64,000 nucleotides of DNA from Chromobacterium sp. IIBBL 290-4. Its GTDB lineage: Bacteria > Pseudomonadota > Gammaproteobacteria > Burkholderiales > Chromobacteriaceae. The position numbers and the translations under genes are program-made. The first letter of the stretch is position 1; every line of letters begins with the position of its first letter. The notes under the pieces are model-generated. The model ran no database searches. It was not told the origin of the DNA and was given only the letters and a program-made list of their open reading frames with translations. The stretch lies in NCBI RefSeq assembly GCF_024207115.1, contig NZ_CP100128.1:4092001-4156000 (forward strand), in the 5' to 3' direction. This document shows positions 1 to 64,000 of this stretch, one piece after another.

Positions 1-148
1 CACGCTGCGCGATGATGGATCGAAAGTATCGTCCAAGCAGGCCAAGAAAGCATTTTGCGACATCCTGGCCAAGACGCTGGATGCTGCCGACTGGCAGAAA
101 GCCAAGCCGGGCTGCGACAAACATCAAGATGAGGCAGTCGAAGATTGA
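1..148 (+). CDS. C-terminal end of an unidentified protein (start outside window)
   Basis: An open frame runs from the left edge to a TGA at 146-148. It gives about 48 residues ending in DEAVED. The segment is charged and Lys/Ala-rich with two Cys residues and a helical look, and it resembles no family I can name. A strong hairpin follows 13 bases after the stop, as expected for a real 3' end. Too little is visible to assign a role; the upstream sequence would be needed. Confidence 0.55.
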   Translation, partial: TLRDDGSKVSSKQAKKAFCDILAKTLDAADWQKAKPGCDKHQDEAVED

Positions 149-160
149 CTGGCGCCATCG

Positions 161-195
161 TAAATCAAGGCCCTTCTGCGCAGGGTCTTGATTTA
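161..195. terminator. Bidirectional hairpin between convergent genes
   Basis: TAAATCAAG-G-CCCT, a 7-base loop, then AGGG-T-CTTGATTTA: a 14-pair stem with one G.U pair. It lies between the partial plus-strand gene and the minus-strand Cys-cluster gene. A/T-rich stem bases supply a T-rich end on both strands, so it can serve both. Confidence 0.7.
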
Positions 196-229
196 TGTTT
201 CCGACTCGCGCGCCTGCCTGTCCGCAGAG

Positions 230-565
230 CTAACAGGCCAGCTCGGCCTCCTGCCACTCAGGCAAACCATAAGCCGCGCGGGCCTTCAAGCACTGCGCCG
301 ACCCCGCTGTCACCTCTCGGCAAGCCTGCGGACGCAGTGGGTAGATGCCGCAAGCGACTTGCTCGCCGATCTCGCCTTGCAAGGCGGCGCAGCGAGGCTT
401 TTCCGACCAGGTGCCTCGCATGCAGCGGGTCCAGTCGTTGACTTTCTCGGTCAGGGGGCTGGGAACGAGGCCGCCGCCGTCATCGGCTTCGGCCCAGTAA
501 AAAGAAACGCGGAAGTGGGCGCAGCAGGCGCCGCAGGATTGGCAGGAATGGCTTTTATCACTCAT
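230..565 (-). CDS. YkgJ/YcgN-type cysteine-cluster protein
   Basis: Small protein of 111 residues with the family's cysteine arrangement: an N-terminal CxxCxxCC (CQSCGACC), an internal C, a CGIYPLRP segment and further Cys residues before the C-terminus. Proteins of this UPF0153/YkgJ family are thought to bind zinc or an iron-sulfur cluster, but the biochemical role is unsettled. A longer frame extends to 655, but MSDKSH at 565 is the natural start because homologous proteins begin just before the first Cys pair. It follows the flavoprotein gene on the same strand, 96 bases downstream, so the two may be cotranscribed. Confidence 0.8.
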   Translation of the reverse strand: MSDKSHSCQSCGACCAHFRVSFYWAEADDGGGLVPSPLTEKVNDWTRCMRGTWSEKPRCAALQGEIGEQVACGIYPLRPQACREVTAGSAQCLKARAAYGLPEWQEAELAC

Positions 566-661
566 GGCAAGCAAGAAAAACAGCTGGTGAATCGCGTCCC
601 ACGCGGGACGAAAATGCGATTCGGGTATTCTGTCAGTCCTGCTTGCCGACAACAAGTAAAA

Positions 662-1909
662 CTATTTTGATGCGGACCGCATCAGCCAATCCGCCATGCC
701 CATGCCCGCCGCGCGGCCGCCGGCAAAGCAGGCGGTCAGCAGATACCCGCCGGTCGGGGCCTCCCAATCCAGCATTTCGCCGGCGCAGAACACGCCAGGC
801 AGCGCCTTGAGCATTTGACGCTCGTCCAGGGCGGAGAAGCATACGCCGCCCGCCGTGCTGATCGCCTCATCCATCGGCCTTGCCGCATGCAATTTCACAG
901 GCAGGCGCTTGATAGCCGCGGCCAACGTCGGCATATGCTGGAAGCTGTCTTTGTCCAGGCACTCGCGCAGGATGCCGGCGCGCGCGCCCTTCAGATTCAA
1001 GCGGCTTTGCAAATGGCTGGACAGGGAGCGAGAACCTCGCGGCCGATCCACCTCGGCCAACACCTTGGCCTCATCCCAGGACGGGATCAAGTCCAGATAA
1101 AAAGTAGCCGAGCCATGGCGGGCTATCTCATCGCGCAGCATGGCCGAGCAAGCATAGATCAGACTGCCCTCGATGCCGTTCTGCGTGATGACGCATTCGC
1201 CCACGCGCTGGAAGCGGTTCCCCTCGCCATCCTCGAAATGCAATCCAATCGATTTCAGCGGTTCTCCGGCGAATTTCTCTGCGAAAAATGGGCTCCAAGA
1301 TGCCTCAAAGCCGCAATTGGACGGCGCCAACGGCGCCGTGGCCACGCCTTTCTCGGCCAGCCATGGCATCCAGCGGCCATCCGAGCCCAGCTTTTTCCAA
1401 CTGCCGCCGCCCAAAGCCAACAACACCGCATCGGCCTTCACCGCCAACTCGCCATCCGGCGTCTCGAAGCGCAGGCTGCCATCGGCATTCCAGCCCTGCC
1501 AACGGTGGCGCACGTGGATGCGCACGCCCGCCTCGCGCAGCCTGCTAAGCCAGGCGCGCAAAAGCGGCGCGGCTTTCATTTCCTTCGGGAACACCCGCCC
1601 GGAGCTGCCGACAAAGGTTTCCACCCCCAGGCCATGCGCCCAAGCGCGCAATGCGTCGGCATCGAATGGCTTGAGCCAAGACACCACCGCATCGCGGCGC
1701 GCTCCGTAACGGCCGACAAAGGCGGCATAGGGTTCGGTGTGGGTGAGGTTCAGCCCACCTATGCCGGCCAGCAGGAATTTGCGCCCCACCGACGGCATGG
1801 CGTCGTACATATCCACCCGCACGCCGCGCGCGGCCAACGTCTCCGCCGCCATCAATCCTGCCGGTCCGCCGCCCACAATGACGACGCTGCGCCCGGAAAT
1901 CTCAGACAT
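662..1909 (-). CDS. HI0933/TIGR03862-type FAD-dependent flavoprotein
   Basis: A 415-residue NAD(P)/FAD-dependent oxidoreductase. The N-terminal dinucleotide-binding motif GGGPAGLMAAE is followed by the family's GRKFLLAGIGGLNLTHTE stretch. The C-terminus carries the second flavin-contact region (GVFCAGEMLDWEAPTGGYLL). The family is widespread in proteobacteria but physiologically uncharacterised. GTG at 1915 is possible, but ATG at 1909 has a purine-rich AGGGGTGG just upstream and is preferred. The gene is transcribed towards the Cys-cluster gene. I infer a redox role only from the fold. Confidence 0.85.
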   Translation of the reverse strand: MSEISGRSVVIVGGGPAGLMAAETLAARGVRVDMYDAMPSVGRKFLLAGIGGLNLTHTEPYAAFVGRYGARRDAVVSWLKPFDADALRAWAHGLGVETFVGSSGRVFPKEMKAAPLLRAWLSRLREAGVRIHVRHRWQGWNADGSLRFETPDGELAVKADAVLLALGGGSWKKLGSDGRWMPWLAEKGVATAPLAPSNCGFEASWSPFFAEKFAGEPLKSIGLHFEDGEGNRFQRVGECVITQNGIEGSLIYACSAMLRDEIARHGSATFYLDLIPSWDEAKVLAEVDRPRGSRSLSSHLQSRLNLKGARAGILRECLDKDSFQHMPTLAAAIKRLPVKLHAARPMDEAISTAGGVCFSALDERQMLKALPGVFCAGEMLDWEAPTGGYLLTACFAGGRAAGMGMADWLMRSASK

Positions 1910-2195
1910 ACCCACCCCTGCTAACCGTATCTATTATTACTACACCATGGCCGCATGCCTGCGCCTGGCGACAAGGGCGCGATTGTTGCAGAAAACCGCC
2001 GCCAACCCAAGCCTTTGCTTGAAATCGGCGCGTCTGACAAGCAGGGCCCGTCCATTGTTTGATCTGGACCAGACTTTGCCATCTGAATGGAATTTAGAAT
2101 CCATACAGCATGGCCGTTCGATATCGACGGACGACTGCATAAAACAACACAAACCATAGGCACACACAAGGAGACGGGGTTCGCCCCGGCAAGCG

Positions 2196-3824
2196 ATGAG
2201 AAAATTTTCCGATTGGCCGATCTGGCTGCGCCTGACCGGCGCCATCTGGACCTGTCTGATTATCGCCTGGGGGGGACTGATAGCCTGGGAAACCCAAGCC
2301 AGCCGCGATATCGCGGTGGAGCAGGCCAAGGATCTGGCGCACAGCATGAATGAAATGACGCTGGCCGGCCTCACCGGCATGATGATCACCGGCACCGTCG
2401 GCCAACGCGATGTTTTCCTCGATCAGATCCGCGAACTGTCCGCCGTGCGCGACCTGCGCGTGGTGCGCGGCGACGCGGTGAGCAAACAATTCGGTCCCGG
2501 CAACGCCGGCGACAAATCCCATGCCAACGACGACCTGGAACGCTCCGCCCTGCAGGACGGCAAACCGCGCATCCAGATCGAATCCACGCCGCAGCTGGGC
2601 GAACACTTGCGCGTGGTGTATCCGGCGCTGGCATCCAGCAATTATCTGGGCAAAAACTGCATGGGCTGCCACCAGGTGGCGGACAAGACGCCCTTGGGCT
2701 TGGTCAGCATGCGCATTTCTCTGGAAAAACCCTATGCCGCGGTGGATACCTTCCGCACTCAGAGCATTCTGTTCGCGCTGTTCGCCTCGCTGCCCATGCT
2801 GGCGGTGGTGTATCTGTTCATCCGCCGCTTCGTGACTCGCCCGCTGCGCGAGATGGCCGACGGCCTCGCCGAGCTGGCCAAGGGCGAAGGCGACCTCACC
2901 CGCCGGCTGCCGGCCGCCCATCAGGACGAAATCGGCACCACGGCCCGCTACTTCAACCAGATGCTGGCCACCATCGCCGATCTGGTGCGCCATGTCGGCG
3001 AAAGCGCGAATGCCGTCGAACAAGCGTCCCGCCGCCTGAACGAAGGCGCCGGCCAATTGGCCGCCAACTCGCATCGGCAAAACAGTCAATCCCAATCGGC
3101 GGCGGAGTCGGTCGACCAACTGGCCTCCCATATCGGCGAAATCGCCGGCAAAGCCGAATACGTCAGCGCGGGGGCAGAAGAAAGCCTGCAGCGCTCCGAG
3201 CAAGGCCGCCGCAGCCTGCAGCAACTGCAACGCGAAGTCGGCCAGGTGGAAGACGCGGTGCAATTGATGGCGCAGGCGGAAAGCGACCTGGTCAACTCCA
3301 CCACCATCATCACCAATATGACCCGCCAGGTACGGGAGATCGCCGAGCAGACCAATCTGCTGGCGCTGAACGCCGCTATCGAGGCGGCGCGCGCCGGCGA
3401 GGCGGGCCGCGGCTTCGCCGTGGTGGCCGACGAAGTGCGCAAACTGGCGGAAAAGTCAGCCGTTTCCGCCAGCGAGATCGATTCGGTGACCAGTTCGCTC
3501 AACAGCAAAACCGACGCGGTGCGCCAGTCGGTGGCCGCCAGCCTGGAATCGCTGCATGCCAGCCGTCAATCCGCCGACAGCGTGGTCAGCGTGCTCGATG
3601 CCGCCAATCAATCGGTGGCGGAGGTGCGCGGCGGGCTGAGGCAGATCGTCGAAGTGACCGAACAACAGCGCAGCACCAGCCAGGCGGTCAGCGAAAACAT
3701 CGACGCCATCGCCGGCATGGCCCGCACCAACGACGCCGACATCCAGCAAACCGTCAGCGCGGCGGAAGAACTGGAAACGCTGGCCAAGCGGCTGACCGAT
3801 TCGGTGTCGCGCTTCCGCGTTTAA
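2196..3824 (+). CDS. Methyl-accepting chemotaxis protein with periplasmic CxxCH (haem c) motif
   Basis: A 542-residue chemoreceptor. Membrane segments lie at about residues 12-30 and 191-209, enclosing a periplasmic sensor of about 160 residues. HAMP begins near 210, and the C-terminal half is a standard MCP signalling domain with the conserved hairpin tip ([21 protein letters not shown]). Residues 155-159 of the sensor read CMGCH, the c-type haem attachment motif, close to the second membrane segment as in DUF3365/Tll0287-like haem sensor domains. Known haem-c MCPs (for example in Geobacter) sense redox or gases; that function here is inference. An AAGGAG lies 22 bases before the ATG, unusually far, and no better in-frame start is visible. 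No chemotaxis genes are adjacent, so it is a stand-alone receptor. Confidence 0.9.
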
Positions 3825-3951
3825 GCCTTGCGCTTGGCGCGCGCGCTGTTAAAAAGAAAGAGTCGAACCGGCAGCCGATGCCCTGGGCATTTGGCCGCCG
3901 GCCCGGCTGCTGTTACACTCCCCAGCCTTTAGCCCCTTGCGCCAGCCAACC

Positions 3952-5334
3952 GTGAAATCAGACGCCTTCTCCACCCTGCCCCTGCCCGCCCCGCTGCTCG
4001 ATAATCTGGCCAGCCTGGGCTACAGCAAGATGACCGCCATCCAGGCCGCCAGCCTGCCCGCCGTTCTGGACGGCCGCGACCTGATCGCCCAGGCCAAGAC
4101 CGGCAGCGGCAAAACCGCCGCCTTCGGCCTCGGCATCCTGGCCAAGATCAATCCGCGCTGGTTCGGCGTGCAAGCGCTGGTGCTATGCCCGACCCGCGAA
4201 CTGGCCGATCAGGTGGCCCAGGAAATCCGCCGCCTGGCGCGCGCCATCGACAATATCAAGGTGGTGACGCTGACCGGCGGCACGCCCATGGGTCCGCAAA
4301 TCGGCTCGCTGGAGCACGGCGCCCACATCGTGGTCGGCACGCCGGGCCGGCTGCAAGACCACTTGTTCCGCGAAACGCTGAATCTGTCCGGCGTCAGCAC
4401 GCTGGTGCTGGACGAGGCGGACCGCATGGTGGACATGGGCTTCATCGAAGAAATCGTCGGCATCGTCCGCGCCTGCCCGCGCAATCGCCAGACCATGCTG
4501 TTCTCCGCCACCTATCCGGAAAACATCCGCAAGATCACCGCGTCCTTCCTGCGCCAGCCGCTGGAAGTGAAAGTGGAAGCGCTGCACGACAACAAACGCA
4601 TCGAACAGTGGTTCTACAAGGTCACGGCGGAAAAACGCCTGGAAGCGGTCACGCAGATCCTGCAAAGCATTCGTCCGACTTCGGCGCTGGCCTTCTGCAA
4701 TACCAAGGAGCGCTGCAAGGAGCTGGTGAAAGACCTGCAGGCGCGCGGTTTCTACGCGCTGGCGCTGTATGGCGACCTGGAACAGCGCGAGCGCGATCAA
4801 ATCCTGCTGCGCTTCGCCAACAAGAGCGCCACCGTGCTGGTGGCCACCGACGTGGCCGCGCGCGGCCTGGACATCAAGGATCTGGACCTGGTGGTCAATG
4901 TGGACGTCAGCCACGATCCGGAAGTGCACATCCACCGCATCGGCCGCACCGGCCGCGGCGAGGAAATCGGCCTGGCGCTGACCCTGGCGACCGAAAAAGA
5001 CGAGAAGAAGCTCGGCTTGATCGAGGCATACCAGCATGCCGACCTGCCCTGGGGCAAGCTGGAAGACTTGAAAGCCGCGCCGGGCGGCCCGCTGCTGCCG
5101 CCCATGATCACGCTGGAAATCAACGGCGGCAAGCGCGAGAAGCTGCGTCCCGGCGATCTGCTGGGCGCGCTGACCGGCGACGCCGGCTTTGCCGGCAGCC
5201 AGATCGGCAAAATCCATATCTTTGAGTTCAACTGCTTTGTCGCGCTGGAGCGCGCCATCGCCGAGGACGCGCTGGCTAAATTGTCCCCCTGCAAAATCAA
5301 GGGCAAACAGTTCAAGATGCGGCTGATCGCCTGA
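3952..5334 (+). CDS. dbpA: DEAD-box ATP-dependent RNA helicase DbpA
   Basis: A 460-residue helicase with Q-motif, AKTGSGKT (Walker A), PTRELA, TPGR, DEAD, SAT and the C-terminal HRIGRTGR motif. The last ~75 residues form the DbpA RNA-binding domain, which in E. coli recognises hairpin 92 of 23S rRNA. The protein assists assembly of the large ribosomal subunit. The start is taken as GTG at 3952, so the protein begins like E. coli DbpA (AFSTLPL after a few residues); a TTG at 3937 would add five residues. A hairpin terminator follows immediately. Length matches the family (about 457). Confidence 0.95.
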   Translation: MKSDAFSTLPLPAPLLDNLASLGYSKMTAIQAASLPAVLDGRDLIAQAKTGSGKTAAFGLGILAKINPRWFGVQALVLCPTRELADQVAQEIRRLARAIDNIKVVTLTGGTPMGPQIGSLEHGAHIVVGTPGRLQDHLFRETLNLSGVSTLVLDEADRMVDMGFIEEIVGIVRACPRNRQTMLFSATYPENIRKITASFLRQPLEVKVEALHDNKRIEQWFYKVTAEKRLEAVTQILQSIRPTSALAFCNTKERCKELVKDLQARGFYALALYGDLEQRERDQILLRFANKSATVLVATDVAARGLDIKDLDLVVNVDVSHDPEVHIHRIGRTGRGEEIGLALTLATEKDEKKLGLIEAYQHADLPWGKLEDLKAAPGGPLLPPMITLEINGGKREKLRPGDLLGALTGDAGFAGSQIGKIHIFEFNCFVALERAIAEDALAKLSPCKIKGKQFKMRLIA

Positions 5335-5345
5335 TCCATCCCATA

Positions 5346-5384
5346 GGGTTGCGCCGCTGGCCATATCGGCGCGACCCCGCTTTT
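5346..5384 (+). terminator. Intrinsic terminator of dbpA
   Basis: GGGTTGCGCCG, a 10-base loop and CGGCGCGACCC (one G.U pair), then CGCTTTT. It starts 11 bases after the dbpA stop. Confidence 0.75.
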
Positions 5385-5622
5385 CCCGCCCCTCCGCGCC
5401 TTTCGCTCCCATCCGTTAAAATACGGCATCCGTAAAAATACGCTTACGCCATTTCATTTCAAGCGCAACACTACAAACGCGGAGTTTCCGCATCATTCAT
5501 AAAGTTGACAATCCATTTACCATTGCCGATATCTATTAGGCATGGCTGCACCCATTTCATTCCGGTTAACAAGAACCCAGTAACGCGTTTCATGATTCCA
5601 CTCGACGGCAAAGGAGCATGCC

Positions 5623-6258
5623 ATGCTGGCCTATCCCAATGCGGAACAAATCAGAAAACAACTCGATGGCGCGGGGTCCAGTTATCTCCCGCATGATGCG
5701 TCCCTGTTTAGCGAGGAAGAATGGGCGGAAATAGAAAAACTGGTGTTCCATCCGGAGCTCCCTTGGGAAAAAGTCACAGTCGGCGATGCCGACGAGCCCA
5801 ATGACGTGCACGTCGGCCGCTTCATGACCGATGTGGAGAGGCCGCTCATCGTGAATCCTTGGGTCAGCCAAAAGCTGCTCGCCATCCTCGTCTCGCCCCA
5901 AGTCATGGCATTATTCGGTGAAATCCTGGGCGCTGAAACTTTATGCGTCCGCAGAGCCCAGGTGAATCGCATGGAGTCTGGCTCCTTCATCGGGTTTCAT
6001 CTGGACCGCGACAGCAATCCTGATTACGAAATCTCCATTGTGCTTCAACTCGGAAAGCAATTCAGCGGCGGCGAATTTGTCGTGCATGAAAACGAAGCCG
6101 TTCTCCATTCCTATGCGCCATCCTACCGTTCCATTCTGATTAGCCGCTGCGATCTTCCGCATGAGGTGAAAACCGTCACCGCGGGCGACCGGATCTCTTT
6201 GGTATTTTTTTTAAGCCGCCACAGCGGTCTGAATCGACGACTATATCCCGAGGCCTGA
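5623..6258 (+). CDS. 2-oxoglutarate/Fe(II)-dependent oxygenase (prolyl-hydroxylase-like)
   Basis: A 211-residue protein with the complete 2OG-oxygenase facial triad: H126-x-D128 (in FHLDRDSN) and H180 (in LPHEV). R190 (GDRISLVFFL) is the expected 2-oxoglutarate carboxylate ligand. The fold matches the P4Hc-like superfamily, which hydroxylates peptides, free amino acids or small natural products; the substrate cannot be read from sequence. By eye its base composition is clearly lower in GC than dbpA upstream, suggesting recent acquisition. It precedes a haem-oxygenase-like iron enzyme by 46 bases on the same strand, so the two very likely form one transcript. A GGAG sits upstream of the ATG. 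Confidence 0.85.
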   Translation: MLAYPNAEQIRKQLDGAGSSYLPHDASLFSEEEWAEIEKLVFHPELPWEKVTVGDADEPNDVHVGRFMTDVERPLIVNPWVSQKLLAILVSPQVMALFGEILGAETLCVRRAQVNRMESGSFIGFHLDRDSNPDYEISIVLQLGKQFSGGEFVVHENEAVLHSYAPSYRSILISRCDLPHEVKTVTAGDRISLVFFLSRHSGLNRRLYPEA

Positions 6259-6304
6259 AATCATCTCGCCATTCACGCACTGCATTTAGATAGGGAGCTT
6301 CCGC

Positions 6305-7096
6305 ATGGCCAACATCATCGAAGAAATAAACCTGTCCAAACAAACTGCGCTGAATCCGGCGTTGGCGGACTTGATCTTGCAGGCTGGCGAGCATTCGGCA
6401 TTCCAGCAATTGCGCAGTTTCGGCGAAAAGCTGAAGCGCCAAGCCCTGGATGAGCGCGAACTGAAAGTTTTCTTCGCCACGCTATGGGGATTTTTTGAGG
6501 CTTTCCCCACCGGCATTCTGGCATTGGCGCTGCGCGTCACCGACGACTGGTCCAGCCGCGATCCATGGGAAGCCACCGCCAAGGGCGCATACGTGTTGTT
6601 CGCCGATGTCGATGAGTTTGGCTTGCAAGAAGTAAACCGCAAGATCCATCGCAGCCATCATCAGATGTTCATGGACTTTACCGAACACCTGGGCGTCACC
6701 CGGGCCGACATGCAAAACCCCGCGTTGGCCATGCCTGAAGGCGCCGCGCTGGGCAAGCTGGTCGCCAGGCTATACCGCGAAGCGCCTCTGGCGCACGGCT
6801 TGGGCATGCACTTGGCGTCCGAGCTCATCGCATCGGTGGAATTCATGTACTTCCTGGCCGGCTTCGAAGCCCAAGCGGCGGCCTATGGCCTGAGCGAGCC
6901 CAACCATCCTGCGCTGACCTTCTTCCGCATTCATACCCTGGTGGAGCCGGAGCATCTTGCCAGGAATTGCGAATTGATCGAGCAGTATCTGGACCGTAAG
7001 CTGATCGACATTTCAGGCTTGCGCCAAGGGATAGATGAGTATTTCAATGGCTTCGAACAGGTATATCGCCAGTTCAACTCCCAATTGCTGCCATAG
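6305..7096 (+). CDS. Haem-oxygenase-like diiron oxidase (HDO superfamily, TenA/PqqC-like fold)
   Basis: A 263-residue all-helical protein of the iron-containing redox enzyme group. The most telling segment is H210-x3-E214-x2-H217 (HTLVEPEH), the spacing of the last metal-binding helix in HDO enzymes such as CADD (H-x3-D-x2-H). E104, H118/H119 and E173/E179 lie in helices where the other ligands would be expected. HDO enzymes catalyse N-oxygenation, decarboxylation/desaturation (UndA) or C-C cleavage, often in small biosynthetic operons. Here it follows a 2OG oxygenase gene by 46 bases and precedes a LysE exporter. The substrate is unknown. A GGGAGCTTCC just upstream supplies the Shine-Dalgarno sequence. 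Confidence 0.8.
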   Translation: MANIIEEINLSKQTALNPALADLILQAGEHSAFQQLRSFGEKLKRQALDERELKVFFATLWGFFEAFPTGILALALRVTDDWSSRDPWEATAKGAYVLFADVDEFGLQEVNRKIHRSHHQMFMDFTEHLGVTRADMQNPALAMPEGAALGKLVARLYREAPLAHGLGMHLASELIASVEFMYFLAGFEAQAAAYGLSEPNHPALTFFRIHTLVEPEHLARNCELIEQYLDRKLIDISGLRQGIDEYFNGFEQVYRQFNSQLLP

Positions 7097-7283
7097 ATAA
7101 TGGCAGATGGGCGAATCAAGGCCGTCGCAGGCTGAGAGGCAAAGGGCCGGGGCGATTCTATTGGACATGGTCTTGCAGCGTTTTTTCTAATTGTCCCCGA
7201 CAGCAATCTCCACATAGGGGCTGCTGCAAGTTTGGTCAATCATCAGGGGCGATCTGGAACGCCCCGCTCGCAAGGAGGATGGC

Positions 7284-7910
7284 ATGGCGTTTTTCCTCTC
7301 GGTGGCCAGTATTATCGCAGCGCTGGCGGCCGGCGTCGTCAGCCCCGGCCCCAGCTTCATTCTGGTGGCGCAAACCTCGCTGTCCAGCAGCCGCAAAAAC
7401 GGCATCGCCGCCGCCATCGGCATGGGCCTGGGCGCCCTCACCTTCGCCACGCTGGTGCTGATAGGGCTGCACGCGCTATTGATCAATCTGCCTGCCATCT
7501 ACATCGTATTGAAATGCCTGGGAGGCGGGTATCTGCTTTATCTGGCGGTGCGTATCTGGCGCGGCGCCGCGGCGCCCTTGCGTTTAGACGCGCCCGGCGT
7601 GATTGGCGCCGGCCGGGCACGCCAATCCTTTTGGCTGGCGCTGGCCACCATGTTGAGCAATCCCAAGGCCATGGTGCAATACGGCGCGATTTTCGCCGCG
7701 CTGTTGCCCAAGGACCTGACCGGCGCTCAAGGCGCGGCCATCGCCCTGTCGATTTTCGCCCTGGAGGCCGGCTGGTACACGCTGGTCGCCCTGGTCCTGT
7801 CGTCGCCGCAGCCTAGGGCCGCCTATTTGCGCTACAAAACCGCCATGGACCGGACGGCGGCCTTCGTCATGCTGCTGCTGGGCATCAAGCTGCTTGCCGC
7901 GGCCCTTTGA
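7284..7910 (+). CDS. LysE/RhtB-family amino-acid exporter
   Basis: A 208-residue inner-membrane protein with about six hydrophobic segments and the family's N-terminal SPGPSFILV signature, followed by the conserved GxxxAxGxxxGxL-type helix. LysE/RhtB proteins export amino acids or related small molecules in exchange for protons. AAGGAGG sits 6-12 bases before the ATG. It is 187 bases downstream of the HDO gene on the same strand. It may export the product of the two iron enzymes or be an independent gene; the long gap leaves this open. Confidence 0.88.
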   Translation: MAFFLSVASIIAALAAGVVSPGPSFILVAQTSLSSSRKNGIAAAIGMGLGALTFATLVLIGLHALLINLPAIYIVLKCLGGGYLLYLAVRIWRGAAAPLRLDAPGVIGAGRARQSFWLALATMLSNPKAMVQYGAIFAALLPKDLTGAQGAAIALSIFALEAGWYTLVALVLSSPQPRAAYLRYKTAMDRTAAFVMLLLGIKLLAAAL

Positions 7911-7960
7911 GGCCTGTGGCGATGGGCGCGGCACAGGCATGGCCGCGCCCGAACGCATGA

Positions 7961-8794
7961 TCAGTATGGCCTATCGCCCAATATCGTCGCCCTATGCATC
8001 ACCCGCCTGGCCGGCCGGTAGTCGTCAACCGCGTAGTGGAGGGTGCAGCGGTTGTCCCAGAAGGCGACATCGCCCGGCTGCCAACGCCAGCGGATGGCAA
8101 ACTCCGGCCGTGACTGATGGGCGAACAGGAATTGCAGCAAGGCCTGGCCCTCGCCGTCCGGCAACTCATTGATCGCCGTCGTGAAGCCCTCGCTGACGAA
8201 CAAGGTCTTGCGGCCGCTTTCGGGGTGAATGCGCACTACAGGGTGGCTGACCGGCGGATGCTTGGCTCGCGTCTCCTCCAGCTTTTTCCTATCCTCAGGA
8301 CTCGCCCCATAGCGCGACGCAGGAAAGGACTTGCTGAAATCATGCGTCGCCGACAAGCCGTTCAGCCGTTCTTTCAACGAGGAGGACAAGGCTTCGTAAG
8401 CGGCGATGCCGCTCGCCCACAGCGTGTCTCCTCCTACCTCGGGCAGTTGCCGGGCAGCCAGGATAGCCCCCATGGGCGGAGACTCGATAAAAGTGACATC
8501 GGTATGCCACAAGGCATTGTCTTTCAGGTCCACCCTATCGGTATCCAGCACCATGATCTCGCGCGCGTCGGCATGCGCCGGATAGATGGGGTGGATGTGC
8601 AAATCGCCGAAGCGCACCGCGAAATTCCGCTGCTGCAAAGGCGTGATGTCCTGCTCCCGGAAAAACAGCACCTGATGGCGCAGCAAGGCCTGGCGCAACG
8701 CGCTCAGCTGCGCATCGCTCAAGGATAGCGACAGATCGATCCCCTCTACCACCGCGCCCAAGGCCGGCGTCAATCGCGTCAACTGCAAACTCAT
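7961..8794 (-). CDS. tauD: Taurine dioxygenase TauD
   Basis: A 277-residue 2OG/Fe(II) dioxygenase of the TauD/TfdA family. The LWHTDVTF segment gives the H-x-D iron ligands, and the distal His and 2OG-binding Arg lie in the C-terminal [10 protein letters not shown]...RRVMHRAT region. The enzyme oxidises taurine to an unstable product that releases sulfite and aminoacetaldehyde. Start is ATG 8794, preceded by GGGGAAG; the upstream extension to 8839 overlaps tauC and lacks a ribosome site. It is the last gene of tauABCD. Length agrees with E. coli TauD (283). Confidence 0.92.
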
Positions 8795-8817
8795 ATTCTT
8801 CCCCGTATCGTCATTAT

Positions 8818-9666
8818 TTAGTCTTGATGTCCATGCCACGGCGTGGCCCAGCCTTGCAGAATGCGCAGCCCCAACTCCATGGCGAAGGCGATGGCGGCAA
8901 TCGCCAAGATGCCCAGCAGCACCACATCGGTCACCAGGAACTGCGCGGCGGACTGCACCATGAAGCCCAGGCCGCGCGTGGCGGCTACCAGCTCAGCCGC
9001 CACCAAGGTGGACCAACCCGCGCCCAGGCCTATGCGTATGCCGGTCAGAATCTGCGGCAGCGCCTCCGGCAGGATCACCAGCCATAGCAGTTGCGCGCGG
9101 CTGGCGCCCAGGCTTTGCGCGGCGCGCAGACGATTGCGGCTGGTCTGGGCCACGCCTTGCCGCGTCGCGATCGCCACCGGCGCCAGCATGGCCAGGAAGA
9201 TCAGCAGCACCTTGGATAGCTCGCCTATGCCGAACCAGATCACGATCAACGGCAGATAGGCTAGCGGCGGCACCGGCCGATAAGCTTCCAACAGCGGGTC
9301 AAGCAAGCCCCGTGCCAAGGCATTCCGCCCCATCAACAGGCCCAGCGGAACGCCCAGCGCCACCGCGCCCAGCAAAGCCAGCGCGATGCGCTGCAGGCTG
9401 GCCGCCAGATGCTGCCACAGCGTGGCATCCATAAAACCTTGATCCGCCACGATAAACAGTTTGCGAATCACCGCCTCCGGCCCCGGCAAAAATAAAGCTG
9501 GAATCCAGCCGCTGCGCGCCAGCGCCCACCATGCGGTCAACAAAAACAATACACTGACCGCGCTCAAGCCCCAGCCTGGTGCCAGAATGCGCCGCCCCCT
9601 CCTGGACTCCGCCCGTGACGCCATGGCCAACAACTCTTGCTCTGCGGCGGTCTCGATGCCATTCAT
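8818..9666 (-). CDS. tauC: Taurine ABC transporter permease TauC
   Basis: A 282-residue inner-membrane permease with about six transmembrane helices and the BPD-transp-1 coupling loop (the [23 protein letters not shown] region) that contacts the ATPase. It imports taurine or other sulfonates with TauA and TauB. Its ATG overlaps the end of tauB by four bases, implying translational coupling, and it ends 23 bases before tauD. Confidence 0.92.
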
Positions 9667-10454
9667 GCCCAGGCCTCCTCATCTGATCGCCGCCCGGCCA
9701 GAATGGCCGCCAGCAGAGACTCTCTTTGCGCGATGAACTCGGGGCTGGATTTGATCGAGCGCGCGCTCTCTCCCGCCCGGTAGCGTTGGCTGAAGCCTGG
9801 CCTCAACCGTTCGACGATGCGTCCCGGCCCCGGCGACATCAGCACCAGCCGCGTCGCCAGAAACAAGGCTTCCTCGATATCGTGGGTAATCAGGAAAACG
9901 CTGCGTTCGGCCTCCGCCCACACGTGCAGCAGCAACTCTTGCATTTGCTCGCGCGTGAAGGCGTCCAGCGCGCCGAAAGGCTCATCCATCAACAAAACCC
10001 GCGCGCTCCCCGCCAACGCGCGGGCAATGCCCACCCGCTGCTTTTGTCCGCCGGACAGCTGCCAGGGATATTTCCCCCCGGCCCCGGCCAAGCCGACCTG
10101 GCGTAGGCGCTCATCCGCCAAAGCCAGCCGCCGCTGCCTGGCCACCCCTTGCAGACGCAAGCCGAACGCCACGTTGTTTCTGGCATCCAGCCACGGCAGC
10201 AAGGCATGCTGCTGAAACACCACGGCGCGCTCCGCGTCCGGCCCGCGGACTGGCGACGTCCCGAATCTCAGCTGGCCGCCGCTCGGCTCGATGAAGCCGG
10301 CGAACAAATTGAGCAGAGAGGTTTTGCCGCAACCGGACGGGCCGAGCGCCACCACCAACTCGCCCGCCTCGATATCCAGCGACACATCCGACAAGGCGGC
10401 CTGGTGCTCGCCGGGGTATTGCAGCGACACGCGCCGGGCAGACAGGGTAGTCAT
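9663..10454 (-). CDS. tauB: Taurine ABC transporter ATP-binding protein TauB
   Basis: A 263-residue ABC ATPase with Walker A GPSGCGKTS, signature LSGGQKQRVGIARAL, Walker B LLMDEPFGALD and switch His (FLITHD). It energises taurine import with TauC and TauA. It lies three bases downstream of tauA and overlaps tauC, a standard tight operon. SsuB of the alkanesulfonate system is a close alternative, but the tauA and tauD neighbours favour taurine. Confidence 0.92.
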   Translation of the reverse strand: MTTLSARRVSLQYPGEHQAALSDVSLDIEAGELVVALGPSGCGKTSLLNLFAGFIEPSGGQLRFGTSPVRGPDAERAVVFQQHALLPWLDARNNVAFGLRLQGVARQRRLALADERLRQVGLAGAGGKYPWQLSGGQKQRVGIARALAGSARVLLMDEPFGALDAFTREQMQELLLHVWAEAERSVFLITHDIEEALFLATRLVLMSPGPGRIVERLRPGFSQRYRAGESARSIKSSPEFIAQRESLLAAILAGRRSDEEAWA

Positions 10455-10457
10455 CGC

Positions 10458-11447
10458 TTACCTCGACGTTTTGACAAAGCGATTGGTCACATACGGGCCG
10501 TAATCGGCTTGCAGAGCCTCCACCTTGCCTTGCGACTTGAGAAAGGCCGCGGTTTTGCCAACAGCCAGGACAAAAGGCGACTGCAATAACGCGATCTGCT
10601 CGTCGCGGCCCAGGAAGCGATTGCCCTTCAGGCCGGCCACCACATCGGGCGCGGCGGCGCCGGTCAGCCGGCTGATCTTGGCGATATTGTCGGCCTTGGC
10701 GATGAAGGCCGGCGGGTTGGCCAGATAGCCGGCGATGGCGTCCAGCGAAACTTTGGCGAAGCGGGAAACGAACTCAGGATGCGCCGCGGCGAAATCCTTG
10801 CGCACCACCCAGATGTCGTAGGTAGGCGCGCCCCATTTGGCGACCTGGTCCGAACCCACCAGCACCTTGCCGCTGGGCTTGATCTTGCCCAGCGCCGGGT
10901 CCCACACATAGGCGGCGTCGATATCGCCGCGCTGCCAGGCCGCGGCGATTTCTCCGGCCCGCAGATTCAGCACTTTCACCTGATTCTGCGGGATGCCCCA
11001 GTGGTTCAATGCGGCCAACAGGCTGTAATGAGTAGTGGAGACAAAGGGCACCGCCACTTTTTTGCCCACCAGATCCTGCGGCTTGCTCACTCCGCTGCCA
11101 TTGCGCGCCACCAGCGCCTCGGCGCTGCCGATCTCGTCCGCCACCAGGAAGGTCTCAATGGGCAGGCCCCGGCTGGCGGCCGCCGCGAGCGGGCTGGAGC
11201 CGATATTGCCGATGGCGACGTCGCCGGAGGCGATGGCGGCGATCAGGTCGGCGCCGCTATCGAACTTGCGCCACTGAATGGCTCGGCCGGTGGCTTTCTC
11301 GTAGGCGCCGTCGGCTTGCGGCACCTTGGTCGGATCGATGCCGGTCTGATAGCCCACGGTGACGGCGTCCGCCGCGCAAGCCCAGCCTGCGGCCAAAGAA
11401 AAGGAAACGGAAAGCAAAAGCCGGGTGAAAATACGCGAACGGGCCAT
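10458..11447 (-). CDS. tauA: Taurine periplasmic binding protein TauA
   Basis: A 329-residue periplasmic binding protein with a clear signal peptide ending in WACAADA. The mature start (VTVGYQTGIDPTKVPQADG) is typical of TauA rather than SsuA. It captures taurine for TauBC. It is the first gene of the operon, with AAGGAGACC directly before the ATG. Sulfur control by a CysB/Cbl-type LysR protein would be usual, but I cannot point to a specific site. Confidence 0.92.
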   Translation of the reverse strand: MARSRIFTRLLLSVSFSLAAGWACAADAVTVGYQTGIDPTKVPQADGAYEKATGRAIQWRKFDSGADLIAAIASGDVAIGNIGSSPLAAAASRGLPIETFLVADEIGSAEALVARNGSGVSKPQDLVGKKVAVPFVSTTHYSLLAALNHWGIPQNQVKVLNLRAGEIAAAWQRGDIDAAYVWDPALGKIKPSGKVLVGSDQVAKWGAPTYDIWVVRKDFAAAHPEFVSRFAKVSLDAIAGYLANPPAFIAKADNIAKISRLTGAAAPDVVAGLKGNRFLGRDEQIALLQSPFVLAVGKTAAFLKSQGKVEALQADYGPYVTNRFVKTSR

Positions 11448-11701
11448 GGTGGGTCTCCTTGTCGAAACCGGTTGCAGATGCGAACCAATCTAACAAGCGA
11501 CCTTCCATCCGCTAAGCAATCATTTCAGGTTTGTTTATTCATTTAACAGCAATGCCGGGAGCGGCATCGCCTTTCCTCATACCGCTGCCTGGGCTCGGAA
11601 AGCGGCGCGCACGTCGGCAAGACTGGATCGCAATTGATGCCTGCCCTTTCGCCGCCTTGTTCGCACCGGCCTTTGCGCGATGAAAAAAGCGCAGCCGCCA
11701 C
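11448..11701. other. Intergenic region, tauA leader side
   Basis: Between tauA and the next minus-strand gene no convincing ORF is seen. The 90 bases next to tauA are A/T-rich and should hold its promoter, but no -35/-10 pair with normal spacing stands out. The rest looks like ordinary spacer. Confidence 0.5.
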
Positions 11702-11732
11702 GGCAAAAAGAAACAGGGCCTTGCGGCCCTGT
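11702..11732 (-). terminator. Intrinsic terminator of the 11765-13381 chemoreceptor gene
   Basis: On the minus strand ACAGGGCC-GCAA-GGCCCTGT is followed by TTCTTTTT. It lies 32 bases beyond the receptor's stop codon. Confidence 0.85.
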
Positions 11733-11764
11733 CGCGGCTTCCCCAAGCCTTGCCTTCGTATGGC

Positions 11765-13381
11765 TCAAACCTGATACTGCGCCACCGTCTGCTGAATATA
11801 GCTAGCCTGCTCGCGCAACTCGCGGGCTGAGCCGGCGGAATTGGAAGAGGCGCGGGAATTGGCCTCCGCCATTTGGGCTATCTGCTCCACTTTCTGGGCA
11901 ATGGTGTTACTGGCGCTGCCTTGCTCGACAATGCTGTTGGATATCTCGCCGATCAGCAGCATGCTGTGCTCGGAATTGGTCTTGATCTGCTGGATGGCGT
12001 CGCTGGCGCCGCGCGCTTTTTCCGCCTCGCTATTCACCCTCTCCACCACTTGCTGCATGCCGGACACCGCCGCCTGCGTACCCTGCTGCATTTTGTCGAT
12101 CACGCCGGAGATCTCGGTAGTGGAGCTGGCGGTGCGTTCGGCCAGCTTTCTCACCTCATCGGCCACCACGGCGAAGCCGCGCCCCATTTCACCCGCCCGC
12201 GCCGCCTCGATGGCGGCATTGAGCGCCAAGAGATTGGTTTGATCCGCGATATCCTTGATCACGCCCAGCACGGTCGCGATGGTCGCGCTGTCGTCGCGCA
12301 GCCGGCCGATGCGCTGGGCCGCGTCGCCGACCGACTCGGCGACCGCGCTGATGCCGTCCACCGTGCCCATCACCACCCGGCTGCCGGTATCAGCTATTTC
12401 GCCGGCTTCGCGAGCCTGTTGATTCGCCTCCTGCGCGCGATCCGCCACATGGTTGATGCTGACGGTAACCTGCTCCACCGCGGCCGCCATCGCGGAAGCC
12501 GACTCGCTCTGCTGCACCGAGCTGCCGGCGATATTGCTGGATGTTTCCGCCATGCTGACGATGGAGCCCTCCATCGCGCCTATGCTGTGGCGGATTTCCT
12601 GAAGGCTCTGCTGCAAGCGGCCCATCAGCTCGTTGAAAGCCGAAGACGCTTGCCCGATCTCGTCCATCCGCGCAACCGGCGCGCGCAGCCGGAAGTCCAG
12701 GCGCGAGCGCACATTCTGCATGGTTTCCAGCAAATTGCTCAGGCTGTTGCGGATATTGACATACAGTTGCGTGCTCAAGCCTCCGCAAACCAGCAAAGCG
12801 GCAGCCAGCACCGCAATGGATAGGGTGAAGGCCGTCTGATAAGCGTCGTCATTGTCTTTGTTCAACTGATCGGCCAACTTGTAGTTGTACTCGATATGAT
12901 CCAGCAACAGTTGATTCAAGGTCCTGGCCTCATCCGCCATATCGCCCAGCATCAGCTTGTCCGCGCCCGCAACGTCATTGGCCTGCATTAATTGCAGATA
13001 TTTATCGCGCTGCTGGCGATAGGTTTTCATCGCGTCACGGTCTGCCTGCAACATTTTGCGGTCAGTATTGTCCGAAATCAGATCTTTTTCGTACTTGTCT
13101 ATCGTCGCATCGAAACGCTTGTCCAGCTCCGACATCCGCGCCTGCTGCTGCGCCTTGGCGGCCGGATCGCTCAGCGCCACGCTGCGCGCCAGAGTCAGCC
13201 TTATGCCGGCCAACGCCTCCTTGCCCTCATCGAGAGCATGGATGCTGGGAAAGGTGTTAATTTTGAGATATTCAAACCGCTCGTTTGCTTTCTTTTGCTG
13301 CCACAGGCCCTGCACGCCGACTACCAGCATGGCGATCAGGGCCAAGGAAATCGTCAGCAGCAGTCTTTTGGTGATCGTCAT
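11765..13381 (-). CDS. Methyl-accepting chemotaxis protein with 4-helix-bundle sensor
   Basis: A 538-residue chemoreceptor. Membrane segments are near residues 7-25 and 187-205, and the ~160-residue periplasmic part resembles the 4HB_MCP sensor family. HAMP follows, then a full signalling domain with the conserved tip ([21 protein letters not shown]) and methylation helices. There is no C-terminal NWETF-type CheR tether. The start is ATG 13381, with GGGAGG at a good distance; the longer frame from 13402 lacks one. The ligand is unknown. It is monocistronic with its own terminator. Confidence 0.9.
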
Positions 13382-13569
13382 CGTCCATTCCTCCCAAGCC
13401 ATCCATAGCCATGTGATGACTAATGGAAATTACTTAGGGTAGTTATAGACAGGAATGGCAGAGTAACAACTAATTCATGAGCATGTTTGCGCCTCATCGG
13501 CATAGACATCGGCTTGCGCCGGCCGGAAGACTTCCTTTCCATCGAACAAATCGGTAAGATTGCGCCTCT

Positions 13570-13593
13570 GCCCGCCCTGACGCGGGCGTTTTT
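13570..13593 (+). terminator. Hairpin plus T-run upstream of the preQ1 riboswitch
   Basis: GCCCGC-CCTGAC-GCGGGC-G-TTTTT. It sits five bases before the riboswitch on the same strand, with no plus-strand gene before it. It may end a small RNA or leader transcript, or insulate yhhQ from other transcription. Confidence 0.7.
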
Positions 13594-13597
13594 GATT

Positions 13598-13636
13598 ACT
13601 GGGTTCCCTCACCCCATTCAGCAAAAAGGCTACAAA
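13598..13636 (+). promoter_or_regulatory. PreQ1-I riboswitch (type 2-like) controlling yhhQ
   Basis: The stem UGGG (13600-13603)/CCCA (13613-13616) encloses the loop UUCCCUCAC. An A-rich tail follows (13623-13629), ending AAAAAGG. The loop CCU can pair with tail AGG to form the H-type pseudoknot of the class, with the loop C for preQ1 recognition. The tail AAGG is also the Shine-Dalgarno sequence, nine bases before the yhhQ ATG, so ligand binding would hide it and reduce translation. The downstream gene imports queuosine precursors, which is the usual regulatory pairing. Confidence 0.8.
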
Positions 13637-13638
13637 CC

Positions 13639-14304
13639 ATGTTTTCCTTTTCCAGCCAGCAGCGCCTGTCCGCGCTGATCCGGCTTTCCGTGTTTCACAT
13701 CGCCATCATCGCCTCCAGCAACTATCTGGTGCAGCTGCCTATCACCGTTTTCGGCTTTCACACCACTTGGGGCGCGTTCACCTTTCCGTTCATTTTCCTG
13801 GCCACCGATCTGACCGTGCGTCTGTTCGGCGCGCCGCTGGCGCGGCGCATCATCCTGGCCGCCATGGTGCCGGCGCTGGCGATTTCCTATCTGGTGTCGA
13901 CGCTGTTCTATCAGGGAACATGGCAAGGCGCTCAGGCGCTGGAGCATTTCAATTTATTCGTCGCCCGCATCGCCATCGCCAGCTTCGCCGCCTACGCGCT
14001 GGGCCAGATTCTGGATGTGCAGGTGTTCAACCGCCTGCGCCGGCTGAAAGCCTGGTGGGCCGCACCGGCGGCGGCAATGTTCTTCGGCAATATCAGCGAC
14101 ACGCTGTCCTTCTTTTTCATCGCCTTCTACAAGAGCAGCGACGCCTTCATGGCGGCCAACTGGGTGGAAATCGCCCTGGTGGACTACAGCTTCAAGGTGC
14201 TGATCTGCATGCTGTTCTTCCTGCCCATGTATGGCGTGGTGTTGAAAATGATAGTCAAGCGCCTGCTGCAAGCCGGCGTCGCCCAGCAGCTTCAGCCCGC
14301 TTGA
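13639..14304 (+). CDS. yhhQ: Queuosine-precursor transporter YhhQ
   Basis: A 221-residue inner-membrane protein of the ECF/VUT-1 family (COG1738) with about six hydrophobic helices and the conserved FPFIFLATDLTVRLFG region. YhhQ imports 7-cyano-7-deazaguanine/preQ1-type bases for tRNA queuosine synthesis. The preQ1-I riboswitch directly upstream supports the substrate. It is monocistronic and ends at a strong bidirectional terminator. Confidence 0.93.
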   Translation: MFSFSSQQRLSALIRLSVFHIAIIASSNYLVQLPITVFGFHTTWGAFTFPFIFLATDLTVRLFGAPLARRIILAAMVPALAISYLVSTLFYQGTWQGAQALEHFNLFVARIAIASFAAYALGQILDVQVFNRLRRLKAWWAAPAAAMFFGNISDTLSFFFIAFYKSSDAFMAANWVEIALVDYSFKVLICMLFFLPMYGVVLKMIVKRLLQAGVAQQLQPA

Positions 14305-14317
14305 TGCCTCATGACGG

Positions 14318-14352
14318 AAAACGGCCAGTTCCTATCGGAACTGGCCGTTTTT
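14318..14352. terminator. Bidirectional terminator between yhhQ and the NTF2-like gene
   Basis: AAAACGGCCAGTTCC-TATC-GGAACTGGCCGTTTTT: a 15-pair stem with A- and T-runs, so it works on both strands between converging genes. Confidence 0.92.
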
Positions 14353-14371
14353 CATTGCCTACCGCCTACGC

Positions 14372-14767
14372 TCAGGGCCGCATCGCCTCCCACACCTTGG
14401 CGCTGTCGACAATCTGCACAAACTTGACGATCTTGCCGGCCTTCAAGGTGTAGACATGGGCGAACGAAGCGGTGAAGGCCTTGCCGGTGGCGAGATACTT
14501 GCCATGGTAAAAGCCCTGGGCGATCACGTTGTCGCCCGCGTCGTAATAGCTGTCCACCGCGGCGCGATACCCTTCCCATTCGCTGCCCAGCCGCTTGAAC
14601 ACGTTTTCAACGATGGCTTGCGGGCCGACAAAGGTGCCCGCGTAAGGGAAGCCTGCGGCCTCGGTCCACTCCGCGTCCGGCGCCAAGGCGGCCAGCAGAT
14701 TGCGGCCGTTGTCCTCGGAACTGCCTTCGTATGTGGCGCGCACGATTTCCAGATTGCTTGAAGCCAT
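14372..14767 (-). CDS. SnoaL/NTF2-fold protein (ketosteroid-isomerase-like)
   Basis: A 131-residue single-domain alpha+beta barrel protein of the SnoaL-like/nuclear transport factor 2 family. Recognisable features are the N-terminal helix EIVRATYEGS, a W-x-E turn (DAEWTEAAG) and the alternating C-terminal strands (HVYTLKAGKIVKFVQIVDS). The family includes isomerases, cyclases and binding proteins, so the reaction cannot be named. AAGGAGC lies 7 bases before ATG 14767; a GTG one codon upstream is less likely. Confidence 0.82.
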   Translation of the reverse strand: MASSNLEIVRATYEGSSEDNGRNLLAALAPDAEWTEAAGFPYAGTFVGPQAIVENVFKRLGSEWEGYRAAVDSYYDAGDNVIAQGFYHGKYLATGKAFTASFAHVYTLKAGKIVKFVQIVDSAKVWEAMRP

Positions 14768-14881
14768 CACTTGCTCCTTTATTGAGAATTACTCTCAAAT
14801 ATAGCCTGGACACGGAAAAATCAAGCCTTACCCGCATTCCAACCATGCGCCGCCAGGCCAGGCCGCCATCCCAACGCGCCC

Positions 14882-16270
14882 TCAGACCTCCCAGTACTCT
14901 TTCACCCGGCCCTGCGAGCCCGGATTCAGTTGCTCGCGCAGGCTGCGCAATTTCTCCGGCTCGCCGCGCACGCGGAAGCGGCTGCCTTCATCCTCGGCAT
15001 GCTCTTCCAGCACTTGGCAGTGGTTGTAGATCTCGCCGCGCAACTGCTGCGCCGACCACGGCAACAACAGCTCGTCCTCAATCAGATCTTGCTGGAAGAA
15101 GGAAACGATGGTGGCGCGCAGGCCGGCGACATCTTCCGGACGAAGCGCGCTCATCACCACGCAGCCGGGGTAGCGCTGCTGCAATTCCGCCGTCCAGGCG
15201 GCCTGCGCGGCTTCGTCGCCGACATGGTCGATCTTGTTGAACACGCGGATGCGCGGCACTTCATCCGCGCCGATTTCCTTCAACACCTCGTCGGTCACTT
15301 CCAACTGGCGCAGGAAGCCCGGATCGCTGGCGTCTATCGCATGCAGCAGCAGCGAGGCGTCCAGCGCCTCTTCCAGCGTGGACTTGAACGAAGCCACCAG
15401 GCCGTGGGGCAGGTTCTTGATGAAGCCGACGGTGTCGCTGACCAAGACCCGCGGCACGCTTTCCGGATGCAGCACCCGCACCGTGGTGTCCAGCGTGGCG
15501 AACAGCTTGTTGGCCACCAGCACCTCGCTGCCGGTCAGCGCCCGCATCAGCGTGGATTTGCCGGCATTGGTATAGCCCACCAGCGACACCCCGCCCAACC
15601 CCAGGCCCTGCCGCTCCAGGCGGCGCGCGCGCTGCGTCTTGCGCTCCAGCTCCATGGCGACGATTTCGCGCTGCAGCTCGGCGATGCGGTCGCGCACCTT
15701 GCGGCGGTCCAGCTCGGTATGCGATTCGCCGGCGCCGCGGCCGCCCATGCCGCTGCGTTGCCGGCCTTGCGGACCGGCCAGCTTGGCCGCCTCGCGCAGG
15801 CGCGGCGCCATATAGCCGAGGCGGGCGATTTCCACCTGGGCGCGCGCCGCGCGCGAACGGGCGTTGCGATGGAAAATCTCCAGGATGACCATGGTGCGGT
15901 CCATCACCTCGCAGCCGACCGCCAATTCCAGGTTGCGCATCTGTGACGGCGAGATCTCATGGTCTACCAGCACCGCGTCGATTTCGACCGCGCTGGCGTC
16001 CAGTTCCTGCGGCTCGTCTTCCAACTCGTCGGCGCGGATGCCGCGCTGGACGTACATCTTGATTTCTTCTAGCTTGCCCACGCCCATATAGGCGGTGCGG
16101 TCGAAGCTATTGCGCTTTTGCGCAAAGGTCTGCACCACCTGGAAGCCCAAGGTCTTGGCCAGCTCGCGCAGCTCGGTGATCGAGGCCTCGAATTCGACAT
16201 CGCTGACTTCCGGCAACTGCACCGAGGCCACAATGGCGTAGCGGGGCTTCTCTTTGACTTCTGTTTGCAT
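14882..16270 (-). CDS. hflX: Ribosome-splitting GTPase HflX
   Basis: A 462-residue GTPase. The N-terminal HflX domain contains the nucleotide-proximal region (SFDRTAYMGVGKLEEI) and a glycine-rich linker (GGRGAGESHTELDRR). The G domain has GYTNAGKST, DTVGFIKNLP and FNKID. HflX binds the 50S subunit and rescues stalled ribosomes, particularly under heat stress. In many proteobacteria it follows hfq; here it stands alone, divergent from rhlE. Confidence 0.95.
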   Translation of the reverse strand: MQTEVKEKPRYAIVASVQLPEVSDVEFEASITELRELAKTLGFQVVQTFAQKRNSFDRTAYMGVGKLEEIKMYVQRGIRADELEDEPQELDASAVEIDAVLVDHEISPSQMRNLELAVGCEVMDRTMVILEIFHRNARSRAARAQVEIARLGYMAPRLREAAKLAGPQGRQRSGMGGRGAGESHTELDRRKVRDRIAELQREIVAMELERKTQRARRLERQGLGLGGVSLVGYTNAGKSTLMRALTGSEVLVANKLFATLDTTVRVLHPESVPRVLVSDTVGFIKNLPHGLVASFKSTLEEALDASLLLHAIDASDPGFLRQLEVTDEVLKEIGADEVPRIRVFNKIDHVGDEAAQAAWTAELQQRYPGCVVMSALRPEDVAGLRATIVSFFQQDLIEDELLLPWSAQQLRGEIYNHCQVLEEHAEDEGSRFRVRGEPEKLRSLREQLNPGSQGRVKEYWEV

Positions 16271-16437
16271 CTGGAAAAGGCTTTACTTTGTTAGGTATCA
16301 GAGGGCAGATAGTACTCGCAAACGGCGCGCTCCGCTGCAGAACCGGCGCCCTTGCCTTGACCGCGCGGCTTGCGCAGCGGATACTCGTGCCGCTTCAGGC
16401 CTATCCGCCTCACTCTAATCACTCATCGCCGTTATTC

Positions 16438-17697
16438 ATGCCATTCATTTCCCTGGGCCTGTCGCCCGATCTGGCCCAGTCCGCCCTTGAACAAGGCTAC
16501 ACCCAAGCCACCCCCATCCAGTCCGCCGCCATTCCCGCGATTTTGCAGGGAAACGATGTCCTGGCCACCGCGCAAACCGGCTCCGGCAAAACCGCGTCGT
16601 TCTGCCTGCCCTTGCTGCAGCAATGGCTGGAAAGCCCGCGCGCCATGCTGCGCCAGCCGCGCGCCTTGATCTTGCTGCCGACGCGCGAGTTGGCGGTCCA
16701 GGTGGGCGGCATCTTGCAGGACTTGGCGCAAAGCCTGCCGCGCAAACTGAAAGTGGCCGTGGTTTACGGCGGCGTATCGATCAATCCGCAAATGATGGCC
16801 TTGCGCGGCGGGGCCGACATCATAGTGGCCACCCCAGGGCGCTTGCTGGACTTGGAAGACCGCAACGCCTTGCGCCTGTCATCGATCAAGACCCTGGTGC
16901 TGGACGAGGCCGACCGGCTGCTGGACCAAGGCTTCGCCGATGAGTTGAGCAGCGTATTGGAACGGCTGCCGCCAGCGCGGCAAAACCTGCTGTTTTCCGC
17001 CACCTTTCCGGCGGAGGTGGGCGCGCTGGCGAACAAGGTGCTGAATCAGCCGCAACGCATCGCCATCGAGCAAAGCGCAGCCACCGCGCCCGACATCCGC
17101 CAACGCGCCATCGAGGTGGATGCCGGCCGGCGCACCATGCTGTTGCGCCACCTGCTGGCGACCCACGATTGGGATCGCGTCCTGGTTTTCGTCGCCAGCC
17201 GCCAAGCCGCCGACCGGGTGGCCGACAAACTGCAGCGCAACGGCGTGTCTGCCGCCGCGCTGCATGGCGACTGCAGCCAGAGCCAGCGCGGCCAAGCGCT
17301 GGCGGATCTGAAAACCGGCCGCTTGCGCGTGCTGGTGGCTACCGATGTGGCGGCTCGCGGCATCGACATCGCCCGGCTGCCGCTGGTGGTGAACTACGAT
17401 CTGCCGCGCTCTCCGGCGGATTACACTCACCGCATCGGCCGCACCGGCCGCGCCGGCGCCAGCGGCGAGGCCATCAGCTTTGTCAGCGCCGATTGCGCCG
17501 CCCATTTCAAACTGATCGAAAAACGCCAGCAGCTGCGCGCGCCGCGCGAGCGCATCGCCGGTTTCGAACCGCTGGAAACCGCCGCTCCCGCCGTTTCGCT
17601 GGCCGACCCGGACGGCAACGGCGGCATCAAGGGCAAACGCAAGAGCAAGAAAGACAAGCTGCGCGAAGCCGCCGCCCTGCAACAACAGGCAGGCTAG
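16438..17697 (+). CDS. rhlE: DEAD-box RNA helicase, RhlE-type
   Basis: A 419-residue helicase with Q-motif (PIQSAAIP), AQTGSGKT, PTRELAVQ, TPGRLLD, DEAD, SAT and HRIGRTGRAG, and a basic C-terminal tail (GKRKSKKDKLREA). Sequence style fits RhlE, which acts in ribosome maturation and RNA turnover. The open frame extends to 16288, but ATG 16438 starts exactly where RhlE proteins begin (PFISLGLSPDL). Its stop overlaps the convergent GH9 gene by four bases. Confidence 0.92.
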   Translation: MPFISLGLSPDLAQSALEQGYTQATPIQSAAIPAILQGNDVLATAQTGSGKTASFCLPLLQQWLESPRAMLRQPRALILLPTRELAVQVGGILQDLAQSLPRKLKVAVVYGGVSINPQMMALRGGADIIVATPGRLLDLEDRNALRLSSIKTLVLDEADRLLDQGFADELSSVLERLPPARQNLLFSATFPAEVGALANKVLNQPQRIAIEQSAATAPDIRQRAIEVDAGRRTMLLRHLLATHDWDRVLVFVASRQAADRVADKLQRNGVSAAALHGDCSQSQRGQALADLKTGRLRVLVATDVAARGIDIARLPLVVNYDLPRSPADYTHRIGRTGRAGASGEAISFVSADCAAHFKLIEKRQQLRAPRERIAGFEPLETAAPAVSLADPDGNGGIKGKRKSKKDKLREAAALQQQAG

Positions 17698-19373
17698 GCC
17701 AAACCGCCGCGCAGGCCCAGCGCCAGCATCAGCCACGCGCCATGGGGCAGCCATTGCTCGCTCCAGCGCCAGGATTGGCTGATGTCGGTCTGCTCCGGCC
17801 GCAAGAAGGCGATCCCCGCATCCTGCCCCGGCGCGGCCGTGACGCCGTTGCACACGCCGCCGTTGGCGTTGTAATAGCCGGGCTCGTATTGCGGGTTATT
17901 GCGGCCGCGGCCTTGCAGCATGCAGATGTCGAAAGGGTTGCGCCCCAATATCCAGTCCACCGCCGCCTGGGCGTAATCGCTCAAAATCTCCGCCTGCTGC
18001 GGCCATCTGGCCGCGCCGGCCCACGCCGCGGCGGCCAGGGAGCCCAGCCTGGCGTTTTCCCCTTGCCACCAATAGCCGCTGGCGTTGCGCTGCGCCATGA
18101 AGAAGCGCAATTGGGGCTCATCATCCGGCCGCGCCAGCCACTGCCTTGGATAGGCGAAGGGATTGCCCGGCTGCGCGGTGCGCCGCACTTCGCTCAACAA
18201 GCCGCGCAAGCAGGATTGGCCGGCCTGTTCGGCGTAAGGGCTGTTGCCGCGGACTTCCAGATAGCGGATCAGCGCGATGTAAGGCAGGCCGGCATCGGAG
18301 GCGTGGCAGAAGCTGTGCCGGCGCTCGGCGTCCAGCCAAAACCAGCCGTCTCTATGCTGCCGCTCCAGCACGCAGGCCGCCCTTTCATCGGCGGCGTCGG
18401 CATATTGGCGTTCGCCGCTGGCGGCATAGAGTTCGCAAGCGGCCAGCAAGGCGCAGTAATCGTCGATCAGATTTTCCTGCCCGTCGGGCAGGTAGTCCGC
18501 CCCGCGTTCCTGCAAATGGGCAAATCCGCGGCGGGCGCCGCTCAGATAGTCGGCGCGCGAAAACGCTCCGTCCCGCAGCAAGGACGAGGCGGCCGCCAAC
18601 GCGGCGATGGCCATGCCGCCGCCTTGCCGCCAGCCGGCCTGATACTGTTCGGAACGGTGGCCTTGCTGGGTGGCATAGCTGCACAGGCTGCGGCGGTTCT
18701 CGTCCTTGCTCCAGCCGTCGAACAGCGTTTGGTAGAAGAAGCCGCTCTCATGCTGCATGCGCAGCAGAAAATCCGCGCCATGCAAGGCCTCGTCCTGCAG
18801 CCTTTCGTCGAACCATTTCGGCTGCCTGGGCAAGGCTTGACGGGTGCGCGCCAGATTCCACACCAAGAGCGGCGTCTGCTGCGGATTCAAGTGATTGGCG
18901 TAGCTGAGGTGGGTCAGATACTTGGAGCAGTCGCCGGAAGCGTCGAACCAGCCGCCATGGGCGTCGCGCCGCTCCTCGCCGCCCTCCACCGGCGCCCGCC
19001 GGTCCGCCTGATCGTAGACGCCAGTGCAACGCTGGGATTTGAAATAATTGAGCAGATCGGACAGCAGCGGCTCGGCGAACAACCGGTGGCCCACCTCGAA
19101 AGGCGCCGACACCAAGGGCGGCGCGGAGCCATCCAGCCACAGCTGATAATGGCCGGGGCGGCTAAGCGCGCTCAGGTCGATGCGCCAATAGGCGGCCTCG
19201 CCCCACTCCGGCACCGCGCCCAAGGCTTGAACAGGCAGTTTCAGCACAATGCTGCGGTCCGCATCCAATACCGAAACGCCGGCCGGATGCGCGCCGGCCT
19301 CGCCCTGCAGCAGCGCGATCTTGCGTCCCGCGCTGTCGAATCCCAGATGATTGAACAAGAATCGCCAAGCCAT
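17694..19373 (-). CDS. Cytoplasmic GH9 glycosidase, probable exo-beta-glucosaminidase
   Basis: A 559-residue protein with an N-terminal Ig-like (CelD_N) domain and a GH9 (alpha/alpha)6 catalytic domain. The GGWFDASGDCSKY motif carries the base/nucleophile-activating Asp residues, the N-P-F-D motif lies near the C-terminus, and the probable acid is E539 in WRWSEQW. There is no signal peptide, so it acts on imported substrate. In Vibrio chitin-catabolic clusters a similar cytoplasmic GH9 enzyme splits (GlcN)2 or chitobiose. The neighbouring BadF-type kinase, sugar ABC importer and ROK regulator support that use; cellobiose is the main alternative. It lies 42 bases after the ROK gene in the same direction. 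Confidence 0.85.
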   Translation of the reverse strand: MAWRFLFNHLGFDSAGRKIALLQGEAGAHPAGVSVLDADRSIVLKLPVQALGAVPEWGEAAYWRIDLSALSRPGHYQLWLDGSAPPLVSAPFEVGHRLFAEPLLSDLLNYFKSQRCTGVYDQADRRAPVEGGEERRDAHGGWFDASGDCSKYLTHLSYANHLNPQQTPLLVWNLARTRQALPRQPKWFDERLQDEALHGADFLLRMQHESGFFYQTLFDGWSKDENRRSLCSYATQQGHRSEQYQAGWRQGGGMAIAALAAASSLLRDGAFSRADYLSGARRGFAHLQERGADYLPDGQENLIDDYCALLAACELYAASGERQYADAADERAACVLERQHRDGWFWLDAERRHSFCHASDAGLPYIALIRYLEVRGNSPYAEQAGQSCLRGLLSEVRRTAQPGNPFAYPRQWLARPDDEPQLRFFMAQRNASGYWWQGENARLGSLAAAAWAGAARWPQQAEILSDYAQAAVDWILGRNPFDICMLQGRGRNNPQYEPGYYNANGGVCNGVTAAPGQDAGIAFLRPEQTDISQSWRWSEQWLPHGAWLMLALGLRGGLA

Positions 19374-19415
19374 GCCGCCCCCTTATCCGTGTGGATTGAA
19401 CCGCGAGCCCCAAAC

Positions 19416-20639
19416 TTAAGCCCGCTTCAGCAACACCTCGTACTGCGGATTGAACTCATCGAAAATCGGCAACGCCGCCGCCCCCAAGGCCACCACATCG
19501 CGTCCCGCGCTGCCCAGCCGCAGCCGCGAGGCCTGGCTGCTGCGCGTGGAAGACGCCAGCGGGTGCAGGCTGTCGACCAGCGCCTGCTGCCAGGCCGGCG
19601 GCAGCAAACCGCCTATCACCACCGCCTCGATATCCAGCAGGCACTCCAGGATATTGATCGCCTGGCGCAGCCTGGGCGCCGCCTGCCGCAGCCATGCGTC
19701 CCCCGCCAGAGGCGGCTGCGCCAGCAAGGCGCGCAGCGCTTCGTTATCGTCAGGCAAACGCATGCATTCGCCCAAGGCCCGCAACGATACATAGCGCTCC
19801 AGGCAGCCCCGGTTGCCGCACTCGCAATGCAGGCCGTCCGGCTCCACTATCATGTGGCCGATTTCGCCGGCGTTATGCCGCCCGCCCGCATACAGGCTGC
19901 CATCCAGAAACAGCCCGGCGCCCAGACCGGTGCCGACAAACAAATAGACATAGTTCTGCAGCGTGCTGGCGCTGCCGTACAGCCGCTCGCCTATCGCCGC
20001 CGCGGTCGCGTCCTTTTCCAGGCGGACCGGCATCCCCAACGCTGCCGACAGCTGCGTCGCATCCATCGCCTCCCAGCCCGGCAAGGTAGTCGGTCCGACC
20101 GAAGTCATGCCCTGCACGCCGAACGGCCCCGGCATCACCAACCCCATGCCCAGCAAACGCTCCCAGGCCGAAGCGCTTTGCGCTTTCAGATCGGATAGCG
20201 CCTTTTTGATCACAGGCAATGCTTGTTTGGGCGATGGCCGGTCCACAGGCGTTTCCACGCGCGCGCGCAGCACGCCGGCCATATCCACCATCACCGCGAT
20301 CAAATGGCGGTGATCCAGCTGCACGCCGATGGAGTAGGCTCCATCCGGATTCAGGCTCAAGGGGATGGCGGGCTGTCCGCGCGCGCCGTCGCGCACCGGC
20401 GCGCCTGCCAGCAAAATGCCGGCTTCCAATAATTCCGCCGTGATGTTGGACACGGTTTGCGGCGTCAGCGCCGTCAAGCGCGCCAACTCTGCGCGGGTCA
20501 GTCTTTGATTGCGGCGTATCGTTTCCAGCACGGCGCGGCGGTTGTGCGAGCGCGCGTGCTCCAGATTCGTCCCCGAAACGGTCAGCGCTTCAGGCTTGTC
20601 TGCATGCAGTTTCATGAGGTGGGAGTATCGCAAGGCCAT
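19416..20639 (-). CDS. ROK-family transcriptional repressor (NagC/Mlc-like)
   Basis: A 407-residue regulator. A winged helix-turn-helix occupies about residues 35-85 (LTRAELARLTALTPQTVSNI), followed by the ROK sugar-binding domain with the zinc site GLHCECGNRGCLE and the phosphate loop GTGLGAGLFLDG. ROK repressors release DNA on binding a sugar such as GlcNAc-6-P. It is divergent from the kinase/ABC genes and upstream of the GH9 gene, so it is the likely cluster repressor. Start 20639 is the longest frame; ATG 20615 is also possible, and neither has a strong ribosome site. Confidence 0.88.
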   Translation of the reverse strand: MALRYSHLMKLHADKPEALTVSGTNLEHARSHNRRAVLETIRRNQRLTRAELARLTALTPQTVSNITAELLEAGILLAGAPVRDGARGQPAIPLSLNPDGAYSIGVQLDHRHLIAVMVDMAGVLRARVETPVDRPSPKQALPVIKKALSDLKAQSASAWERLLGMGLVMPGPFGVQGMTSVGPTTLPGWEAMDATQLSAALGMPVRLEKDATAAAIGERLYGSASTLQNYVYLFVGTGLGAGLFLDGSLYAGGRHNAGEIGHMIVEPDGLHCECGNRGCLERYVSLRALGECMRLPDDNEALRALLAQPPLAGDAWLRQAAPRLRQAINILECLLDIEAVVIGGLLPPAWQQALVDSLHPLASSTRSSQASRLRLGSAGRDVVALGAAALPIFDEFNPQYEVLLKRA

Positions 20640-20670
20640 TCATCGGCGGCAAGCCGTCGTCATGTCAAAC

Positions 20671-20715
20671 TATTAAATAAATCAACTTGACGAAATAAAT
20701 AGCCAGTGCTTTACT
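20671..20715 (+). promoter_or_regulatory. Candidate ROK operator overlapping the kinase-operon promoter
   Basis: A 31-base imperfect dyad (20671-20701) centres on 20686. Its core is TCAA-C-TTGA with A/T-rich arms, and 10 of 15 positions are symmetric. TTGACG (20687-20692), a 17-base spacer and TTTACT (20710-20715) form a plausible sigma-70 promoter for the plus-strand operon, so a bound repressor would cover the -35. It lies between divergent ROK and kinase genes. Assignment by position and symmetry only. Confidence 0.5.
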
Positions 20716-20763
20716 CGCAAAAATACAAATGTCATCATCAAGGCGGGCTCAGCCCGGATTGCC

Positions 20764-21627
20764 ATGCAGAATCCGAAATACTTGATAGGCGTCGATGGCG
20801 GCGGCACCGGCACCCGCGTGATCGTTGCCGCGCCCGACCTTGCGCCGGTCGCCCATGCCGAAGGCCCCGGCTCGTCCCTGGCCATAGGCACAGAGCAGTC
20901 ATGGCAGGTCATCCGCCAGGTGACGGCGGAGGCATTCCGGCAAGCGCGCATCCCCCGCCCCGAAGACGGCCAATGCGCGATCGGCCTGGGCCTGGCCGGC
21001 GTGCACAACAAAGTGTGGGCGCAGCAGTTTCTGAACGCCGCGCCCGCCTATGCCGCGGTCAAATTGGCCACCGACGGCTACACCACCCTGCTGGGCGCGC
21101 ACGACGGCCAGCCTGGCGTCATCGTCGCATTGGGCACCGGCAGCATAGGCGAGGCGCTGTATCCGGACGGCAGCCACCGCGAGGTGGGCGGCTGGGGCTA
21201 TCCCAGCGGCGATGAGGCCAGCGGCGCCTGGCTGGGCCAGCGCGCGGCGCAGCTGACGCAGATGGCCCTGGATGGCCGCCGCTCGCACAGCCCTTTGAGC
21301 CGCGCCGTGCTGCATGATGTCGGCGGCAGCTGGCAGGAAATGATGAACTGGCACAGCCAGGCCACGCCGGCCCGTTTCGCCCAACTGGCGCCCTTGGTGC
21401 TGGAGGCGGCGCGCAAGGACCCGGAAGCCGACGCCCTGCTGCGGCAGGCCGGCGAGGATGCCTGGGCCATCGCCCGCGCGCTGGATCCGGAGGAAACCCT
21501 GCCGGTCGCGCTGTGCGGTGGCCTGGGCAAGGCGCTGCAGGACTGGCTGCCGCCTGGTTTCCGCCGACGGCTGGTCACCCCGCTGGGCGATTCCACCCAG
21601 GGCGCCCTGCTGCTGTTGAAACGTTGA
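20764..21627 (+). CDS. BadF/BadG-family amino-sugar kinase (GlcN/GlcNAc kinase)
   Basis: A 287-residue ASKHA-fold kinase with the phosphate-1 motif VDGGGTGTR, a second glycine-rich loop (ALGTGSIGEAL) and the adenosine region CGGLGKALQ. BadF-type kinases in chitin-catabolic clusters phosphorylate GlcN or GlcNAc released by cytoplasmic glycosidases. Here it begins an operon with a sugar-binding protein 31 bases downstream, opposite the GH9 gene. Specificity between GlcN and GlcNAc cannot be told from sequence. Confidence 0.85.
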   Translation: MQNPKYLIGVDGGGTGTRVIVAAPDLAPVAHAEGPGSSLAIGTEQSWQVIRQVTAEAFRQARIPRPEDGQCAIGLGLAGVHNKVWAQQFLNAAPAYAAVKLATDGYTTLLGAHDGQPGVIVALGTGSIGEALYPDGSHREVGGWGYPSGDEASGAWLGQRAAQLTQMALDGRRSHSPLSRAVLHDVGGSWQEMMNWHSQATPARFAQLAPLVLEAARKDPEADALLRQAGEDAWAIARALDPEETLPVALCGGLGKALQDWLPPGFRRRLVTPLGDSTQGALLLLKR

Positions 21628-21658
21628 ATCGATCATCACAATAACGAGGAGATTGACG

Positions 21659-22921
21659 ATGAAACCGTACCGCTTAGCCTTGAATGGCATCGCGCTGTTG
21701 CTATGCGCCCTGTCGGCCTCCGCCCATGCCGACAAAGTCAGGCTGGAGTTCTGGACCGACTCGCTCAAGCCGCGTTTCGACGGCTACTTCGCCCAGGCCA
21801 AGAAAACCTACGAAGCCCAGCACCCGAACGTGGAAGTGGTATGGGTGGATGTTTTCAACGACAACTTCGAAACCAAGCTCAACGCCGCCATCGCCGCCGG
21901 CAAGCCGCCTGCGCTGGTGAACCACGATGTGCCGCGCCTGTTCAAATACGCCCAGAAAGGCACGCTGCTGCCGCTGGACGCCGTCCTGGGCGCGGACAAG
22001 GCCGCCTACCTGCCCAACACGCTGACCGACCTGAGCTTTGGCGGCAAGCTGTATGGCCTGCCCTGGTATAACAACGTCAATGTACTGGTCATCAATGGCG
22101 ATCTGTTCAAAAAGGCCGGCCTGGACCCGAACAAGCCGATCAAGAGTCTGGATGAAGAGCTGCAGCTGGCCAAGGCCATCAAGGCCAAGACCGGCGTCGC
22201 CGGCCTGCTGCCGCAGTTGGGCCAGATCGACGGCATCATGCTGGGCCAGGGCCTGCCCCTGATCGAAAACGGCAAGGCGGTGTTCAACAGCCCCAAGCAC
22301 GCGGCGCTGATCCGCAAATTCGCCGACGCCTACAAGGCCGGCGCGCTGGCCAAGGACAGCCTGTTCGCCGACGACAACTTCCAAGACAGCGTCAAGCTGT
22401 ATAACAGCGGCCGGCTGGCGATGATGGAAACCGCGCCGACCGCAGCCCAGAAAACGCAAAGCGACGCCCGCGGCATCTACGCCGCCACCGTGGTGCAGCC
22501 CGCGCCGCTGGGACCGACCAAGATCGTCCAAGGCGGCTATCTGTTCAGTTGGGCCATCGCCAAGGGCTTGCCCGCCGCCACTCAGCAAGAGGCGGTGAAG
22601 TTCGCCAAATTCCTGACCAGCGACAGCCAGCAGCTGGCCTTCTCCAAAGTGACCGGCGCCACCTTCCCCTCCACCCGCCAGGCGCTGAATGACGGCTACT
22701 TCGTCAAAACCTCGGCCGGCGGCGGCGCCATCGAGCGCTCCCGCATCGAAGGCGCCAAGGTGGCCGTCAATATCCGCACTCTGGTGTTGACCGGCGTGCC
22801 CAATGTCGGCGATCTGAAAAAGAATCTGGTCGACAATGTGGAAGCCGCCATCACCGGCAAGAAAGATCCGCAGAAGGCTCTGGACGATGCCGCCGCCTTC
22901 TGGAACCGCCAGTTGAAGTAG
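21659..22921 (+). CDS. Sugar ABC transporter periplasmic binding protein (family 1)
   Basis: A 420-residue SBP_bac_1 protein with a signal peptide ending SASAHA|D and the usual maltose-binding-like start (VRLEFWTDSLKPRF). It should bind an oligosaccharide, probably chitobiose or (GlcN)n from the context. GAGGAG lies 8-13 bases before ATG 21659; a TTG two codons upstream is unlikely. A terminator-like hairpin follows, before the permease genes. Confidence 0.9.
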   Translation: MKPYRLALNGIALLLCALSASAHADKVRLEFWTDSLKPRFDGYFAQAKKTYEAQHPNVEVVWVDVFNDNFETKLNAAIAAGKPPALVNHDVPRLFKYAQKGTLLPLDAVLGADKAAYLPNTLTDLSFGGKLYGLPWYNNVNVLVINGDLFKKAGLDPNKPIKSLDEELQLAKAIKAKTGVAGLLPQLGQIDGIMLGQGLPLIENGKAVFNSPKHAALIRKFADAYKAGALAKDSLFADDNFQDSVKLYNSGRLAMMETAPTAAQKTQSDARGIYAATVVQPAPLGPTKIVQGGYLFSWAIAKGLPAATQQEAVKFAKFLTSDSQQLAFSKVTGATFPSTRQALNDGYFVKTSAGGGAIERSRIEGAKVAVNIRTLVLTGVPNVGDLKKNLVDNVEAAITGKKDPQKALDDAAAFWNRQLK

Positions 22922-22943
22922 CACGGGTAAGCCCTCCTCATCG

Positions 22944-22977
22944 CCCTCCCCGCAGCGCCGGGGGAGGGATTTTTTTC
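22944..22977 (+). terminator. Intra-operon hairpin after the binding-protein gene
   Basis: CCCTCCCC, a 9-base loop, GGGGAGGG, then A and eight T. Its place between binding protein and permeases suits partial termination, which keeps the binding protein in excess. Confidence 0.8.
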
Positions 22978-23003
22978 TGGCGCATCCGCATTGGCAGAAT
23001 GTC

Positions 23004-23873
<870 letters not shown>

Positions 23874-23882
23874 GAGACCACC

Positions 23883-24731
23883 ATGACCGCCATCTCCCTG
23901 CCGCGCGCGCTCAATCATCGACGCCTGCTGCGCAAACTGCCGGATTATCTGATCCTGATCGCGCTCGCCGCCGCCTGTTGCTATCCCTTTTACTGGACAT
24001 TGGAAATCGCCGTGGGCAATGGCGAACAGGTGTTCGATTTTCCGCCGCCGCTATGGCCCAGGGAGGCCGGCTGGCAGCACTTCATCGCTGTTTGGGACGC
24101 CATCCCCATGGGGCGTTTTTTCTGGAATTCCTTGTGGATCTCCGGCCTCACCACCTTGGGCACGCTGATCGTCTCCAGCCTGGCGGCCTTTCCGCTGGCC
24201 AAGCTGCGCTTCCGCGGCCGGCAACTGGTGTTCTACGCCATCCTGGCCACGCTGCTGCTGCCCAGCGAAATCAACTTCATCAGCAATTTCGTCACCATCA
24301 CCCGGCTGGGGCTGGACGATACCCGCCTGGGCGTGGTGCTGCCCTCGCTGGCCGGCGCCTTCGGCATTTATCTGATGAAGCACGCGTTTGAGGAAATACC
24401 GGACGAGATCATCGATGCCGCGAGCATGGATGGCGCGAACGACTGGCAAGTGTTCAGCCGCATCTGTCTGCCGCTATCCCTGCCCTATCTCGCCACGCTG
24501 GGCATCTTTACCCTGGTGTGGTCGTGGAATGTTTATGTTTGGCCCAGCGTGGTGCTGAAAACGCCGGAGCTATATCCGCTGTCCGTCGGCGTTTTGTATC
24601 TGAAGGGCGCATTCGCCACTTCCACCCGCATGGTGGCGGCCGGCGCGGTGCTGGCCATCCTGCCGGTATTGGCGGTGTTTATCTTTTGCCAGCGCTATTT
24701 CATGCGAGGAATGGACGGAGCAGTAAAGTAA
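23883..24731 (+). CDS. Sugar ABC transporter permease (MalG/UgpE type)
   Basis: A 282-residue permease with six predicted helices and the EAA loop (DEIIDAASMDGANDWQVFSRI). It partners the upstream permease. It is the last gene of the operon, followed by a terminator hairpin. The absence of an ATPase gene suggests use of a shared MsiK/MalK-like ATPase encoded elsewhere. Confidence 0.92.
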   Translation: MTAISLPRALNHRRLLRKLPDYLILIALAAACCYPFYWTLEIAVGNGEQVFDFPPPLWPREAGWQHFIAVWDAIPMGRFFWNSLWISGLTTLGTLIVSSLAAFPLAKLRFRGRQLVFYAILATLLLPSEINFISNFVTITRLGLDDTRLGVVLPSLAGAFGIYLMKHAFEEIPDEIIDAASMDGANDWQVFSRICLPLSLPYLATLGIFTLVWSWNVYVWPSVVLKTPELYPLSVGVLYLKGAFATSTRMVAAGAVLAILPVLAVFIFCQRYFMRGMDGAVK

Positions 24732-24788
24732 ATGAAGCGCGGCGGGCATTTGTCCACGTCTATCCAGAGCGCGGCCAGCTGCGCGCTC

Positions 24789-24825
24789 AAAAACGCCACG
24801 AGGCAGGCTCGTGGCGTTCGTTTCC
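24789..24825. terminator. Bidirectional terminator after the sugar-transport operon
   Basis: AACGCCACGAG-GCAGG-CTCGTGGCGTT: an 11-pair stem. On the minus strand it is followed by TTTTT, on the plus strand by CGTTT. It separates the operon from the convergent DUF4034-like gene. Confidence 0.85.
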
Positions 24826-24910
24826 CCTCCCCGTCAGCAAGCCGCGGCATGTACGCGCATTGGCGTTTGCGCATCGAAAGCGCCCGCGGACTTGCCTGCC
24901 CGGAATAGGA

Positions 24911-26911
24911 TTACCAGCCCAGTTTGCTTGCCAGGCGCCGCAGCAAGCCCGGCTGCAACTTGCTCTCGCACTCATTCGCGACAGCGTCCGCGTTTTCATG
25001 GCCAAGCTGGGCGGAACGCCGCAGCCATGCCACCGCAGGGCGATAGTGAGAGGGTTGATCGTATTTTTCAGCGATGAACCGGTAGTAATCGCCGACCTCG
25101 AAACAAGTATTGGCGTTTTGGCTGTCCTTGAGCGCATCAATATATTTCTTGGTAGCGCTCTTGTCGTCCAGCTCGTTCTCTACCAGCAATAAGGCGTGAA
25201 TCGCAGCCTCCTCTCGCCATTCCGTGCTGTTGTCCTCTACGCATTGGTCGTACCAAGCCAGCGCGGCTTGGAAATTCTGGTCTACGTAGAGGCCTTCGGC
25301 ATACATATTCCCCAGCCAAAACGCTGCATCATTTTCACCCTTGTTGACAGCCGCCCGCAGCCAGTGAAAGCCGTTTTCCAGATCTGTGGGCACATCCTGG
25401 CCAAACCTGCTGGCGCCGAAAGCCAGCGTGCGGCCCAGATGCAGCATGCTGTGGTTATCACCCATGGTATCCGCGCCCCAGAAATATAGATCGAGCGCGA
25501 ATGCCGGATCGGCCGGCATGCCGCGCCTATCGCTGACAAAAAAGTATTGCGCCAGCGTATTCATCGGCGTCACCTCGCCTCGATGCGCCGCGGCCATGGC
25601 ATAAGGCCAGGCGGCGGGGATATCCGCCTCGCGCCCAAACAGGCCCCAGCCCAAGACATGCCCCATGGTCCGATAACCCATTCCGTGATCCATGGCCACC
25701 AATTCCTCGATGATTTGCCAGCCATAAGGATCCTCGCGCAAAGGAGAATTGTCGTCGGTGAAGATCATAGGCAGGTATTCCAGGCAGCCTATATTGCCGA
25801 TCTTGAGCGCGATCAGCGCGCTGTCCAGCGCGGCGGGATAATCATCCAACGTCCAATGCGTGCGGCCCAATAATTCAAACCAACCACCCACGCTGTTTGC
25901 CGCGCGTTGCTCAGGCGGCGCTTTTTGCAATAGCTTCAGCGCCTTTTGCGCGCCGCGGCTGTCCTCATCGTAAAGCCAGTTGCGCGCGTCCTCGTACAGC
26001 TCGTCCAGCCTGGCGTTTTCTTTCAATTTCGTCGCAAGCTCGGGAGCGATGCTTGCCAGATCGATGGCATCGGCCAGGCGGCGGAAATGCCGGCCTCGCC
26101 CCGCATCGCCTTGAAAGCAGGAGTGATAGTACGATAGGTTTTCGTACAGGCATTTGCGGAGCCAGGCGAAATCCACCGGGCTGAGGCGGCTTTCGCTTTC
26201 CGCCACCAGCGCTTCCATTTCTTGCTCGCTGCCGCCCCATTGCGGGGTCAGGTTATACAAGGCGGTGTTGTGAATCTCGAAACTGGCTGGCGCTTCCGCG
26301 AAGGCGCGCCGCAACCAGTAATCGTGCTCGAACTCTTCCTCATTTACGGGGAAGGTTTCAATGTGGATCTGGCTCCAATCCGCCTCGCTGAGTTGTGGAA
26401 GCTCGTCCGCATCAACGCCCTCGCCGCCACCCCATACCCGCATCAAATTAATCAGACACTCATAAGTTACGCTGGGGTCGCCGCCATGGTCGAGCGTCAA
26501 AGCCTGCTTGGCCGCCTTAAATGTTTTCCATCCCCATTCCTGCATTTTCAGCTGGCGAAATGGGGTCACCGTATTGCCGGTTGCGGTTCCTCGATACAAA
26601 TACAGAATGGCGTAACAGTATTGGGCGTAAACGGCATGCGCGACATAACTCTGCGGCGAACCTTCCAGCCAGGCGCGCAATATGGGATCAAACCGGATAT
26701 CGGCAATGGTCGCGCCTTTCATCCAGGCATGATAATCGGACTCGTCAAGCCGGCCAGCCAGCCTGTCTTCATGCCATTGCCGCAGCATGGCTTCCGCCTG
26801 TTGAAAGTTGCTATGCCATAAGAGCGAACGCGCAGTGTAGTCTGCACGATTATGAATGACGGAATCTTGTGATGTTTTGGCGGATAGCCAGAGGGGTGCG
26901 ATATCGGACAT
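24911..26911 (-). CDS. Large DUF4034/Sel1-repeat-like protein
   Basis: A 666-residue, acidic, Trp/Tyr-rich helical protein with no signal peptide. The N-terminal half looks like DUF4034 (AEAMLRQWHEDRLAGRLDESDY...). The C-terminal ~250 residues contain Sel1/TPR-like units (GMPADPAFALDLYFWGADT; FHWLRAAVNKGENDAAFWLG; AVAWLRRSAQLGHENADAVA). Such proteins are usually scaffolds; DUF4034 proteins are sometimes found near type VI secretion genes, but none is visible here. It is monocistronic, flanked by a terminator on one side and 480 bases of non-coding DNA on the other. Function unknown. Confidence 0.75.
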   Translation of the reverse strand: MSDIAPLWLSAKTSQDSVIHNRADYTARSLLWHSNFQQAEAMLRQWHEDRLAGRLDESDYHAWMKGATIADIRFDPILRAWLEGSPQSYVAHAVYAQYCYAILYLYRGTATGNTVTPFRQLKMQEWGWKTFKAAKQALTLDHGGDPSVTYECLINLMRVWGGGEGVDADELPQLSEADWSQIHIETFPVNEEEFEHDYWLRRAFAEAPASFEIHNTALYNLTPQWGGSEQEMEALVAESESRLSPVDFAWLRKCLYENLSYYHSCFQGDAGRGRHFRRLADAIDLASIAPELATKLKENARLDELYEDARNWLYDEDSRGAQKALKLLQKAPPEQRAANSVGGWFELLGRTHWTLDDYPAALDSALIALKIGNIGCLEYLPMIFTDDNSPLREDPYGWQIIEELVAMDHGMGYRTMGHVLGWGLFGREADIPAAWPYAMAAAHRGEVTPMNTLAQYFFVSDRRGMPADPAFALDLYFWGADTMGDNHSMLHLGRTLAFGASRFGQDVPTDLENGFHWLRAAVNKGENDAAFWLGNMYAEGLYVDQNFQAALAWYDQCVEDNSTEWREEAAIHALLLVENELDDKSATKKYIDALKDSQNANTCFEVGDYYRFIAEKYDQPSHYRPAVAWLRRSAQLGHENADAVANECESKLQPGLLRRLASKLGW

Positions 26912-27394
26912 ATAATTTTATCTTCATGGCATTAAATGCCAAAAACAAAATGCCCAATGGTACTAAACAAGCAGATGCTTGTCCTTAAATACTATCCAGA
27001 CGCTATCTCGACAGACCGTCAGACAAACATGGCGAGTTGGCTCACCTCCCATGCGGAACCATCGCTTGCAGAGGAATCAAACAACACAGAATGCCGCATG
27101 CCTTAGCTGCAGCCTTGATTGCCCATGCCAACGGGGGGGCTTAGAAAACCGCCGAACAGCTTGCTCATTGCGGGTTTGAAAGGCAAGAACACGGCTGCAT
27201 CGCTTCTTTGCGGCTGAGCTGGGCAATTGAGAGAGCGGATCGCGGCGGCAATCGATAAACTGGCTTTCGGCGCGGCACGCGCTGCGGCGCCAAGGCCCCG
27301 CGCCGCCGGAATCATATCGTCAAAACCAAGGGGTGGCGTTGCGCGCCTTGACTACATGGCGCGCCAAGCGCTCACCGCCCCCGGTTAACGCCGA
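26912..27394. other. Long intergenic region, no supported gene
   Basis: About 480 bases between hslO and the DUF4034-like gene. The part next to 26911 is A/T-rich and should hold that gene's promoter. The part near 27200-27370 is GC-rich with no coding-like frame. Short frames (for example minus 27103-27315) are low-complexity Ala-rich and lack ribosome sites. It could be the residue of a lost gene. Confidence 0.5.
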
Positions 27395-28273
27395 TTAATG
27401 CCTCGCTTCGCGGACGGCGCCCACCACATCGAAATCGAACAGATGATTGGCGTCTTCTTCGTCGAATACATAATGCTGATTGCAGTAATCGCAGACGATT
27501 TCGACGCTGCCTTGCTCCAGAATCACTTCGCCGACTTCCTGGCCGCCCAGCATGGTCAACATATTGCCGACGCGCTCGCGGGAGCAGTTGCAATTGAAGC
27601 TGACCGTTTCCTGCTCAAACACGCGCACCTGCTCTTCGTGATACAGGCGATGCAGGATGTCTTCGGCGCCCAGCTCCAGCAGCTCTTCCGACTTCAGCGT
27701 GCGGCCCAGCATGCGCACCCGGTTCCAGCCCTCCGCCTCGCCATGGCCTTCCGGCAGGCGCTGCAACAACATGCCGGCCGCAGTCTGGCCATTGCTGGCC
27801 AAGCTCAGCGTAGTTTCCAGCTGCTCGGAGCGCAGCATGTAGTTTTCCAGCATTTCGCCGACGGATTGGCCTTCCAGCGCCACGATGCCCTGCCAAGTCT
27901 GATTCTTATCCAGGCGCGGCTCCAGCGTCAGGATAAACCTGCCGCCGGCGCCCAGTAGTTCGGCCAGCGGCTTGTCGTCCAGCTCGCCTTCCCATTTGGC
28001 GGTGGCGCGGACGGTGCGATCATTGTTGCACTCCACCACCGCCAGTTTAAGCGCGCCTGTGCCGTGGATTTGCAAGATCAGGGAACCGTCGAACTTCAGA
28101 TTGGCGGCCATCAACACCGACGCGGCCATCATTTCGCCGAGGATGGCCTTCAGCGGCTCCGGATAAGCGCGACGGGAAAGCACTTGCTGCCAAGCGCCGT
28201 CCAGGCGCACCAGCGCGCCGCGCACCGGCGCGCCATCAAACAGAAAACGTTGCAAAGTATCGTGTTGGTTCAT
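27395..28273 (-). CDS. hslO: Redox-activated chaperone Hsp33
   Basis: A 292-residue chaperone with the C-terminal zinc switch: C228-x-C230 (FNCNCSRERV) and C261-x2-C264 (VCDYCNQHY). Under oxidative plus unfolding stress the cysteines form disulfides, zinc leaves and Hsp33 dimerises to hold unfolded proteins. The frame is open to 28462, but ATG 28273 matches Hsp33 N-termini and overlaps the stop of the upstream BPH-type protease gene by four bases, showing coupling. Confidence 0.95.
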   Translation of the reverse strand: MNQHDTLQRFLFDGAPVRGALVRLDGAWQQVLSRRAYPEPLKAILGEMMAASVLMAANLKFDGSLILQIHGTGALKLAVVECNNDRTVRATAKWEGELDDKPLAELLGAGGRFILTLEPRLDKNQTWQGIVALEGQSVGEMLENYMLRSEQLETTLSLASNGQTAAGMLLQRLPEGHGEAEGWNRVRMLGRTLKSEELLELGAEDILHRLYHEEQVRVFEQETVSFNCNCSRERVGNMLTMLGGQEVGEVILEQGSVEIVCDYCNQHYVFDEEDANHLFDFDVVGAVREARH

Positions 28274-28866
28274 TCTTTTGCTTCCTTGGCCGCATGGGCG
28301 GCCAGCTCTACGGTATAGGTCGTCATCGGCAGCGAGGAGCTGACGTCGAATTCGCATCCGGCGCGCACGCCGATTTCGGCGATCTCGCGGGCGCTCAAGT
28401 TTTGCTCGTAAGCCGCGTACATCGCGCCCATCGCGAATTTTCGGCCCGAGCCTATCGCCCACAGCCGGGAAAATTCATATATTTCCCGCATCGGATAGAC
28501 CCCGAAAATGCCGTGCCGGTTGGCGATCACCACCATCATCTGGCTGGATTCGTATGGGTCTTCCTCATCCTCTTCCGGCCTCAGGTAAAAAGCGTCCTTC
28601 AGCTTGGGATGCAGTTTGCGGAAGGTCTCGAAGATGGCCGCGCGGCTGCTTAGATCGGCTTTTTTCAAACTTTTGAGCGCGCTCTGCAATACCAGATCAT
28701 GCGCGGCGCTGCCGGAAACCGCCAAATAGCTGTCGCCATGGCGGAAAATCTTGTTGTGGAAACAATCATACGGCGCCAGCAATTTCTGGTCGTCGCCGAA
28801 GGTCGTCTGGCTATCGGCCGCGATGGCGATCTCGCCGCCCTTGCGCACAGCCACAATGGTTGTCAT
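28270..28866 (-). CDS. HslV-like Ntn-hydrolase, BPH (betaproteobacterial proteasome homologue) type
   Basis: A 198-residue proteasome-beta-fold protein. After loss of Met1 the N-terminus is Thr1-Thr2 (TTIVAVRKGG). D17 (AIAADSQTTFG) and a Lys in FHNKIFR correspond to HslV Thr1, Asp17 and Lys33; GSG and SAREIAEIG near the C-terminus also match HslV. No HslU ATPase lies beside it, and it is too divergent to be HslV itself, so it best fits the BPH family known from betaproteobacteria. It probably forms a self-compartmentalised peptidase or amidase. It overlaps hslO by four bases. Confidence 0.82.
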   Translation of the reverse strand: MTTIVAVRKGGEIAIAADSQTTFGDDQKLLAPYDCFHNKIFRHGDSYLAVSGSAAHDLVLQSALKSLKKADLSSRAAIFETFRKLHPKLKDAFYLRPEEDEEDPYESSQMMVVIANRHGIFGVYPMREIYEFSRLWAIGSGRKFAMGAMYAAYEQNLSAREIAEIGVRAGCEFDVSSSLPMTTYTVELAAHAAKEAKE

Positions 28867-28997
28867 CCCGCGTCACCTAGATGTTTCGGTTAGTCCCGCT
28901 CAAACTGGGGGCGAATCGCAAAATTTCAAATCCACAGCCAAGCCTTAAGGGGAACCCGATATTTTAACACATCAAGCGCAAACCCTCGCAATGCCCG

Positions 28998-29783
28998 CTA
29001 CTGGGCATCGACAGGTTCCAAGCCCACCCTCTCCACCTTGAGCGGAGGCGAGGCCGACGGCAACCAGCGTTGATAAAGCTTGCGGTAGCTGCCGTCATGC
29101 TTGAGATCGCGCAAAACCCCTTCCCAAGCGGCAATCGTCGCGCGCGGCGTGCCCTTTGAAAAAGCCAGATACAAATCCACCTTCTCCAGAGGCGCCAGCA
29201 ATTCGATCTCATTGCGATCCAAGCCCGCCTTATCCATCACGCTGGCCACCACGCTGTCGCCCTCCGACCACAGCGTCACGCGATCCGAATGCAGCAGCAA
29301 GGCTGATTGTTCCGGAGTTGCGCTCTCGACGATATTGCGAAAGCCATGCTTGCGGGCCACCGATAGGAAAATACTGCTGCGAAAGGCTGTCAGCGGCGCG
29401 TCCAGCATTTTCTCGCCCATCGCCTTCAGCCTGCTCGCCTCGCCGCGCCGGCAATACAAATTGATGTCAGCCCGCGCCACCGGCCCCACCATGGTCATCA
29501 GCGCCTCTCGCTCCGCCGAGCGCCCCAGCACAAACAGCATGACATTGGGCCGATTGAGGACATAACTGTAGGCCCTGGCCCAAGGCACCAGCTTCACCGG
29601 CGCGGAAACATGCAGGCGCGAACGGATCATGTCCACCAGTTCCACCGCCATGCCCTTGACTTCCGAGCCCTCGGCGTAACTCAAAGGCGGCCACTCGTCC
29701 GTATAGATGGCAAGCTCGCCATCGCCCCCTCTGGCCCAAGCGCTCGCCAACAGCGCGATGGCCAACACCCACCCTTTCCGCAT
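28998..29783 (-). CDS. Periplasmic family-3 solute-binding-like protein
   Basis: A 261-residue SBP_bac_3/PBPb-fold protein. A signal peptide (RKGWVLAIALLASAWA) is followed by ELAIYTDEWPPLSYAEG, the typical beginning of amino-acid-binding-like domains. No permease or ATPase is adjacent; orphan proteins of this group can be sensors or scavengers rather than transporter parts. The frame extends to 29906, but ATG 29783 begins the signal peptide and is preferred. Confidence 0.82.
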   Translation of the reverse strand: MRKGWVLAIALLASAWARGGDGELAIYTDEWPPLSYAEGSEVKGMAVELVDMIRSRLHVSAPVKLVPWARAYSYVLNRPNVMLFVLGRSAEREALMTMVGPVARADINLYCRRGEASRLKAMGEKMLDAPLTAFRSSIFLSVARKHGFRNIVESATPEQSALLLHSDRVTLWSEGDSVVASVMDKAGLDRNEIELLAPLEKVDLYLAFSKGTPRATIAAWEGVLRDLKHDGSYRKLYQRWLPSASPPLKVERVGLEPVDAQ

Positions 29784-30055
29784 ACGCGACTCGCCGAGAA
29801 ACCATCCTCCACTTATCATACTCAAGGCAGGCCAGGCCCGCCGCCAAGAAGGCGGGATGGAAAGGCGCCGACGCAAAGCCCCGGCCACACTCAAAAAAGC
29901 ATGCAATTAGCTGTTTAAAAAGACAGTTTTCTCCATTTCTAGTTGTACCTACTTATAAACAAATCACCTCGTCGCTCGTATCATGAGATGGCAGTTGTCC
30001 ACCTGTTCCCGCCACAAGCGGTCTACAGGCAACATATCCTCATGAGGTGAGCGTC

Positions 30056-30319
30056 ATGCTTGACAGTAACTTCGACATGGATGTGCCGTTGGAGGCCATC
30101 CTGCAACGCCCTCTGACCTGCTTCGAAAAGCAACAGATTCAGGAGCAGTCGGCCAAGTCGGCAGAATCCTGCGCAATCTCAAGCGATGAGGATATGGTGC
30201 CTCCGCCATTGCGCCGCCGCCTGAAAGACATGGCCAAGCTGCAAGTCATCCGAATGGAGGCCATTCCCCACGGATGCCCGCAGCAAAGCCAGTCTCTTTT
30301 TGACGCGGAACTCGCCTGA
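30056..30319 (+). CDS. Small protein of unknown function
   Basis: An 87-residue protein from ATG 30056, with GAGGTGA at ideal distance; a GTG three codons earlier overlaps that site. It is hydrophilic, with no signal or membrane segment. It begins with a short acidic stretch (LDSNFDMDVPLEAIL), then a helical Gln/Lys/Ser region and a PPPLRRRLKDM basic helix. I recognise no family. It stands alone behind an A/T-rich upstream region. Confidence 0.6.
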   Translation: MLDSNFDMDVPLEAILQRPLTCFEKQQIQEQSAKSAESCAISSDEDMVPPPLRRRLKDMAKLQVIRMEAIPHGCPQQSQSLFDAELA

Positions 30320-30376
30320 GCCCCATGCCCAGGCCAGCCTCCGGCAAGAGAACGTAGCGGCCGCCTCTGGCAGCCG

Positions 30377-30871
30377 CTACGTTTTGCTCTTACGCGAGGC
30401 GCTTGAGGTCGCCGGCCCGCCGCTTTCGCTATCTGGCGCGGTGAGGAAACGCGGACCAGGCCCTTGCTTGCCGACAGCATCGCCCGGGTTATACAACTGG
30501 CAATGATGCAATGACAGGCAGCCGCAGCCAATGCACGAATCCAATTTGTCCCGCAATTGGGACAGCGCATCTATCCTGTTCTGCAACAAGCCCCGCCACG
30601 CCTGGGAAATAAGCGCCCAATCATCGGCGGAAGGCGTGCGCTGAAGAGGCAAACGAGAGAGCGCGTCTGCGATTTCTTGCAAGCTCATGCCCAAGGATTG
30701 GGCGATCCTGATGAATGACACCCGGCGAATCACGTCTCGATGGTAATGCCGGGTTTTGCCGGCCTCGCCCACGCTGCGAATCAAGCCTTTCGACTCATAA
30801 AAACGCAAGGCGCTGGCTGCCACGCCCGTTCGTTTGACCACTCGGCCTATGCTGATCCACCCCTCGCTCAT
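30377..30871 (-). CDS. soxR: Redox-sensing MerR-family activator SoxR
   Basis: A 164-residue regulator with N-terminal MerR helix-turn-helix (ISIGRVVKRTGVAASALRFY) and the [2Fe-2S] ligands C113-x2-C116-x-C118-x5-C124 (CIGCGCLSLHHC), as in SoxR. Oxidation by redox-cycling compounds activates it. It is divergent from a flavodoxin/VOC operon whose promoter has a SoxR-type 19-base spacer and palindrome, so the neighbours are its likely targets. The Ser/Gly-rich tail is longer than in E. coli SoxR. Confidence 0.95.
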   Translation of the reverse strand: MSEGWISIGRVVKRTGVAASALRFYESKGLIRSVGEAGKTRHYHRDVIRRVSFIRIAQSLGMSLQEIADALSRLPLQRTPSADDWALISQAWRGLLQNRIDALSQLRDKLDSCIGCGCLSLHHCQLYNPGDAVGKQGPGPRFLTAPDSESGGPATSSASRKSKT

Positions 30872-30879
30872 GCCCGCCC

Positions 30880-30910
30880 TTGACTTGAAGTTAACTTTAA
30901 CTTTGATACT
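30880..30910 (+). promoter_or_regulatory. SoxR-type promoter with 19-base spacer
   Basis: TTGACT (30880-30885) and GATACT (30905-30910) are separated by exactly 19 bases, the overlong spacer typical of MerR-family targets. Inside lies the perfect palindrome AAGTTAACTT (30888-30897), the same core as in the E. coli soxS SoxR site. It faces the flavodoxin operon and starts 9 bases upstream of the soxR start. Confidence 0.85.
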
Positions 30911-30940
30911 AGCATTTCAATGACAAAAGCACATCGCGCC

Positions 30941-31519
30941 ATGAACAATATTCTGATCATCTACTACTCCTCCGCCGGCAGCACGCATCAGCTAGCCGAA
31001 GCCATCGCAGAGGGCGCGGCGCAGCACGGCCAGCCCAGCCTGCTGCGCATCGAATCCAGGCAAATCATGGAAGGACGCTATTCCTTGCAGGCTTGCAAGC
31101 ATGCGCTTGAGCAGGCCGACGCTATCATTTTCGGCAGCCCTACTTATATGGGCGGGCCGGCGGCGCAGTTCAAATCCTTTGCCGACGCCAGCAGCGAAGC
31201 CTGGTGCCGACAGGCCTTGGCCGGAAAAATCGCCGCCGGCTTCACTGTAGGCGGCAGCCCCAATGGCGATCAACAAGCCACCTTGGCGTATTTCGCCACC
31301 TTGGCGGCCCAACACGGCATGCTGTGGTGCGGACTGGATATCGCCAATGGACAACAGGCGCACAAACTAAACCGCCTGGGCTGCCAGCTCGGCGCCACCG
31401 CGCACTGCCCGGATGGCACGCCGCACCCTCTAGACCTCGCCACCGCCCGCCACCTTGGCGAACGTGTCGCGCGCATGGCAAGCCGCCTTGGCACGCGCTC
31501 GCCCGCGGAGGCCGCATGA
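30941..31519 (+). CDS. Flavodoxin-fold NAD(P)H-quinone-reductase-like protein (WrbA-like)
   Basis: A 192-residue flavodoxin-fold protein. The FMN phosphate loop is YYSSAGSTHQLA, and GSPTYMGGPAAQFKSF and TVGGSPNGDQQATL complete the flavin site, as in WrbA-type enzymes that reduce quinones by two electrons. ATG 30941 starts at the first beta strand; ATG 30920 would be almost leaderless given the promoter position. As first gene behind the SoxR promoter it probably detoxifies redox-cycling quinones. Its stop overlaps the VOC gene by four bases. Confidence 0.85.
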   Translation: MNNILIIYYSSAGSTHQLAEAIAEGAAQHGQPSLLRIESRQIMEGRYSLQACKHALEQADAIIFGSPTYMGGPAAQFKSFADASSEAWCRQALAGKIAAGFTVGGSPNGDQQATLAYFATLAAQHGMLWCGLDIANGQQAHKLNRLGCQLGATAHCPDGTPHPLDLATARHLGERVARMASRLGTRSPAEAA

Positions 31520-31923
31520 CGCCCGCTATCGCGCGAATTGACCACATTCACCTCTACGTGCGGGATAGACGCGCTGCGCAAAACTGGTATCGCCGAGTAT
31601 TGGGACTGGAGGCCGTGCCATCGCTAGCCTTCTGGAACCAGGATGGAGGACCGTTAACGCTGACGGACCGCGATGACATTCTGCATCTCGCCCTATTCGA
31701 GCAGCCTGAGCCCATGCCAAGCCCAGTCATCGCGCTCGCGGCAAGCGCCGCCGACTTCTGGGAGTGGCGCAAGCACCTGGAAACGCAATTGGCCATGCCT
31801 TTGAAGGTAGTCGATCACCATATTTCATGGTCGATGTATTTTGCCGACCCCGATGGCAATCGTTTTGAAATCAGCAGCTATGACTATGTCGAAATAGCGG
31901 CGGCTATTCCCTCTCGCAGCTGA
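31516..31923 (+). CDS. VOC-superfamily protein in the SoxR operon
   Basis: A 135-residue glyoxalase/bleomycin-resistance-fold protein: RIDHIHLYVRD at the start (His as first metal ligand), LHLALFEQ in the middle and SMYFADPDGNRFEISSYD at the end (Glu as last ligand). VOC proteins are metal-dependent isomerases or dioxygenases, or metal-independent binders of toxic small molecules. The ATG overlaps the flavodoxin stop, so it is cotranscribed and probably SoxR-controlled. Specific substrate unknown. Confidence 0.85.
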   Translation: MTPAIARIDHIHLYVRDRRAAQNWYRRVLGLEAVPSLAFWNQDGGPLTLTDRDDILHLALFEQPEPMPSPVIALAASAADFWEWRKHLETQLAMPLKVVDHHISWSMYFADPDGNRFEISSYDYVEIAAAIPSRS

Positions 31924-32104
31924 AGTGCAAACGGACCTCCCATAAGGAGCATTTTAGATTGATGCCGCCCCCGCATTTTACGGGTATCCGTTTTTCATGA
32001 GATCTCACCACACACTGGCATCTGGACCAGCCCCGGACAAGCCTCCCCAAACTAGTGTTGCCATCAATTTTCTAGCCCGCAGCTTTTCCTTGACACCCCT
32101 GCCA

Positions 32105-33257
32105 GGGAAGGTCTGAACAAGCTACTGCGCAAACAGAAATGCAACTTATCGCAGGCGCTTCGGCAGTAGACCAGTCGATTTCAGGCCGCCCGCCATCAGG
32201 ATGACCGGGCCTCCCGGTCATCCATCCCTTTAGTTTCCCGCCAGCAAGGTCTTTCGCGCCAGCCAGATATTGACCAAGCCGAACAACGTCATCAGTTGCG
32301 AGTGTTTTTCTTTAAGCCGCGGTAGCGTGTTTTCAAGTAGCCAAACTGTTGCTTGACAACCCGGAAGGGATGCTCAAATTGGCCCGAATCTTGGTTTTAC
32401 CGTTTCGACCAAGCGGACCTGCCGGTCATTTGCCGAATCCGTCAGCGCTTTGCGCTGGCCGGCCTCATGGCGATCCACCAGCGCGCCGCTCGCGATGGGT
32501 ATTCGGCTCGCTGGTGCACGCCAGCAAAGCCGGCGTCGCCAAACATATCGATTTACTCGCCGGGCAGCAACTGATCGACCATCGTGACATCTGCCACATT
32601 GGCGGCGGTGCCGGCCACGCGATGCACCAGTCCAGCTTGGGCATCGACCCCGATATGGGCTTTCATACCGAAGTACCACTGTTTGCCCTTCTTCCGATGC
32701 ATGTCCGGGCCGCGCTCGCCCTGGGCGTTCTTGGTGGAGCTGGGCGCGTGAATCAGGGTAGCATCGACGATGGCGCCTTGCTTCAACATCAGTCCCTTGT
32801 CGGGGAGATGCTGGCGGATGGCGGCAAACAGGGCATGGGTCAGTTGGTGCTTCTCCAGCAGACGGGGAAAGTTCAGCAGGGTGGTTTCGTCCGGGATGCG
32901 TTCAGGGAGAGGCCGGCGAACTGGCGCATGGAGGCGATCTCGTACAGGCGTTCCTCCAAGGAAGGATCTGACAGGCTGTACCACTGCTGAAGGCAGTAGA
33001 CACGCGGCATGGCGGACAGCGGATAGGAGCGGCGACCATTGCCGGGCTTGGGGCAAACCGGAGCGATGGCGGCTTCCCGTTGCGGCCAAGGCATGACCTG
33101 ATCCATCTCACCCAGAAAGATTTCGCGGCGAGTGCGATTCTTCTTGGCGGCAAGTTCGAGATCGGAGAAGGTCATCTGCTGCCGCATGGCGGCATCCTGG
33201 CTCAGGCTGAGGTGGAATCAGTTGACGGGAAGACCGGGGACTTGTTCAGGCCTTCCC
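32105..33257 (-). mobile_element. Degenerate IS5-family insertion sequence (about 1.15 kb)
   Basis: Terminal inverted repeats are visible: GGGAAGGTCTGAACAAG at 32105 and its inverted partner, with one mismatch (GGGAAGGCCTGAACAAG), ending at 33257. The ends and the transposase resemble IS5 itself. Target duplication is not clear (A|GGG on the left, CCC|TAG on the right). The single transposase gene is broken by frameshifts, so the element is dead unless helped in trans. It lies between the VOC gene and the crotonase operon; no interrupted gene is recognisable. Confidence 0.88.
32230..33187 (-). pseudogene. Frameshifted IS5-type DDE transposase
   Basis: Reading starts at ATG 33187 (MRQQMTFSDLELAAKK) and matches the IS5 transposase up to MRQFAGLSLNAS. 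It then continues in another frame (PDETTLLNFPRLLEKHQ, then IVDATLIHAPSSTKN with the first catalytic Asp, and WYFGMKAHIGVD). After VDQLLPGE it shifts again near 32550 and ends around a TAA at 32230 with LLAGN. At least two frameshifts separate the parts, one near 32890 and one near 32550. An intact copy would be about 320 residues. Confidence 0.88.
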
Positions 33258-33292
33258 TAGCTGCCAAAGGACGATGTGCGATACGATACGCC

Positions 33293-34108
33293 CTAATCCC
33301 TGAAGCTGACTTCCTGCTTCATCATGGCGGCCATGCCGGCCTTTTGGATATCTTCCGAGATCAGCATTGCCGCATTCCAGCCGGCGACGAATTGCAAACC
33401 ATCGGCCACGCTGCGGTCGCGGCTGTAGTTCAGCACTTCCTTGCTGCCGCGCACCGCCAGCGGCGATTTGCCGGCGATCAAGCGGGCGCTCTGCATGGCT
33501 GCGGCCAGCACCGCCTCTGCATCGGCCAACACCTTGTTGACCAGGCCCACATCCAGCGCCTCTTGCGCCACCATGTCGCGGCCGGTCAAGGCCAGCTCGC
33601 GCGCCACGCCCTCGCCCACCACGCGCGGCAGGCGCTGCAGCGAACCGACATCGGCCACCATGCCGATATCCACCTCGCGCACGCCGAACACGGCGTCCTC
33701 GGCTGCGAAACGGAAGTCCGCCGCCAGCGCGATATCCAGGCCGCCGCCCAGGCAAGCGCCATGGATCGCGGCGATCACCGGCTTGCGGCAACGTTCCAGA
33801 CTGGTGACGCAATCTTGCAGATCCAGGATCACCCGGCGCAGCTTGTCGCGCTTGCGGCCTTCGCACTCGTCCTGAATCAGCGACTGCAAGCTCATCAGCA
33901 TGGACAGGTCGATGCCGGCGCAAAAATGCTTGCCGTGTCCGGCCAGCACCACCGCGCGCACGCCCGCCTCGCCGTCGGCCCAATCCAGCGCCTCGCGCAA
34001 GTCTTGCCACATCTGCTGGTTCAGCGAGTTGGCCTTGTCGCCGCGATTGAAGCGCAGCAAAGCCACCTTGTCGCTCAGCTCCACCGTCAGGGTTTGCAGG
34101 GTAATCAT
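33293..34108 (-). CDS. Enoyl-CoA hydratase/isomerase (crotonase) family
   Basis: A 271-residue crotonase-fold protein with oxyanion-hole loops HFCAGIDLSML and IHGACLGGGLDIAL, and Asp/Glu residues after VFGVREVDIGMVADVG as in dienoyl-CoA isomerases (ECH1-like). It acts on acyl-CoA in fatty-acid or related degradation. ATG 34108 overlaps the stop of the DUF4442 gene by four bases; the frame open to 34150 is inside that gene. Third gene of a TetR-led operon. Confidence 0.88.
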   Translation of the reverse strand: MITLQTLTVELSDKVALLRFNRGDKANSLNQQMWQDLREALDWADGEAGVRAVVLAGHGKHFCAGIDLSMLMSLQSLIQDECEGRKRDKLRRVILDLQDCVTSLERCRKPVIAAIHGACLGGGLDIALAADFRFAAEDAVFGVREVDIGMVADVGSLQRLPRVVGEGVARELALTGRDMVAQEALDVGLVNKVLADAEAVLAAAMQSARLIAGKSPLAVRGSKEVLNYSRDRSVADGLQFVAGWNAAMLISEDIQKAGMAAMMKQEVSFRD

Positions 34109-34617
34109 GCCGCTTTCGCCTCCGGACGCTTCTTGGGGATCCAGGCCCACAGCATTTCACAGATGATGGGCGGCTCGCCCGATTCGTCGGTGACCTCCAC
34201 GCTGACCAGCACTTCGCCCTTCTCCTGCTCGTACATGGTCTGGATCTGCTGCGGGCTCAGCGTCGCCACGGCCTTCATATCGCCCTGCGAACGCTTGATG
34301 TAATTGACCTTCATCGACTTGAGCAGCATCAGCTTGTCGTCCGGCATATTCATGCCCACCACAAAGCCGGTGGAGGTTTCCGCCAGCAGCGCCATCGCCG
34401 CCGCATGCACGCCGCGGATGTGGTTCTGCACCTTCTTGCGGTTGCGGATGCTCACGGTCAGTTTATCGTGGCCCACCTCATCGAAACGCAGCCCGGCGGT
34501 GGACAGGAAAGGCACGATCTTGCCGAACATCATCGACAGCACCGGACGGCGCCAACCTAGCGGCAGACGGCCCACCTTGTCGGCGATCCGGCTCATGCTG
34601 TTCTTGCGGTACTCCAT
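34105..34617 (-). CDS. DUF4442 hotdog-fold thioesterase-like protein
   Basis: A 170-residue protein of the DUF4442 (PaaI/YiiD-like) hotdog group. The central hotdog helix is preceded by VQNHIRGVHAAAMALLAE and followed by the strands KVNYIKRSQGDMKAVATL and EVLVSVEVTDESGE. Such proteins hydrolyse or bind acyl-CoA thioesters. It lies three bases after the TetR gene and overlaps the crotonase gene by four bases, supporting a role in acyl-CoA metabolism. Confidence 0.8.
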   Translation of the reverse strand: MEYRKNSMSRIADKVGRLPLGWRRPVLSMMFGKIVPFLSTAGLRFDEVGHDKLTVSIRNRKKVQNHIRGVHAAAMALLAETSTGFVVGMNMPDDKLMLLKSMKVNYIKRSQGDMKAVATLSPQQIQTMYEQEKGEVLVSVEVTDESGEPPIICEMLWAWIPKKRPEAKAA

Positions 34618-34620
34618 GGT

Positions 34621-35238
34621 TTACCCCTCTATCGTTCTCGTGTCGTTATTCTGGATTGGCTCCGCCAGCCCCAGCATGGTTCTGGCTTGCTCCTTCAGCA
34701 TCGGCAGCGCGGCCTCGTCTATCCGCGCCAGTTGCAAACCGCCTTGCAGGGCGGAAAACAACAGCATGCCGACGGCCTCCGGCGCGCCGGAATAGGCCAT
34801 CTGCCCCGCATCGCGCCCTTCCCGGACAATGGCTACCGCCCATTGCCGCATCTCGTCGATGAACGCCGCCGCCTCTTCCCGCATATCATCGGGCAGCGTC
34901 TGGAATTCGGTGCTGAAAATGCCGCTGGGGCAGATTTGCTTGTCCTGCCGGTAATACTGGTCCGACAGGCCGAAATAGCTTTCCAGCCGGCGCGCCGCGT
35001 CCCAGTCCGCCTGCTGCTCGATGAAGCGCTGAAAACGGCGGCGGTAACGCTGGATCAGCGCCACGCCCAAATCGTTTTTCTTGGGAAAATGGTAATGTAT
35101 GGCCGCGTTGCGCACGCCCAGGGCCGAGCTGATGTGCTGATAGCTGAAGCCGTTGTAGCCGCGCGTCAGCAACAGCTCCTCGGCCAGATCGAGGATGCGC
35201 TTGCGGGTGTCGTTTTTGCTGTCGGAACCAATGCTCAT
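34621..35238 (-). CDS. TetR-family repressor of an acyl-CoA operon
   Basis: A 205-residue regulator with N-terminal helix-turn-helix (LTRGYNGFSYQHISSALGVRNAAIHYHF) and a C-terminal helical ligand domain of the YcdC/TetR_C type. It is the first gene before the DUF4442 and crotonase genes. A perfect palindrome 13 bases upstream of its ATG is a likely autoregulatory operator. An acyl-CoA ligand is inferred from the operon. ATG 35238 is chosen; TTG one codon upstream is less likely. Confidence 0.9.
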   Translation of the reverse strand: MSIGSDSKNDTRKRILDLAEELLLTRGYNGFSYQHISSALGVRNAAIHYHFPKKNDLGVALIQRYRRRFQRFIEQQADWDAARRLESYFGLSDQYYRQDKQICPSGIFSTEFQTLPDDMREEAAAFIDEMRQWAVAIVREGRDAGQMAYSGAPEAVGMLLFSALQGGLQLARIDEAALPMLKEQARTMLGLAEPIQNNDTRTIEG

Positions 35239-35250
35239 CAAATCACTCTA

Positions 35251-35266
35251 CTTACTGGTTAGTAAG
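35251..35266. promoter_or_regulatory. TetR-type operator palindrome
   Basis: CTTACTGGTTAGTAAG: six-base perfect arms around GGTT, 13 bases upstream of the TetR start. TACT/AGTA half-sites are common for TetR regulators of fatty-acid genes. Confidence 0.7.
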
Positions 35267-35368
35267 GTGTCAATCGCCTGTCGCGCGGAACCACGCGACG
35301 GCGGCCATGCCCTAAAATGGGATGAACGCCTCCACTCTCCGCGCCCCGCGCGGACAACCTGGGTAAAC

Positions 35369-37435
35369 ATGACAGAACAACATCTCCCTGAATTGGAACT
35401 CTCCTTGCGGCAGCTATGCCGCGATCCAGGCCAAACCGACGCCCTCGCGGCGCTGGTGGCGGCCGTGCGCCCCAGCGACCGCCAGCCGCCGCAGCACGCC
35501 ACCGTCAATCTGCAAGCGCTGTCCTTTCTGCTGGAACACCATCCGGACTACCGCCAGGCCTTGCGCCAGGCCTTGTGCACGCTGCTGGCCGAAACCCGGC
35601 AGATCCCGCTCTACACGGAGGCCGGCATCCTGGCCAACGACGGCTTCGGCACTACGCTGATCCGCCGCCTGGGCGAGCGCGCCTTGCCCATGCCCTACAA
35701 TCCGGACTCGCTGCGCGATCGCTTCGGCCGCTTGTTCAACCACAAGCATGACTACATCTGGCTGGATTCGGTGCCGGACGCCACCTGGCACTCCTTGTGG
35801 AAAGCATTGGCCTGGAACGAAGCGCCCAATCACGACAGCGCCCGCAATACCCGGCTGCAACTATTGGAATCGGTGCAGGTGCTGGCCGCCCGCATCACCG
35901 CCATCGGCCTGGAGCCGGAATTGGTGCGCGTCTGCCCGGAGGTGGAGCGCTTCGCTTCGCCCTTCATGCATTTGAACGCCGAAGTGCAGCGCTACGTGGA
36001 TGTCTGCCACCAGGCCCTGGTGGACGGCGCCGCGCCGGCGGAAGACGAAAAGCAGATTCTAGTCTTGCTGGAGCAATGCGAAGCCATTCTGGGCAAGGTG
36101 CGCAAGAACGCCGCCCGCTACGGCATTTCGGTCAGTCTGACCTATCACGGCCTGCGCCTGGGACAGAGCATAGCCCGCTTGCGCGCGCTGCTTGAATTGC
36201 TCTCGCCCGAGCATAATCCAGCGCAGCGTCCCGAATTGTTCAAGCTGATCGTGGACTTCGCCCAGGCCGAAAACCGCAAGTACAGCCTCCGCGACCTGTT
36301 CAAATCCAATACCGAGCTGCTGGCGCTGCAGGTCACCGAGCACGCCGGCCGCCACGGCGAGCATTACATCGCGGAAGACCGCCGCGACTGGGCCAAGATG
36401 GGCAAGGCCGCGATGGGCGCCGGCCTGATCGTCGGCTTCATGGCGCTGATCAAGCTGATGCTGGCGCGCGGCCACCTGCCCTTGCTGCTGGAAGGCATCG
36501 CCTTCGGCCTCAATTACGCCATCGGCTTCATCATCGTGCAGATTCTGCACTTCACCATCGCCACCAAGCAGCCGGCGATGACAGCCGCCCGCCTGGCGGC
36601 CGCGCTGCACGAAAAGAACGGCCGCAAAAAGCAGCTGGACGATCTGGCCGACTTGATCGTCAAAGTCGCGCGTACCCAGTTCATCGCCATCGTCGGCAAT
36701 GTGCTGCTGGCCATCCCCACCGCCGCGCTGATCGCGCTGGGCTGGCATTATCTGTTCGGTGCGCCGGTGGTGGACGCCGCCAAGGCGCAGAAGCTGCTGC
36801 ATGAGATCGACCCCATCCACAGTCTGGCGCTGCCGCATGCCGCCATCGCCGGCGTATTCCTGTTCCTGTCTGGCCTGATCGCCGGTTATTACGACAACAA
36901 GGCCATCTACCGCCGCATTCCGGAGCGGATCGCCAGCCATGCGCTGCTGCGCCGCGCCCTGGGCGAAAACCGCGCCTGGAAACTGGGGCACTATGTAGAG
37001 CACAATCTGGGCGCGCTGGCCGGCAATTTCTATTTCGGCATGTTCCTGGGCCTGACCGGCACCGTGGGCACCATGCTGGGCCTGCCGCTGGACATCCGCC
37101 ACATTACCTTTTCCTCGGCCAACCTGGCGTTCGCCAGCGTGGCGCTGGACTTTCAGGCGCCCTTGTCCGCCGTGCTGCTGGGAACAGCCGGCGTGGCGTT
37201 GATAGGCTTGGTGAACCTCGGCGTCAGCTTCGCGCTGGCCTTATGGGTGGCCTTGCGCTCCCGCAAGCTGTCAGCCTCCATGCTGCTGCCGCTGCTGCCC
37301 ATCCTGGCTCGACGCTTCCTGCGCCAGCCGCAATCCTTCTTTGTGCCGCCCCGCCCGGCTGCCGTAGAGGCCGGCGGCGCGCCGCTCCCAAGCCCGGGCG
37401 AACCTGCGCCGGAAGTAGCGAAGACCCCTGATTGA
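35369..37435 (+). CDS. COG4389 membrane protein (often labelled site-specific recombinase Gcr)
   Basis: A 688-residue protein. The N-terminal ~330 residues are soluble and helical (NDGFGTTLIRRLGERALP; LFNHKHDYIWLDSVP). The rest has about six to seven membrane segments from residue 345 on, and a proline-rich tail. The family is found in Neisseriales and other betaproteobacteria and carries the name recombinase in databases, yet no Tyr- or Ser-recombinase catalytic motif is visible and the topology is that of an inner-membrane protein. The start is ATG 35369 (TEQHLPELELSL). Function unknown. Confidence 0.85.
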   Translation: MTEQHLPELELSLRQLCRDPGQTDALAALVAAVRPSDRQPPQHATVNLQALSFLLEHHPDYRQALRQALCTLLAETRQIPLYTEAGILANDGFGTTLIRRLGERALPMPYNPDSLRDRFGRLFNHKHDYIWLDSVPDATWHSLWKALAWNEAPNHDSARNTRLQLLESVQVLAARITAIGLEPELVRVCPEVERFASPFMHLNAEVQRYVDVCHQALVDGAAPAEDEKQILVLLEQCEAILGKVRKNAARYGISVSLTYHGLRLGQSIARLRALLELLSPEHNPAQRPELFKLIVDFAQAENRKYSLRDLFKSNTELLALQVTEHAGRHGEHYIAEDRRDWAKMGKAAMGAGLIVGFMALIKLMLARGHLPLLLEGIAFGLNYAIGFIIVQILHFTIATKQPAMTAARLAAALHEKNGRKKQLDDLADLIVKVARTQFIAIVGNVLLAIPTAALIALGWHYLFGAPVVDAAKAQKLLHEIDPIHSLALPHAAIAGVFLFLSGLIAGYYDNKAIYRRIPERIASHALLRRALGENRAWKLGHYVEHNLGALAGNFYFGMFLGLTGTVGTMLGLPLDIRHITFSSANLAFASVALDFQAPLSAVLLGTAGVALIGLVNLGVSFALALWVALRSRKLSASMLLPLLPILARRFLRQPQSFFVPPRPAAVEAGGAPLPSPGEPAPEVAKTPD

Positions 37436-37482
37436 TCCTATAAAAACTGTAGCAATCAAAACAAAAAGTTTGACCACCCTCG

Positions 37483-37499
37483 CCCCGCGCGGGGGTTTT
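37483..37499 (+). terminator. Short GC hairpin with T4 before the CZB gene
   Basis: CCCC-GCGC-GGGG followed by G and TTTT, 48 bases after the COG4389 stop. Modest stem, probable terminator. Confidence 0.5.
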
Positions 37500-37525
37500 G
37501 CAAGCAAGTATCGGCAGAGGTCGCT

Positions 37526-37888
37526 ATGGATCTGGATCAGGCATTGCTCACGCATGCGGAGTGGAAGACGCGTTTTCGAGAGGCTGTCAATAAACAGGAA
37601 AGCATGGATGTAGAAACCATCTCGCGGGACAACTGCTGCGAACTGGGCAAATGGCTGCACGGCGACGGACGCAACCGCTACGGCAAGCTGAGCATCTTTC
37701 AAACTTGCGTCCACCGCCATGCGATTTTCCATCGAGAAGCCGGCAAGATCGCGCAAATGATCAATCTGCATCAATACCAGCAAGCGGAGCTGGCCATGCA
37801 AGAGGGCGATTACGCCGTCGCCTCCAGCGCCGTAAGCGTGGCCATCATGCAACTCCGGCAAGAGACGGCGGCCAACAGCCCCAAATAA
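37526..37888 (+). CDS. Stand-alone CZB (chemoreceptor zinc-binding) domain protein
   Basis: A 120-residue protein consisting of a single CZB domain. The expected zinc ligands are H10 (LLTHAEWK), C38 (NCCELGKWLHG), H65 and H69 (HRHAIFH). CZB domains normally sit at the C-terminus of soluble chemoreceptors or on diguanylate cyclases and sense zinc or hypochlorous acid through the Cys. Here there is no effector domain, so the protein must act on a partner or buffer zinc. It lies between two hairpins and is probably monocistronic. Confidence 0.85.
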   Translation: MDLDQALLTHAEWKTRFREAVNKQESMDVETISRDNCCELGKWLHGDGRNRYGKLSIFQTCVHRHAIFHREAGKIAQMINLHQYQQAELAMQEGDYAVASSAVSVAIMQLRQETAANSPK

Positions 37889-37913
37889 AACGGGGGGAGG
37901 CCCCCCGTTTCTC
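37886..37913. terminator. Bidirectional terminator between CZB and TonB-receptor genes
   Basis: ACGGGGGG-AGG-CCCCCCGT, with AAAA before and TTCTCG after. It overlaps the CZB stop and is shared with the convergent receptor gene. Confidence 0.85.
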
Positions 37914-37924
37914 GTTTCCGGCGA

Positions 37925-40189
37925 TTACAGCTTGGCCTCCATCCCCAGGCGTATGGTGCGGCCCGGCATGGGCATGCTGATCACCGAGCCGGGATCGACC
38001 GCGTAGCGGTTGGTCAGATTGTCCACATTCAGGCTAAGGCTGACGCGCTTGTTCATCTTGTATTCGGCAAACAAGTCGAACAGTTTCTCGGACGGCAGCT
38101 CGATCACCGGGCTCGCCCCCGTGCCTTGCAGCCATTGCGCCGGATTGGTCTTGGCGGAATGGTAGCGCATCCGGCCGCCCAGCGTGGCCGAACCATCCAG
38201 CAGATATTTGCCCGCCGTCACTACGTAATTGTTCTTGGGCGGAATGCGGGTCGGGATCAGGCTCCACGCAAAACCGTTGGCGTTGCACTGCGCGGTGTCG
38301 CGGCGGCCCGCTTGCAGCGCGGAGCACACTTCCGGCTGCCGATACAGCGTGGCGGCCGCATCGACGAAGAAGGAGGCGCTCTTGTAGTTAAGGCCCAATT
38401 CATAGCCGCGCAGCCGCAGCTTGTCGTAATTGAGGAAGGTGAAATTGCCCCGCCACTCCGACATGCCAGGCGTGGAGTCCAGCCATGCGCCGGTAATGAA
38501 GTCATGGACGGTATTGTCGAAATAGCTGGCGCGCAGCTTGAGGCTGTCGCGGGCGGACAGCACATCGGCGAACTGCGCGCGCAAACCCAGCTCCCGGTTG
38601 ACCGACTGCTCAGGCCGCAGCGGATTGTAGGAGTTGTAATTGAAAATTTCTGTCGACGTGGTGGACTCATACAAGCTGGGCATCCGGCTGCTGCGGCTGG
38701 TCTTGAGATAAGCATCCGCCCAATCGGCCAATTTGACATTCAGCTGGGCCAGCAAGTCGGCTCGCGGCGAAAAGCCCACCTCGCTGCCGGCGGCGTAATC
38801 GCGAGTATTGGCGTCATGCAGATTCGCGCCGAGCATCAATTGGGCGCGGCCCAAGTCCAGATTGGCATTCGCGAACAGGCTGCGCTCCTGGCGCAAGCCC
38901 CTGCGCGCGCTGCCGGCCCGGCTGGGGTCGCCGGAGAAGTTGTAAGTGGGCCGGATCTTCTCCTGCTGCACCGCCAGGCCATACTCCAGCATCAGGGGCA
39001 GGCTGGACAGCTCGGATCGATTGCTCAGATTCACGCCGTGGCGGTCATTCCGGTAGGCATGCAGATATTGGTCGCCATAGGACGATCCCGGCGGCCCCGA
39101 CCACAGGCCGTTATGCTGGCGCATGTCCGCTTGCGTCGCCCATGCCGCCATCTGCAGGTCGATCAAGCGGTTGCCGCTGGGCGCATAGCTATAGCTGGCG
39201 CTGTAGGCATGCACATCCGCCGTGCCTAGCTCCCATTGCGGCATGGTTTCCACGCCCGGCGGCAGGTCATTGAAATCCCGATCATGGCTTCCCTTGTACC
39301 AATAGGCCGCCAACAACTCCCCTGCGCGCTGCTGATGGCGGCGGTAAATGAACTGCGCGCGCTGCCCATCCGCCACATTGAGGCCCAGCTTGGCCAGCAG
39401 CGAATTGCTGTCGTAACTGGTATTCACCACCTCCTGCCCCGGCGAGGTCACCGCCTCAGGATATAAATCCCGGCCGCGCTGGCCGGCGAAATAATTGCCG
39501 GTCCGGCGTTTGCTGAACGCGATCAGCGCATCGTAACCAGGCTGCTTGTACGCCAAGGCCAAGGTGGCGGAGCCATTATTGAAAACGCGCGGACCGATGC
39601 CGTTATTCAGCTGGTAATAGACTTGATCTCGCTCATTGGCCGGGACATCCGGCATCTTGTTGTTATTGTAAAGATTTCCCTTGACCAGCGCGCCGAAGGA
39701 CTCGCCCGGCAACAATACATCCTCGACGCCCAGCGTCTTCATCTGCACCAAGCCGCCCACCGCGCCGCTGGAGAAGGCGCCGGTCGAGGCGCCCTCCTCT
39801 ATGCTGACGCGGCTGATCAGATCGGTATCGATATAGGTTCGGTCGCTGGTGCCTTGATAGCCGCGATTGGTATGCGTCGATTGCAGGCTGCCGTCGATCA
39901 CCACCGGCACCCGGCCCTCGCCTTGCAGGCCGCGGATGGCCAAGTCGATGGCGCCGGCTTCATTGCGGGCGTTGTTGACCGTTACGCTGGGCTGGCCGGA
40001 AAAGATGTCGGCATTGCCGGTTCCGCGCGCGCGGCGCAGATCATCGGCTTCCAGCACGGTTTTTTGTCGCTCAGGCGAGGTAGCGGTGACACGGACCGGC
40101 TCCATCATCTGTTCCTGAGGCGCGGCCCACAATGCTTGCGGGCACAACGCCGGCATAGCCAGCCAAGTGGCGAGAGTTTTCTTCTTCAT
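37925..40189 (-). CDS. TonB-dependent outer-membrane receptor (haem/haemoglobin type)
   Basis: A 754-residue receptor with a signal peptide ending QALWA|APQ and a TonB box-like MEPVRVTA. The plug domain (LRRARGTGNADIFSGQPSV; AIDLAIRGLQGEGRVPVVIDG) and a 22-strand barrel end in a C-terminal aromatic-poor RLGMEAKL. The plug and the NPL-like LNPQ-free middle resemble HasR/HmuR-type haem receptors rather than siderophore receptors, but no haem-utilisation genes adjoin it. A Fur-box-like site upstream indicates iron control. It imports an iron compound with TonB-ExbBD energy. Confidence 0.85.
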   Translation of the reverse strand: MKKKTLATWLAMPALCPQALWAAPQEQMMEPVRVTATSPERQKTVLEADDLRRARGTGNADIFSGQPSVTVNNARNEAGAIDLAIRGLQGEGRVPVVIDGSLQSTHTNRGYQGTSDRTYIDTDLISRVSIEEGASTGAFSSGAVGGLVQMKTLGVEDVLLPGESFGALVKGNLYNNNKMPDVPANERDQVYYQLNNGIGPRVFNNGSATLALAYKQPGYDALIAFSKRRTGNYFAGQRGRDLYPEAVTSPGQEVVNTSYDSNSLLAKLGLNVADGQRAQFIYRRHQQRAGELLAAYWYKGSHDRDFNDLPPGVETMPQWELGTADVHAYSASYSYAPSGNRLIDLQMAAWATQADMRQHNGLWSGPPGSSYGDQYLHAYRNDRHGVNLSNRSELSSLPLMLEYGLAVQQEKIRPTYNFSGDPSRAGSARRGLRQERSLFANANLDLGRAQLMLGANLHDANTRDYAAGSEVGFSPRADLLAQLNVKLADWADAYLKTSRSSRMPSLYESTTSTEIFNYNSYNPLRPEQSVNRELGLRAQFADVLSARDSLKLRASYFDNTVHDFITGAWLDSTPGMSEWRGNFTFLNYDKLRLRGYELGLNYKSASFFVDAAATLYRQPEVCSALQAGRRDTAQCNANGFAWSLIPTRIPPKNNYVVTAGKYLLDGSATLGGRMRYHSAKTNPAQWLQGTGASPVIELPSEKLFDLFAEYKMNKRVSLSLNVDNLTNRYAVDPGSVISMPMPGRTIRLGMEAKL

Positions 40190-40254
40190 TTGTTGCGCTT
40201 TTGTTAACGAAAGGTGCGAAAGCGCAAATACTAATGAAAACCACTCATATTTTC

Positions 40255-40273
40255 AATGATAATGATTCTTATT
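40255..40273 (-). promoter_or_regulatory. Fur box upstream of the TonB receptor
   Basis: AATGATAATGATTCTTATT matches the 19-base Fur consensus at about 12 positions and contains GATAATGAT. It lies 66 bases before the receptor start, within promoter range. The remaining 230 bases up to 40504 hold no supported gene or signal. Confidence 0.75.
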
Positions 40274-40504
40274 TATATTTCACATTGAACGATTCCACGC
40301 AAGAATCACCACCATTCACAGCCTGATCAGCAACAATTCAGCCTAGACCAGCAACCGGCAAGGGGGAGGCGATGAGGACAAGCGCTCCGGGCGCCGCGCA
40401 TGAAACACGCAGAGGCAGATCGACCCAAGCCAGAGCCAAACTTGACCCGGCCGCCCCGCTGTCCTCAGCCGCGGCTGCAGCGCCACGCCAAACAGCGCGG
40501 GGGC

Positions 40505-40861
40505 TCAGTCATGCAATCGGCAATTGCACAATTCGAACTCATGGCCGCCGGGCGTAGACAATACGATGGAGTTCATTTGAGGATTATCCAGTCCATCCAG
40601 CACCACCAAGGCGCCGGCCGACTGGGCTCTGGCGATGGCCGACGGCAAGTCGCCCGCCTCGAACTCGAACACCGGCACGGCGCCGCTGCCGGCAATCTTC
40701 TCGCCGAAATCATTGAGCAACAAGCCCAGCCTCGCGCCATCCAGCGCGAACTCGCTCCAATGGCTGCCGCTCTTGCTTGGCTCGCTAAGCAGAAAGGCTT
40801 GCCAGAATGCCCGCTCGGCTTCCATATCCAGCACTTTCAGATACACGCTGCGGATGCGCAT
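40505..40861 (-). CDS. VOC-superfamily (glyoxalase-fold) protein
   Basis: A 118-residue protein starting RIRSVYLKVLDMEAERAFW, with GSHWSEFALDGARLGLLL in the middle and TPGGHEFELCN at the end (final Glu metal ligand). The first position that is His in metal-using members is Tyr here, so metal binding may be incomplete. ATG 40861 is preceded by AAGGGG; the frame extending to 40909 has no ribosome site. Monocistronic; substrate unknown. Confidence 0.8.
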   Translation of the reverse strand: MRIRSVYLKVLDMEAERAFWQAFLLSEPSKSGSHWSEFALDGARLGLLLNDFGEKIAGSGAVPVFEFEAGDLPSAIARAQSAGALVVLDGLDNPQMNSIVLSTPGGHEFELCNCRLHD

Positions 40862-40956
40862 CGAAATCCCCTTGTTGGCTTTCAGTGTCCGGCCTGCCGC
40901 TGCGGGCAAGCATGCCGCACAAATATAGTATTGGCATAATATAAAATACAGCGCTC

Positions 40957-41811
40957 TTACGGCAGCAACACGCCTTCCGGCTTAGCCCAAAAAGCCGCGT
41001 CCAAGAGATAATCCGCCGTTTCCTGCCGCTGGCCCGGATTGGCCAACACCAAATGCAGCTTGGGCGGCTGATTCTTAGGCAAAGCCATCTGCCAAGCAGC
41101 CAGCGTGTATTCTTTGCCGTTGCGCCACAGGCTATTGTCCGCGCCATCATGCCTATCCTGACTCAGCGCCTCGAACTCCCGCAGCGTATGCGTCTGATTT
41201 TGCGCGAGCAGGCTTTGAATGCGCCCTAAACGCACCCGGCTGCTTTCCCCTGTCTGTTGCGCGATGTCCAACAGGCTGGCGTCAAAGTAATGATTGGTAT
41301 GCGCCAGCGTGCCATTGCTTTGCCGCGTCAGCCGATAGCGGCCATGCTGGCCCACCTCAACCTGCATCAAGCCTGTGGCATCGGCCATCAGCAGAAACAT
41401 CGGCCGGGATTGGGAGAACACCTTGCCCGCCCCCGCCTCCACCTGATCCAAGGAGGCAAACTCCCTCAGCAGTTGCGCCAGCACGGCATGCTTGCTGCTG
41501 TCGGCCAACCTCAGGTCCCGCGGCAAGCTGCTGGCCGATGCGCCGACCAAGGCCAGACCCCGCTCATTGACGCCGGCCTTGAGGCCCGGCGCGCTGCCAT
41601 TGTCGGCATACAGCCCCAAGTAGGCAAAACCGTGGCCAGGATGGCGCAAACGCAGAGACTGGACATGATCCGGCCGCCAATCGCGATTCTTGGCCAGCAA
41701 GGTGCCGTCCTCCGACGCGTCGCCGCTTGCGCCCCACAAGGTGCAGGCTTGCGGCGCGCCTGACAACACAATCGCCACGCCTGCAGCCAACACGAGCTTT
41801 ACTATTCGCAT
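40957..41811 (-). CDS. Exported C45-type Ntn hydrolase (acyltransferase/amidase family)
   Basis: A 284-residue protein with a signal-like N-terminus (RIVKLVLAAGVAIVLSGAPQA) followed immediately by C23 (CTLWGAS), then LLAKNRDWRPDH, typical of the C45/penicillin V acylase-like Ntn fold. Cleavage at APQA|C would expose Cys as the N-terminal nucleophile. No lipobox leucine stands at -3, so it is unlikely to be a lipoprotein. The family hydrolyses amide bonds of small acylated compounds. ATG 41811 begins the signal peptide. Confidence 0.78.
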   Translation of the reverse strand: MRIVKLVLAAGVAIVLSGAPQACTLWGASGDASEDGTLLAKNRDWRPDHVQSLRLRHPGHGFAYLGLYADNGSAPGLKAGVNERGLALVGASASSLPRDLRLADSSKHAVLAQLLREFASLDQVEAGAGKVFSQSRPMFLLMADATGLMQVEVGQHGRYRLTRQSNGTLAHTNHYFDASLLDIAQQTGESSRVRLGRIQSLLAQNQTHTLREFEALSQDRHDGADNSLWRNGKEYTLAAWQMALPKNQPPKLHLVLANPGQRQETADYLLDAAFWAKPEGVLLP

Positions 41812-42174
41812 CCCTCGCCTCCCATTATCCCAACTCGCCCTTGGCAAGCGGCTCGCTTCCAGTAATGGACCGCATAGGCTCAGCCATATTCCGCCAACGA
41901 CGCCAGGCGGATGTCCGCATCCCGCAGCCGCATCTCCGGCTTCAGATTGGCTTGAACCTCAATGGCTTGCCCGATGCGCTCCAGGCCACCCATTCGACCA
42001 ACCGCGCCCTGCATATCAGACACCCGCAGGCCCGCTCCAACGCAAACGTTAAACCTGTTCCGTGACAAATTCGCCCGTCAGACACAGATATTCGTCATTC
42101 GCGCTGATATTCGGAAAACCAGCTTTGCCGGATGCAAACCACAGCCCTGTCGCCTCATCTCCTTGGCCTGCCGC
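41812..42174. other. Intergenic region with possible gene relics on the minus strand
   Basis: No intact gene is supported. The HxlR frame, read past its stop, continues open for about 40 codons to a TAA near 42055, ending in LTGEFVTEQV, which looks protein-like. A minus frame at 41880-42068 ends in RLASLAEYG. Either may be the tail of a lost gene. Neither has a convincing ribosome site. Confidence 0.3.
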
Positions 42175-42531
42175 TCATGCGCCCAGCGCTGCCCCATGCC
42201 GCCGCATCCAGTCGGCCAGGCTTTGCAAGGGGGCGCCCAGCGTCGCGCCCAAGGGGGTGATCTGATACTCCACCCGCGGCGGCATTTCCGGATACACCTC
42301 GCGGCTCAGCAAGCCGCGTCGTTCCAGCAAGCGCAGCTGCTTGGTCAGTTCTTTTTGCGTGATGCTGCCTATCGCCCTCTGCAACTCGTTAAAGCGGATC
42401 GGACCGCCCTGCATGATCAGCCTATACAGCACCGGCACCGCCCATTTCCCGGATATCAAGCCGACGAACTGCAGCATGGGGCAATCCGAAATTGCATTCG
42501 TCGGCGGTATTGGATGGCTATCTTCTCTCAT
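42175..42531 (-). CDS. HxlR-family transcriptional regulator
   Basis: A 118-residue winged-helix regulator with the HxlR pattern: CPMLQFVGLISGKWAVPVLY, LIMQGGPIRFNELQRAIGSI, LTKQLRLLERRGLLSRE and a beta wing (PPRVEYQITPLG). A Cys (C17) sits at the N-terminal position used for redox or electrophile sensing in several HxlR proteins. It is divergent from an SDR oxidoreductase, a frequent arrangement in which it represses the enzyme gene. Confidence 0.9.
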   Translation of the reverse strand: MREDSHPIPPTNAISDCPMLQFVGLISGKWAVPVLYRLIMQGGPIRFNELQRAIGSITQKELTKQLRLLERRGLLSREVYPEMPPRVEYQITPLGATLGAPLQSLADWMRRHGAALGA

Positions 42532-42556
42532 CGTGTTTTTCCAACAGTATGCAAAT

Positions 42557-42569
42557 GGTACCTACTACC
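42557..42569. promoter_or_regulatory. Candidate HxlR operator
   Basis: Inverted repeat GGTA-CCTAC-TACC in the 95-base region between the divergent hxlR-like and SDR genes. Short, and assigned from symmetry and position only. Confidence 0.35.
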
Positions 42570-42626
42570 TTAAAAATACTGAATGTCATACATTGCATTT
42601 CCTCATTACACACACGGAAAGTCAAT

Positions 42627-43379
42627 ATGAATAGGCTGCAAGGAAAGCATACCCTCATCACCGGCGGAACCAGCGGCATTGGCCTGGCCACCGCACGCGC
42701 CTTCCTGGCCGAAGGCGCTCATGTCGCCATCACCGGCCGCAGCCAGGAATCGTTGGAAGCCGCGAAAGAAGCGCTGGGCCCCAGGCTGCTGATCGTTCAA
42801 AGCGATGCAGGAAAAGTTAAGGATCAAGTCAAGTTACCGGCCCAGTTGCGCGATGCGGGCTGGGATCGGCTGGATGCGGTTTACATCAATGCGGGGGATG
42901 TCACTCACCAGCCGGTAGAACGCTGGCGCGAGGCGGATTTCGACCGGGTGATGTCGACCAATCTCAAAGGACCGTTTTTCTTGCTGCAAGCCTTGCTGCC
43001 CATGCTGGCCAAGCCCAGTTCGGTGATCCTGTGCGGCTCGACCGGCGTGAATATAGGCTTGCCGGACAGCAGCGTGTACGTCGCCAGCAAAGCAGGCTTG
43101 ATGTCCTTGGCGCGTTCGCTGTCCGGCGAATGGCTGACGCGCGGCATCCGCGTCAACTGCCTGACGCCGGGACCGACGGAGACGCCCGCCTTCGGCAAAA
43201 CCGGGCTAAACGGTGAACAAGAGGCGCGCTTGAAAGACGCGGTCCGCAGCCTGGTGCCGCTTGGCAGACTGGGTCGGCCGGAAGAACTGGCGCAAGCCGC
43301 TGTTTTCCTGGCTTCGGATGAGTCCCAATTCATGCTTGGCAGCGGCATGCTGATGGATGGCGGCACCGGCACGCTGTAA
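42627..43379 (+). CDS. SDR-family oxidoreductase
   Basis: A 250-residue short-chain dehydrogenase: cofactor motif TGGTSGIG, NAG-type loop (INAGD), catalytic Ser in LCGSTGVN, the YVASK pair and a C-terminal DGGTGTL. The Gly-rich motif followed by TGRSQ suggests NADP(H). It reduces a carbonyl or quinone, or oxidises an alcohol; substrate unknown. The start ATG 42627 excludes an upstream 45-codon extension with poor coding character. Divergent from the HxlR regulator. Confidence 0.9.
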   Translation: MNRLQGKHTLITGGTSGIGLATARAFLAEGAHVAITGRSQESLEAAKEALGPRLLIVQSDAGKVKDQVKLPAQLRDAGWDRLDAVYINAGDVTHQPVERWREADFDRVMSTNLKGPFFLLQALLPMLAKPSSVILCGSTGVNIGLPDSSVYVASKAGLMSLARSLSGEWLTRGIRVNCLTPGPTETPAFGKTGLNGEQEARLKDAVRSLVPLGRLGRPEELAQAAVFLASDESQFMLGSGMLMDGGTGTL

Positions 43380-43479
43380 GCGCCGGCACTCCGCGCCAGG
43401 CTAACAGTCTGCTGGACATAGGCTGTTCTTGAATGGGCGGGCAAGCTCTGCTGCCGCCCGCCTTATCGACTACCCCTGC

Positions 43480-43938
43480 TTAATTCAGGAAATGATATTC
43501 CAGCACCTCGTCGCCGAAACCATCCGTTTCTCCGGTGGCGGTCCAGCCAAGGTGGCGATAAAAACCATGCGAGCGCACGGCGGGGTCGCTATTGCAGCCC
43601 AGGAACAAACGGCTATGGCCCTGCTGGCGCAATACCGCCATGACTTGCCCCAGCAGCGTCTTGCCGACGCCCAAACCCTCAGCTTGCGGCAGCAAGGCCA
43701 GCACGACTATTTCGCCGCTTGCGATCTCGCCAAAGCAATAGCCGACAATCTCGCCGGCCGACTCGGCCACCACCCCGGGCAACGCTCCCGAGCGCACGCT
43801 TTGCGCCCAGCTTTCCCGCGTGATGCCCACTTCATTCAAGCGGGCTTCTGAAACGGCGTTTTCACGGGTCTGGCCCCGGATAACAATGCAGGCGGCGATA
43901 TCTTCCGGACTCGCGGTTCGATAGCTCACAGCAGTCAT
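43480..43938 (-). CDS. GNAT-family N-acetyltransferase
   Basis: A 152-residue GNAT-fold protein. The beta-4 strand EIVVLALLP is followed by the acetyl-CoA pyrophosphate loop EGLGVGKTLL and the late FYRHLGWTATGE segment. It acetylates an unknown small-molecule or protein amine. The start is ATG 43938 with GGGAGAAG at good distance; four further upstream codons are also open. Monocistronic. Confidence 0.87.
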   Translation of the reverse strand: MTAVSYRTASPEDIAACIVIRGQTRENAVSEARLNEVGITRESWAQSVRSGALPGVVAESAGEIVGYCFGEIASGEIVVLALLPQAEGLGVGKTLLGQVMAVLRQQGHSRLFLGCNSDPAVRSHGFYRHLGWTATGETDGFGDEVLEYHFLN

Positions 43939-44047
43939 GACTTCTCCCAAAGAACAATTTAAAGAACAATAAAAAATCGACTTAAGGTCGATTTAAATAA
44001 GAATATATCACAACAGCGCCTACAACGACGTCATCCATGGCTAGCCA

Positions 44048-44260
44048 TCAGCCTTCCAGGCCCGTTCCTTGATGGAACACCACCCGCCACACGCCATCGG
44101 TCTCTCGCCGCCAGAAATTGCGCTCCCATTCCATGAACTGTCGTTTCCATTGCGCTATCTCCACACCCACACCCCCGATATGCCGACAAAAGCAAACCCC
44201 GCGCATCCGTCGCCGGATTTCGCGGGGGTGGATGAATATACGACATTCATTCAATGCCAT
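44048..44260 (-). pseudogene. Probable relic of a DUF4440/SnoaL-like gene
   Basis: The last ~35 residues of a minus frame (WKRQFMEWERNFWRRETDG, then VWRVVFHQGTGLEG and stop) match the C-terminal pattern of DUF4440 proteins, where W-x-VV-x-HQGT is typical. The rest of the domain is absent and the upstream part of the frame is not protein-like. I read it as a remnant. The surrounding gap (43939-44291) holds nothing else recognisable. Confidence 0.4.
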
Positions 44261-44291
44261 TCTGGCCGCAAACCTATCGATTATCAGCCTG

Positions 44292-45041
44292 CTATTTTTC
44301 CCGCAACTCGTAAGCTCGGTCCATCAGCGCCTTGCGCCATTCGCTCATCGCGATTTCCACCAAGTCCGGCTGACCGGCAAAGCCAAACTCGATATGCATC
44401 TGGGGAATGGCGTCATTGCCGAAACTGGGCAGGCTGGACAACTTGAGCGAGGGATAGCGATGAGTGAAGTCCTGCATCAGGCCGATCAAGTCGCCCTCCC
44501 TGGCATTTATCGCAATGCAGGCTTTCTCGATGTCCGGCTGATCATTGAACAACTGGCGGTAACGCGTATCCAGCGCCCACTCGATCATCGGCCAGGCCAT
44601 GCTGGGAAAACCGGGCACAAAGTGAACATGGCCATGCGAGAAGCCTGGCACCTGATTGACCGGATTGGGAATGATGGCCGAACCTTGCGGAAAATGGCCC
44701 ATCTGGATGCGGTGCGGGTAAGCCTCGTCGCCGAAGCGGCTCTCCAGCAACACCTTGGCTTCCGGATGCAACTCCAAGGACAGCCCCAGCGCCCGCGCCG
44801 CGCAGGCGCGGGTGTGGTCGTCAGGCGTGGCGCCGATGCCGCCGAAGCTGAACACCAGGTCGCCGCTGGCGAAAGCCCGGCGCAAGGCGGCTTCGATGCG
44901 GCCGGGATCATCTCCCAAATACTCCGCCCAGGCCAACTTCATGCCGCGCGCGGCCAGGATGCGGATCAAGGCCTGCATATGTTTGTCCTGGCGTTTGCCG
45001 GACAGCAGCTCGTCGCCGATGATCAATGCGCCCGTTTGCAT
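44292..45041 (-). CDS. CinA-like molybdopterin-binding-domain protein
   Basis: A 249-residue protein with an N-terminal MoCF/MogA-like domain: GALIIGDELLSGKRQD, then SFGGIGATPDDHTRACAA, then FPQGSAIIPNPVNQVPGF, as in the first half of CinA/competence-damage proteins. The C-terminal PncC (nicotinamide nucleotide amidohydrolase) domain is absent, so it is the short form. It may bind a nucleotide or a molybdopterin-like ligand; its role is unclear. ATG 45041 follows GGGGAGAGGG. Confidence 0.87.
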   Translation of the reverse strand: MQTGALIIGDELLSGKRQDKHMQALIRILAARGMKLAWAEYLGDDPGRIEAALRRAFASGDLVFSFGGIGATPDDHTRACAARALGLSLELHPEAKVLLESRFGDEAYPHRIQMGHFPQGSAIIPNPVNQVPGFSHGHVHFVPGFPSMAWPMIEWALDTRYRQLFNDQPDIEKACIAINAREGDLIGLMQDFTHRYPSLKLSSLPSFGNDAIPQMHIEFGFAGQPDLVEIAMSEWRKALMDRAYELREK

Positions 45042-45100
45042 ACCCTCTCCCCTGAATCCATCGCGAAGCGCGCAAATTCGAACTTGCCCACACTCCGCCC

Positions 45101-45577
45101 TCAGTTTTCGCCGCCCCGCTCCAGCATGCGCCGGCAGACGGCGTAGCAATCATCGATATGGCTGTTGCCGACATAGCGCATGGCGGCGAAGCCGATGGCG
45201 GCATTGGCGGCCCAGCCCAGCACCGGCACCAGCTTCAGCGCCTGCTTGCCGGCCCAGCGCCCCGCGGCGCGCTTGACCAAAGCCGCAAGCAAGCTGCGCG
45301 TCACCTCCATGCCCAGCAAGGCGCTGCCGGCGCGGCGAATCAGTTGATACAGCAGTTGCTTGCGCGCCGCGTCGTAAGCGGCGATCTGTTCCGGCGCCAC
45401 GCCGAAGCGCTGATTGATGGCGGGGATCAACTGCAGCAGGATGGCCACGTCGGCAGCCACGTCCACGCCAGGCGCAGGCAAGGCCGAGGCTCCGGCCGAC
45501 AGCGCCGCGCGGCCGTTCACCATGGCGCGGCATTGCTCGCGGATGGCGTCCAGCTCGGCCAGGCTGGCGGGCAGCAT
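45101..45577 (-). CDS. Hypothetical protein with hydrophobic C-terminal half
   Basis: A 158-residue protein. Its N-terminal half is an acidic helical region (LAELDAIREQCRAM; AILLQLIPAINQRFG). Its C-terminal half is basic and alternates hydrophobic, Ala/Gly-rich stretches (VLGWAANAAIGFAAMRYVG), which could be membrane-associated. It resembles DUF697-like tails but I cannot assign a family firmly. ATG 45577 overlaps the nagZ stop by one base, so it is translated with nagZ. Confidence 0.7.
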   Translation of the reverse strand: MLPASLAELDAIREQCRAMVNGRAALSAGASALPAPGVDVAADVAILLQLIPAINQRFGVAPEQIAAYDAARKQLLYQLIRRAGSALLGMEVTRSLLAALVKRAAGRWAGKQALKLVPVLGWAANAAIGFAAMRYVGNSHIDDCYAVCRRMLERGGEN

Positions 45578-46665
45578 CAATGCGCCTCGCCCACCTGCGG
45601 ACCGGTCAGCGCATCCTTGGGCATGGCCAACTGTTTGACCACAGCCTGCGCGGCGGCGAAATCCGGCGTGGCGATCTGTTGCTGCCAATCCTCGGCGCGG
45701 CTTTTGCCCGCCATCCGCTCCAGCCGCTCCGCCAGTTTGGGCTGCAGCGGCGGCACCAGGCCGGCCAGCATGATGTCCGCCTCTTCCGGCTGATTGCAGA
45801 CCAGCACCATGTCGCAGCCGGCCGCCAGCGCCGCGTCGGCGCGCTGCACATAGGTGCCCGCGCCCGCCGCGCCCGCCATGTCCAAAGCATCGGAGAAAAT
45901 CACGCCGTCAAAACCCAGCTGGCCGCGCAGAATATCGGTCAACCACACCTTGGAGAAACCCGCCGGCTGGCTGTCCACCGCCGGATACAGCACATGGGCC
46001 GGCATCACCGCGCCCATGCCAGCCTCGGCCAGGCGCGCGAACGGCACCAGATCGTCGCGCTCGATATCGGCCAGCGCTCTGTCGTCTTGCGGCATCAGGT
46101 GGTGGCTGTCGCCTTCCACGTAGCCATGGCCGGGATAGTGCTTGCCGCAGCTCATCATGCCGCCGCGGCCCAGGCCTTGCTGCAAAGCTTCGGCCAGCTC
46201 CGCCACCGCTTCCGGATCGCGGTGGAAGGAACGGTTGCCGATCACGGCGCAGCGCTCCCAGTCCAGATCCAGCACCGGGGTGAAGGACAGATCGATGCCG
46301 CAGGCCGACAACTCGGCTGCCAGCACATAGCCCACCGTTTCGGCCAGCTTGCGCGCTTCGTCCTGATTCTGGTCCCACAGCTCGCCCAGCACATTCATCG
46401 GCGGCAGGCGGGTGAAGCCGTCGAGGAAGCGCTGCACCCGTCCGCCCTCATGATCGACGGCGATCAATAGATGCGGGCTGCGCAAGGCTCGGATTTCCGC
46501 AGTCAGCGCGCGCAGTTGTTCTACATTCTGGAAATTGCGGCGGAACAGGATGATGCCGCCCACCAGCGGGTGCGACAGCCGCGCGCGCTCCTGCTCGGTC
46601 AGCGCGAAGCCGGCTATGTCCACCATTACCGGGCCGCGGGGAAGATTCAAAGTATTGTGGGCCAT
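45577..46665 (-). CDS. nagZ: Beta-N-acetylglucosaminidase NagZ
   Basis: A 362-residue GH3 enzyme. It has the NagZ signature GKHYPGHGYVEGDSHH carrying the catalytic His-Asp dyad, AVDHEGGRVQRF for substrate binding and the nucleophile Asp in IFSDALDMAG. In the cytoplasm it removes GlcNAc from anhydro-muropeptides in peptidoglycan recycling. Start ATG 46665 has GAGGAT upstream; ATG 46683 adds six residues. It is the distal part of the acpS/pdxJ cluster, separated from acpS by a palindromic repeat. Confidence 0.94.
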   Translation of the reverse strand: MAHNTLNLPRGPVMVDIAGFALTEQERARLSHPLVGGIILFRRNFQNVEQLRALTAEIRALRSPHLLIAVDHEGGRVQRFLDGFTRLPPMNVLGELWDQNQDEARKLAETVGYVLAAELSACGIDLSFTPVLDLDWERCAVIGNRSFHRDPEAVAELAEALQQGLGRGGMMSCGKHYPGHGYVEGDSHHLMPQDDRALADIERDDLVPFARLAEAGMGAVMPAHVLYPAVDSQPAGFSKVWLTDILRGQLGFDGVIFSDALDMAGAAGAGTYVQRADAALAAGCDMVLVCNQPEEADIMLAGLVPPLQPKLAERLERMAGKSRAEDWQQQIATPDFAAAQAVVKQLAMPKDALTGPQVGEAH

Positions 46666-46820
46666 GGGTTTATCCTCGACCATTGAGACGGACGGTCTGC
46701 CGAACAGACAGACCATATAACAACGAATTGGCGATGCGTCTTAGCGCCAATGGCTGACACTGCGAGCGCCCCATGCGAACGCCTGGCATGGCGGAACACG
46801 CTGATGTCGGCGCCAGACAC

Positions 46821-46850
46821 GGCGGAACGCCCGCGTAGCGGGCTTCCGCC
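46821..46850. repeat. REP-like palindrome between acpS and nagZ
   Basis: GGCGGAA-C-GCCCGC-GTA-GCGGGC-T-TCCGCC: a near-perfect 13-pair stem directly against the acpS stop. Its sequence style matches dispersed REP-type repeats. No T-run follows, so it is not a classical terminator, though it may protect the transcript's 3' end. Confidence 0.7.
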
Positions 46851-47234
46851 CTACGATGCGGATTCCAATACGACAAAGGCCAGCGCGTGGCCACGCTCGT
46901 CGCTGATCGTCACATGCATGCGGCTCACGCCGCGCGCGGCGACAAAATCGGCCAGCGCTTCGGACAAGACCAGCAAAGGCTTGCCAAGTTCATCGTGAGC
47001 CACGCCAATAGCGGTCAGCAAGGCGGGTTCGACCACGCCGGTTCCCAGCGCCTTGGCGAAAGCCTCTTTGACTGCGAAGCGCTTGGCCAGGAAACGCGTG
47101 GGGTCGGCATGATTTTCAAACTCGGCCTGCTCGGCCACGGTCAGAATCCGCCGCCCGGCCTTGACGCCCCAGCGCTGGTGCAGCGCGGCCATGCGTTCGA
47201 TTTCGACCAGATCGCTGCCTATGCCGTAAATCAT
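46851..47234 (-). CDS. acpS: Holo-[acyl-carrier-protein] synthase
   Basis: A 127-residue AcpS with [12 protein letters not shown] (Asp magnesium ligand) and [17 protein letters not shown] (Glu ligand and CoA site). It transfers 4'-phosphopantetheine from CoA to ACP. Its ATG overlaps the last base of pdxJ, matching the conserved pdxJ-acpS pair of proteobacteria. Confidence 0.96.
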
Positions 47235-47971
47235 TACAGCCCCTGGCGGCCTTCTATCATCAGCGCCTTCATTTCGCGCACCGCCTGCGGGAAGCCGACA
47301 AACAGCGCGTGGGCGACGATGGCGTGGCCGATGTTCAGCTCGGCGATCTGCGGAATGGCGGCGATGGGCTTGACGTTGTGATAGTTCAAACCGTGGCCGG
47401 CGTTGACCACCATGCCCAGGCTGGCGCCGAACTCAGCCGCCTCGCGGATGCGGGTCAGCTCAGCCTCGCGCTCCTGGGCATGCGGCGCGTCGGCGTAAGC
47501 GCCGGTATGCAGCTCGATCACGCGCGCGCCGGCCTGGTAGGCTTTCTGGATTTGCTCGCGGTCCGGATCGATGAAGATGGACACGCGAATGCCGGCCTCG
47601 GTCAGCTTGGCGGTATAGTGGCTGACATCCGCGTAATGGCCGCGCACGTCCAGACCACCTTCGGTGGTCACTTCCTCGCGCTTTTCCGGCACCAGGCAGA
47701 CGTCTTCCGGCGCCACTTCCAGCGCGTGAGCCAGCATTTCCGGCGTCATCGCCATTTCCAGATTCATGCGGGTTTTCAGCACCGGACGCATGGCCTTCAC
47801 ATCGGCGTCCTGGATGTGGCGGCGGTCTTCGCGCAGATGCAGCGTGATCAGGTCGGCGCCGCTGGATTCGGCCACCAGGGCGGCTTCCACCGGGCTGGGG
47901 TAACGGGTGCCGCGCGCCTGGCGCAGGGTGGCGACGTGATCGATGTTTACGCCCAATAAAATCATTTTCAT
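47234..47971 (-). CDS. pdxJ: Pyridoxine 5'-phosphate synthase PdxJ
   Basis: A 245-residue TIM-barrel enzyme that starts [15 protein letters not shown] after a few residues, with HLREDRRHI and HTGAYAD phosphate-binding regions. It condenses 1-deoxyxylulose-5-phosphate with aminoacetone-phosphate to form pyridoxine phosphate. ATG 47965, two codons in, is an alternative start. It lies 18 bases after recO. Confidence 0.96.
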
Positions 47972-47989
47972 CCCCTTTTGTTCTCGCCT

Positions 47990-48727
47990 TCAGTCCGACA
48001 AGGACTGGATGGCCTGCAATAATTGGCGCGAAGCCAAAGGCTCGTCGCCCAATAGCGCGGACAACCAAACCCGGCTCAGCTGCCGCGCCTGCCCGCGCGT
48101 GGCCGGCAGGCTGAAATCATCTTCATGGATGGCCAGCAGCGCCTCGCCGGACATGCGGGTCGCCCGGCCATTCAGCATCTGGTCCGGATAGTCGTCCGGC
48201 TCCGGCTGCGCCGCGTCTCTGCACAGATAATGCCGCTGCGGGTCGATGGCGTCGCCCTGCCCGTCCCGGTTCAGCGCCGGCGCATAGCCCAGCACCTGCG
48301 ACAGCTTCAATTCATAGCGGCGCAAGGCGGCGGACAAAGGCACGCCGCGCGACAGGTCGCGCACCGCCCGGTCATAAACGGAAAAAGCCCGCGGTTCGGG
48401 ATCGTCCCGCGCCGTGAGCTTCATCATCAATTCATTCAAATAAAAGCCGCAAACCAGCGGCAAGCCGGACAAGGCCCGCACCCCGCCGTCCCAATCGGCC
48501 GCATGCAGCGTGCGCAGCTCGCTTTTGCCGAACCAGGACAGTGTCAGCGGCTGAAACGGCAGCAACACGCCGCGCAAATCGGAGCGCGGCCGGCGCGCGC
48601 TGCGCGCCACCAGGCTGAAACGGCCATGATCACGCGTCAACACTTCCAGCAGCAGGCTGGTCTCGCGATGCGGCTGGGTATGCAGAATATAACCCGGCTG
48701 CTTGTCCACCCGGCCCGGCTGGCTCAT
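47990..48727 (-). CDS. recO: DNA repair protein RecO
   Basis: A 245-residue protein with an N-terminal OB fold (YILHTQPHRETSLLLEVLTRDHG) and a helical C-terminal domain. It works with RecR to load RecA on SSB-coated DNA. The frame is open far upstream, but ATG 48727 overlaps the stop of the preceding small gene by four bases and gives the normal RecO length. Between era and recO, which are usually adjacent, one small extra gene intervenes. Confidence 0.93.
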   Translation of the reverse strand: MSQPGRVDKQPGYILHTQPHRETSLLLEVLTRDHGRFSLVARSARRPRSDLRGVLLPFQPLTLSWFGKSELRTLHAADWDGGVRALSGLPLVCGFYLNELMMKLTARDDPEPRAFSVYDRAVRDLSRGVPLSAALRRYELKLSQVLGYAPALNRDGQGDAIDPQRHYLCRDAAQPEPDDYPDQMLNGRATRMSGEALLAIHEDDFSLPATRGQARQLSRVWLSALLGDEPLASRQLLQAIQSLSD

Positions 48728-49011
48728 GCGCAAGCGCCCTCGGGCAGGCGGTGGCTGACGGTGAACTCGAACTCGCCGGCCCCGCGCCCCAGGCGCTGGC
48801 GCACCAGCTGCTCCACCCGGTCGCGCCAGGCGGCGATGGCGTCCACGCTGTCCCAGAAGCTGAGCTGCTCGACAGCGTCGCCTCCCAGGCAACCGGGTTG
48901 GGCCGACGCCAGGCGCAAAGCGCACACCGACAAGGCGGCCAGCGCCGGAGTGGGCGCCTCCAGCTTCACGGCCCAGCAAGGCTGGGCCAAACCTGAGTCC
49001 AGCGGTTTCAT
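48724..49011 (-). CDS. Small ABM-like (antibiotic biosynthesis monooxygenase fold) protein
   Basis: A 95-residue protein. The SFWDSVDAIAAWRDRVEQL segment matches the central strand-helix of ABM/dimeric alpha-beta barrel proteins, where F/YW-x-S-x-x-A-x-x-AW is typical. The N-terminus is unusually Ala/Cys-rich and the His usually found in the helix is missing. It overlaps era by one base and recO by four, so it is translated in series with them. No known role in this operon. Confidence 0.65.
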   Translation of the reverse strand: MKPLDSGLAQPCWAVKLEAPTPALAALSVCALRLASAQPGCLGGDAVEQLSFWDSVDAIAAWRDRVEQLVRQRLGRGAGEFEFTVSHRLPEGACA

Positions 49012-49901
49012 CAGTCCAGGCCGAACTCGCGCAGGAAGCGGACGTCATCGGCCCAGCCGGACTTCACCTTCACCCAGACTTGCAGGAATACTTTGCCGTC
49101 GAACAGCTTTTCCATGTCCAGGCGCGCCTCGGTGGAGATCTTTTTCAGCTTCTCGCCGGCGCGGCCGATCACGATGGGCTTCTGATGCTCCTTGTCCACC
49201 AGCACCGCGATATGGATGCGGCGCAGCGCGCCGTCCATCTCGAACATTTCCACTTCCACGTTCATTTCGTACGGCAGCTCTTCGCCCAGGTAGCGGAACA
49301 GCTTTTCGCGGACGATTTCAGCGGCCAGGAAGCGTTCGTTCTTGTCGGTGATCATGTCCTCAGGGTAGAGCGGCATCGATTCCGGCAGATGCGGGCGCAC
49401 CTGATCCAGCAGCTCGGCCAGCCGCTGGCCATGCTTGGCGCTGACCACTTCGACGCCGGCGAATTCGAATTCGGCGGTCACTTCGTCGATGAAGGCCTGC
49501 AGCGTCAGCTTGTCCTTGGCCTTGTCCAGCTTGTTCACCACCAGGATGACCGGGGTCTTCTTGGGCAGTAGCGCCATCACTTCCTTGTCGGCGGCGGTGA
49601 AACGCATCGCTTCCAGCAGGAACAGCACGCAGTCCACGCTGCCGAGCGAATCTTTCACGCTCTTGTTCAGCGCCTCGTTGAGCGCGCCTTTGTGATAGGT
49701 CTGGAAACCAGGCGTATCGACGAAGACAAACTGCGCCGCGTCTTCGGTATGGATGCCAGTGACGCGGTGGCGCGTGGTTTGCGATTTCTTGGAGGTGATG
49801 CTGATCTTCTGGCCGATCAGGTGGTTCATCAGCGTGGATTTGCCCACATTGGGGCGGCCGACGATGGCGACGAAGCCGCAGTGGAATGGTGTATCGGTCA
49901 T
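49011..49901 (-). CDS. era: Ribosome-assembly GTPase Era
   Basis: A 296-residue GTPase with GRPNVGKST, DTPGFQ and NKLDK, and a C-terminal KH domain (PIVIGRAGEKLKKISTEAR). It binds the 3' end of 16S rRNA during 30S maturation. The frame is open to 50030, but ATG 49901 fits Era and overlaps the rnc stop by four bases. Confidence 0.96.
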   Translation of the reverse strand: MTDTPFHCGFVAIVGRPNVGKSTLMNHLIGQKISITSKKSQTTRHRVTGIHTEDAAQFVFVDTPGFQTYHKGALNEALNKSVKDSLGSVDCVLFLLEAMRFTAADKEVMALLPKKTPVILVVNKLDKAKDKLTLQAFIDEVTAEFEFAGVEVVSAKHGQRLAELLDQVRPHLPESMPLYPEDMITDKNERFLAAEIVREKLFRYLGEELPYEMNVEVEMFEMDGALRRIHIAVLVDKEHQKPIVIGRAGEKLKKISTEARLDMEKLFDGKVFLQVWVKVKSGWADDVRFLREFGLD

Positions 49902-50608
49902 GATCTTTTCTTGCTTGCTGCGAGTTTCTGTTCCAGCAGGACCAACGCCGCTTCGGCTGCCTGCTGCTCGGCGGCGCGGCGGCTGCCGCCGTCGCCTGTG
50001 GAAATCAGGGCCAGTTCGCCCAGATCGCATTCCACCTTGAACGATTGTTCGTGCGCTTCGCCGCTTTGCGACAAAATGCGGTATTTCGGCAAGGCCAGCT
50101 TGCGCGCTTGCAGCGCTTCCTGCAAGCGGGTTTTCGCGTCCTTGGCCTGGCGCGTGGTGTCGATGGTGGCCACTCGCTGATTATACAAGCGGCGCACCAC
50201 TTGCTCGGCGGCGGCGAAGTCGGAATCGAAGCTGACCGCGGCGAAGGTCGCCTCCACCGCGTCGGCCAGGATGGACGGCCGATTGAAGCCGCCGCTCTTG
50301 AGCTCGCCCTCGCCCAGGTAGAGATAGTCGCCCAGTTTCAGCTCATGGGCGATTTCCGCCAGCGTGTTCTGATTGACCAGATTGGCGCGCAGCCGCGACA
50401 GCTCGCCCTCGGTCAGCTGCGGAAACTGATCGAACAGCATGCGGGCCACGGTGTAATTGAGGATGCTGTCGCCGACGAACTCGAAACGCTCGTTGTTGGT
50501 GCTGCTATAGCTGCGATGGGTCAAGGCCTGCCGCAGCAGTTCCGGCTTTTGAAATGCATAGTCCAGCGCCTGGGACAGGCGCCGGAATCGGTTGTCGATT
50601 TGGGTCAC
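49898..50608 (-). CDS. rnc: Ribonuclease III
   Basis: A 236-residue RNase III with the signature ERFEFVGDSILNYTVA (magnesium-binding Glu/Asp) and a C-terminal double-stranded RNA-binding domain. It processes rRNA precursors and regulatory duplexes. It lies in the conserved lepB-rnc-era order and overlaps era. Confidence 0.96.
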   Translation of the reverse strand: MTQIDNRFRRLSQALDYAFQKPELLRQALTHRSYSSTNNERFEFVGDSILNYTVARMLFDQFPQLTEGELSRLRANLVNQNTLAEIAHELKLGDYLYLGEGELKSGGFNRPSILADAVEATFAAVSFDSDFAAAEQVVRRLYNQRVATIDTTRQAKDAKTRLQEALQARKLALPKYRILSQSGEAHEQSFKVECDLGELALISTGDGGSRRAAEQQAAEAALVLLEQKLAASKKRS

Positions 50609-50615
50609 GATAAGG

Positions 50616-50975
50616 TTACTGGGCAGACGGCTGGCCTGCCTCGGTGTCGAAATTGAATAGCAGACTGACGTTGCCGAACAAGGGCACTTCGCGCTTGTAC
50701 TGAGCGCGCAGGTAATTGCTGCCGTTGCCGGCGATCACCGTCAGGTTCTCGCCCTTGATGGAAATGATGCCCGCCACGCTGGCGCGCTGATCGAACTCTT
50801 GCCGCAAGGTGTGCTCGCCGACATTGGTTTCAATCGCCAAGCCTTTGAGCGTGTTGCGCACATCCCCGAATTCGGAATAGACCGGCGCGATCTTGAAGAT
50901 CGCCAGGACGGCGAAACCGACCAGAACCAGAAACATCAGAACCGCCGCCAGGGACATGCCTTGTTGTCGTTTCAT
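50616..50975 (-). CDS. DUF4845 membrane-anchored protein
   Basis: A 119-residue protein with a basic start, one N-terminal membrane helix (AAVLMFLVLVGFAVLAIF) and a periplasmic/soluble remainder (YSEFGDVRNTLKGLA), as in DUF4845. The family is consistently found between lepB and rnc in betaproteobacteria, and its pilin-like N-terminus is noted; no function is established. Seven bases before rnc. Confidence 0.88.
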   Translation of the reverse strand: MKRQQGMSLAAVLMFLVLVGFAVLAIFKIAPVYSEFGDVRNTLKGLAIETNVGEHTLRQEFDQRASVAGIISIKGENLTVIAGNGSNYLRAQYKREVPLFGNVSLLFNFDTEAGQPSAQ

Positions 50976-51015
50976 TCATCGCTCCCGCTCAGGCCGGTTG
51001 CCGGCCAAGTTTTGC

Positions 51016-51987
51016 TTATTGGACTTTGCTGCCGATGCGCGACAAGTCGCTGAAGTTCATCCAGATCATGAAGGCTTTGCCCACCATCAGCTTGTCGTCG
51101 ACAAAGCCCCAGTAGCGGCCGTCGGAGCTGTTGTCGCGGTTGTCGCCCATCATGAAGTAATGGCCCTGCGGCACTTTGCAAGTGAAGCCATCGTCATCAT
51201 AACGGCAATTGTCGCGATAGGCGAAATCCTGCACCTGGCTCAAGGCCACCACCGGCGTGCCGGGGTTGTTCAGCACATGGTAGTTCTTGCCGCTCTGGCT
51301 TTCCTTGTAGCGATTGGCCGTGATCTGCATCAGGCCCTGCTCCAGGTAATCGTAAGTGCCGTCCTGGACATCGGTCAGCGGCTTGCCGTTCACCGTCAGG
51401 CGCTTGTTGCGATACTCCACGGTGTCGCCCGGCAGGCCGATCACGCGCTTGATGTAATTGACCTTGGGATTGGGCGGATAGTTGAACACCACCACATCGC
51501 CATGCTGCACCTGGTTCACCGGCACCAGCACATTGTTCAGCACCGGCACGCGGATGCCATAGGTGAACTTGTTGACCAGGATGAAATCGCCGACCACCAG
51601 GCCCGGCCGCATCGAGCTGGACGGGATCTGGAACGGCTCCACCAGGAAGGAGCGCAGCACGAAGACGACGAAAATCACCGGGAAGAAGCCGCGGGAATAA
51701 TCGACGAAGTGGCCTGCCTGGGCGCCCGTGGCGGCGCGCTTCCTGGCCAGCAGCCATTTATCCAGCGCCCACACTGCGCCGGTGATCAGCACGAAGACCA
51801 GCATCACGGCGGTAAAGCTCATGAAGTCGGACAACAGGCCGAAGCCGCCGATCACCAGGGCCAGATAGCCCCATTGCACCGACTGCGGCCAGTCTTTGTC
51901 GCCCGGCTGTTTCTTGCCGCCCACCAGCACCAGCACCGCGCCGATCACGGCGGCGGCCACGAATACCCAGAACAGGTTGGAACCCAC
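51016..51987 (-). CDS. lepB: Signal peptidase I LepB
   Basis: A 323-residue membrane protease. Two membrane segments at the N-terminus are followed by the catalytic Ser in PSSSMRPGLVVGD and Lys in NYIKRVIGLPGD, with MGDNRDNSSDGRYWG near the end. It removes signal peptides from exported proteins. Its start abuts the lepA stop (51987/51988). Confidence 0.96.
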   Translation of the reverse strand: MGSNLFWVFVAAAVIGAVLVLVGGKKQPGDKDWPQSVQWGYLALVIGGFGLLSDFMSFTAVMLVFVLITGAVWALDKWLLARKRAATGAQAGHFVDYSRGFFPVIFVVFVLRSFLVEPFQIPSSSMRPGLVVGDFILVNKFTYGIRVPVLNNVLVPVNQVQHGDVVVFNYPPNPKVNYIKRVIGLPGDTVEYRNKRLTVNGKPLTDVQDGTYDYLEQGLMQITANRYKESQSGKNYHVLNNPGTPVVALSQVQDFAYRDNCRYDDDGFTCKVPQGHYFMMGDNRDNSSDGRYWGFVDDKLMVGKAFMIWMNFSDLSRIGSKVQ

Positions 51988-53781
<1,794 letters not shown>

Positions 53782-53906
53782 CGGTATCCAGCAAAAGATA
53801 AGGGCACGCACGCGTGCCCGAGGCTGCTGAAGCGGGCGGCCGGCGCCGATCAGCAAGCGGGGGCACGCTAGCCGTGCCCCCGGTTCTACTCACACTGGCG
53901 CGGATT

Positions 53907-54146
53907 TTAGCCGATTTCGCCCAAGTGTGCAGCCAACTTCGACGCATCCAGGCGCCAATGGCAGATTTCGGTTTCGCCATCCATCAATACCGGCACCAGC
54001 TCGTTGAAGCGAGCCTCCAGCGCCGGATCGGCGTCCACGTCCACCACTTGCAGCTCGAAGCCATGACGTTCGCGCCACGGCGCGAGTTCGGCCAGCATCT
54101 GATGGCACAGGCTGCAATACTCGCGGAAATACAAAGTCAGTTTCAC
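53907..54146 (-). CDS. Glutaredoxin-like DUF836 protein
   Basis: A 79-residue thioredoxin-fold protein with the active-site pair CSLC (YFREYCSLCHQ), the cis-Pro in LVPVLMDG and a short helical end. This DUF836 type lies between mucD and lepA in many betaproteobacteria. It may shuttle disulfides; the partner is unknown. ATG overlaps the mucD stop by four bases. Confidence 0.88.
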   Translation of the reverse strand: MKLTLYFREYCSLCHQMLAELAPWRERHGFELQVVDVDADPALEARFNELVPVLMDGETEICHWRLDASKLAAHLGEIG

Positions 54147-55555
54147 TTGCCGTCGTCCGGGTTCAAAGGCAGGAACTGTACCACGCCCTGGCGCATCACC
54201 TGCAAGGCCACCGAGTCGCCCTTCTTGGCTTTTTCCAGCGCGGCCTTCAGCTGGGCGAAGCTCTTCAGCGGATCGCTGCCGACCCCGACGATGATGTCCC
54301 CCGGCTGGATGCCGGCGCGCAGGGCCACGCCATTGGCGGCGCGCACCAGCAGGCCGTAGTCGATGCCGGCGCGCTTGAGCTGGGCGGGATTCAGCTCCTG
54401 CAAACGCAGGCCGATCTGCGCCAGGCTTTGCTCGCCGCCCTCGCCCGGCTTGCGGTATTCGCGCTGCGCGATGCGCGGATCTTCTTCCTTCAACTCCTCC
54501 GGCACCACATTGACGCGCACCTGGGCGCGGGCGCGCCAGACATCCAGCGCCAAAGCCTTGCCCGGCGGCATGTCGCCGATCAGACGCTGCAAATCGCCGC
54601 CATTCTCAACCGGCTGGCCATCCACATTCAGGATGATGTCGCCCGCCTTCAGACCTGCCTTCTGCGCCGGGCCCTTGGGATCCAGCGCATTGATCAGCGC
54701 GCCATTGGGCTTGGACAGGCCGAAAGAGGACGCCAACTCCTTGCTCAACTCCTGCACCACCACGCCGATGCGGCTGCGCGTCACCTTGCCATTCGCCTTC
54801 AGCTGATCCGCCACATTCATGGCGGTATCGATGGGAATGGCGAAGGAGATGCCCATGAAGCCGCCGGAGCGGCTGTAAATCTGCGAGTTGATGCCGACGA
54901 CTTCGCCGCTCAGGTTGAACAGCGGGCCGCCGGAGTTGCCCGGATTCACCGCCGCGTCAGTCTGAATGAACTGCACCGAGCCTTCGTCAGGCAGGCGGCG
55001 ATTCTTGCCGGACACGATGCCGGAGGTGGCCGTGCTTTCGAAGCCGAACGGCGAGCCTATCGCCAACACCCACTGGCCGACTTTCAGCTTTTTCGGATCG
55101 CCCAAGCGCACCACCGGCAGGCTCTTGGCCTCTATCTTCAGCAGCGCCACATCGGAACGGGCGTCCGAGCCTATCACCTTGGCTTTGAACTCGCGCTTGT
55201 CGTTCAGTTTGACGGTGATCGTATCGGCGCGCGCCACCACGTGCGCGTTGGTCAGCACATAGCCGTCGGCGGAAATGATGAAACCCGAGCCCAGCGAGCT
55301 TTCCTGATGCTCGCGCTGCTGCGGCGGCGCGAAACGGCGGAAGAACTCAAAGAAAGGATCGCCCTGCATGCCGTCCGGCACATCGGCCGTGTCTTCCTTG
55401 ACCGTGGACGTGGTGCTGATATTGACCACCGCCTTACCTTCGGCATCGACGATCTGGGCGAAATCCGGCAAATCCGCCGCCATGGCGGCTGGAAGCTGAG
55501 CAGAGAGTACAAATGCTGACAGCATTGCGGAAACGAGCAGTTTTTTCACCGACAT
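54143..55555 (-). CDS. mucD: Periplasmic Do-family serine protease (MucD/DegQ)
   Basis: A 470-residue protease. The signal peptide ends PAAMAA, the catalytic triad is His (LTNAHVV), Asp (ARSDVALLKI) and Ser (NPGNSGGPLF), and two PDZ domains follow (NGALINALDPKGPAQKAGL and VALRAGIQPGDIIVGVG). It degrades or refolds misfolded envelope proteins. Located after rpoE-rseA-rseB, the classical sigma-E operon order. Confidence 0.94.
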   Translation of the reverse strand: MSVKKLLVSAMLSAFVLSAQLPAAMAADLPDFAQIVDAEGKAVVNISTTSTVKEDTADVPDGMQGDPFFEFFRRFAPPQQREHQESSLGSGFIISADGYVLTNAHVVARADTITVKLNDKREFKAKVIGSDARSDVALLKIEAKSLPVVRLGDPKKLKVGQWVLAIGSPFGFESTATSGIVSGKNRRLPDEGSVQFIQTDAAVNPGNSGGPLFNLSGEVVGINSQIYSRSGGFMGISFAIPIDTAMNVADQLKANGKVTRSRIGVVVQELSKELASSFGLSKPNGALINALDPKGPAQKAGLKAGDIILNVDGQPVENGGDLQRLIGDMPPGKALALDVWRARAQVRVNVVPEELKEEDPRIAQREYRKPGEGGEQSLAQIGLRLQELNPAQLKRAGIDYGLLVRAANGVALRAGIQPGDIIVGVGSDPLKSFAQLKAALEKAKKGDSVALQVMRQGVVQFLPLNPDDGK

Positions 55556-55722
55556 GTGCGCTCCATCTATTCAGATATGTTTGGACTTATGCGCCGGCGG
55601 ACGCCGACGGCTGAAACAGACCTTGGAAACCTCTGCAGGCTCCTTGGCAACTCCTTTGCGGCGCAGACCGCCACCCAGACCAAGCCGGCGGCGACCAGGC
55701 GCCGCCCTCTTGGGCTGAACGC

Positions 55723-55759
55723 TCCCGGCGGCCGCGCATGGAAACCGAAGCCGCCGGGA
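55723..55759. other. Long GC-rich hairpin between rseB and mucD
   Basis: TCCCGGCGGC, a 17-base loop, GCCGCCGGGA: a perfect ten-pair stem 12 bases beyond the rseB stop. No T-run follows, so it may be an mRNA-stability or pausing element separating rseB and mucD expression. The 215-base gap has no other supported feature. Confidence 0.5.
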
Positions 55760-55770
55760 ATCGGACAAGC

Positions 55771-56730
55771 TTAATCACCCTTGATGTGCATGCCCTTAAG
55801 CAAGGCGATCAAGGCCGTCGGGGGCAGATCGCCCACCGCCGTCAAGCGCACATCGTTTTGATAACTGGTCGCCATATTGATGGCGCCATGCAGATTGCCC
55901 GCGCGTTCCAGCTTGGCATTGTCGGACGGCGCCGGCTCTGCGAAGACGGACAGCATCACCAGGCCATCGGACAGCACCATGTTCCGAACTTGCTTGTTGC
56001 CGGCGCCGGGCAGGACGCGCTGCGCCGAACGCAATAGACGGAAGCCTTGCGGCAAACCGGTCACATCGCTTTGCGCCGCTTCGTCCGCGCCCGCGCCCAT
56101 CATGCGGCCCTGGCCTATCGGCATCTTCTGAGCCAGCCGCGGCTTGTACGCTTTCTTGTCCTTGGCCCCGACCAGCTCCACATTGGTGAAGGTGAACTGC
56201 TCCACCGCATCGCCGCGCGGCGTAAGGGTGATGGCCTTCAAGGGCAGATAGCTGGTGGGCTCGATGCACAGCCGCAGCGTGTAGCGCTGCTGATCGCGCG
56301 GCTGCAGATCCAGCCACTGGCAATCGCGCTGCGCCACGCGGTCATGACCGGTGCGCTTGAGGACATAGGAGCGGGAGATGTCCTCCACGTCGTCCGGCAG
56401 CATCGCCGGGAACAAGCGCATGGCACTGATCCGGCAAGCCATCAGCGCGCGCTTGTCTGACGCGTAACAGGTCAACTCATTGCCCTGCCGCACCACTTCG
56501 CGCGAAGGGCCGTCCAGCGAGGTGCGCTTCTCGCGCACATTGTCGCCCTGCCCTTGCCGAACGATGCGGAAAGTCTCCAGCATGCCGTTCATCTGGTGCA
56601 GATAGGTGCCGTCCAACTGCTGCTGCAGGCCGGCATTGCCGACATTGCGCAGCAGCTGGACATCATCTTCCGCATGAGCCGCCGCGCCGGCCCCCAACAT
56701 CATGACGCCAATCAGAGGAACTACACGCAT
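55771..56730 (-). CDS. rseB: Sigma-E regulatory protein RseB (MucB)
   Basis: A 319-residue periplasmic protein with a signal peptide (VVPLIGVMMLGAGAAAHA|E) and the two-domain MucB/RseB architecture (a lipoprotein-carrier-like N-domain with DGTYLHQMNGMLETFR and a C-domain). It binds RseA and shields it from DegS until lipopolysaccharide or porin signals arrive. ATG 56730 overlaps the rseA stop by one base. Confidence 0.9.
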   Translation of the reverse strand: MRVVPLIGVMMLGAGAAAHAEDDVQLLRNVGNAGLQQQLDGTYLHQMNGMLETFRIVRQGQGDNVREKRTSLDGPSREVVRQGNELTCYASDKRALMACRISAMRLFPAMLPDDVEDISRSYVLKRTGHDRVAQRDCQWLDLQPRDQQRYTLRLCIEPTSYLPLKAITLTPRGDAVEQFTFTNVELVGAKDKKAYKPRLAQKMPIGQGRMMGAGADEAAQSDVTGLPQGFRLLRSAQRVLPGAGNKQVRNMVLSDGLVMLSVFAEPAPSDNAKLERAGNLHGAINMATSYQNDVRLTAVGDLPPTALIALLKGMHIKGD

Positions 56731-57212
56731 CAGTGGCGAGCTCCGTTTCCATAAGACACACGCATCACGCTTTGATCGGCGGTCACTTCCTGATGCGCCA
56801 GCACGTAAGGATCGTCTTGATCCGCCATCGCCGGCTGAGCGGCCAACTGCACCGGCACGCCGCGATCGGCTATCGGCGACATCGCCGCGTTGCGATGGCT
56901 CAGTTGCTGCCAACCCACCACGGCGGCGAAGCTGACGCTGGCGGCCAAAGCCACAGCGCTGGCGGCGCGCACCTTGCGCGGACGCACCCAGCGGCGCGGC
57001 GCGAGCACGGTCGGTTCCGCAGCCAGACGCTCTGCCACGCGGGCGCGCACATCGATGGAGGCCAGTCGATTGGCGCGCATGGCGTCGCCGATCAGATGAT
57101 AGCTTCCCCAGGCCTCGTCCAGACCTTCGTCCTCGGCGATGGCTTTGATGGCCTTGTCCGCTTCCGGGCCTTCCAGTTCGCCGTCTATCAGCGCGGAAAT
57201 TGTTTCTTTCAT
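56730..57212 (-). CDS. rseA: Anti-sigma-E factor RseA (MucA)
   Basis: A 160-residue protein: a cytoplasmic anti-sigma domain (KETISALIDGELEGPEADKAI; WGSYHLIGDAMRANR), one membrane helix (SAVALAASVSFAAVVGW, about residues 83-99) and a periplasmic tail. It holds RpoE inactive until proteolysis by DegS and RseP. ATG 57212 has GGTGGTAAG upstream; GTG 57221 is possible. It lies two bases after the rpoE stop. Confidence 0.92.
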   Translation of the reverse strand: MKETISALIDGELEGPEADKAIKAIAEDEGLDEAWGSYHLIGDAMRANRLASIDVRARVAERLAAEPTVLAPRRWVRPRKVRAASAVALAASVSFAAVVGWQQLSHRNAAMSPIADRGVPVQLAAQPAMADQDDPYVLAHQEVTADQSVMRVSYGNGARH

Positions 57213-57214
57213 AC

Positions 57215-57814
57215 TTACCACCTTCTGTTTTTGGCCGTGTCCAGCAAAGGCCGCAGCTCAGCAGCAATCGCCTCGCGCGCCCGGAAAATCCGCGAACGCA
57301 CGGTGCCTATCGGACAATCCATCACCGCGGCAATTTCATCGTAGGACAGCCCCTCCATCTCCCGCAGGGAAATGGCGGTGCGCAGCTCCTCCGGCAAAGC
57401 TTCCACGGCGGCATTGACCGTCGCCAGAATTTCCTTGTTCATCAGCTCGGTTTCGGGCGTGTTCAGGTCGGGAATTTGCGACGCCATGTCGAAACTCTCG
57501 CCATCCTCGTCCTCGATCTCGCTGTTCACCACCGGACGACGTCCGGAGGAGCTGAGGAAATTCTTGGCGGTATTGATGCCTATCCTGTACAGCCACGTGT
57601 AAAACGCGCTTTCTCCGCGGAACGACGGCAAGGCGCGATACGCTTTGATAAACGCTTCTTGCGTCACATCCTCGATGTCCGAGCCATCGCGGATGAACCG
57701 CGACAGCAGCCTGGCGAGACGTCGCTGATACTTGGCAACAAGCAGATCGAAAGCTCTTTTTTCACCTCGCTGGGCACGTTCCACCAACTGTTGATCGATA
57801 TCCCGATCACTCAT
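57215..57814 (-). CDS. rpoE: Extracytoplasmic-stress sigma factor RpoE (AlgU)
   Basis: A 199-residue ECF sigma factor with region 2 (FDLLVAKYQRRLARLLSRFI; EDVTQEAFIKAYRALPSF) and region 4 (LREMEGLSYDEIAAVMDCPIGTVRSRIFRAREAI). It directs RNA polymerase to envelope-stress promoters. A sigma-E-type promoter precedes it, indicating autoregulation. First gene of the rpoE-rseA-rseB-mucD operon, divergent from prpB. Confidence 0.95.
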   Translation of the reverse strand: MSDRDIDQQLVERAQRGEKRAFDLLVAKYQRRLARLLSRFIRDGSDIEDVTQEAFIKAYRALPSFRGESAFYTWLYRIGINTAKNFLSSSGRRPVVNSEIEDEDGESFDMASQIPDLNTPETELMNKEILATVNAAVEALPEELRTAISLREMEGLSYDEIAAVMDCPIGTVRSRIFRAREAIAAELRPLLDTAKNRRW

Positions 57815-57874
57815 GTCGCTGTTATGCTCCCTGGTTTGCCCACTGTTGTATGTGGTCGTTACGTGGACTGTGAT

Positions 57875-57902
57875 CTAGACCACAGCTTTTGCCTTGAGTT
57901 CC
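57875..57902 (-). promoter_or_regulatory. Sigma-E autoregulatory promoter of rpoE
   Basis: On the minus strand GGAACTC, a 16-base spacer, then TCTAG. This has the same layout as E. coli rpoE P (GGAACTT-N16-TCTAA), about 60 bases before the rpoE start. Confidence 0.8.
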
Positions 57903-57969
57903 CATCTGGCGAGGACGATGCGAAACATATCATTGTCTGAGCCAAACTTGAACATCCATCCGTCAACTA

Positions 57970-57998
57970 TTGCCAGCCTTTTCTAGAGCCTTTACACT
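57970..57998 (+). promoter_or_regulatory. Sigma-70 promoter of the prp operon
   Basis: TTGCCA, 17-base spacer, TACACT, ending 57 bases before prpB. No regulator gene (PrpR or GntR type) lies in the gap or nearby. Confidence 0.65.
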
Positions 57999-58055
57999 CC
58001 AACCAAGCACTTGCTTGAATGACAAGCACATCCCAATTCCCGTCAGGAGCACCCG

Positions 58056-58934
58056 ATGAGCACCGCAGGCCACCGTTTCCGCCAGGCTGTCGTCAATGAA
58101 AAACCCCTTCAGGTCGTCGGCGCGATCAATGCCTACGCCGCCAAGCTGGCCGAGCACGCCGGCTTCAAGGCGCTCTATCTGTCTGGCGGCGGCGTGGCCG
58201 CCTCTTCCTGCGGCATCCCGGACCTGGGCATCACCACGCTGGAAGACGTATTGATAGACGCGCGCCGCATCACCGATGTGACCGATCTGCCGCTCCTGGT
58301 GGACATCGATACCGGCTGGGGCGGCGCTTTCAACATCGCCCGCGCGGTGCGCAGCCTGGAAAAAGCCGGCGTCGCCGCCGTGCATATCGAAGATCAAGTC
58401 CAGCAAAAACGCTGCGGCCATCGCCCCAACAAGGCCATCGTATCCCAAGAGGAAATGGTCGATCGCATCAAGGCCGCCGTCGACGCCCGCCGCGACGCCA
58501 GCTTCGTCATCATGGCGCGCACCGACGCGCTGGCGGTAGAAGGACTGGATGCCGCCCTCGAACGCGCGGCCGCTTGCGTAGAGGCGGGCGCGGACATGAT
58601 CTTCCCCGAGGCGATGACCGACTTATCCATGTACCGGCGCTTCGCTGAAGCGGCCAAGGTTCCCGTGCTGGCCAATATCACAGAGTTCGGCGACACCCCG
58701 CTGTACAGCGCCGAACAACTGGGCGCCAACGGCGTCAACCTGGTGCTGTATCCGCTGTCCGCCTTCCGCGCCATGAGCAAGGCCGCGCTGGACGTGTACG
58801 GCGCGATCCGCCGCGACGGCAGCCAGCAAGCCGTGGTGGACAAGATGCAGACCCGAGCCGAATTGTACGAACACCTGGGCTATCACGCATTCGAACAAAA
58901 ACTGGATGCGCTATTCGCCGCCGGCAAACAATAA
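58056..58934 (+). CDS. prpB: 2-methylisocitrate lyase PrpB
   Basis: A 292-residue member of the isocitrate-lyase/PEP-mutase family: active-site loop [12 protein letters not shown] (the KxCGH motif), DIDTGWGG and IMARTDALA. It splits 2-methylisocitrate into pyruvate and succinate in propionyl-CoA oxidation. First gene of prpB-prpC-x-acnD. Confidence 0.95.
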
Positions 58935-58979
58935 AAAACGCGCCAAGCGGCAGTCAAGTCTTACACAAGGAGAAGTGGC

Positions 58980-60128
58980 ATGACTGAAGTGGTACTCACC
59001 GGCAAACCCAAGAAATCCGTTGCCCTGTCCGGCGTCGCCGCCGGCAACACCGCGCTGTGCACTGTAGGCCGCAGCGGCAACGACTTGCACTACCGCGGCT
59101 ACGACATTCTGGACTTGGCCGACAAGGCCGAATTCGAAGAGGTGGCCTATTTGCTGGTGCACGGCAAGCTGCCGAATCAGGCGGAACTGTCCGGTTACAA
59201 GAAAAAGCTGAAATCGCTGCGCGGCTTGCCGGCATCGGTCAAGGCCGTGCTGGAAGCGCTGCCGGCCAGCGCCCACCCGATGGACGTGATGCGCAGCGGC
59301 GCCTCCGCCCTGGGCTGCGCCTTGCCGGAAAAAAACGACCACAATCTGGCCGGCGCGCGCGACATCGCCGACCGCCTGATGGCCTCCTTCGGCTCCATCC
59401 TGCTCTACTGGTACCACTACAGCCATAACGGCAAGCGCATCGATGTCGAAACCGACGACGACAGCATAGGCGGCCACTTCCTGCACCTGCTGCACGGCGC
59501 CAAGCCGCCGGCCGAATGGGTGCGCGCGATGCACACTTCGCTGAACCTGTACGCCGAGCACGAGTTCAACGCCTCCACCTTCGCCGCCCGCGTCATCGCC
59601 GGCACCGGCTCCGACATGCACAGCGCCATCACCGGCGCCATCGGCGCGCTGCGCGGCCCCAAGCACGGCGGCGCCAACGAGGTGGCCTTCGAGATCCAGC
59701 AACGCTACGAAACGCCGGACGAAGCCGAAGCCGATATCCGCGCCCGCGTGGAGCGCAAGGAAGTGGTGATCGGCTTCGGCCACCCGGTCTACACGATTTC
59801 AGACCCGCGCAACAAAGTGATCAAAGAAGTGGCGCGCGAGCTGTCCAGGCTGAACCATGACATGAAAATGTTCGACATCGCCGAACGTCTGGAATCGGTG
59901 ATGTGGGACGTCAAAAAGATGTTCCCCAATCTCGATTGGTTCTCCGCCGTCAGCTACAACGCCATGGGCGTGCCCACCGCCATGTTCACGCCGCTGTTCG
60001 TCATCTCGCGCACCAGCGGCTGGAGCGCCCACGTGATCGAGCAACGCCAGGACGGCAAGATCATCCGCCCCTCGGCCAACTACACCGGCCCGGAAGACCA
60101 GGCCTACATCCCGCTGGAAAAACGCTGA
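58980..60128 (+). CDS. prpC: 2-methylcitrate synthase PrpC
   Basis: A 382-residue citrate-synthase-family enzyme with the catalytic His region GPKHGGANE, His in IGFGHPVYT and Asp in the following helix. It condenses propionyl-CoA with oxaloacetate. AAGGAG precedes the ATG. It lies 45 bases after prpB. Confidence 0.95.
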
Positions 60129-60182
60129 ACCTAGCAGCAAACGGCGCGGCTCACGGCCGCGCCGGCAACACCGGAGCAGTAA

Positions 60183-60755
60183 ATGAAGCAAACCTTGTAT
60201 TGGCAGCGCCTGGACTGCCCGGGGCTGGAGCAAGTGGAGCTTGAAACCGGCGCGGACCTGGCCCTGTCGGCCAGCGGCAGCCTGTTGCACACGGACAGCG
60301 GCGCCAGCCTGCGCTACCGCATGCAACTGGACCATCATGGCCGGCTCAGCCACGCCCACATCGACCTGTCCGCCCCGGAAGCCAAGCAATTGACGCTGCA
60401 ACACACCGAAAGCGGCCGCTGGCTGATCAACGGCATGGCTCAACCCGCCTGGGACGCCTGCCAGGAACTGGACTTGCAAGCCTGCGGCCTGACCAACGCC
60501 TTTCCCATCCGCCGGCTGAAGCTGGGCGTGGGCGACAGCGTGGAGCTGGCGATGCTGTTCGTGCGCCTGCCCACGCTGACACCCACCGTCTGCCCGCAAC
60601 GCTATACGCGGCTGCCGGACCAGAACGGCCTGCGCCGCTACCATTACGCCTCGCCCGGCTTCGCAGCCGACATCCTGGTGGACGAGCAAGGCTTCACCAT
60701 TCATTACAGCGATTTCCTGCAACGGCTGCCCAGCGGCGGCCATGCCGCCAGCTGA
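60183..60755 (+). CDS. PF06475-type (putative glycolipid-binding) protein
   Basis: A 190-residue protein of the DUF1089/PF06475 family: an N-terminal YWQRLDCPGLEQVEL strand region, repeated beta strands (LRYRMQLDHHGRLSHAHIDL), and a C-terminal RYTRLPDQNGLRRYHYASPGF. The family has a lipocalin-like beta fold and no defined role. Here it sits between prpC and acnD in the propionate operon, 54 bases after prpC and 19 before acnD, so it is cotranscribed; a link to acyl-CoA metabolism is only suggested by position. Confidence 0.8.
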   Translation: MKQTLYWQRLDCPGLEQVELETGADLALSASGSLLHTDSGASLRYRMQLDHHGRLSHAHIDLSAPEAKQLTLQHTESGRWLINGMAQPAWDACQELDLQACGLTNAFPIRRLKLGVGDSVELAMLFVRLPTLTPTVCPQRYTRLPDQNGLRRYHYASPGFAADILVDEQGFTIHYSDFLQRLPSGGHAAS

Positions 60756-60774
60756 GGCTGGCCGAGAGATGCCC

Positions 60775-63378
60775 ATGAACCGCCAATACCGCACCGCCCT
60801 GCCCGGCACCGGGCTAGACTATTTCGACGCCCGCGCAGCCGTGGAGGCCATCCAGCCCGGCGCCTGGGACAAGCTGCCCTACACCGGCCGCATCCACGCC
60901 GAAAACCTGGTCCGCCGCTGCGAGCAGGCCGCCCTGACCGAATGCCTGGAGCAGATCGTCCACCGCAAGCGCGAGCGCGACTTCCCCTGGTTCCCGGCGC
61001 GGGTGGTCTGCCACGACATTCTGGGCCAGACCGCGCTGGTGGACCTGGCCGGCCTGCGCGACGCCATCGCCGACCAGGGAGGCGACCCGGCCCAGGTCAA
61101 TCCGGTGGTGCCGGTGCAACTGATCGTCGACCACTCGCTGGCGGTGGAGTGCGGCGGTTTCGACCCGCAGGCTTTCGAGAAGAACCGCGCCATCGAAGAC
61201 CGCCGCAACGAAGACCGCTTCCACTTCATCGACTGGACCAAGTCCGCCTTCGACAATGTGGACGTGATCCCGGCCGGCAACGGCATCATGCACCAGATCA
61301 ACCTGGAGAAAATGTCGCCAGTGATCCACAACGATAAGGGCGTGGCCTACCCCGACACCTGCGTCGGCACCGACAGCCACACGCCGCACGTGGACGCGCT
61401 GGGCGTGATCGCCGTCGGCGTCGGCGGCCTGGAGGCGGAAAACGTGATGCTGGGCCGCGCCTCGTGGATGCGGCTGCCGGACATCGTCGGCGTGGAGCTC
61501 TCCGGCAAGCCGGCCGCCGGCATCACCGCCACCGACGTGGTGCTGGCGCTGACCGAATTCCTGCGCCAGCAAAAAGTCGTCGGCGCTTATCTGGAATTCT
61601 ACGGCGCAGGCGCGGCGGCGCTGACGCTGGGCGACCGCGCCACCATCTCCAATATGGCGCCGGAGTACGGCGCCACCGCCGCGCTGTTCTTCATCGACCA
61701 ACAGACCATCGACTACCTGAAGCTGACCGGCCGCAGCGACGAGCAGGTCAAACTGGTGGAGACCTACGCCAAGACCGCCGGCCTGTGGGCGGACAGCTTG
61801 CAAACCGCCGAATACGAGCGCGTGCTGCAGTTCGATCTGTCCAGCGTCGTCCGCAATCTGGCCGGCCCGTCCAACCCGCACAAGCGGCTGCCGGTGTCGG
61901 CCTTGGCCGAACGCGGCATCGCGGCCAACCTGGCCCAGGCGCGCGAGCAAGAGGCGCAAGGCCTGCTGCCGGACGGCGCGGTGATCATCGCCGCCATCAC
62001 CAGTTGCACCAACACCAGCAACCCGCGCAATGTGATCGCCGCCGGCCTGTTGGCGCGCAACGCCAACCGGCTGGGCCTGGTGCGCAAGCCGTGGGTGAAA
62101 TCCTCGCTGGCGCCGGGTTCGAAGGCGGTTGAGCTGTATCTGAAGCAAGCCGGCCTGCTGTCCGAGCTGGAACAGCTGGGCTTCGGCCTCGTCGCCTTCG
62201 CCTGCACCACTTGCAACGGCATGTCCGGCGCGCTGGACCCGAAGATCCAGCAGGAAATCATAGACCGCGACCTGTACGCGACGGCGGTGCTGTCCGGCAA
62301 CCGCAATTTCGACGGCCGCATCCACCCCTACGCCAAGCAAGCCTTCCTCGCTTCGCCGCCGCTGGTGATCGCCTACGCCATCGCCGGCACCATGCGCTTC
62401 GACATCGAAAAAGACGTGCTGGCAGTGGTGGACGGCAAGGAAATCCGCCTGCAGGACATCTGGCCGGACGACGCGGAAATCGACGCGGTGCTGAAGCAAT
62501 CGGTGAAACCGGAGCAGTTCCGCCAGGTTTACGAGCCTATGTTCGCCATCCACCGCGACAGCGCCGCCAAGGCCAGCCCGCTGTACGCCTGGCGGCCGCA
62601 GAGCACCTATATCCGCCGCCCGCCGTACTGGGAAGGTGCCCTGGCCGGCGAACGCACGCTCAAGGGCATGCGCCCGCTGGCGCTGCTGCCGGACAACATC
62701 ACCACCGACCACCTGTCGCCATCCAACGCCATACTGGCTAGCTCCGCCGCCGGCGAATACCTGGCCAAGATGGGCCTGCCGGAGGAGGACTTCAACTCCT
62801 ACGCCACCCACCGCGGCGACCACCTGACCGCGCAGCGCGCCACCTTCGCCAACCCGCAACTGGTGAACGAGATGGCCGTGGTGGACGGCGAGGTGAAGAA
62901 GGGCTCGCTGGCGCGAGTGGAGCCTGAAGGCAAGCTGATGCGAATGTGGGAAGCCATCGAAACCTATATGGGCCGCAAGCAGCCGCTGATCATCGTCGCC
63001 GGCGCCGACTACGGCCAGGGCAGCTCGCGCGACTGGGCGGCCAAGGGCGTGCGCCTGGCCGGCGTGGAGGCCATCGTCGCCGAAGGTTTCGAGCGCATCC
63101 ACCGCACCAATTTGATCGGCATGGGCGTGCTGCCGCTGGAATTCAAGCCCAGCGTCAACCGCAAGACTTTGCAGCTGGATGGCACCGAGACCTACGACGT
63201 GATCGGCCAACGCCAGCCTCGCGCCGACCTGACCCTGGTGATCCATCGCCGCAACGGCGAGACAGTGCAGGTGCCGGTGACCTGTAGGCTGGATACCGCG
63301 GAAGAGGTGTCGATCTACGAGGCCGGCGGCGTGCTGCAGCGCTTCGCGCAGGACTTCTTGGAGGGGGTGAAAGGCTGA
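60775..63378 (+). CDS. acnD: Fe-S-dependent 2-methylcitrate dehydratase AcnD
   Basis: An 867-residue aconitase-family enzyme starting NRQYRTALPGTGLDYFDA, typical of AcnD. The [4Fe-4S] cysteines are in TSCTNTSN and CTTCNGMSG; the substrate-binding swivel domain has GADYGQGSSRDWAAKG. It dehydrates 2-methylcitrate to 2-methyl-trans-aconitate; the isomerase PrpF, which normally accompanies it, is not in the window. ATG 60775 is preferred over the upstream start at 60742 because AGAGA lies just before it. A repeat cluster follows. Confidence 0.95.
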   Translation: MNRQYRTALPGTGLDYFDARAAVEAIQPGAWDKLPYTGRIHAENLVRRCEQAALTECLEQIVHRKRERDFPWFPARVVCHDILGQTALVDLAGLRDAIADQGGDPAQVNPVVPVQLIVDHSLAVECGGFDPQAFEKNRAIEDRRNEDRFHFIDWTKSAFDNVDVIPAGNGIMHQINLEKMSPVIHNDKGVAYPDTCVGTDSHTPHVDALGVIAVGVGGLEAENVMLGRASWMRLPDIVGVELSGKPAAGITATDVVLALTEFLRQQKVVGAYLEFYGAGAAALTLGDRATISNMAPEYGATAALFFIDQQTIDYLKLTGRSDEQVKLVETYAKTAGLWADSLQTAEYERVLQFDLSSVVRNLAGPSNPHKRLPVSALAERGIAANLAQAREQEAQGLLPDGAVIIAAITSCTNTSNPRNVIAAGLLARNANRLGLVRKPWVKSSLAPGSKAVELYLKQAGLLSELEQLGFGLVAFACTTCNGMSGALDPKIQQEIIDRDLYATAVLSGNRNFDGRIHPYAKQAFLASPPLVIAYAIAGTMRFDIEKDVLAVVDGKEIRLQDIWPDDAEIDAVLKQSVKPEQFRQVYEPMFAIHRDSAAKASPLYAWRPQSTYIRRPPYWEGALAGERTLKGMRPLALLPDNITTDHLSPSNAILASSAAGEYLAKMGLPEEDFNSYATHRGDHLTAQRATFANPQLVNEMAVVDGEVKKGSLARVEPEGKLMRMWEAIETYMGRKQPLIIVAGADYGQGSSRDWAAKGVRLAGVEAIVAEGFERIHRTNLIGMGVLPLEFKPSVNRKTLQLDGTETYDVIGQRQPRADLTLVIHRRNGETVQVPVTCRLDTAEEVSIYEAGGVLQRFAQDFLEGVKG

Positions 63379-63420
63379 CCCCCTCTCCCCCTGCCCCTCT
63401 CCCGCAAGGGGCGAGGGGTG
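63379..63420 (+). repeat. GC-rich palindromic repeat, left copy
   Basis: Starts directly after the acnD stop. It is the inverted counterpart of the 63774-63812 copy (about 36 of 40 positions). It contains CCCCTC-TCCC-GCAAG-GGGC-GAGGGG, so it can also fold on itself and may end the prp transcript. Confidence 0.75.
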
Positions 63421-63493
63421 ACTCTTCGGCTACGTTTTAATGCTGGCTTGGCGGCTACATCGCCGCCAATCTTACCGATGGAATGCTTGGCTG

Positions 63494-63655
63494 CTTGACT
63501 GGCTTGACTGGCTTGACTGGCTTGACTGGCTTGACTGGCTTGACTGGCTTGACTGGCTTGACTGGCTTGACTGGCTTGACTGGCTTGACTGGCTTGACTG
63601 GCTTGACTGGCTTGACTGGCTTGACTGGCTTGACTGGCTTGACTGGCTTGACTGG
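63494..63655. repeat. Tandem array: 18 perfect copies of a 9-bp unit
   Basis: The unit CTTGACTGG is repeated 18 times without a mismatch (162 bases). In frame it would read Leu-Asp-Trp on the plus strand or Val-Lys-Pro on the minus strand, but the frames have no ribosome sites and run through flanking repeats, so it is treated as non-coding. Confidence 0.95.
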
Positions 63656-63773
63656 CAAATAGCTTAACGCGCTTAAGAACAGGCTCAAGCGCAACTCCTG
63701 CTTGATTGCTGACAATATTGGCGGACGTGGCATATCACCGCCGCGGCAAACCATGACATCAGCAACGCGATAG

Positions 63774-63812
63774 CCCCTCTCCCCTTGCGGGAGAGGGGTT
63801 GGGGAGAGGGGG
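63774..63812 (-). repeat. GC-rich palindromic repeat, right copy
   Basis: CCCCTCTCCCCTTGCGGGAG and the following GAGGGG-rich half form a self-pairing stem. Inverted copy of 63379-63420. The two copies enclose the 9-bp tandem array; the 63379-63962 gap holds no supported gene. Confidence 0.75.
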
Positions 63813-63923
63813 ATGCGCCAGCAGGACTTCGCCAAAGTGAAGCGCGGCGCGAAAATTGAGCGCCTTTTTGCGCGATAAATTGGTTTCATCTATTTTGCAG
63901 CATCTGCAACAGAATTGCATTTC

Positions 63924-63943
63924 AAGGGGCCTCGCGGCCCCTT
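63924..63943 (-). terminator. Hairpin terminator of the gene at the right edge
   Basis: AAGGGGCC-TCGC-GGCCCCTT, 20 bases beyond the stop of the minus-strand partial gene. The T-run is weak. Confidence 0.5.
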
Positions 63944-63962
63944 CGTTGTCTCTTACGGCTCT

Positions 63963-64000
63963 TCACCAGTTACGGATGATCAGCTCGCCCTTCCTCTCCT
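63963..64000 (-). CDS. C-terminal end of an unidentified protein (rest outside window)
   Basis: A minus-strand frame enters from the right edge and ends ERKGELIIRNW followed by TGA (63963-63965). A hairpin follows, which supports a gene end. Only about 11 residues are visible, so no identity can be given. Confidence 0.4.
   Translation of the reverse strand, partial: ERKGELIIRNW

Follow-up and report, generated by a model that had tools for sequence, protein, structure and literature searches.

Two dissimilar iron oxygenases encoded in tandem and followed by a putative amino-acid exporter raise the question of whether the three genes form a small biosynthetic unit and, if so, on which kind of molecule it acts. 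The locus lies in a window, i.e. the whole stretch of DNA analysed, of 64,000 nucleotides from Chromobacterium sp. IIBBL 290-4 (NZ_CP100128.1, positions 4,092,001-4,156,000 of the forward strand), and all positions below are those of the window. The list of open reading frames and the Pfam matches agree with the original prediction on three genes of the same (+) strand at 5623-7910, in the order 2OG/Fe(II) oxygenase (2OG), haem-oxygenase-like protein (HDO) and LysE-type exporter (LysE), with 46 bases from the stop of the first to the start of the second. The features are as follows:

3937..5334, + strand: dbpA-type RNA helicase, left flank, outside the cassette (named by eye from the translation)
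5335..7960, no strand: inserted segment of about 2.6 kb, from the dbpA stop to the tauD stop (from the junctions of relatives)
5623..6258, + strand: 2OG/Fe(II) oxygenase with prolyl-hydroxylase-like fold, 211 aa; PF13640; H126-x-D128, H180, R190
6305..7096, + strand: HDO, 263 aa; E104, H118, E173, H210, E214, H217 (3 His/3 carboxylate motif)
7284..7910, + strand: LysE/RhtB-type exporter, 208 aa; PF01810
7961..8839, - strand: TauD-like dioxygenase adjoining a sulphonate-type ABC transporter, right flank, outside the cassette (open reading frames, named by eye)

A purine stretch resembling a ribosome-binding site was recognised by eye upstream of all three starts. The promoter scan gave 2, against 1.2 +/- 1.0 in shuffles, and the terminator scan 4, against 2.4 +/- 1.4. 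The insert holds no ligase of the peptide or ATP-grasp type or any other, and no PLP enzyme, regulator, protease or NRPS. The low GC content anticipated for the first gene (54.1%, against 62.0% in the window) was found to extend to the HDO gene (56.8%), so that these two genes look foreign by composition; LysE (65.1%) does not, its GC being host-like (dbpA, 64.3%).

To which extent the segment is peculiar to this strain can be seen from its relatives. Among 19 genomes of the genus, 2OG and HDO occur only in the strain itself; at E 1e-30 the same is true of LysE, of which this strain also has a paralogue (46%). The DNA of the left flank (4700-5420) is matched in 19/19 genomes and that of the right flank (7930-9700) in 14/19, although one of these matches spans just 44 bases. 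The junctions were read in 7 of the 18 relatives, namely those in which both flanks match close together; the remaining 11 are uninformative for the site. In five of these seven (L054-L058) the flanking BLAST matches are 63-74 bases apart, dbpA and tauD nearly touch each other, and the spacer shows a terminator-like hairpin (by eye); the matches of the window to the relatives stop at about 5337-5342 and 7961-7968. Since the dbpA-tauD interval is nearly empty in five of the seven relatives read, the segment of about 2.6 kb with its three genes is an insertion, and the transfer originally suspected from base composition is borne out by the junctions and by the confinement of the enzymes to 1/19 genomes. 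The alternative, that the segment was lost from all seven relatives read, is less likely. No direct repeats mark the ends of the insertion, as judged from exact words of 8-20 bases, none of which is common to 5321-5420 and 7881-7990. We conclude that the three-gene cassette is real, rare and horizontally acquired.

In the other two relatives read (L059 and L060) the dbpA-tauD gap is filled by other DNA, about 1.7 kb long (about 1670-3350 in L060), which contains a long minus-strand open reading frame (524 aa in L060) and a short piece resembling the end of dbpA. The gap is thus an insertion-prone site.

The family assignment of the first and third genes is straightforward. 2OG scores 38.6 bits against PF13640 (cut-off 27) and carries the HxD...H triad and the Arg of this fold at the residues originally named, with H126, D128 and R190 kept in 28/28 and H180 in 27/28 of the aligned sequences (28 of the 114 listed, its own included). 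It matches 6n1f with E 6.6e-44, and 6n1f is also the top fold match of its model (pLDDT 94.5), with 40-42% identity and TM 0.85-0.88, followed by prolyl hydroxylases; the first 50 fold rows consist of these and a few others. 6n1f is an uncharacterised 2OG-Fe(II) oxygenase of the same subfamily from Burkholderia pseudomallei, whose entry title names no function. Oxygenases of the 2OG type that act as halogenases generally lack the metal-ligand Asp; by this rule the cassette enzyme, which keeps D128, is not a halogenase. LysE belongs to PF01810 (110.7 bits, cut-off 25.6), and its score against the homoserine/threonine exporter family TIGR00949 (117.4 bits) lies under the curated cut-off of 183.95, hence no substrate was assigned to it.

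The HDO protein belongs to PF14518 by a narrow margin (29.6 bits, cut-off 28.9) and its predicted structure has the haem-oxygenase-like helical fold. In an alignment of all 34 listed homologues, its own included, the segment H210-x3-E214-x2-H217, recognised from the beginning, is invariant (34/34), as are E104 and H118, and E173 is kept in 33/34 with one Q; the last three ligands had not been named before. Taken together, these residues give the E-H-X-H-D/E-H metal motif of the HDO superfamily, which about 85% of the HDO groups analysed in one study carry (PMC11363339). In the alignment with BesC and a 4-aminobenzoate synthase it is H118, rather than the adjoining H119, that corresponds to the first His ligand. 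In the profile alignment E104 and H118 are 14 residues apart, compared to 7 in BesC, and would thus be joined by a long loop. Besides the ligands, D80, H119, H169 and E179 are invariant in the 34 sequences, and ligands and additional residues are likewise kept in the distant HDO proteins of Vibrio and of the loci L002, L003 and L004 described below. The complete metal site that the original prediction demanded is thus predicted from the conserved ligands; in the structural model E104 and H118 fall in a part of low confidence (mean pLDDT 53 and 69 of the respective blocks), so the site rests on conservation rather than on three-dimensional geometry.

Whether the enzymes are neighbours elsewhere as well was the check proposed originally. 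The protein search reports the longest contig of each match, and co-location was read from contigs of equal size, comparing 34 HDO, 114 2OG and the best 120 of 2,652 LysE matches, own genome aside. Contigs of 3,966 bases from the same source were reported for HDO P0002 (69%), 2OG P0036 (64%) and LysE P0152 (62%), which, own proteins aside, are the best HDO, the best 2OG and the third LysE match; contigs of 22,097 bases were reported for HDO P0003 (64%, the second HDO) and LysE P0154 (57%, the fifth LysE). The size of 3,966 is the only one common to HDO and 2OG; HDO and LysE share 3,966 and 22,097, and 2OG and LysE share 3,966, 1,065 and 937. Contigs of 1,065 and 937 bases could not hold both genes, so these two equalities must be due to chance; such coincidences thus do arise around 1 kb, and one more LysE match (P0211, 52%) is also on a contig of 3,966 bases. 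For the trio, rank and matching divergence (69/64/62%) make chance unlikely. Therefore, the three genes appear to lie together on one metagenome contig of 3,966 bases, and HDO and LysE on one of 22,097 bases. The remaining 31 HDO matches have no listed contig size in common with the 2OG matches.

Beyond these contigs both enzymes are rare. HDO was found at three loci of a collection of 84,980 species (searched with two peptide patterns, which limit the result), in 1/398 genomes of the phylum, its own, in 2/300 genomes of the order, its own and a weak partial match (E 8e-5), and in 1 plasmid record. 2OG was found in 2/369 genomes of the class, its own and G588, in 1/149 genomes of the family of G588, G588 itself, and in 4 plasmid records. 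As regards a viral origin, neither enzyme has a confirmed relative in viral_contigs, within the reach of the patterns used, and 2OG has no match in phages.

The neighbours of these relatives differ from those in the window. On the Vibrio plasmid pVDT1 an HDO of 38.7% identity is divergent from an adjoining LysE gene, and no 2OG match occurs in the 19.6 kb examined. Of the three loci from the species collection, L003 (8010-11932) has, downstream of its HDO, genes for an EamA exporter, a member of the proline-racemase family and a methyltransferase-like protein, and at L004 (2009-4709) a distant HDO has as neighbours a CmlA-like diiron beta-hydroxylase and a frame of NRPS type (by eye); neither has a 2OG match, in the stretch examined for L003 and in 5.7 kb for L004. 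The third, L002, also lacks a 2OG match in the stretch examined, and no exporter was noticed by eye among its listed open reading frames. Relatives of 2OG, in turn, were found in five settings: among several hypothetical proteins of an NRPS region on a Massilia forsythiae plasmid (51.5%); near a PGM1-related peptide ligase in Rhizobium (34%); beside an aminotransferase in Piscirickettsia (30%); on a Streptomyces plasmid that carries no annotation (35%); and, in G588 (43%), next to a protein of 455 aa that matches no Pfam family. None of these five loci has an HDO of the cassette type in the stretches examined. As possible hidden HDOs, the hypothetical gene that follows 2OG on the Massilia plasmid and a 287-aa gene near the Piscirickettsia 2OG were considered and discarded, as neither shows similarity.

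Two of these loci deserve a comment of their own. In the segment 6152-9720 of the pVDT1 locus, the neighbours of the HDO are two members of the LysE family, a YcaO gene and a hypothetical protein of 67 aa, which together may form a separate HDO pathway. At L004 the HDO and the CmlA-like hydroxylase form another pair of dissimilar iron oxygenases.

The adjacency of 2OG and HDO, which the original prediction expected to be conserved, thus seems to recur once, on the contig of 3,966 bases, and is absent from the stretches examined around the four distant HDO and the five 2OG genes; the absence of 2OG around the former indicates that the pair is not general. A LysE-type or EamA exporter stands beside HDO in the window, in Vibrio and at L003, and apparently on two metagenome contigs. 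The association of HDO with the exporter looks closer than that with 2OG. This leaves room for a second reading, possible although rather improbable in our judgement, in which HDO and exporter are the real unit, with 2OG as a loose addition that modifies the product of HDO or acts on an unrelated amino acid or peptide. The contig of 22,097 bases and pVDT1, where HDO and LysE would do without a detected 2OG, and the 2OG relatives in settings without the cassette HDO speak for it; on the other hand, 2OG seems to accompany HDO and LysE on the contig of 3,966 bases with similar divergence, and in the window it is only 46 bases from HDO.

The class of chemistry can be approached from the solved structures nearest to HDO, all those listed being at most 20% identical to it. 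By structural Z the model is closest to HrmI (22.6), tied with BesC (22.1), and CADD is the first row in Foldseek; in the profile search the best-placed protein of solved structure is BesC (E 7.8e-15), whereas HrmI gives no row up to E 10. The scores against the NCBIfam equivalog of BesC (4-chloro-allylglycine synthase; 17.8 bits, cut-off 500) and against the CADD family TIGR04305 (20.8 bits, cut-off 200) are far below the cut-offs: HDO resembles BesC, HrmI and CADD in its fold but falls outside the BesC and CADD families. Because BesC and HrmI, which act on chlorolysine and lysine, are among the nearest folds, amino-acid chemistry, one of the options originally proposed, is the likeliest class.

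The resemblance to HrmI invites the idea that HDO would N-oxygenate the side-chain amine of lysine and 2OG would modify the nitro amino acid, as in HrmI/HrmJ and BelK/BelL, which is also a published pair of HDO and 2OG: HrmI and BelK are described to convert lysine to 6-nitronorleucine, and HrmJ and BelL to cyclise it (PMC10764440). We regard this as unlikely, given the profile search and the prolyl-hydroxylase-like nature of the cassette 2OG, compared to ScBelL, described as isoleucine-dioxygenase-like (PMC10764440). A CADD-like self-sacrificing 4-aminobenzoate synthase standing beside the other two genes by chance is highly improbable in view of its score and of the linkage to exporter and 2OG, which would be unexpected for a folate gene. 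Equally improbable is a tailoring of a short peptide (RiPP) by both oxygenases with export of an amino-acid fragment: a YcaO gene does lie near the distant Vibrio HDO and the HDO MboA is reported to act on a tripeptide (PMC13185094), yet the insert encodes neither peptide ligase nor protease, and the small open reading frames in the cassette gaps are unremarkable by eye, none being a convincing precursor.

We therefore lean, with some reserve, towards a self-contained, horizontally acquired trio for the synthesis and export of an oxidised amino acid, probably a non-proteinogenic one. This reading builds on the observed gene order, conserved motifs and insertion, together with a recurrence deduced from equal-sized contigs; the substrate class, the type of reaction, the export of the product and the order of steps would follow those of relatives. 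2OG would act on a free amino acid, with lysine or a compound resembling it as the first candidate, and hydroxylate one of its C-H bonds. HDO would bind the amino acid at the diiron site, form a peroxo-diferric species and abstract H, so that a desaturation or the scission of a C-C bond would result, as in BesC; the two steps might occur in either order. In other HDOs the absorbance of the substrate-triggered peroxo-diferric species is reported at about 550-629 nm (PMC12614342). The LysE/RhtB-type carrier would then export the product and also limit self-poisoning.

Several observations weigh against this preferred reading: the recurrence is deduced from contig sizes rather than read, among which the sizes 1,065 and 937 coincide by chance and P0211 shares that of 3,966; HDO and 2OG are separate at the four and five loci examined; CADD, not an enzyme of an amino-acid pathway, tops Foldseek and slightly exceeds BesC in bits (20.8 vs 17.8, both far below the cut-offs); LysE has host-like GC; the solved HDOs are distant and pLDDT is low at E104 and H118; and the insert provides no ligase, PLP enzyme or regulator.

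As a bolder and only tentative version, the trio could be a minimal mobile cassette in which an uncharacterised HDO subfamily, marked by the additional invariant D80, H119, H169 and E179 and by the long loop, performs a reaction new to HDOs on a 2OG-hydroxylated amino acid and a dedicated LysE-type carrier releases an antimetabolite. If this is true, three genes would suffice for a whole natural-product pathway, with no ligase, PLP enzyme or NRPS involved. New oxidative reactions of amino acids continue to emerge from HDOs, of which no more than about a dozen have a validated function (PMC13108848). Three genes that include an exporter are few enough to be transferred together into a laboratory host, and since the product should then be released into the medium, substrate and product are open to direct search. 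Moreover, the HDO clade beside a LysE-type exporter may serve as bait for finding further such units.

How new such a unit would be depends on the known systems. The literature already describes pairs of an HDO and a 2OG enzyme that act on lysine or on substrates derived from it (BesC/BesD, HrmI/HrmJ, BelK/BelL), hence the supposition that the pair was undescribed does not hold; for the trio of HDO, 2OG and LysE no earlier description was found in a literature search covering mainly openly accessible papers. CADD is reported to use its own tyrosine (PMC13108848), and the low score sets the cassette HDO apart from the 4-aminobenzoate synthases. MboA (mangotoxin) and PolF (polyoxin) are similarly described as HDOs with 3 His/3 carboxylates acting on peptide or amino-acid side chains, with the difference that MboA works on a tripeptide with its partner MboB and PolF on isoleucine; 'LysE' is absent from the main text of the MboA paper. 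The hormaomycin and belactosin pathways, with HrmI/HrmJ and BelK/BelL, are reported to use NRPSs or ATP-grasp ligases (PMC10764440), which the insert lacks. The closest parallel is the beta-ethynylserine pathway of Streptomyces, where an HDO and a 2OG enzyme act in sequence on free lysine, BesD chlorinating lysine and BesC fragmenting the product (PMC10187165, PMC13108848). BesD is a halogenase, unlike the cassette 2OG with its D128. BesB is a PLP enzyme, and the insert has no BesB-like gene and carries a LysE-type exporter instead. The cassette is thus neither BesC/BesD nor a demonstrated HrmI/HrmJ system, and it may work like either.
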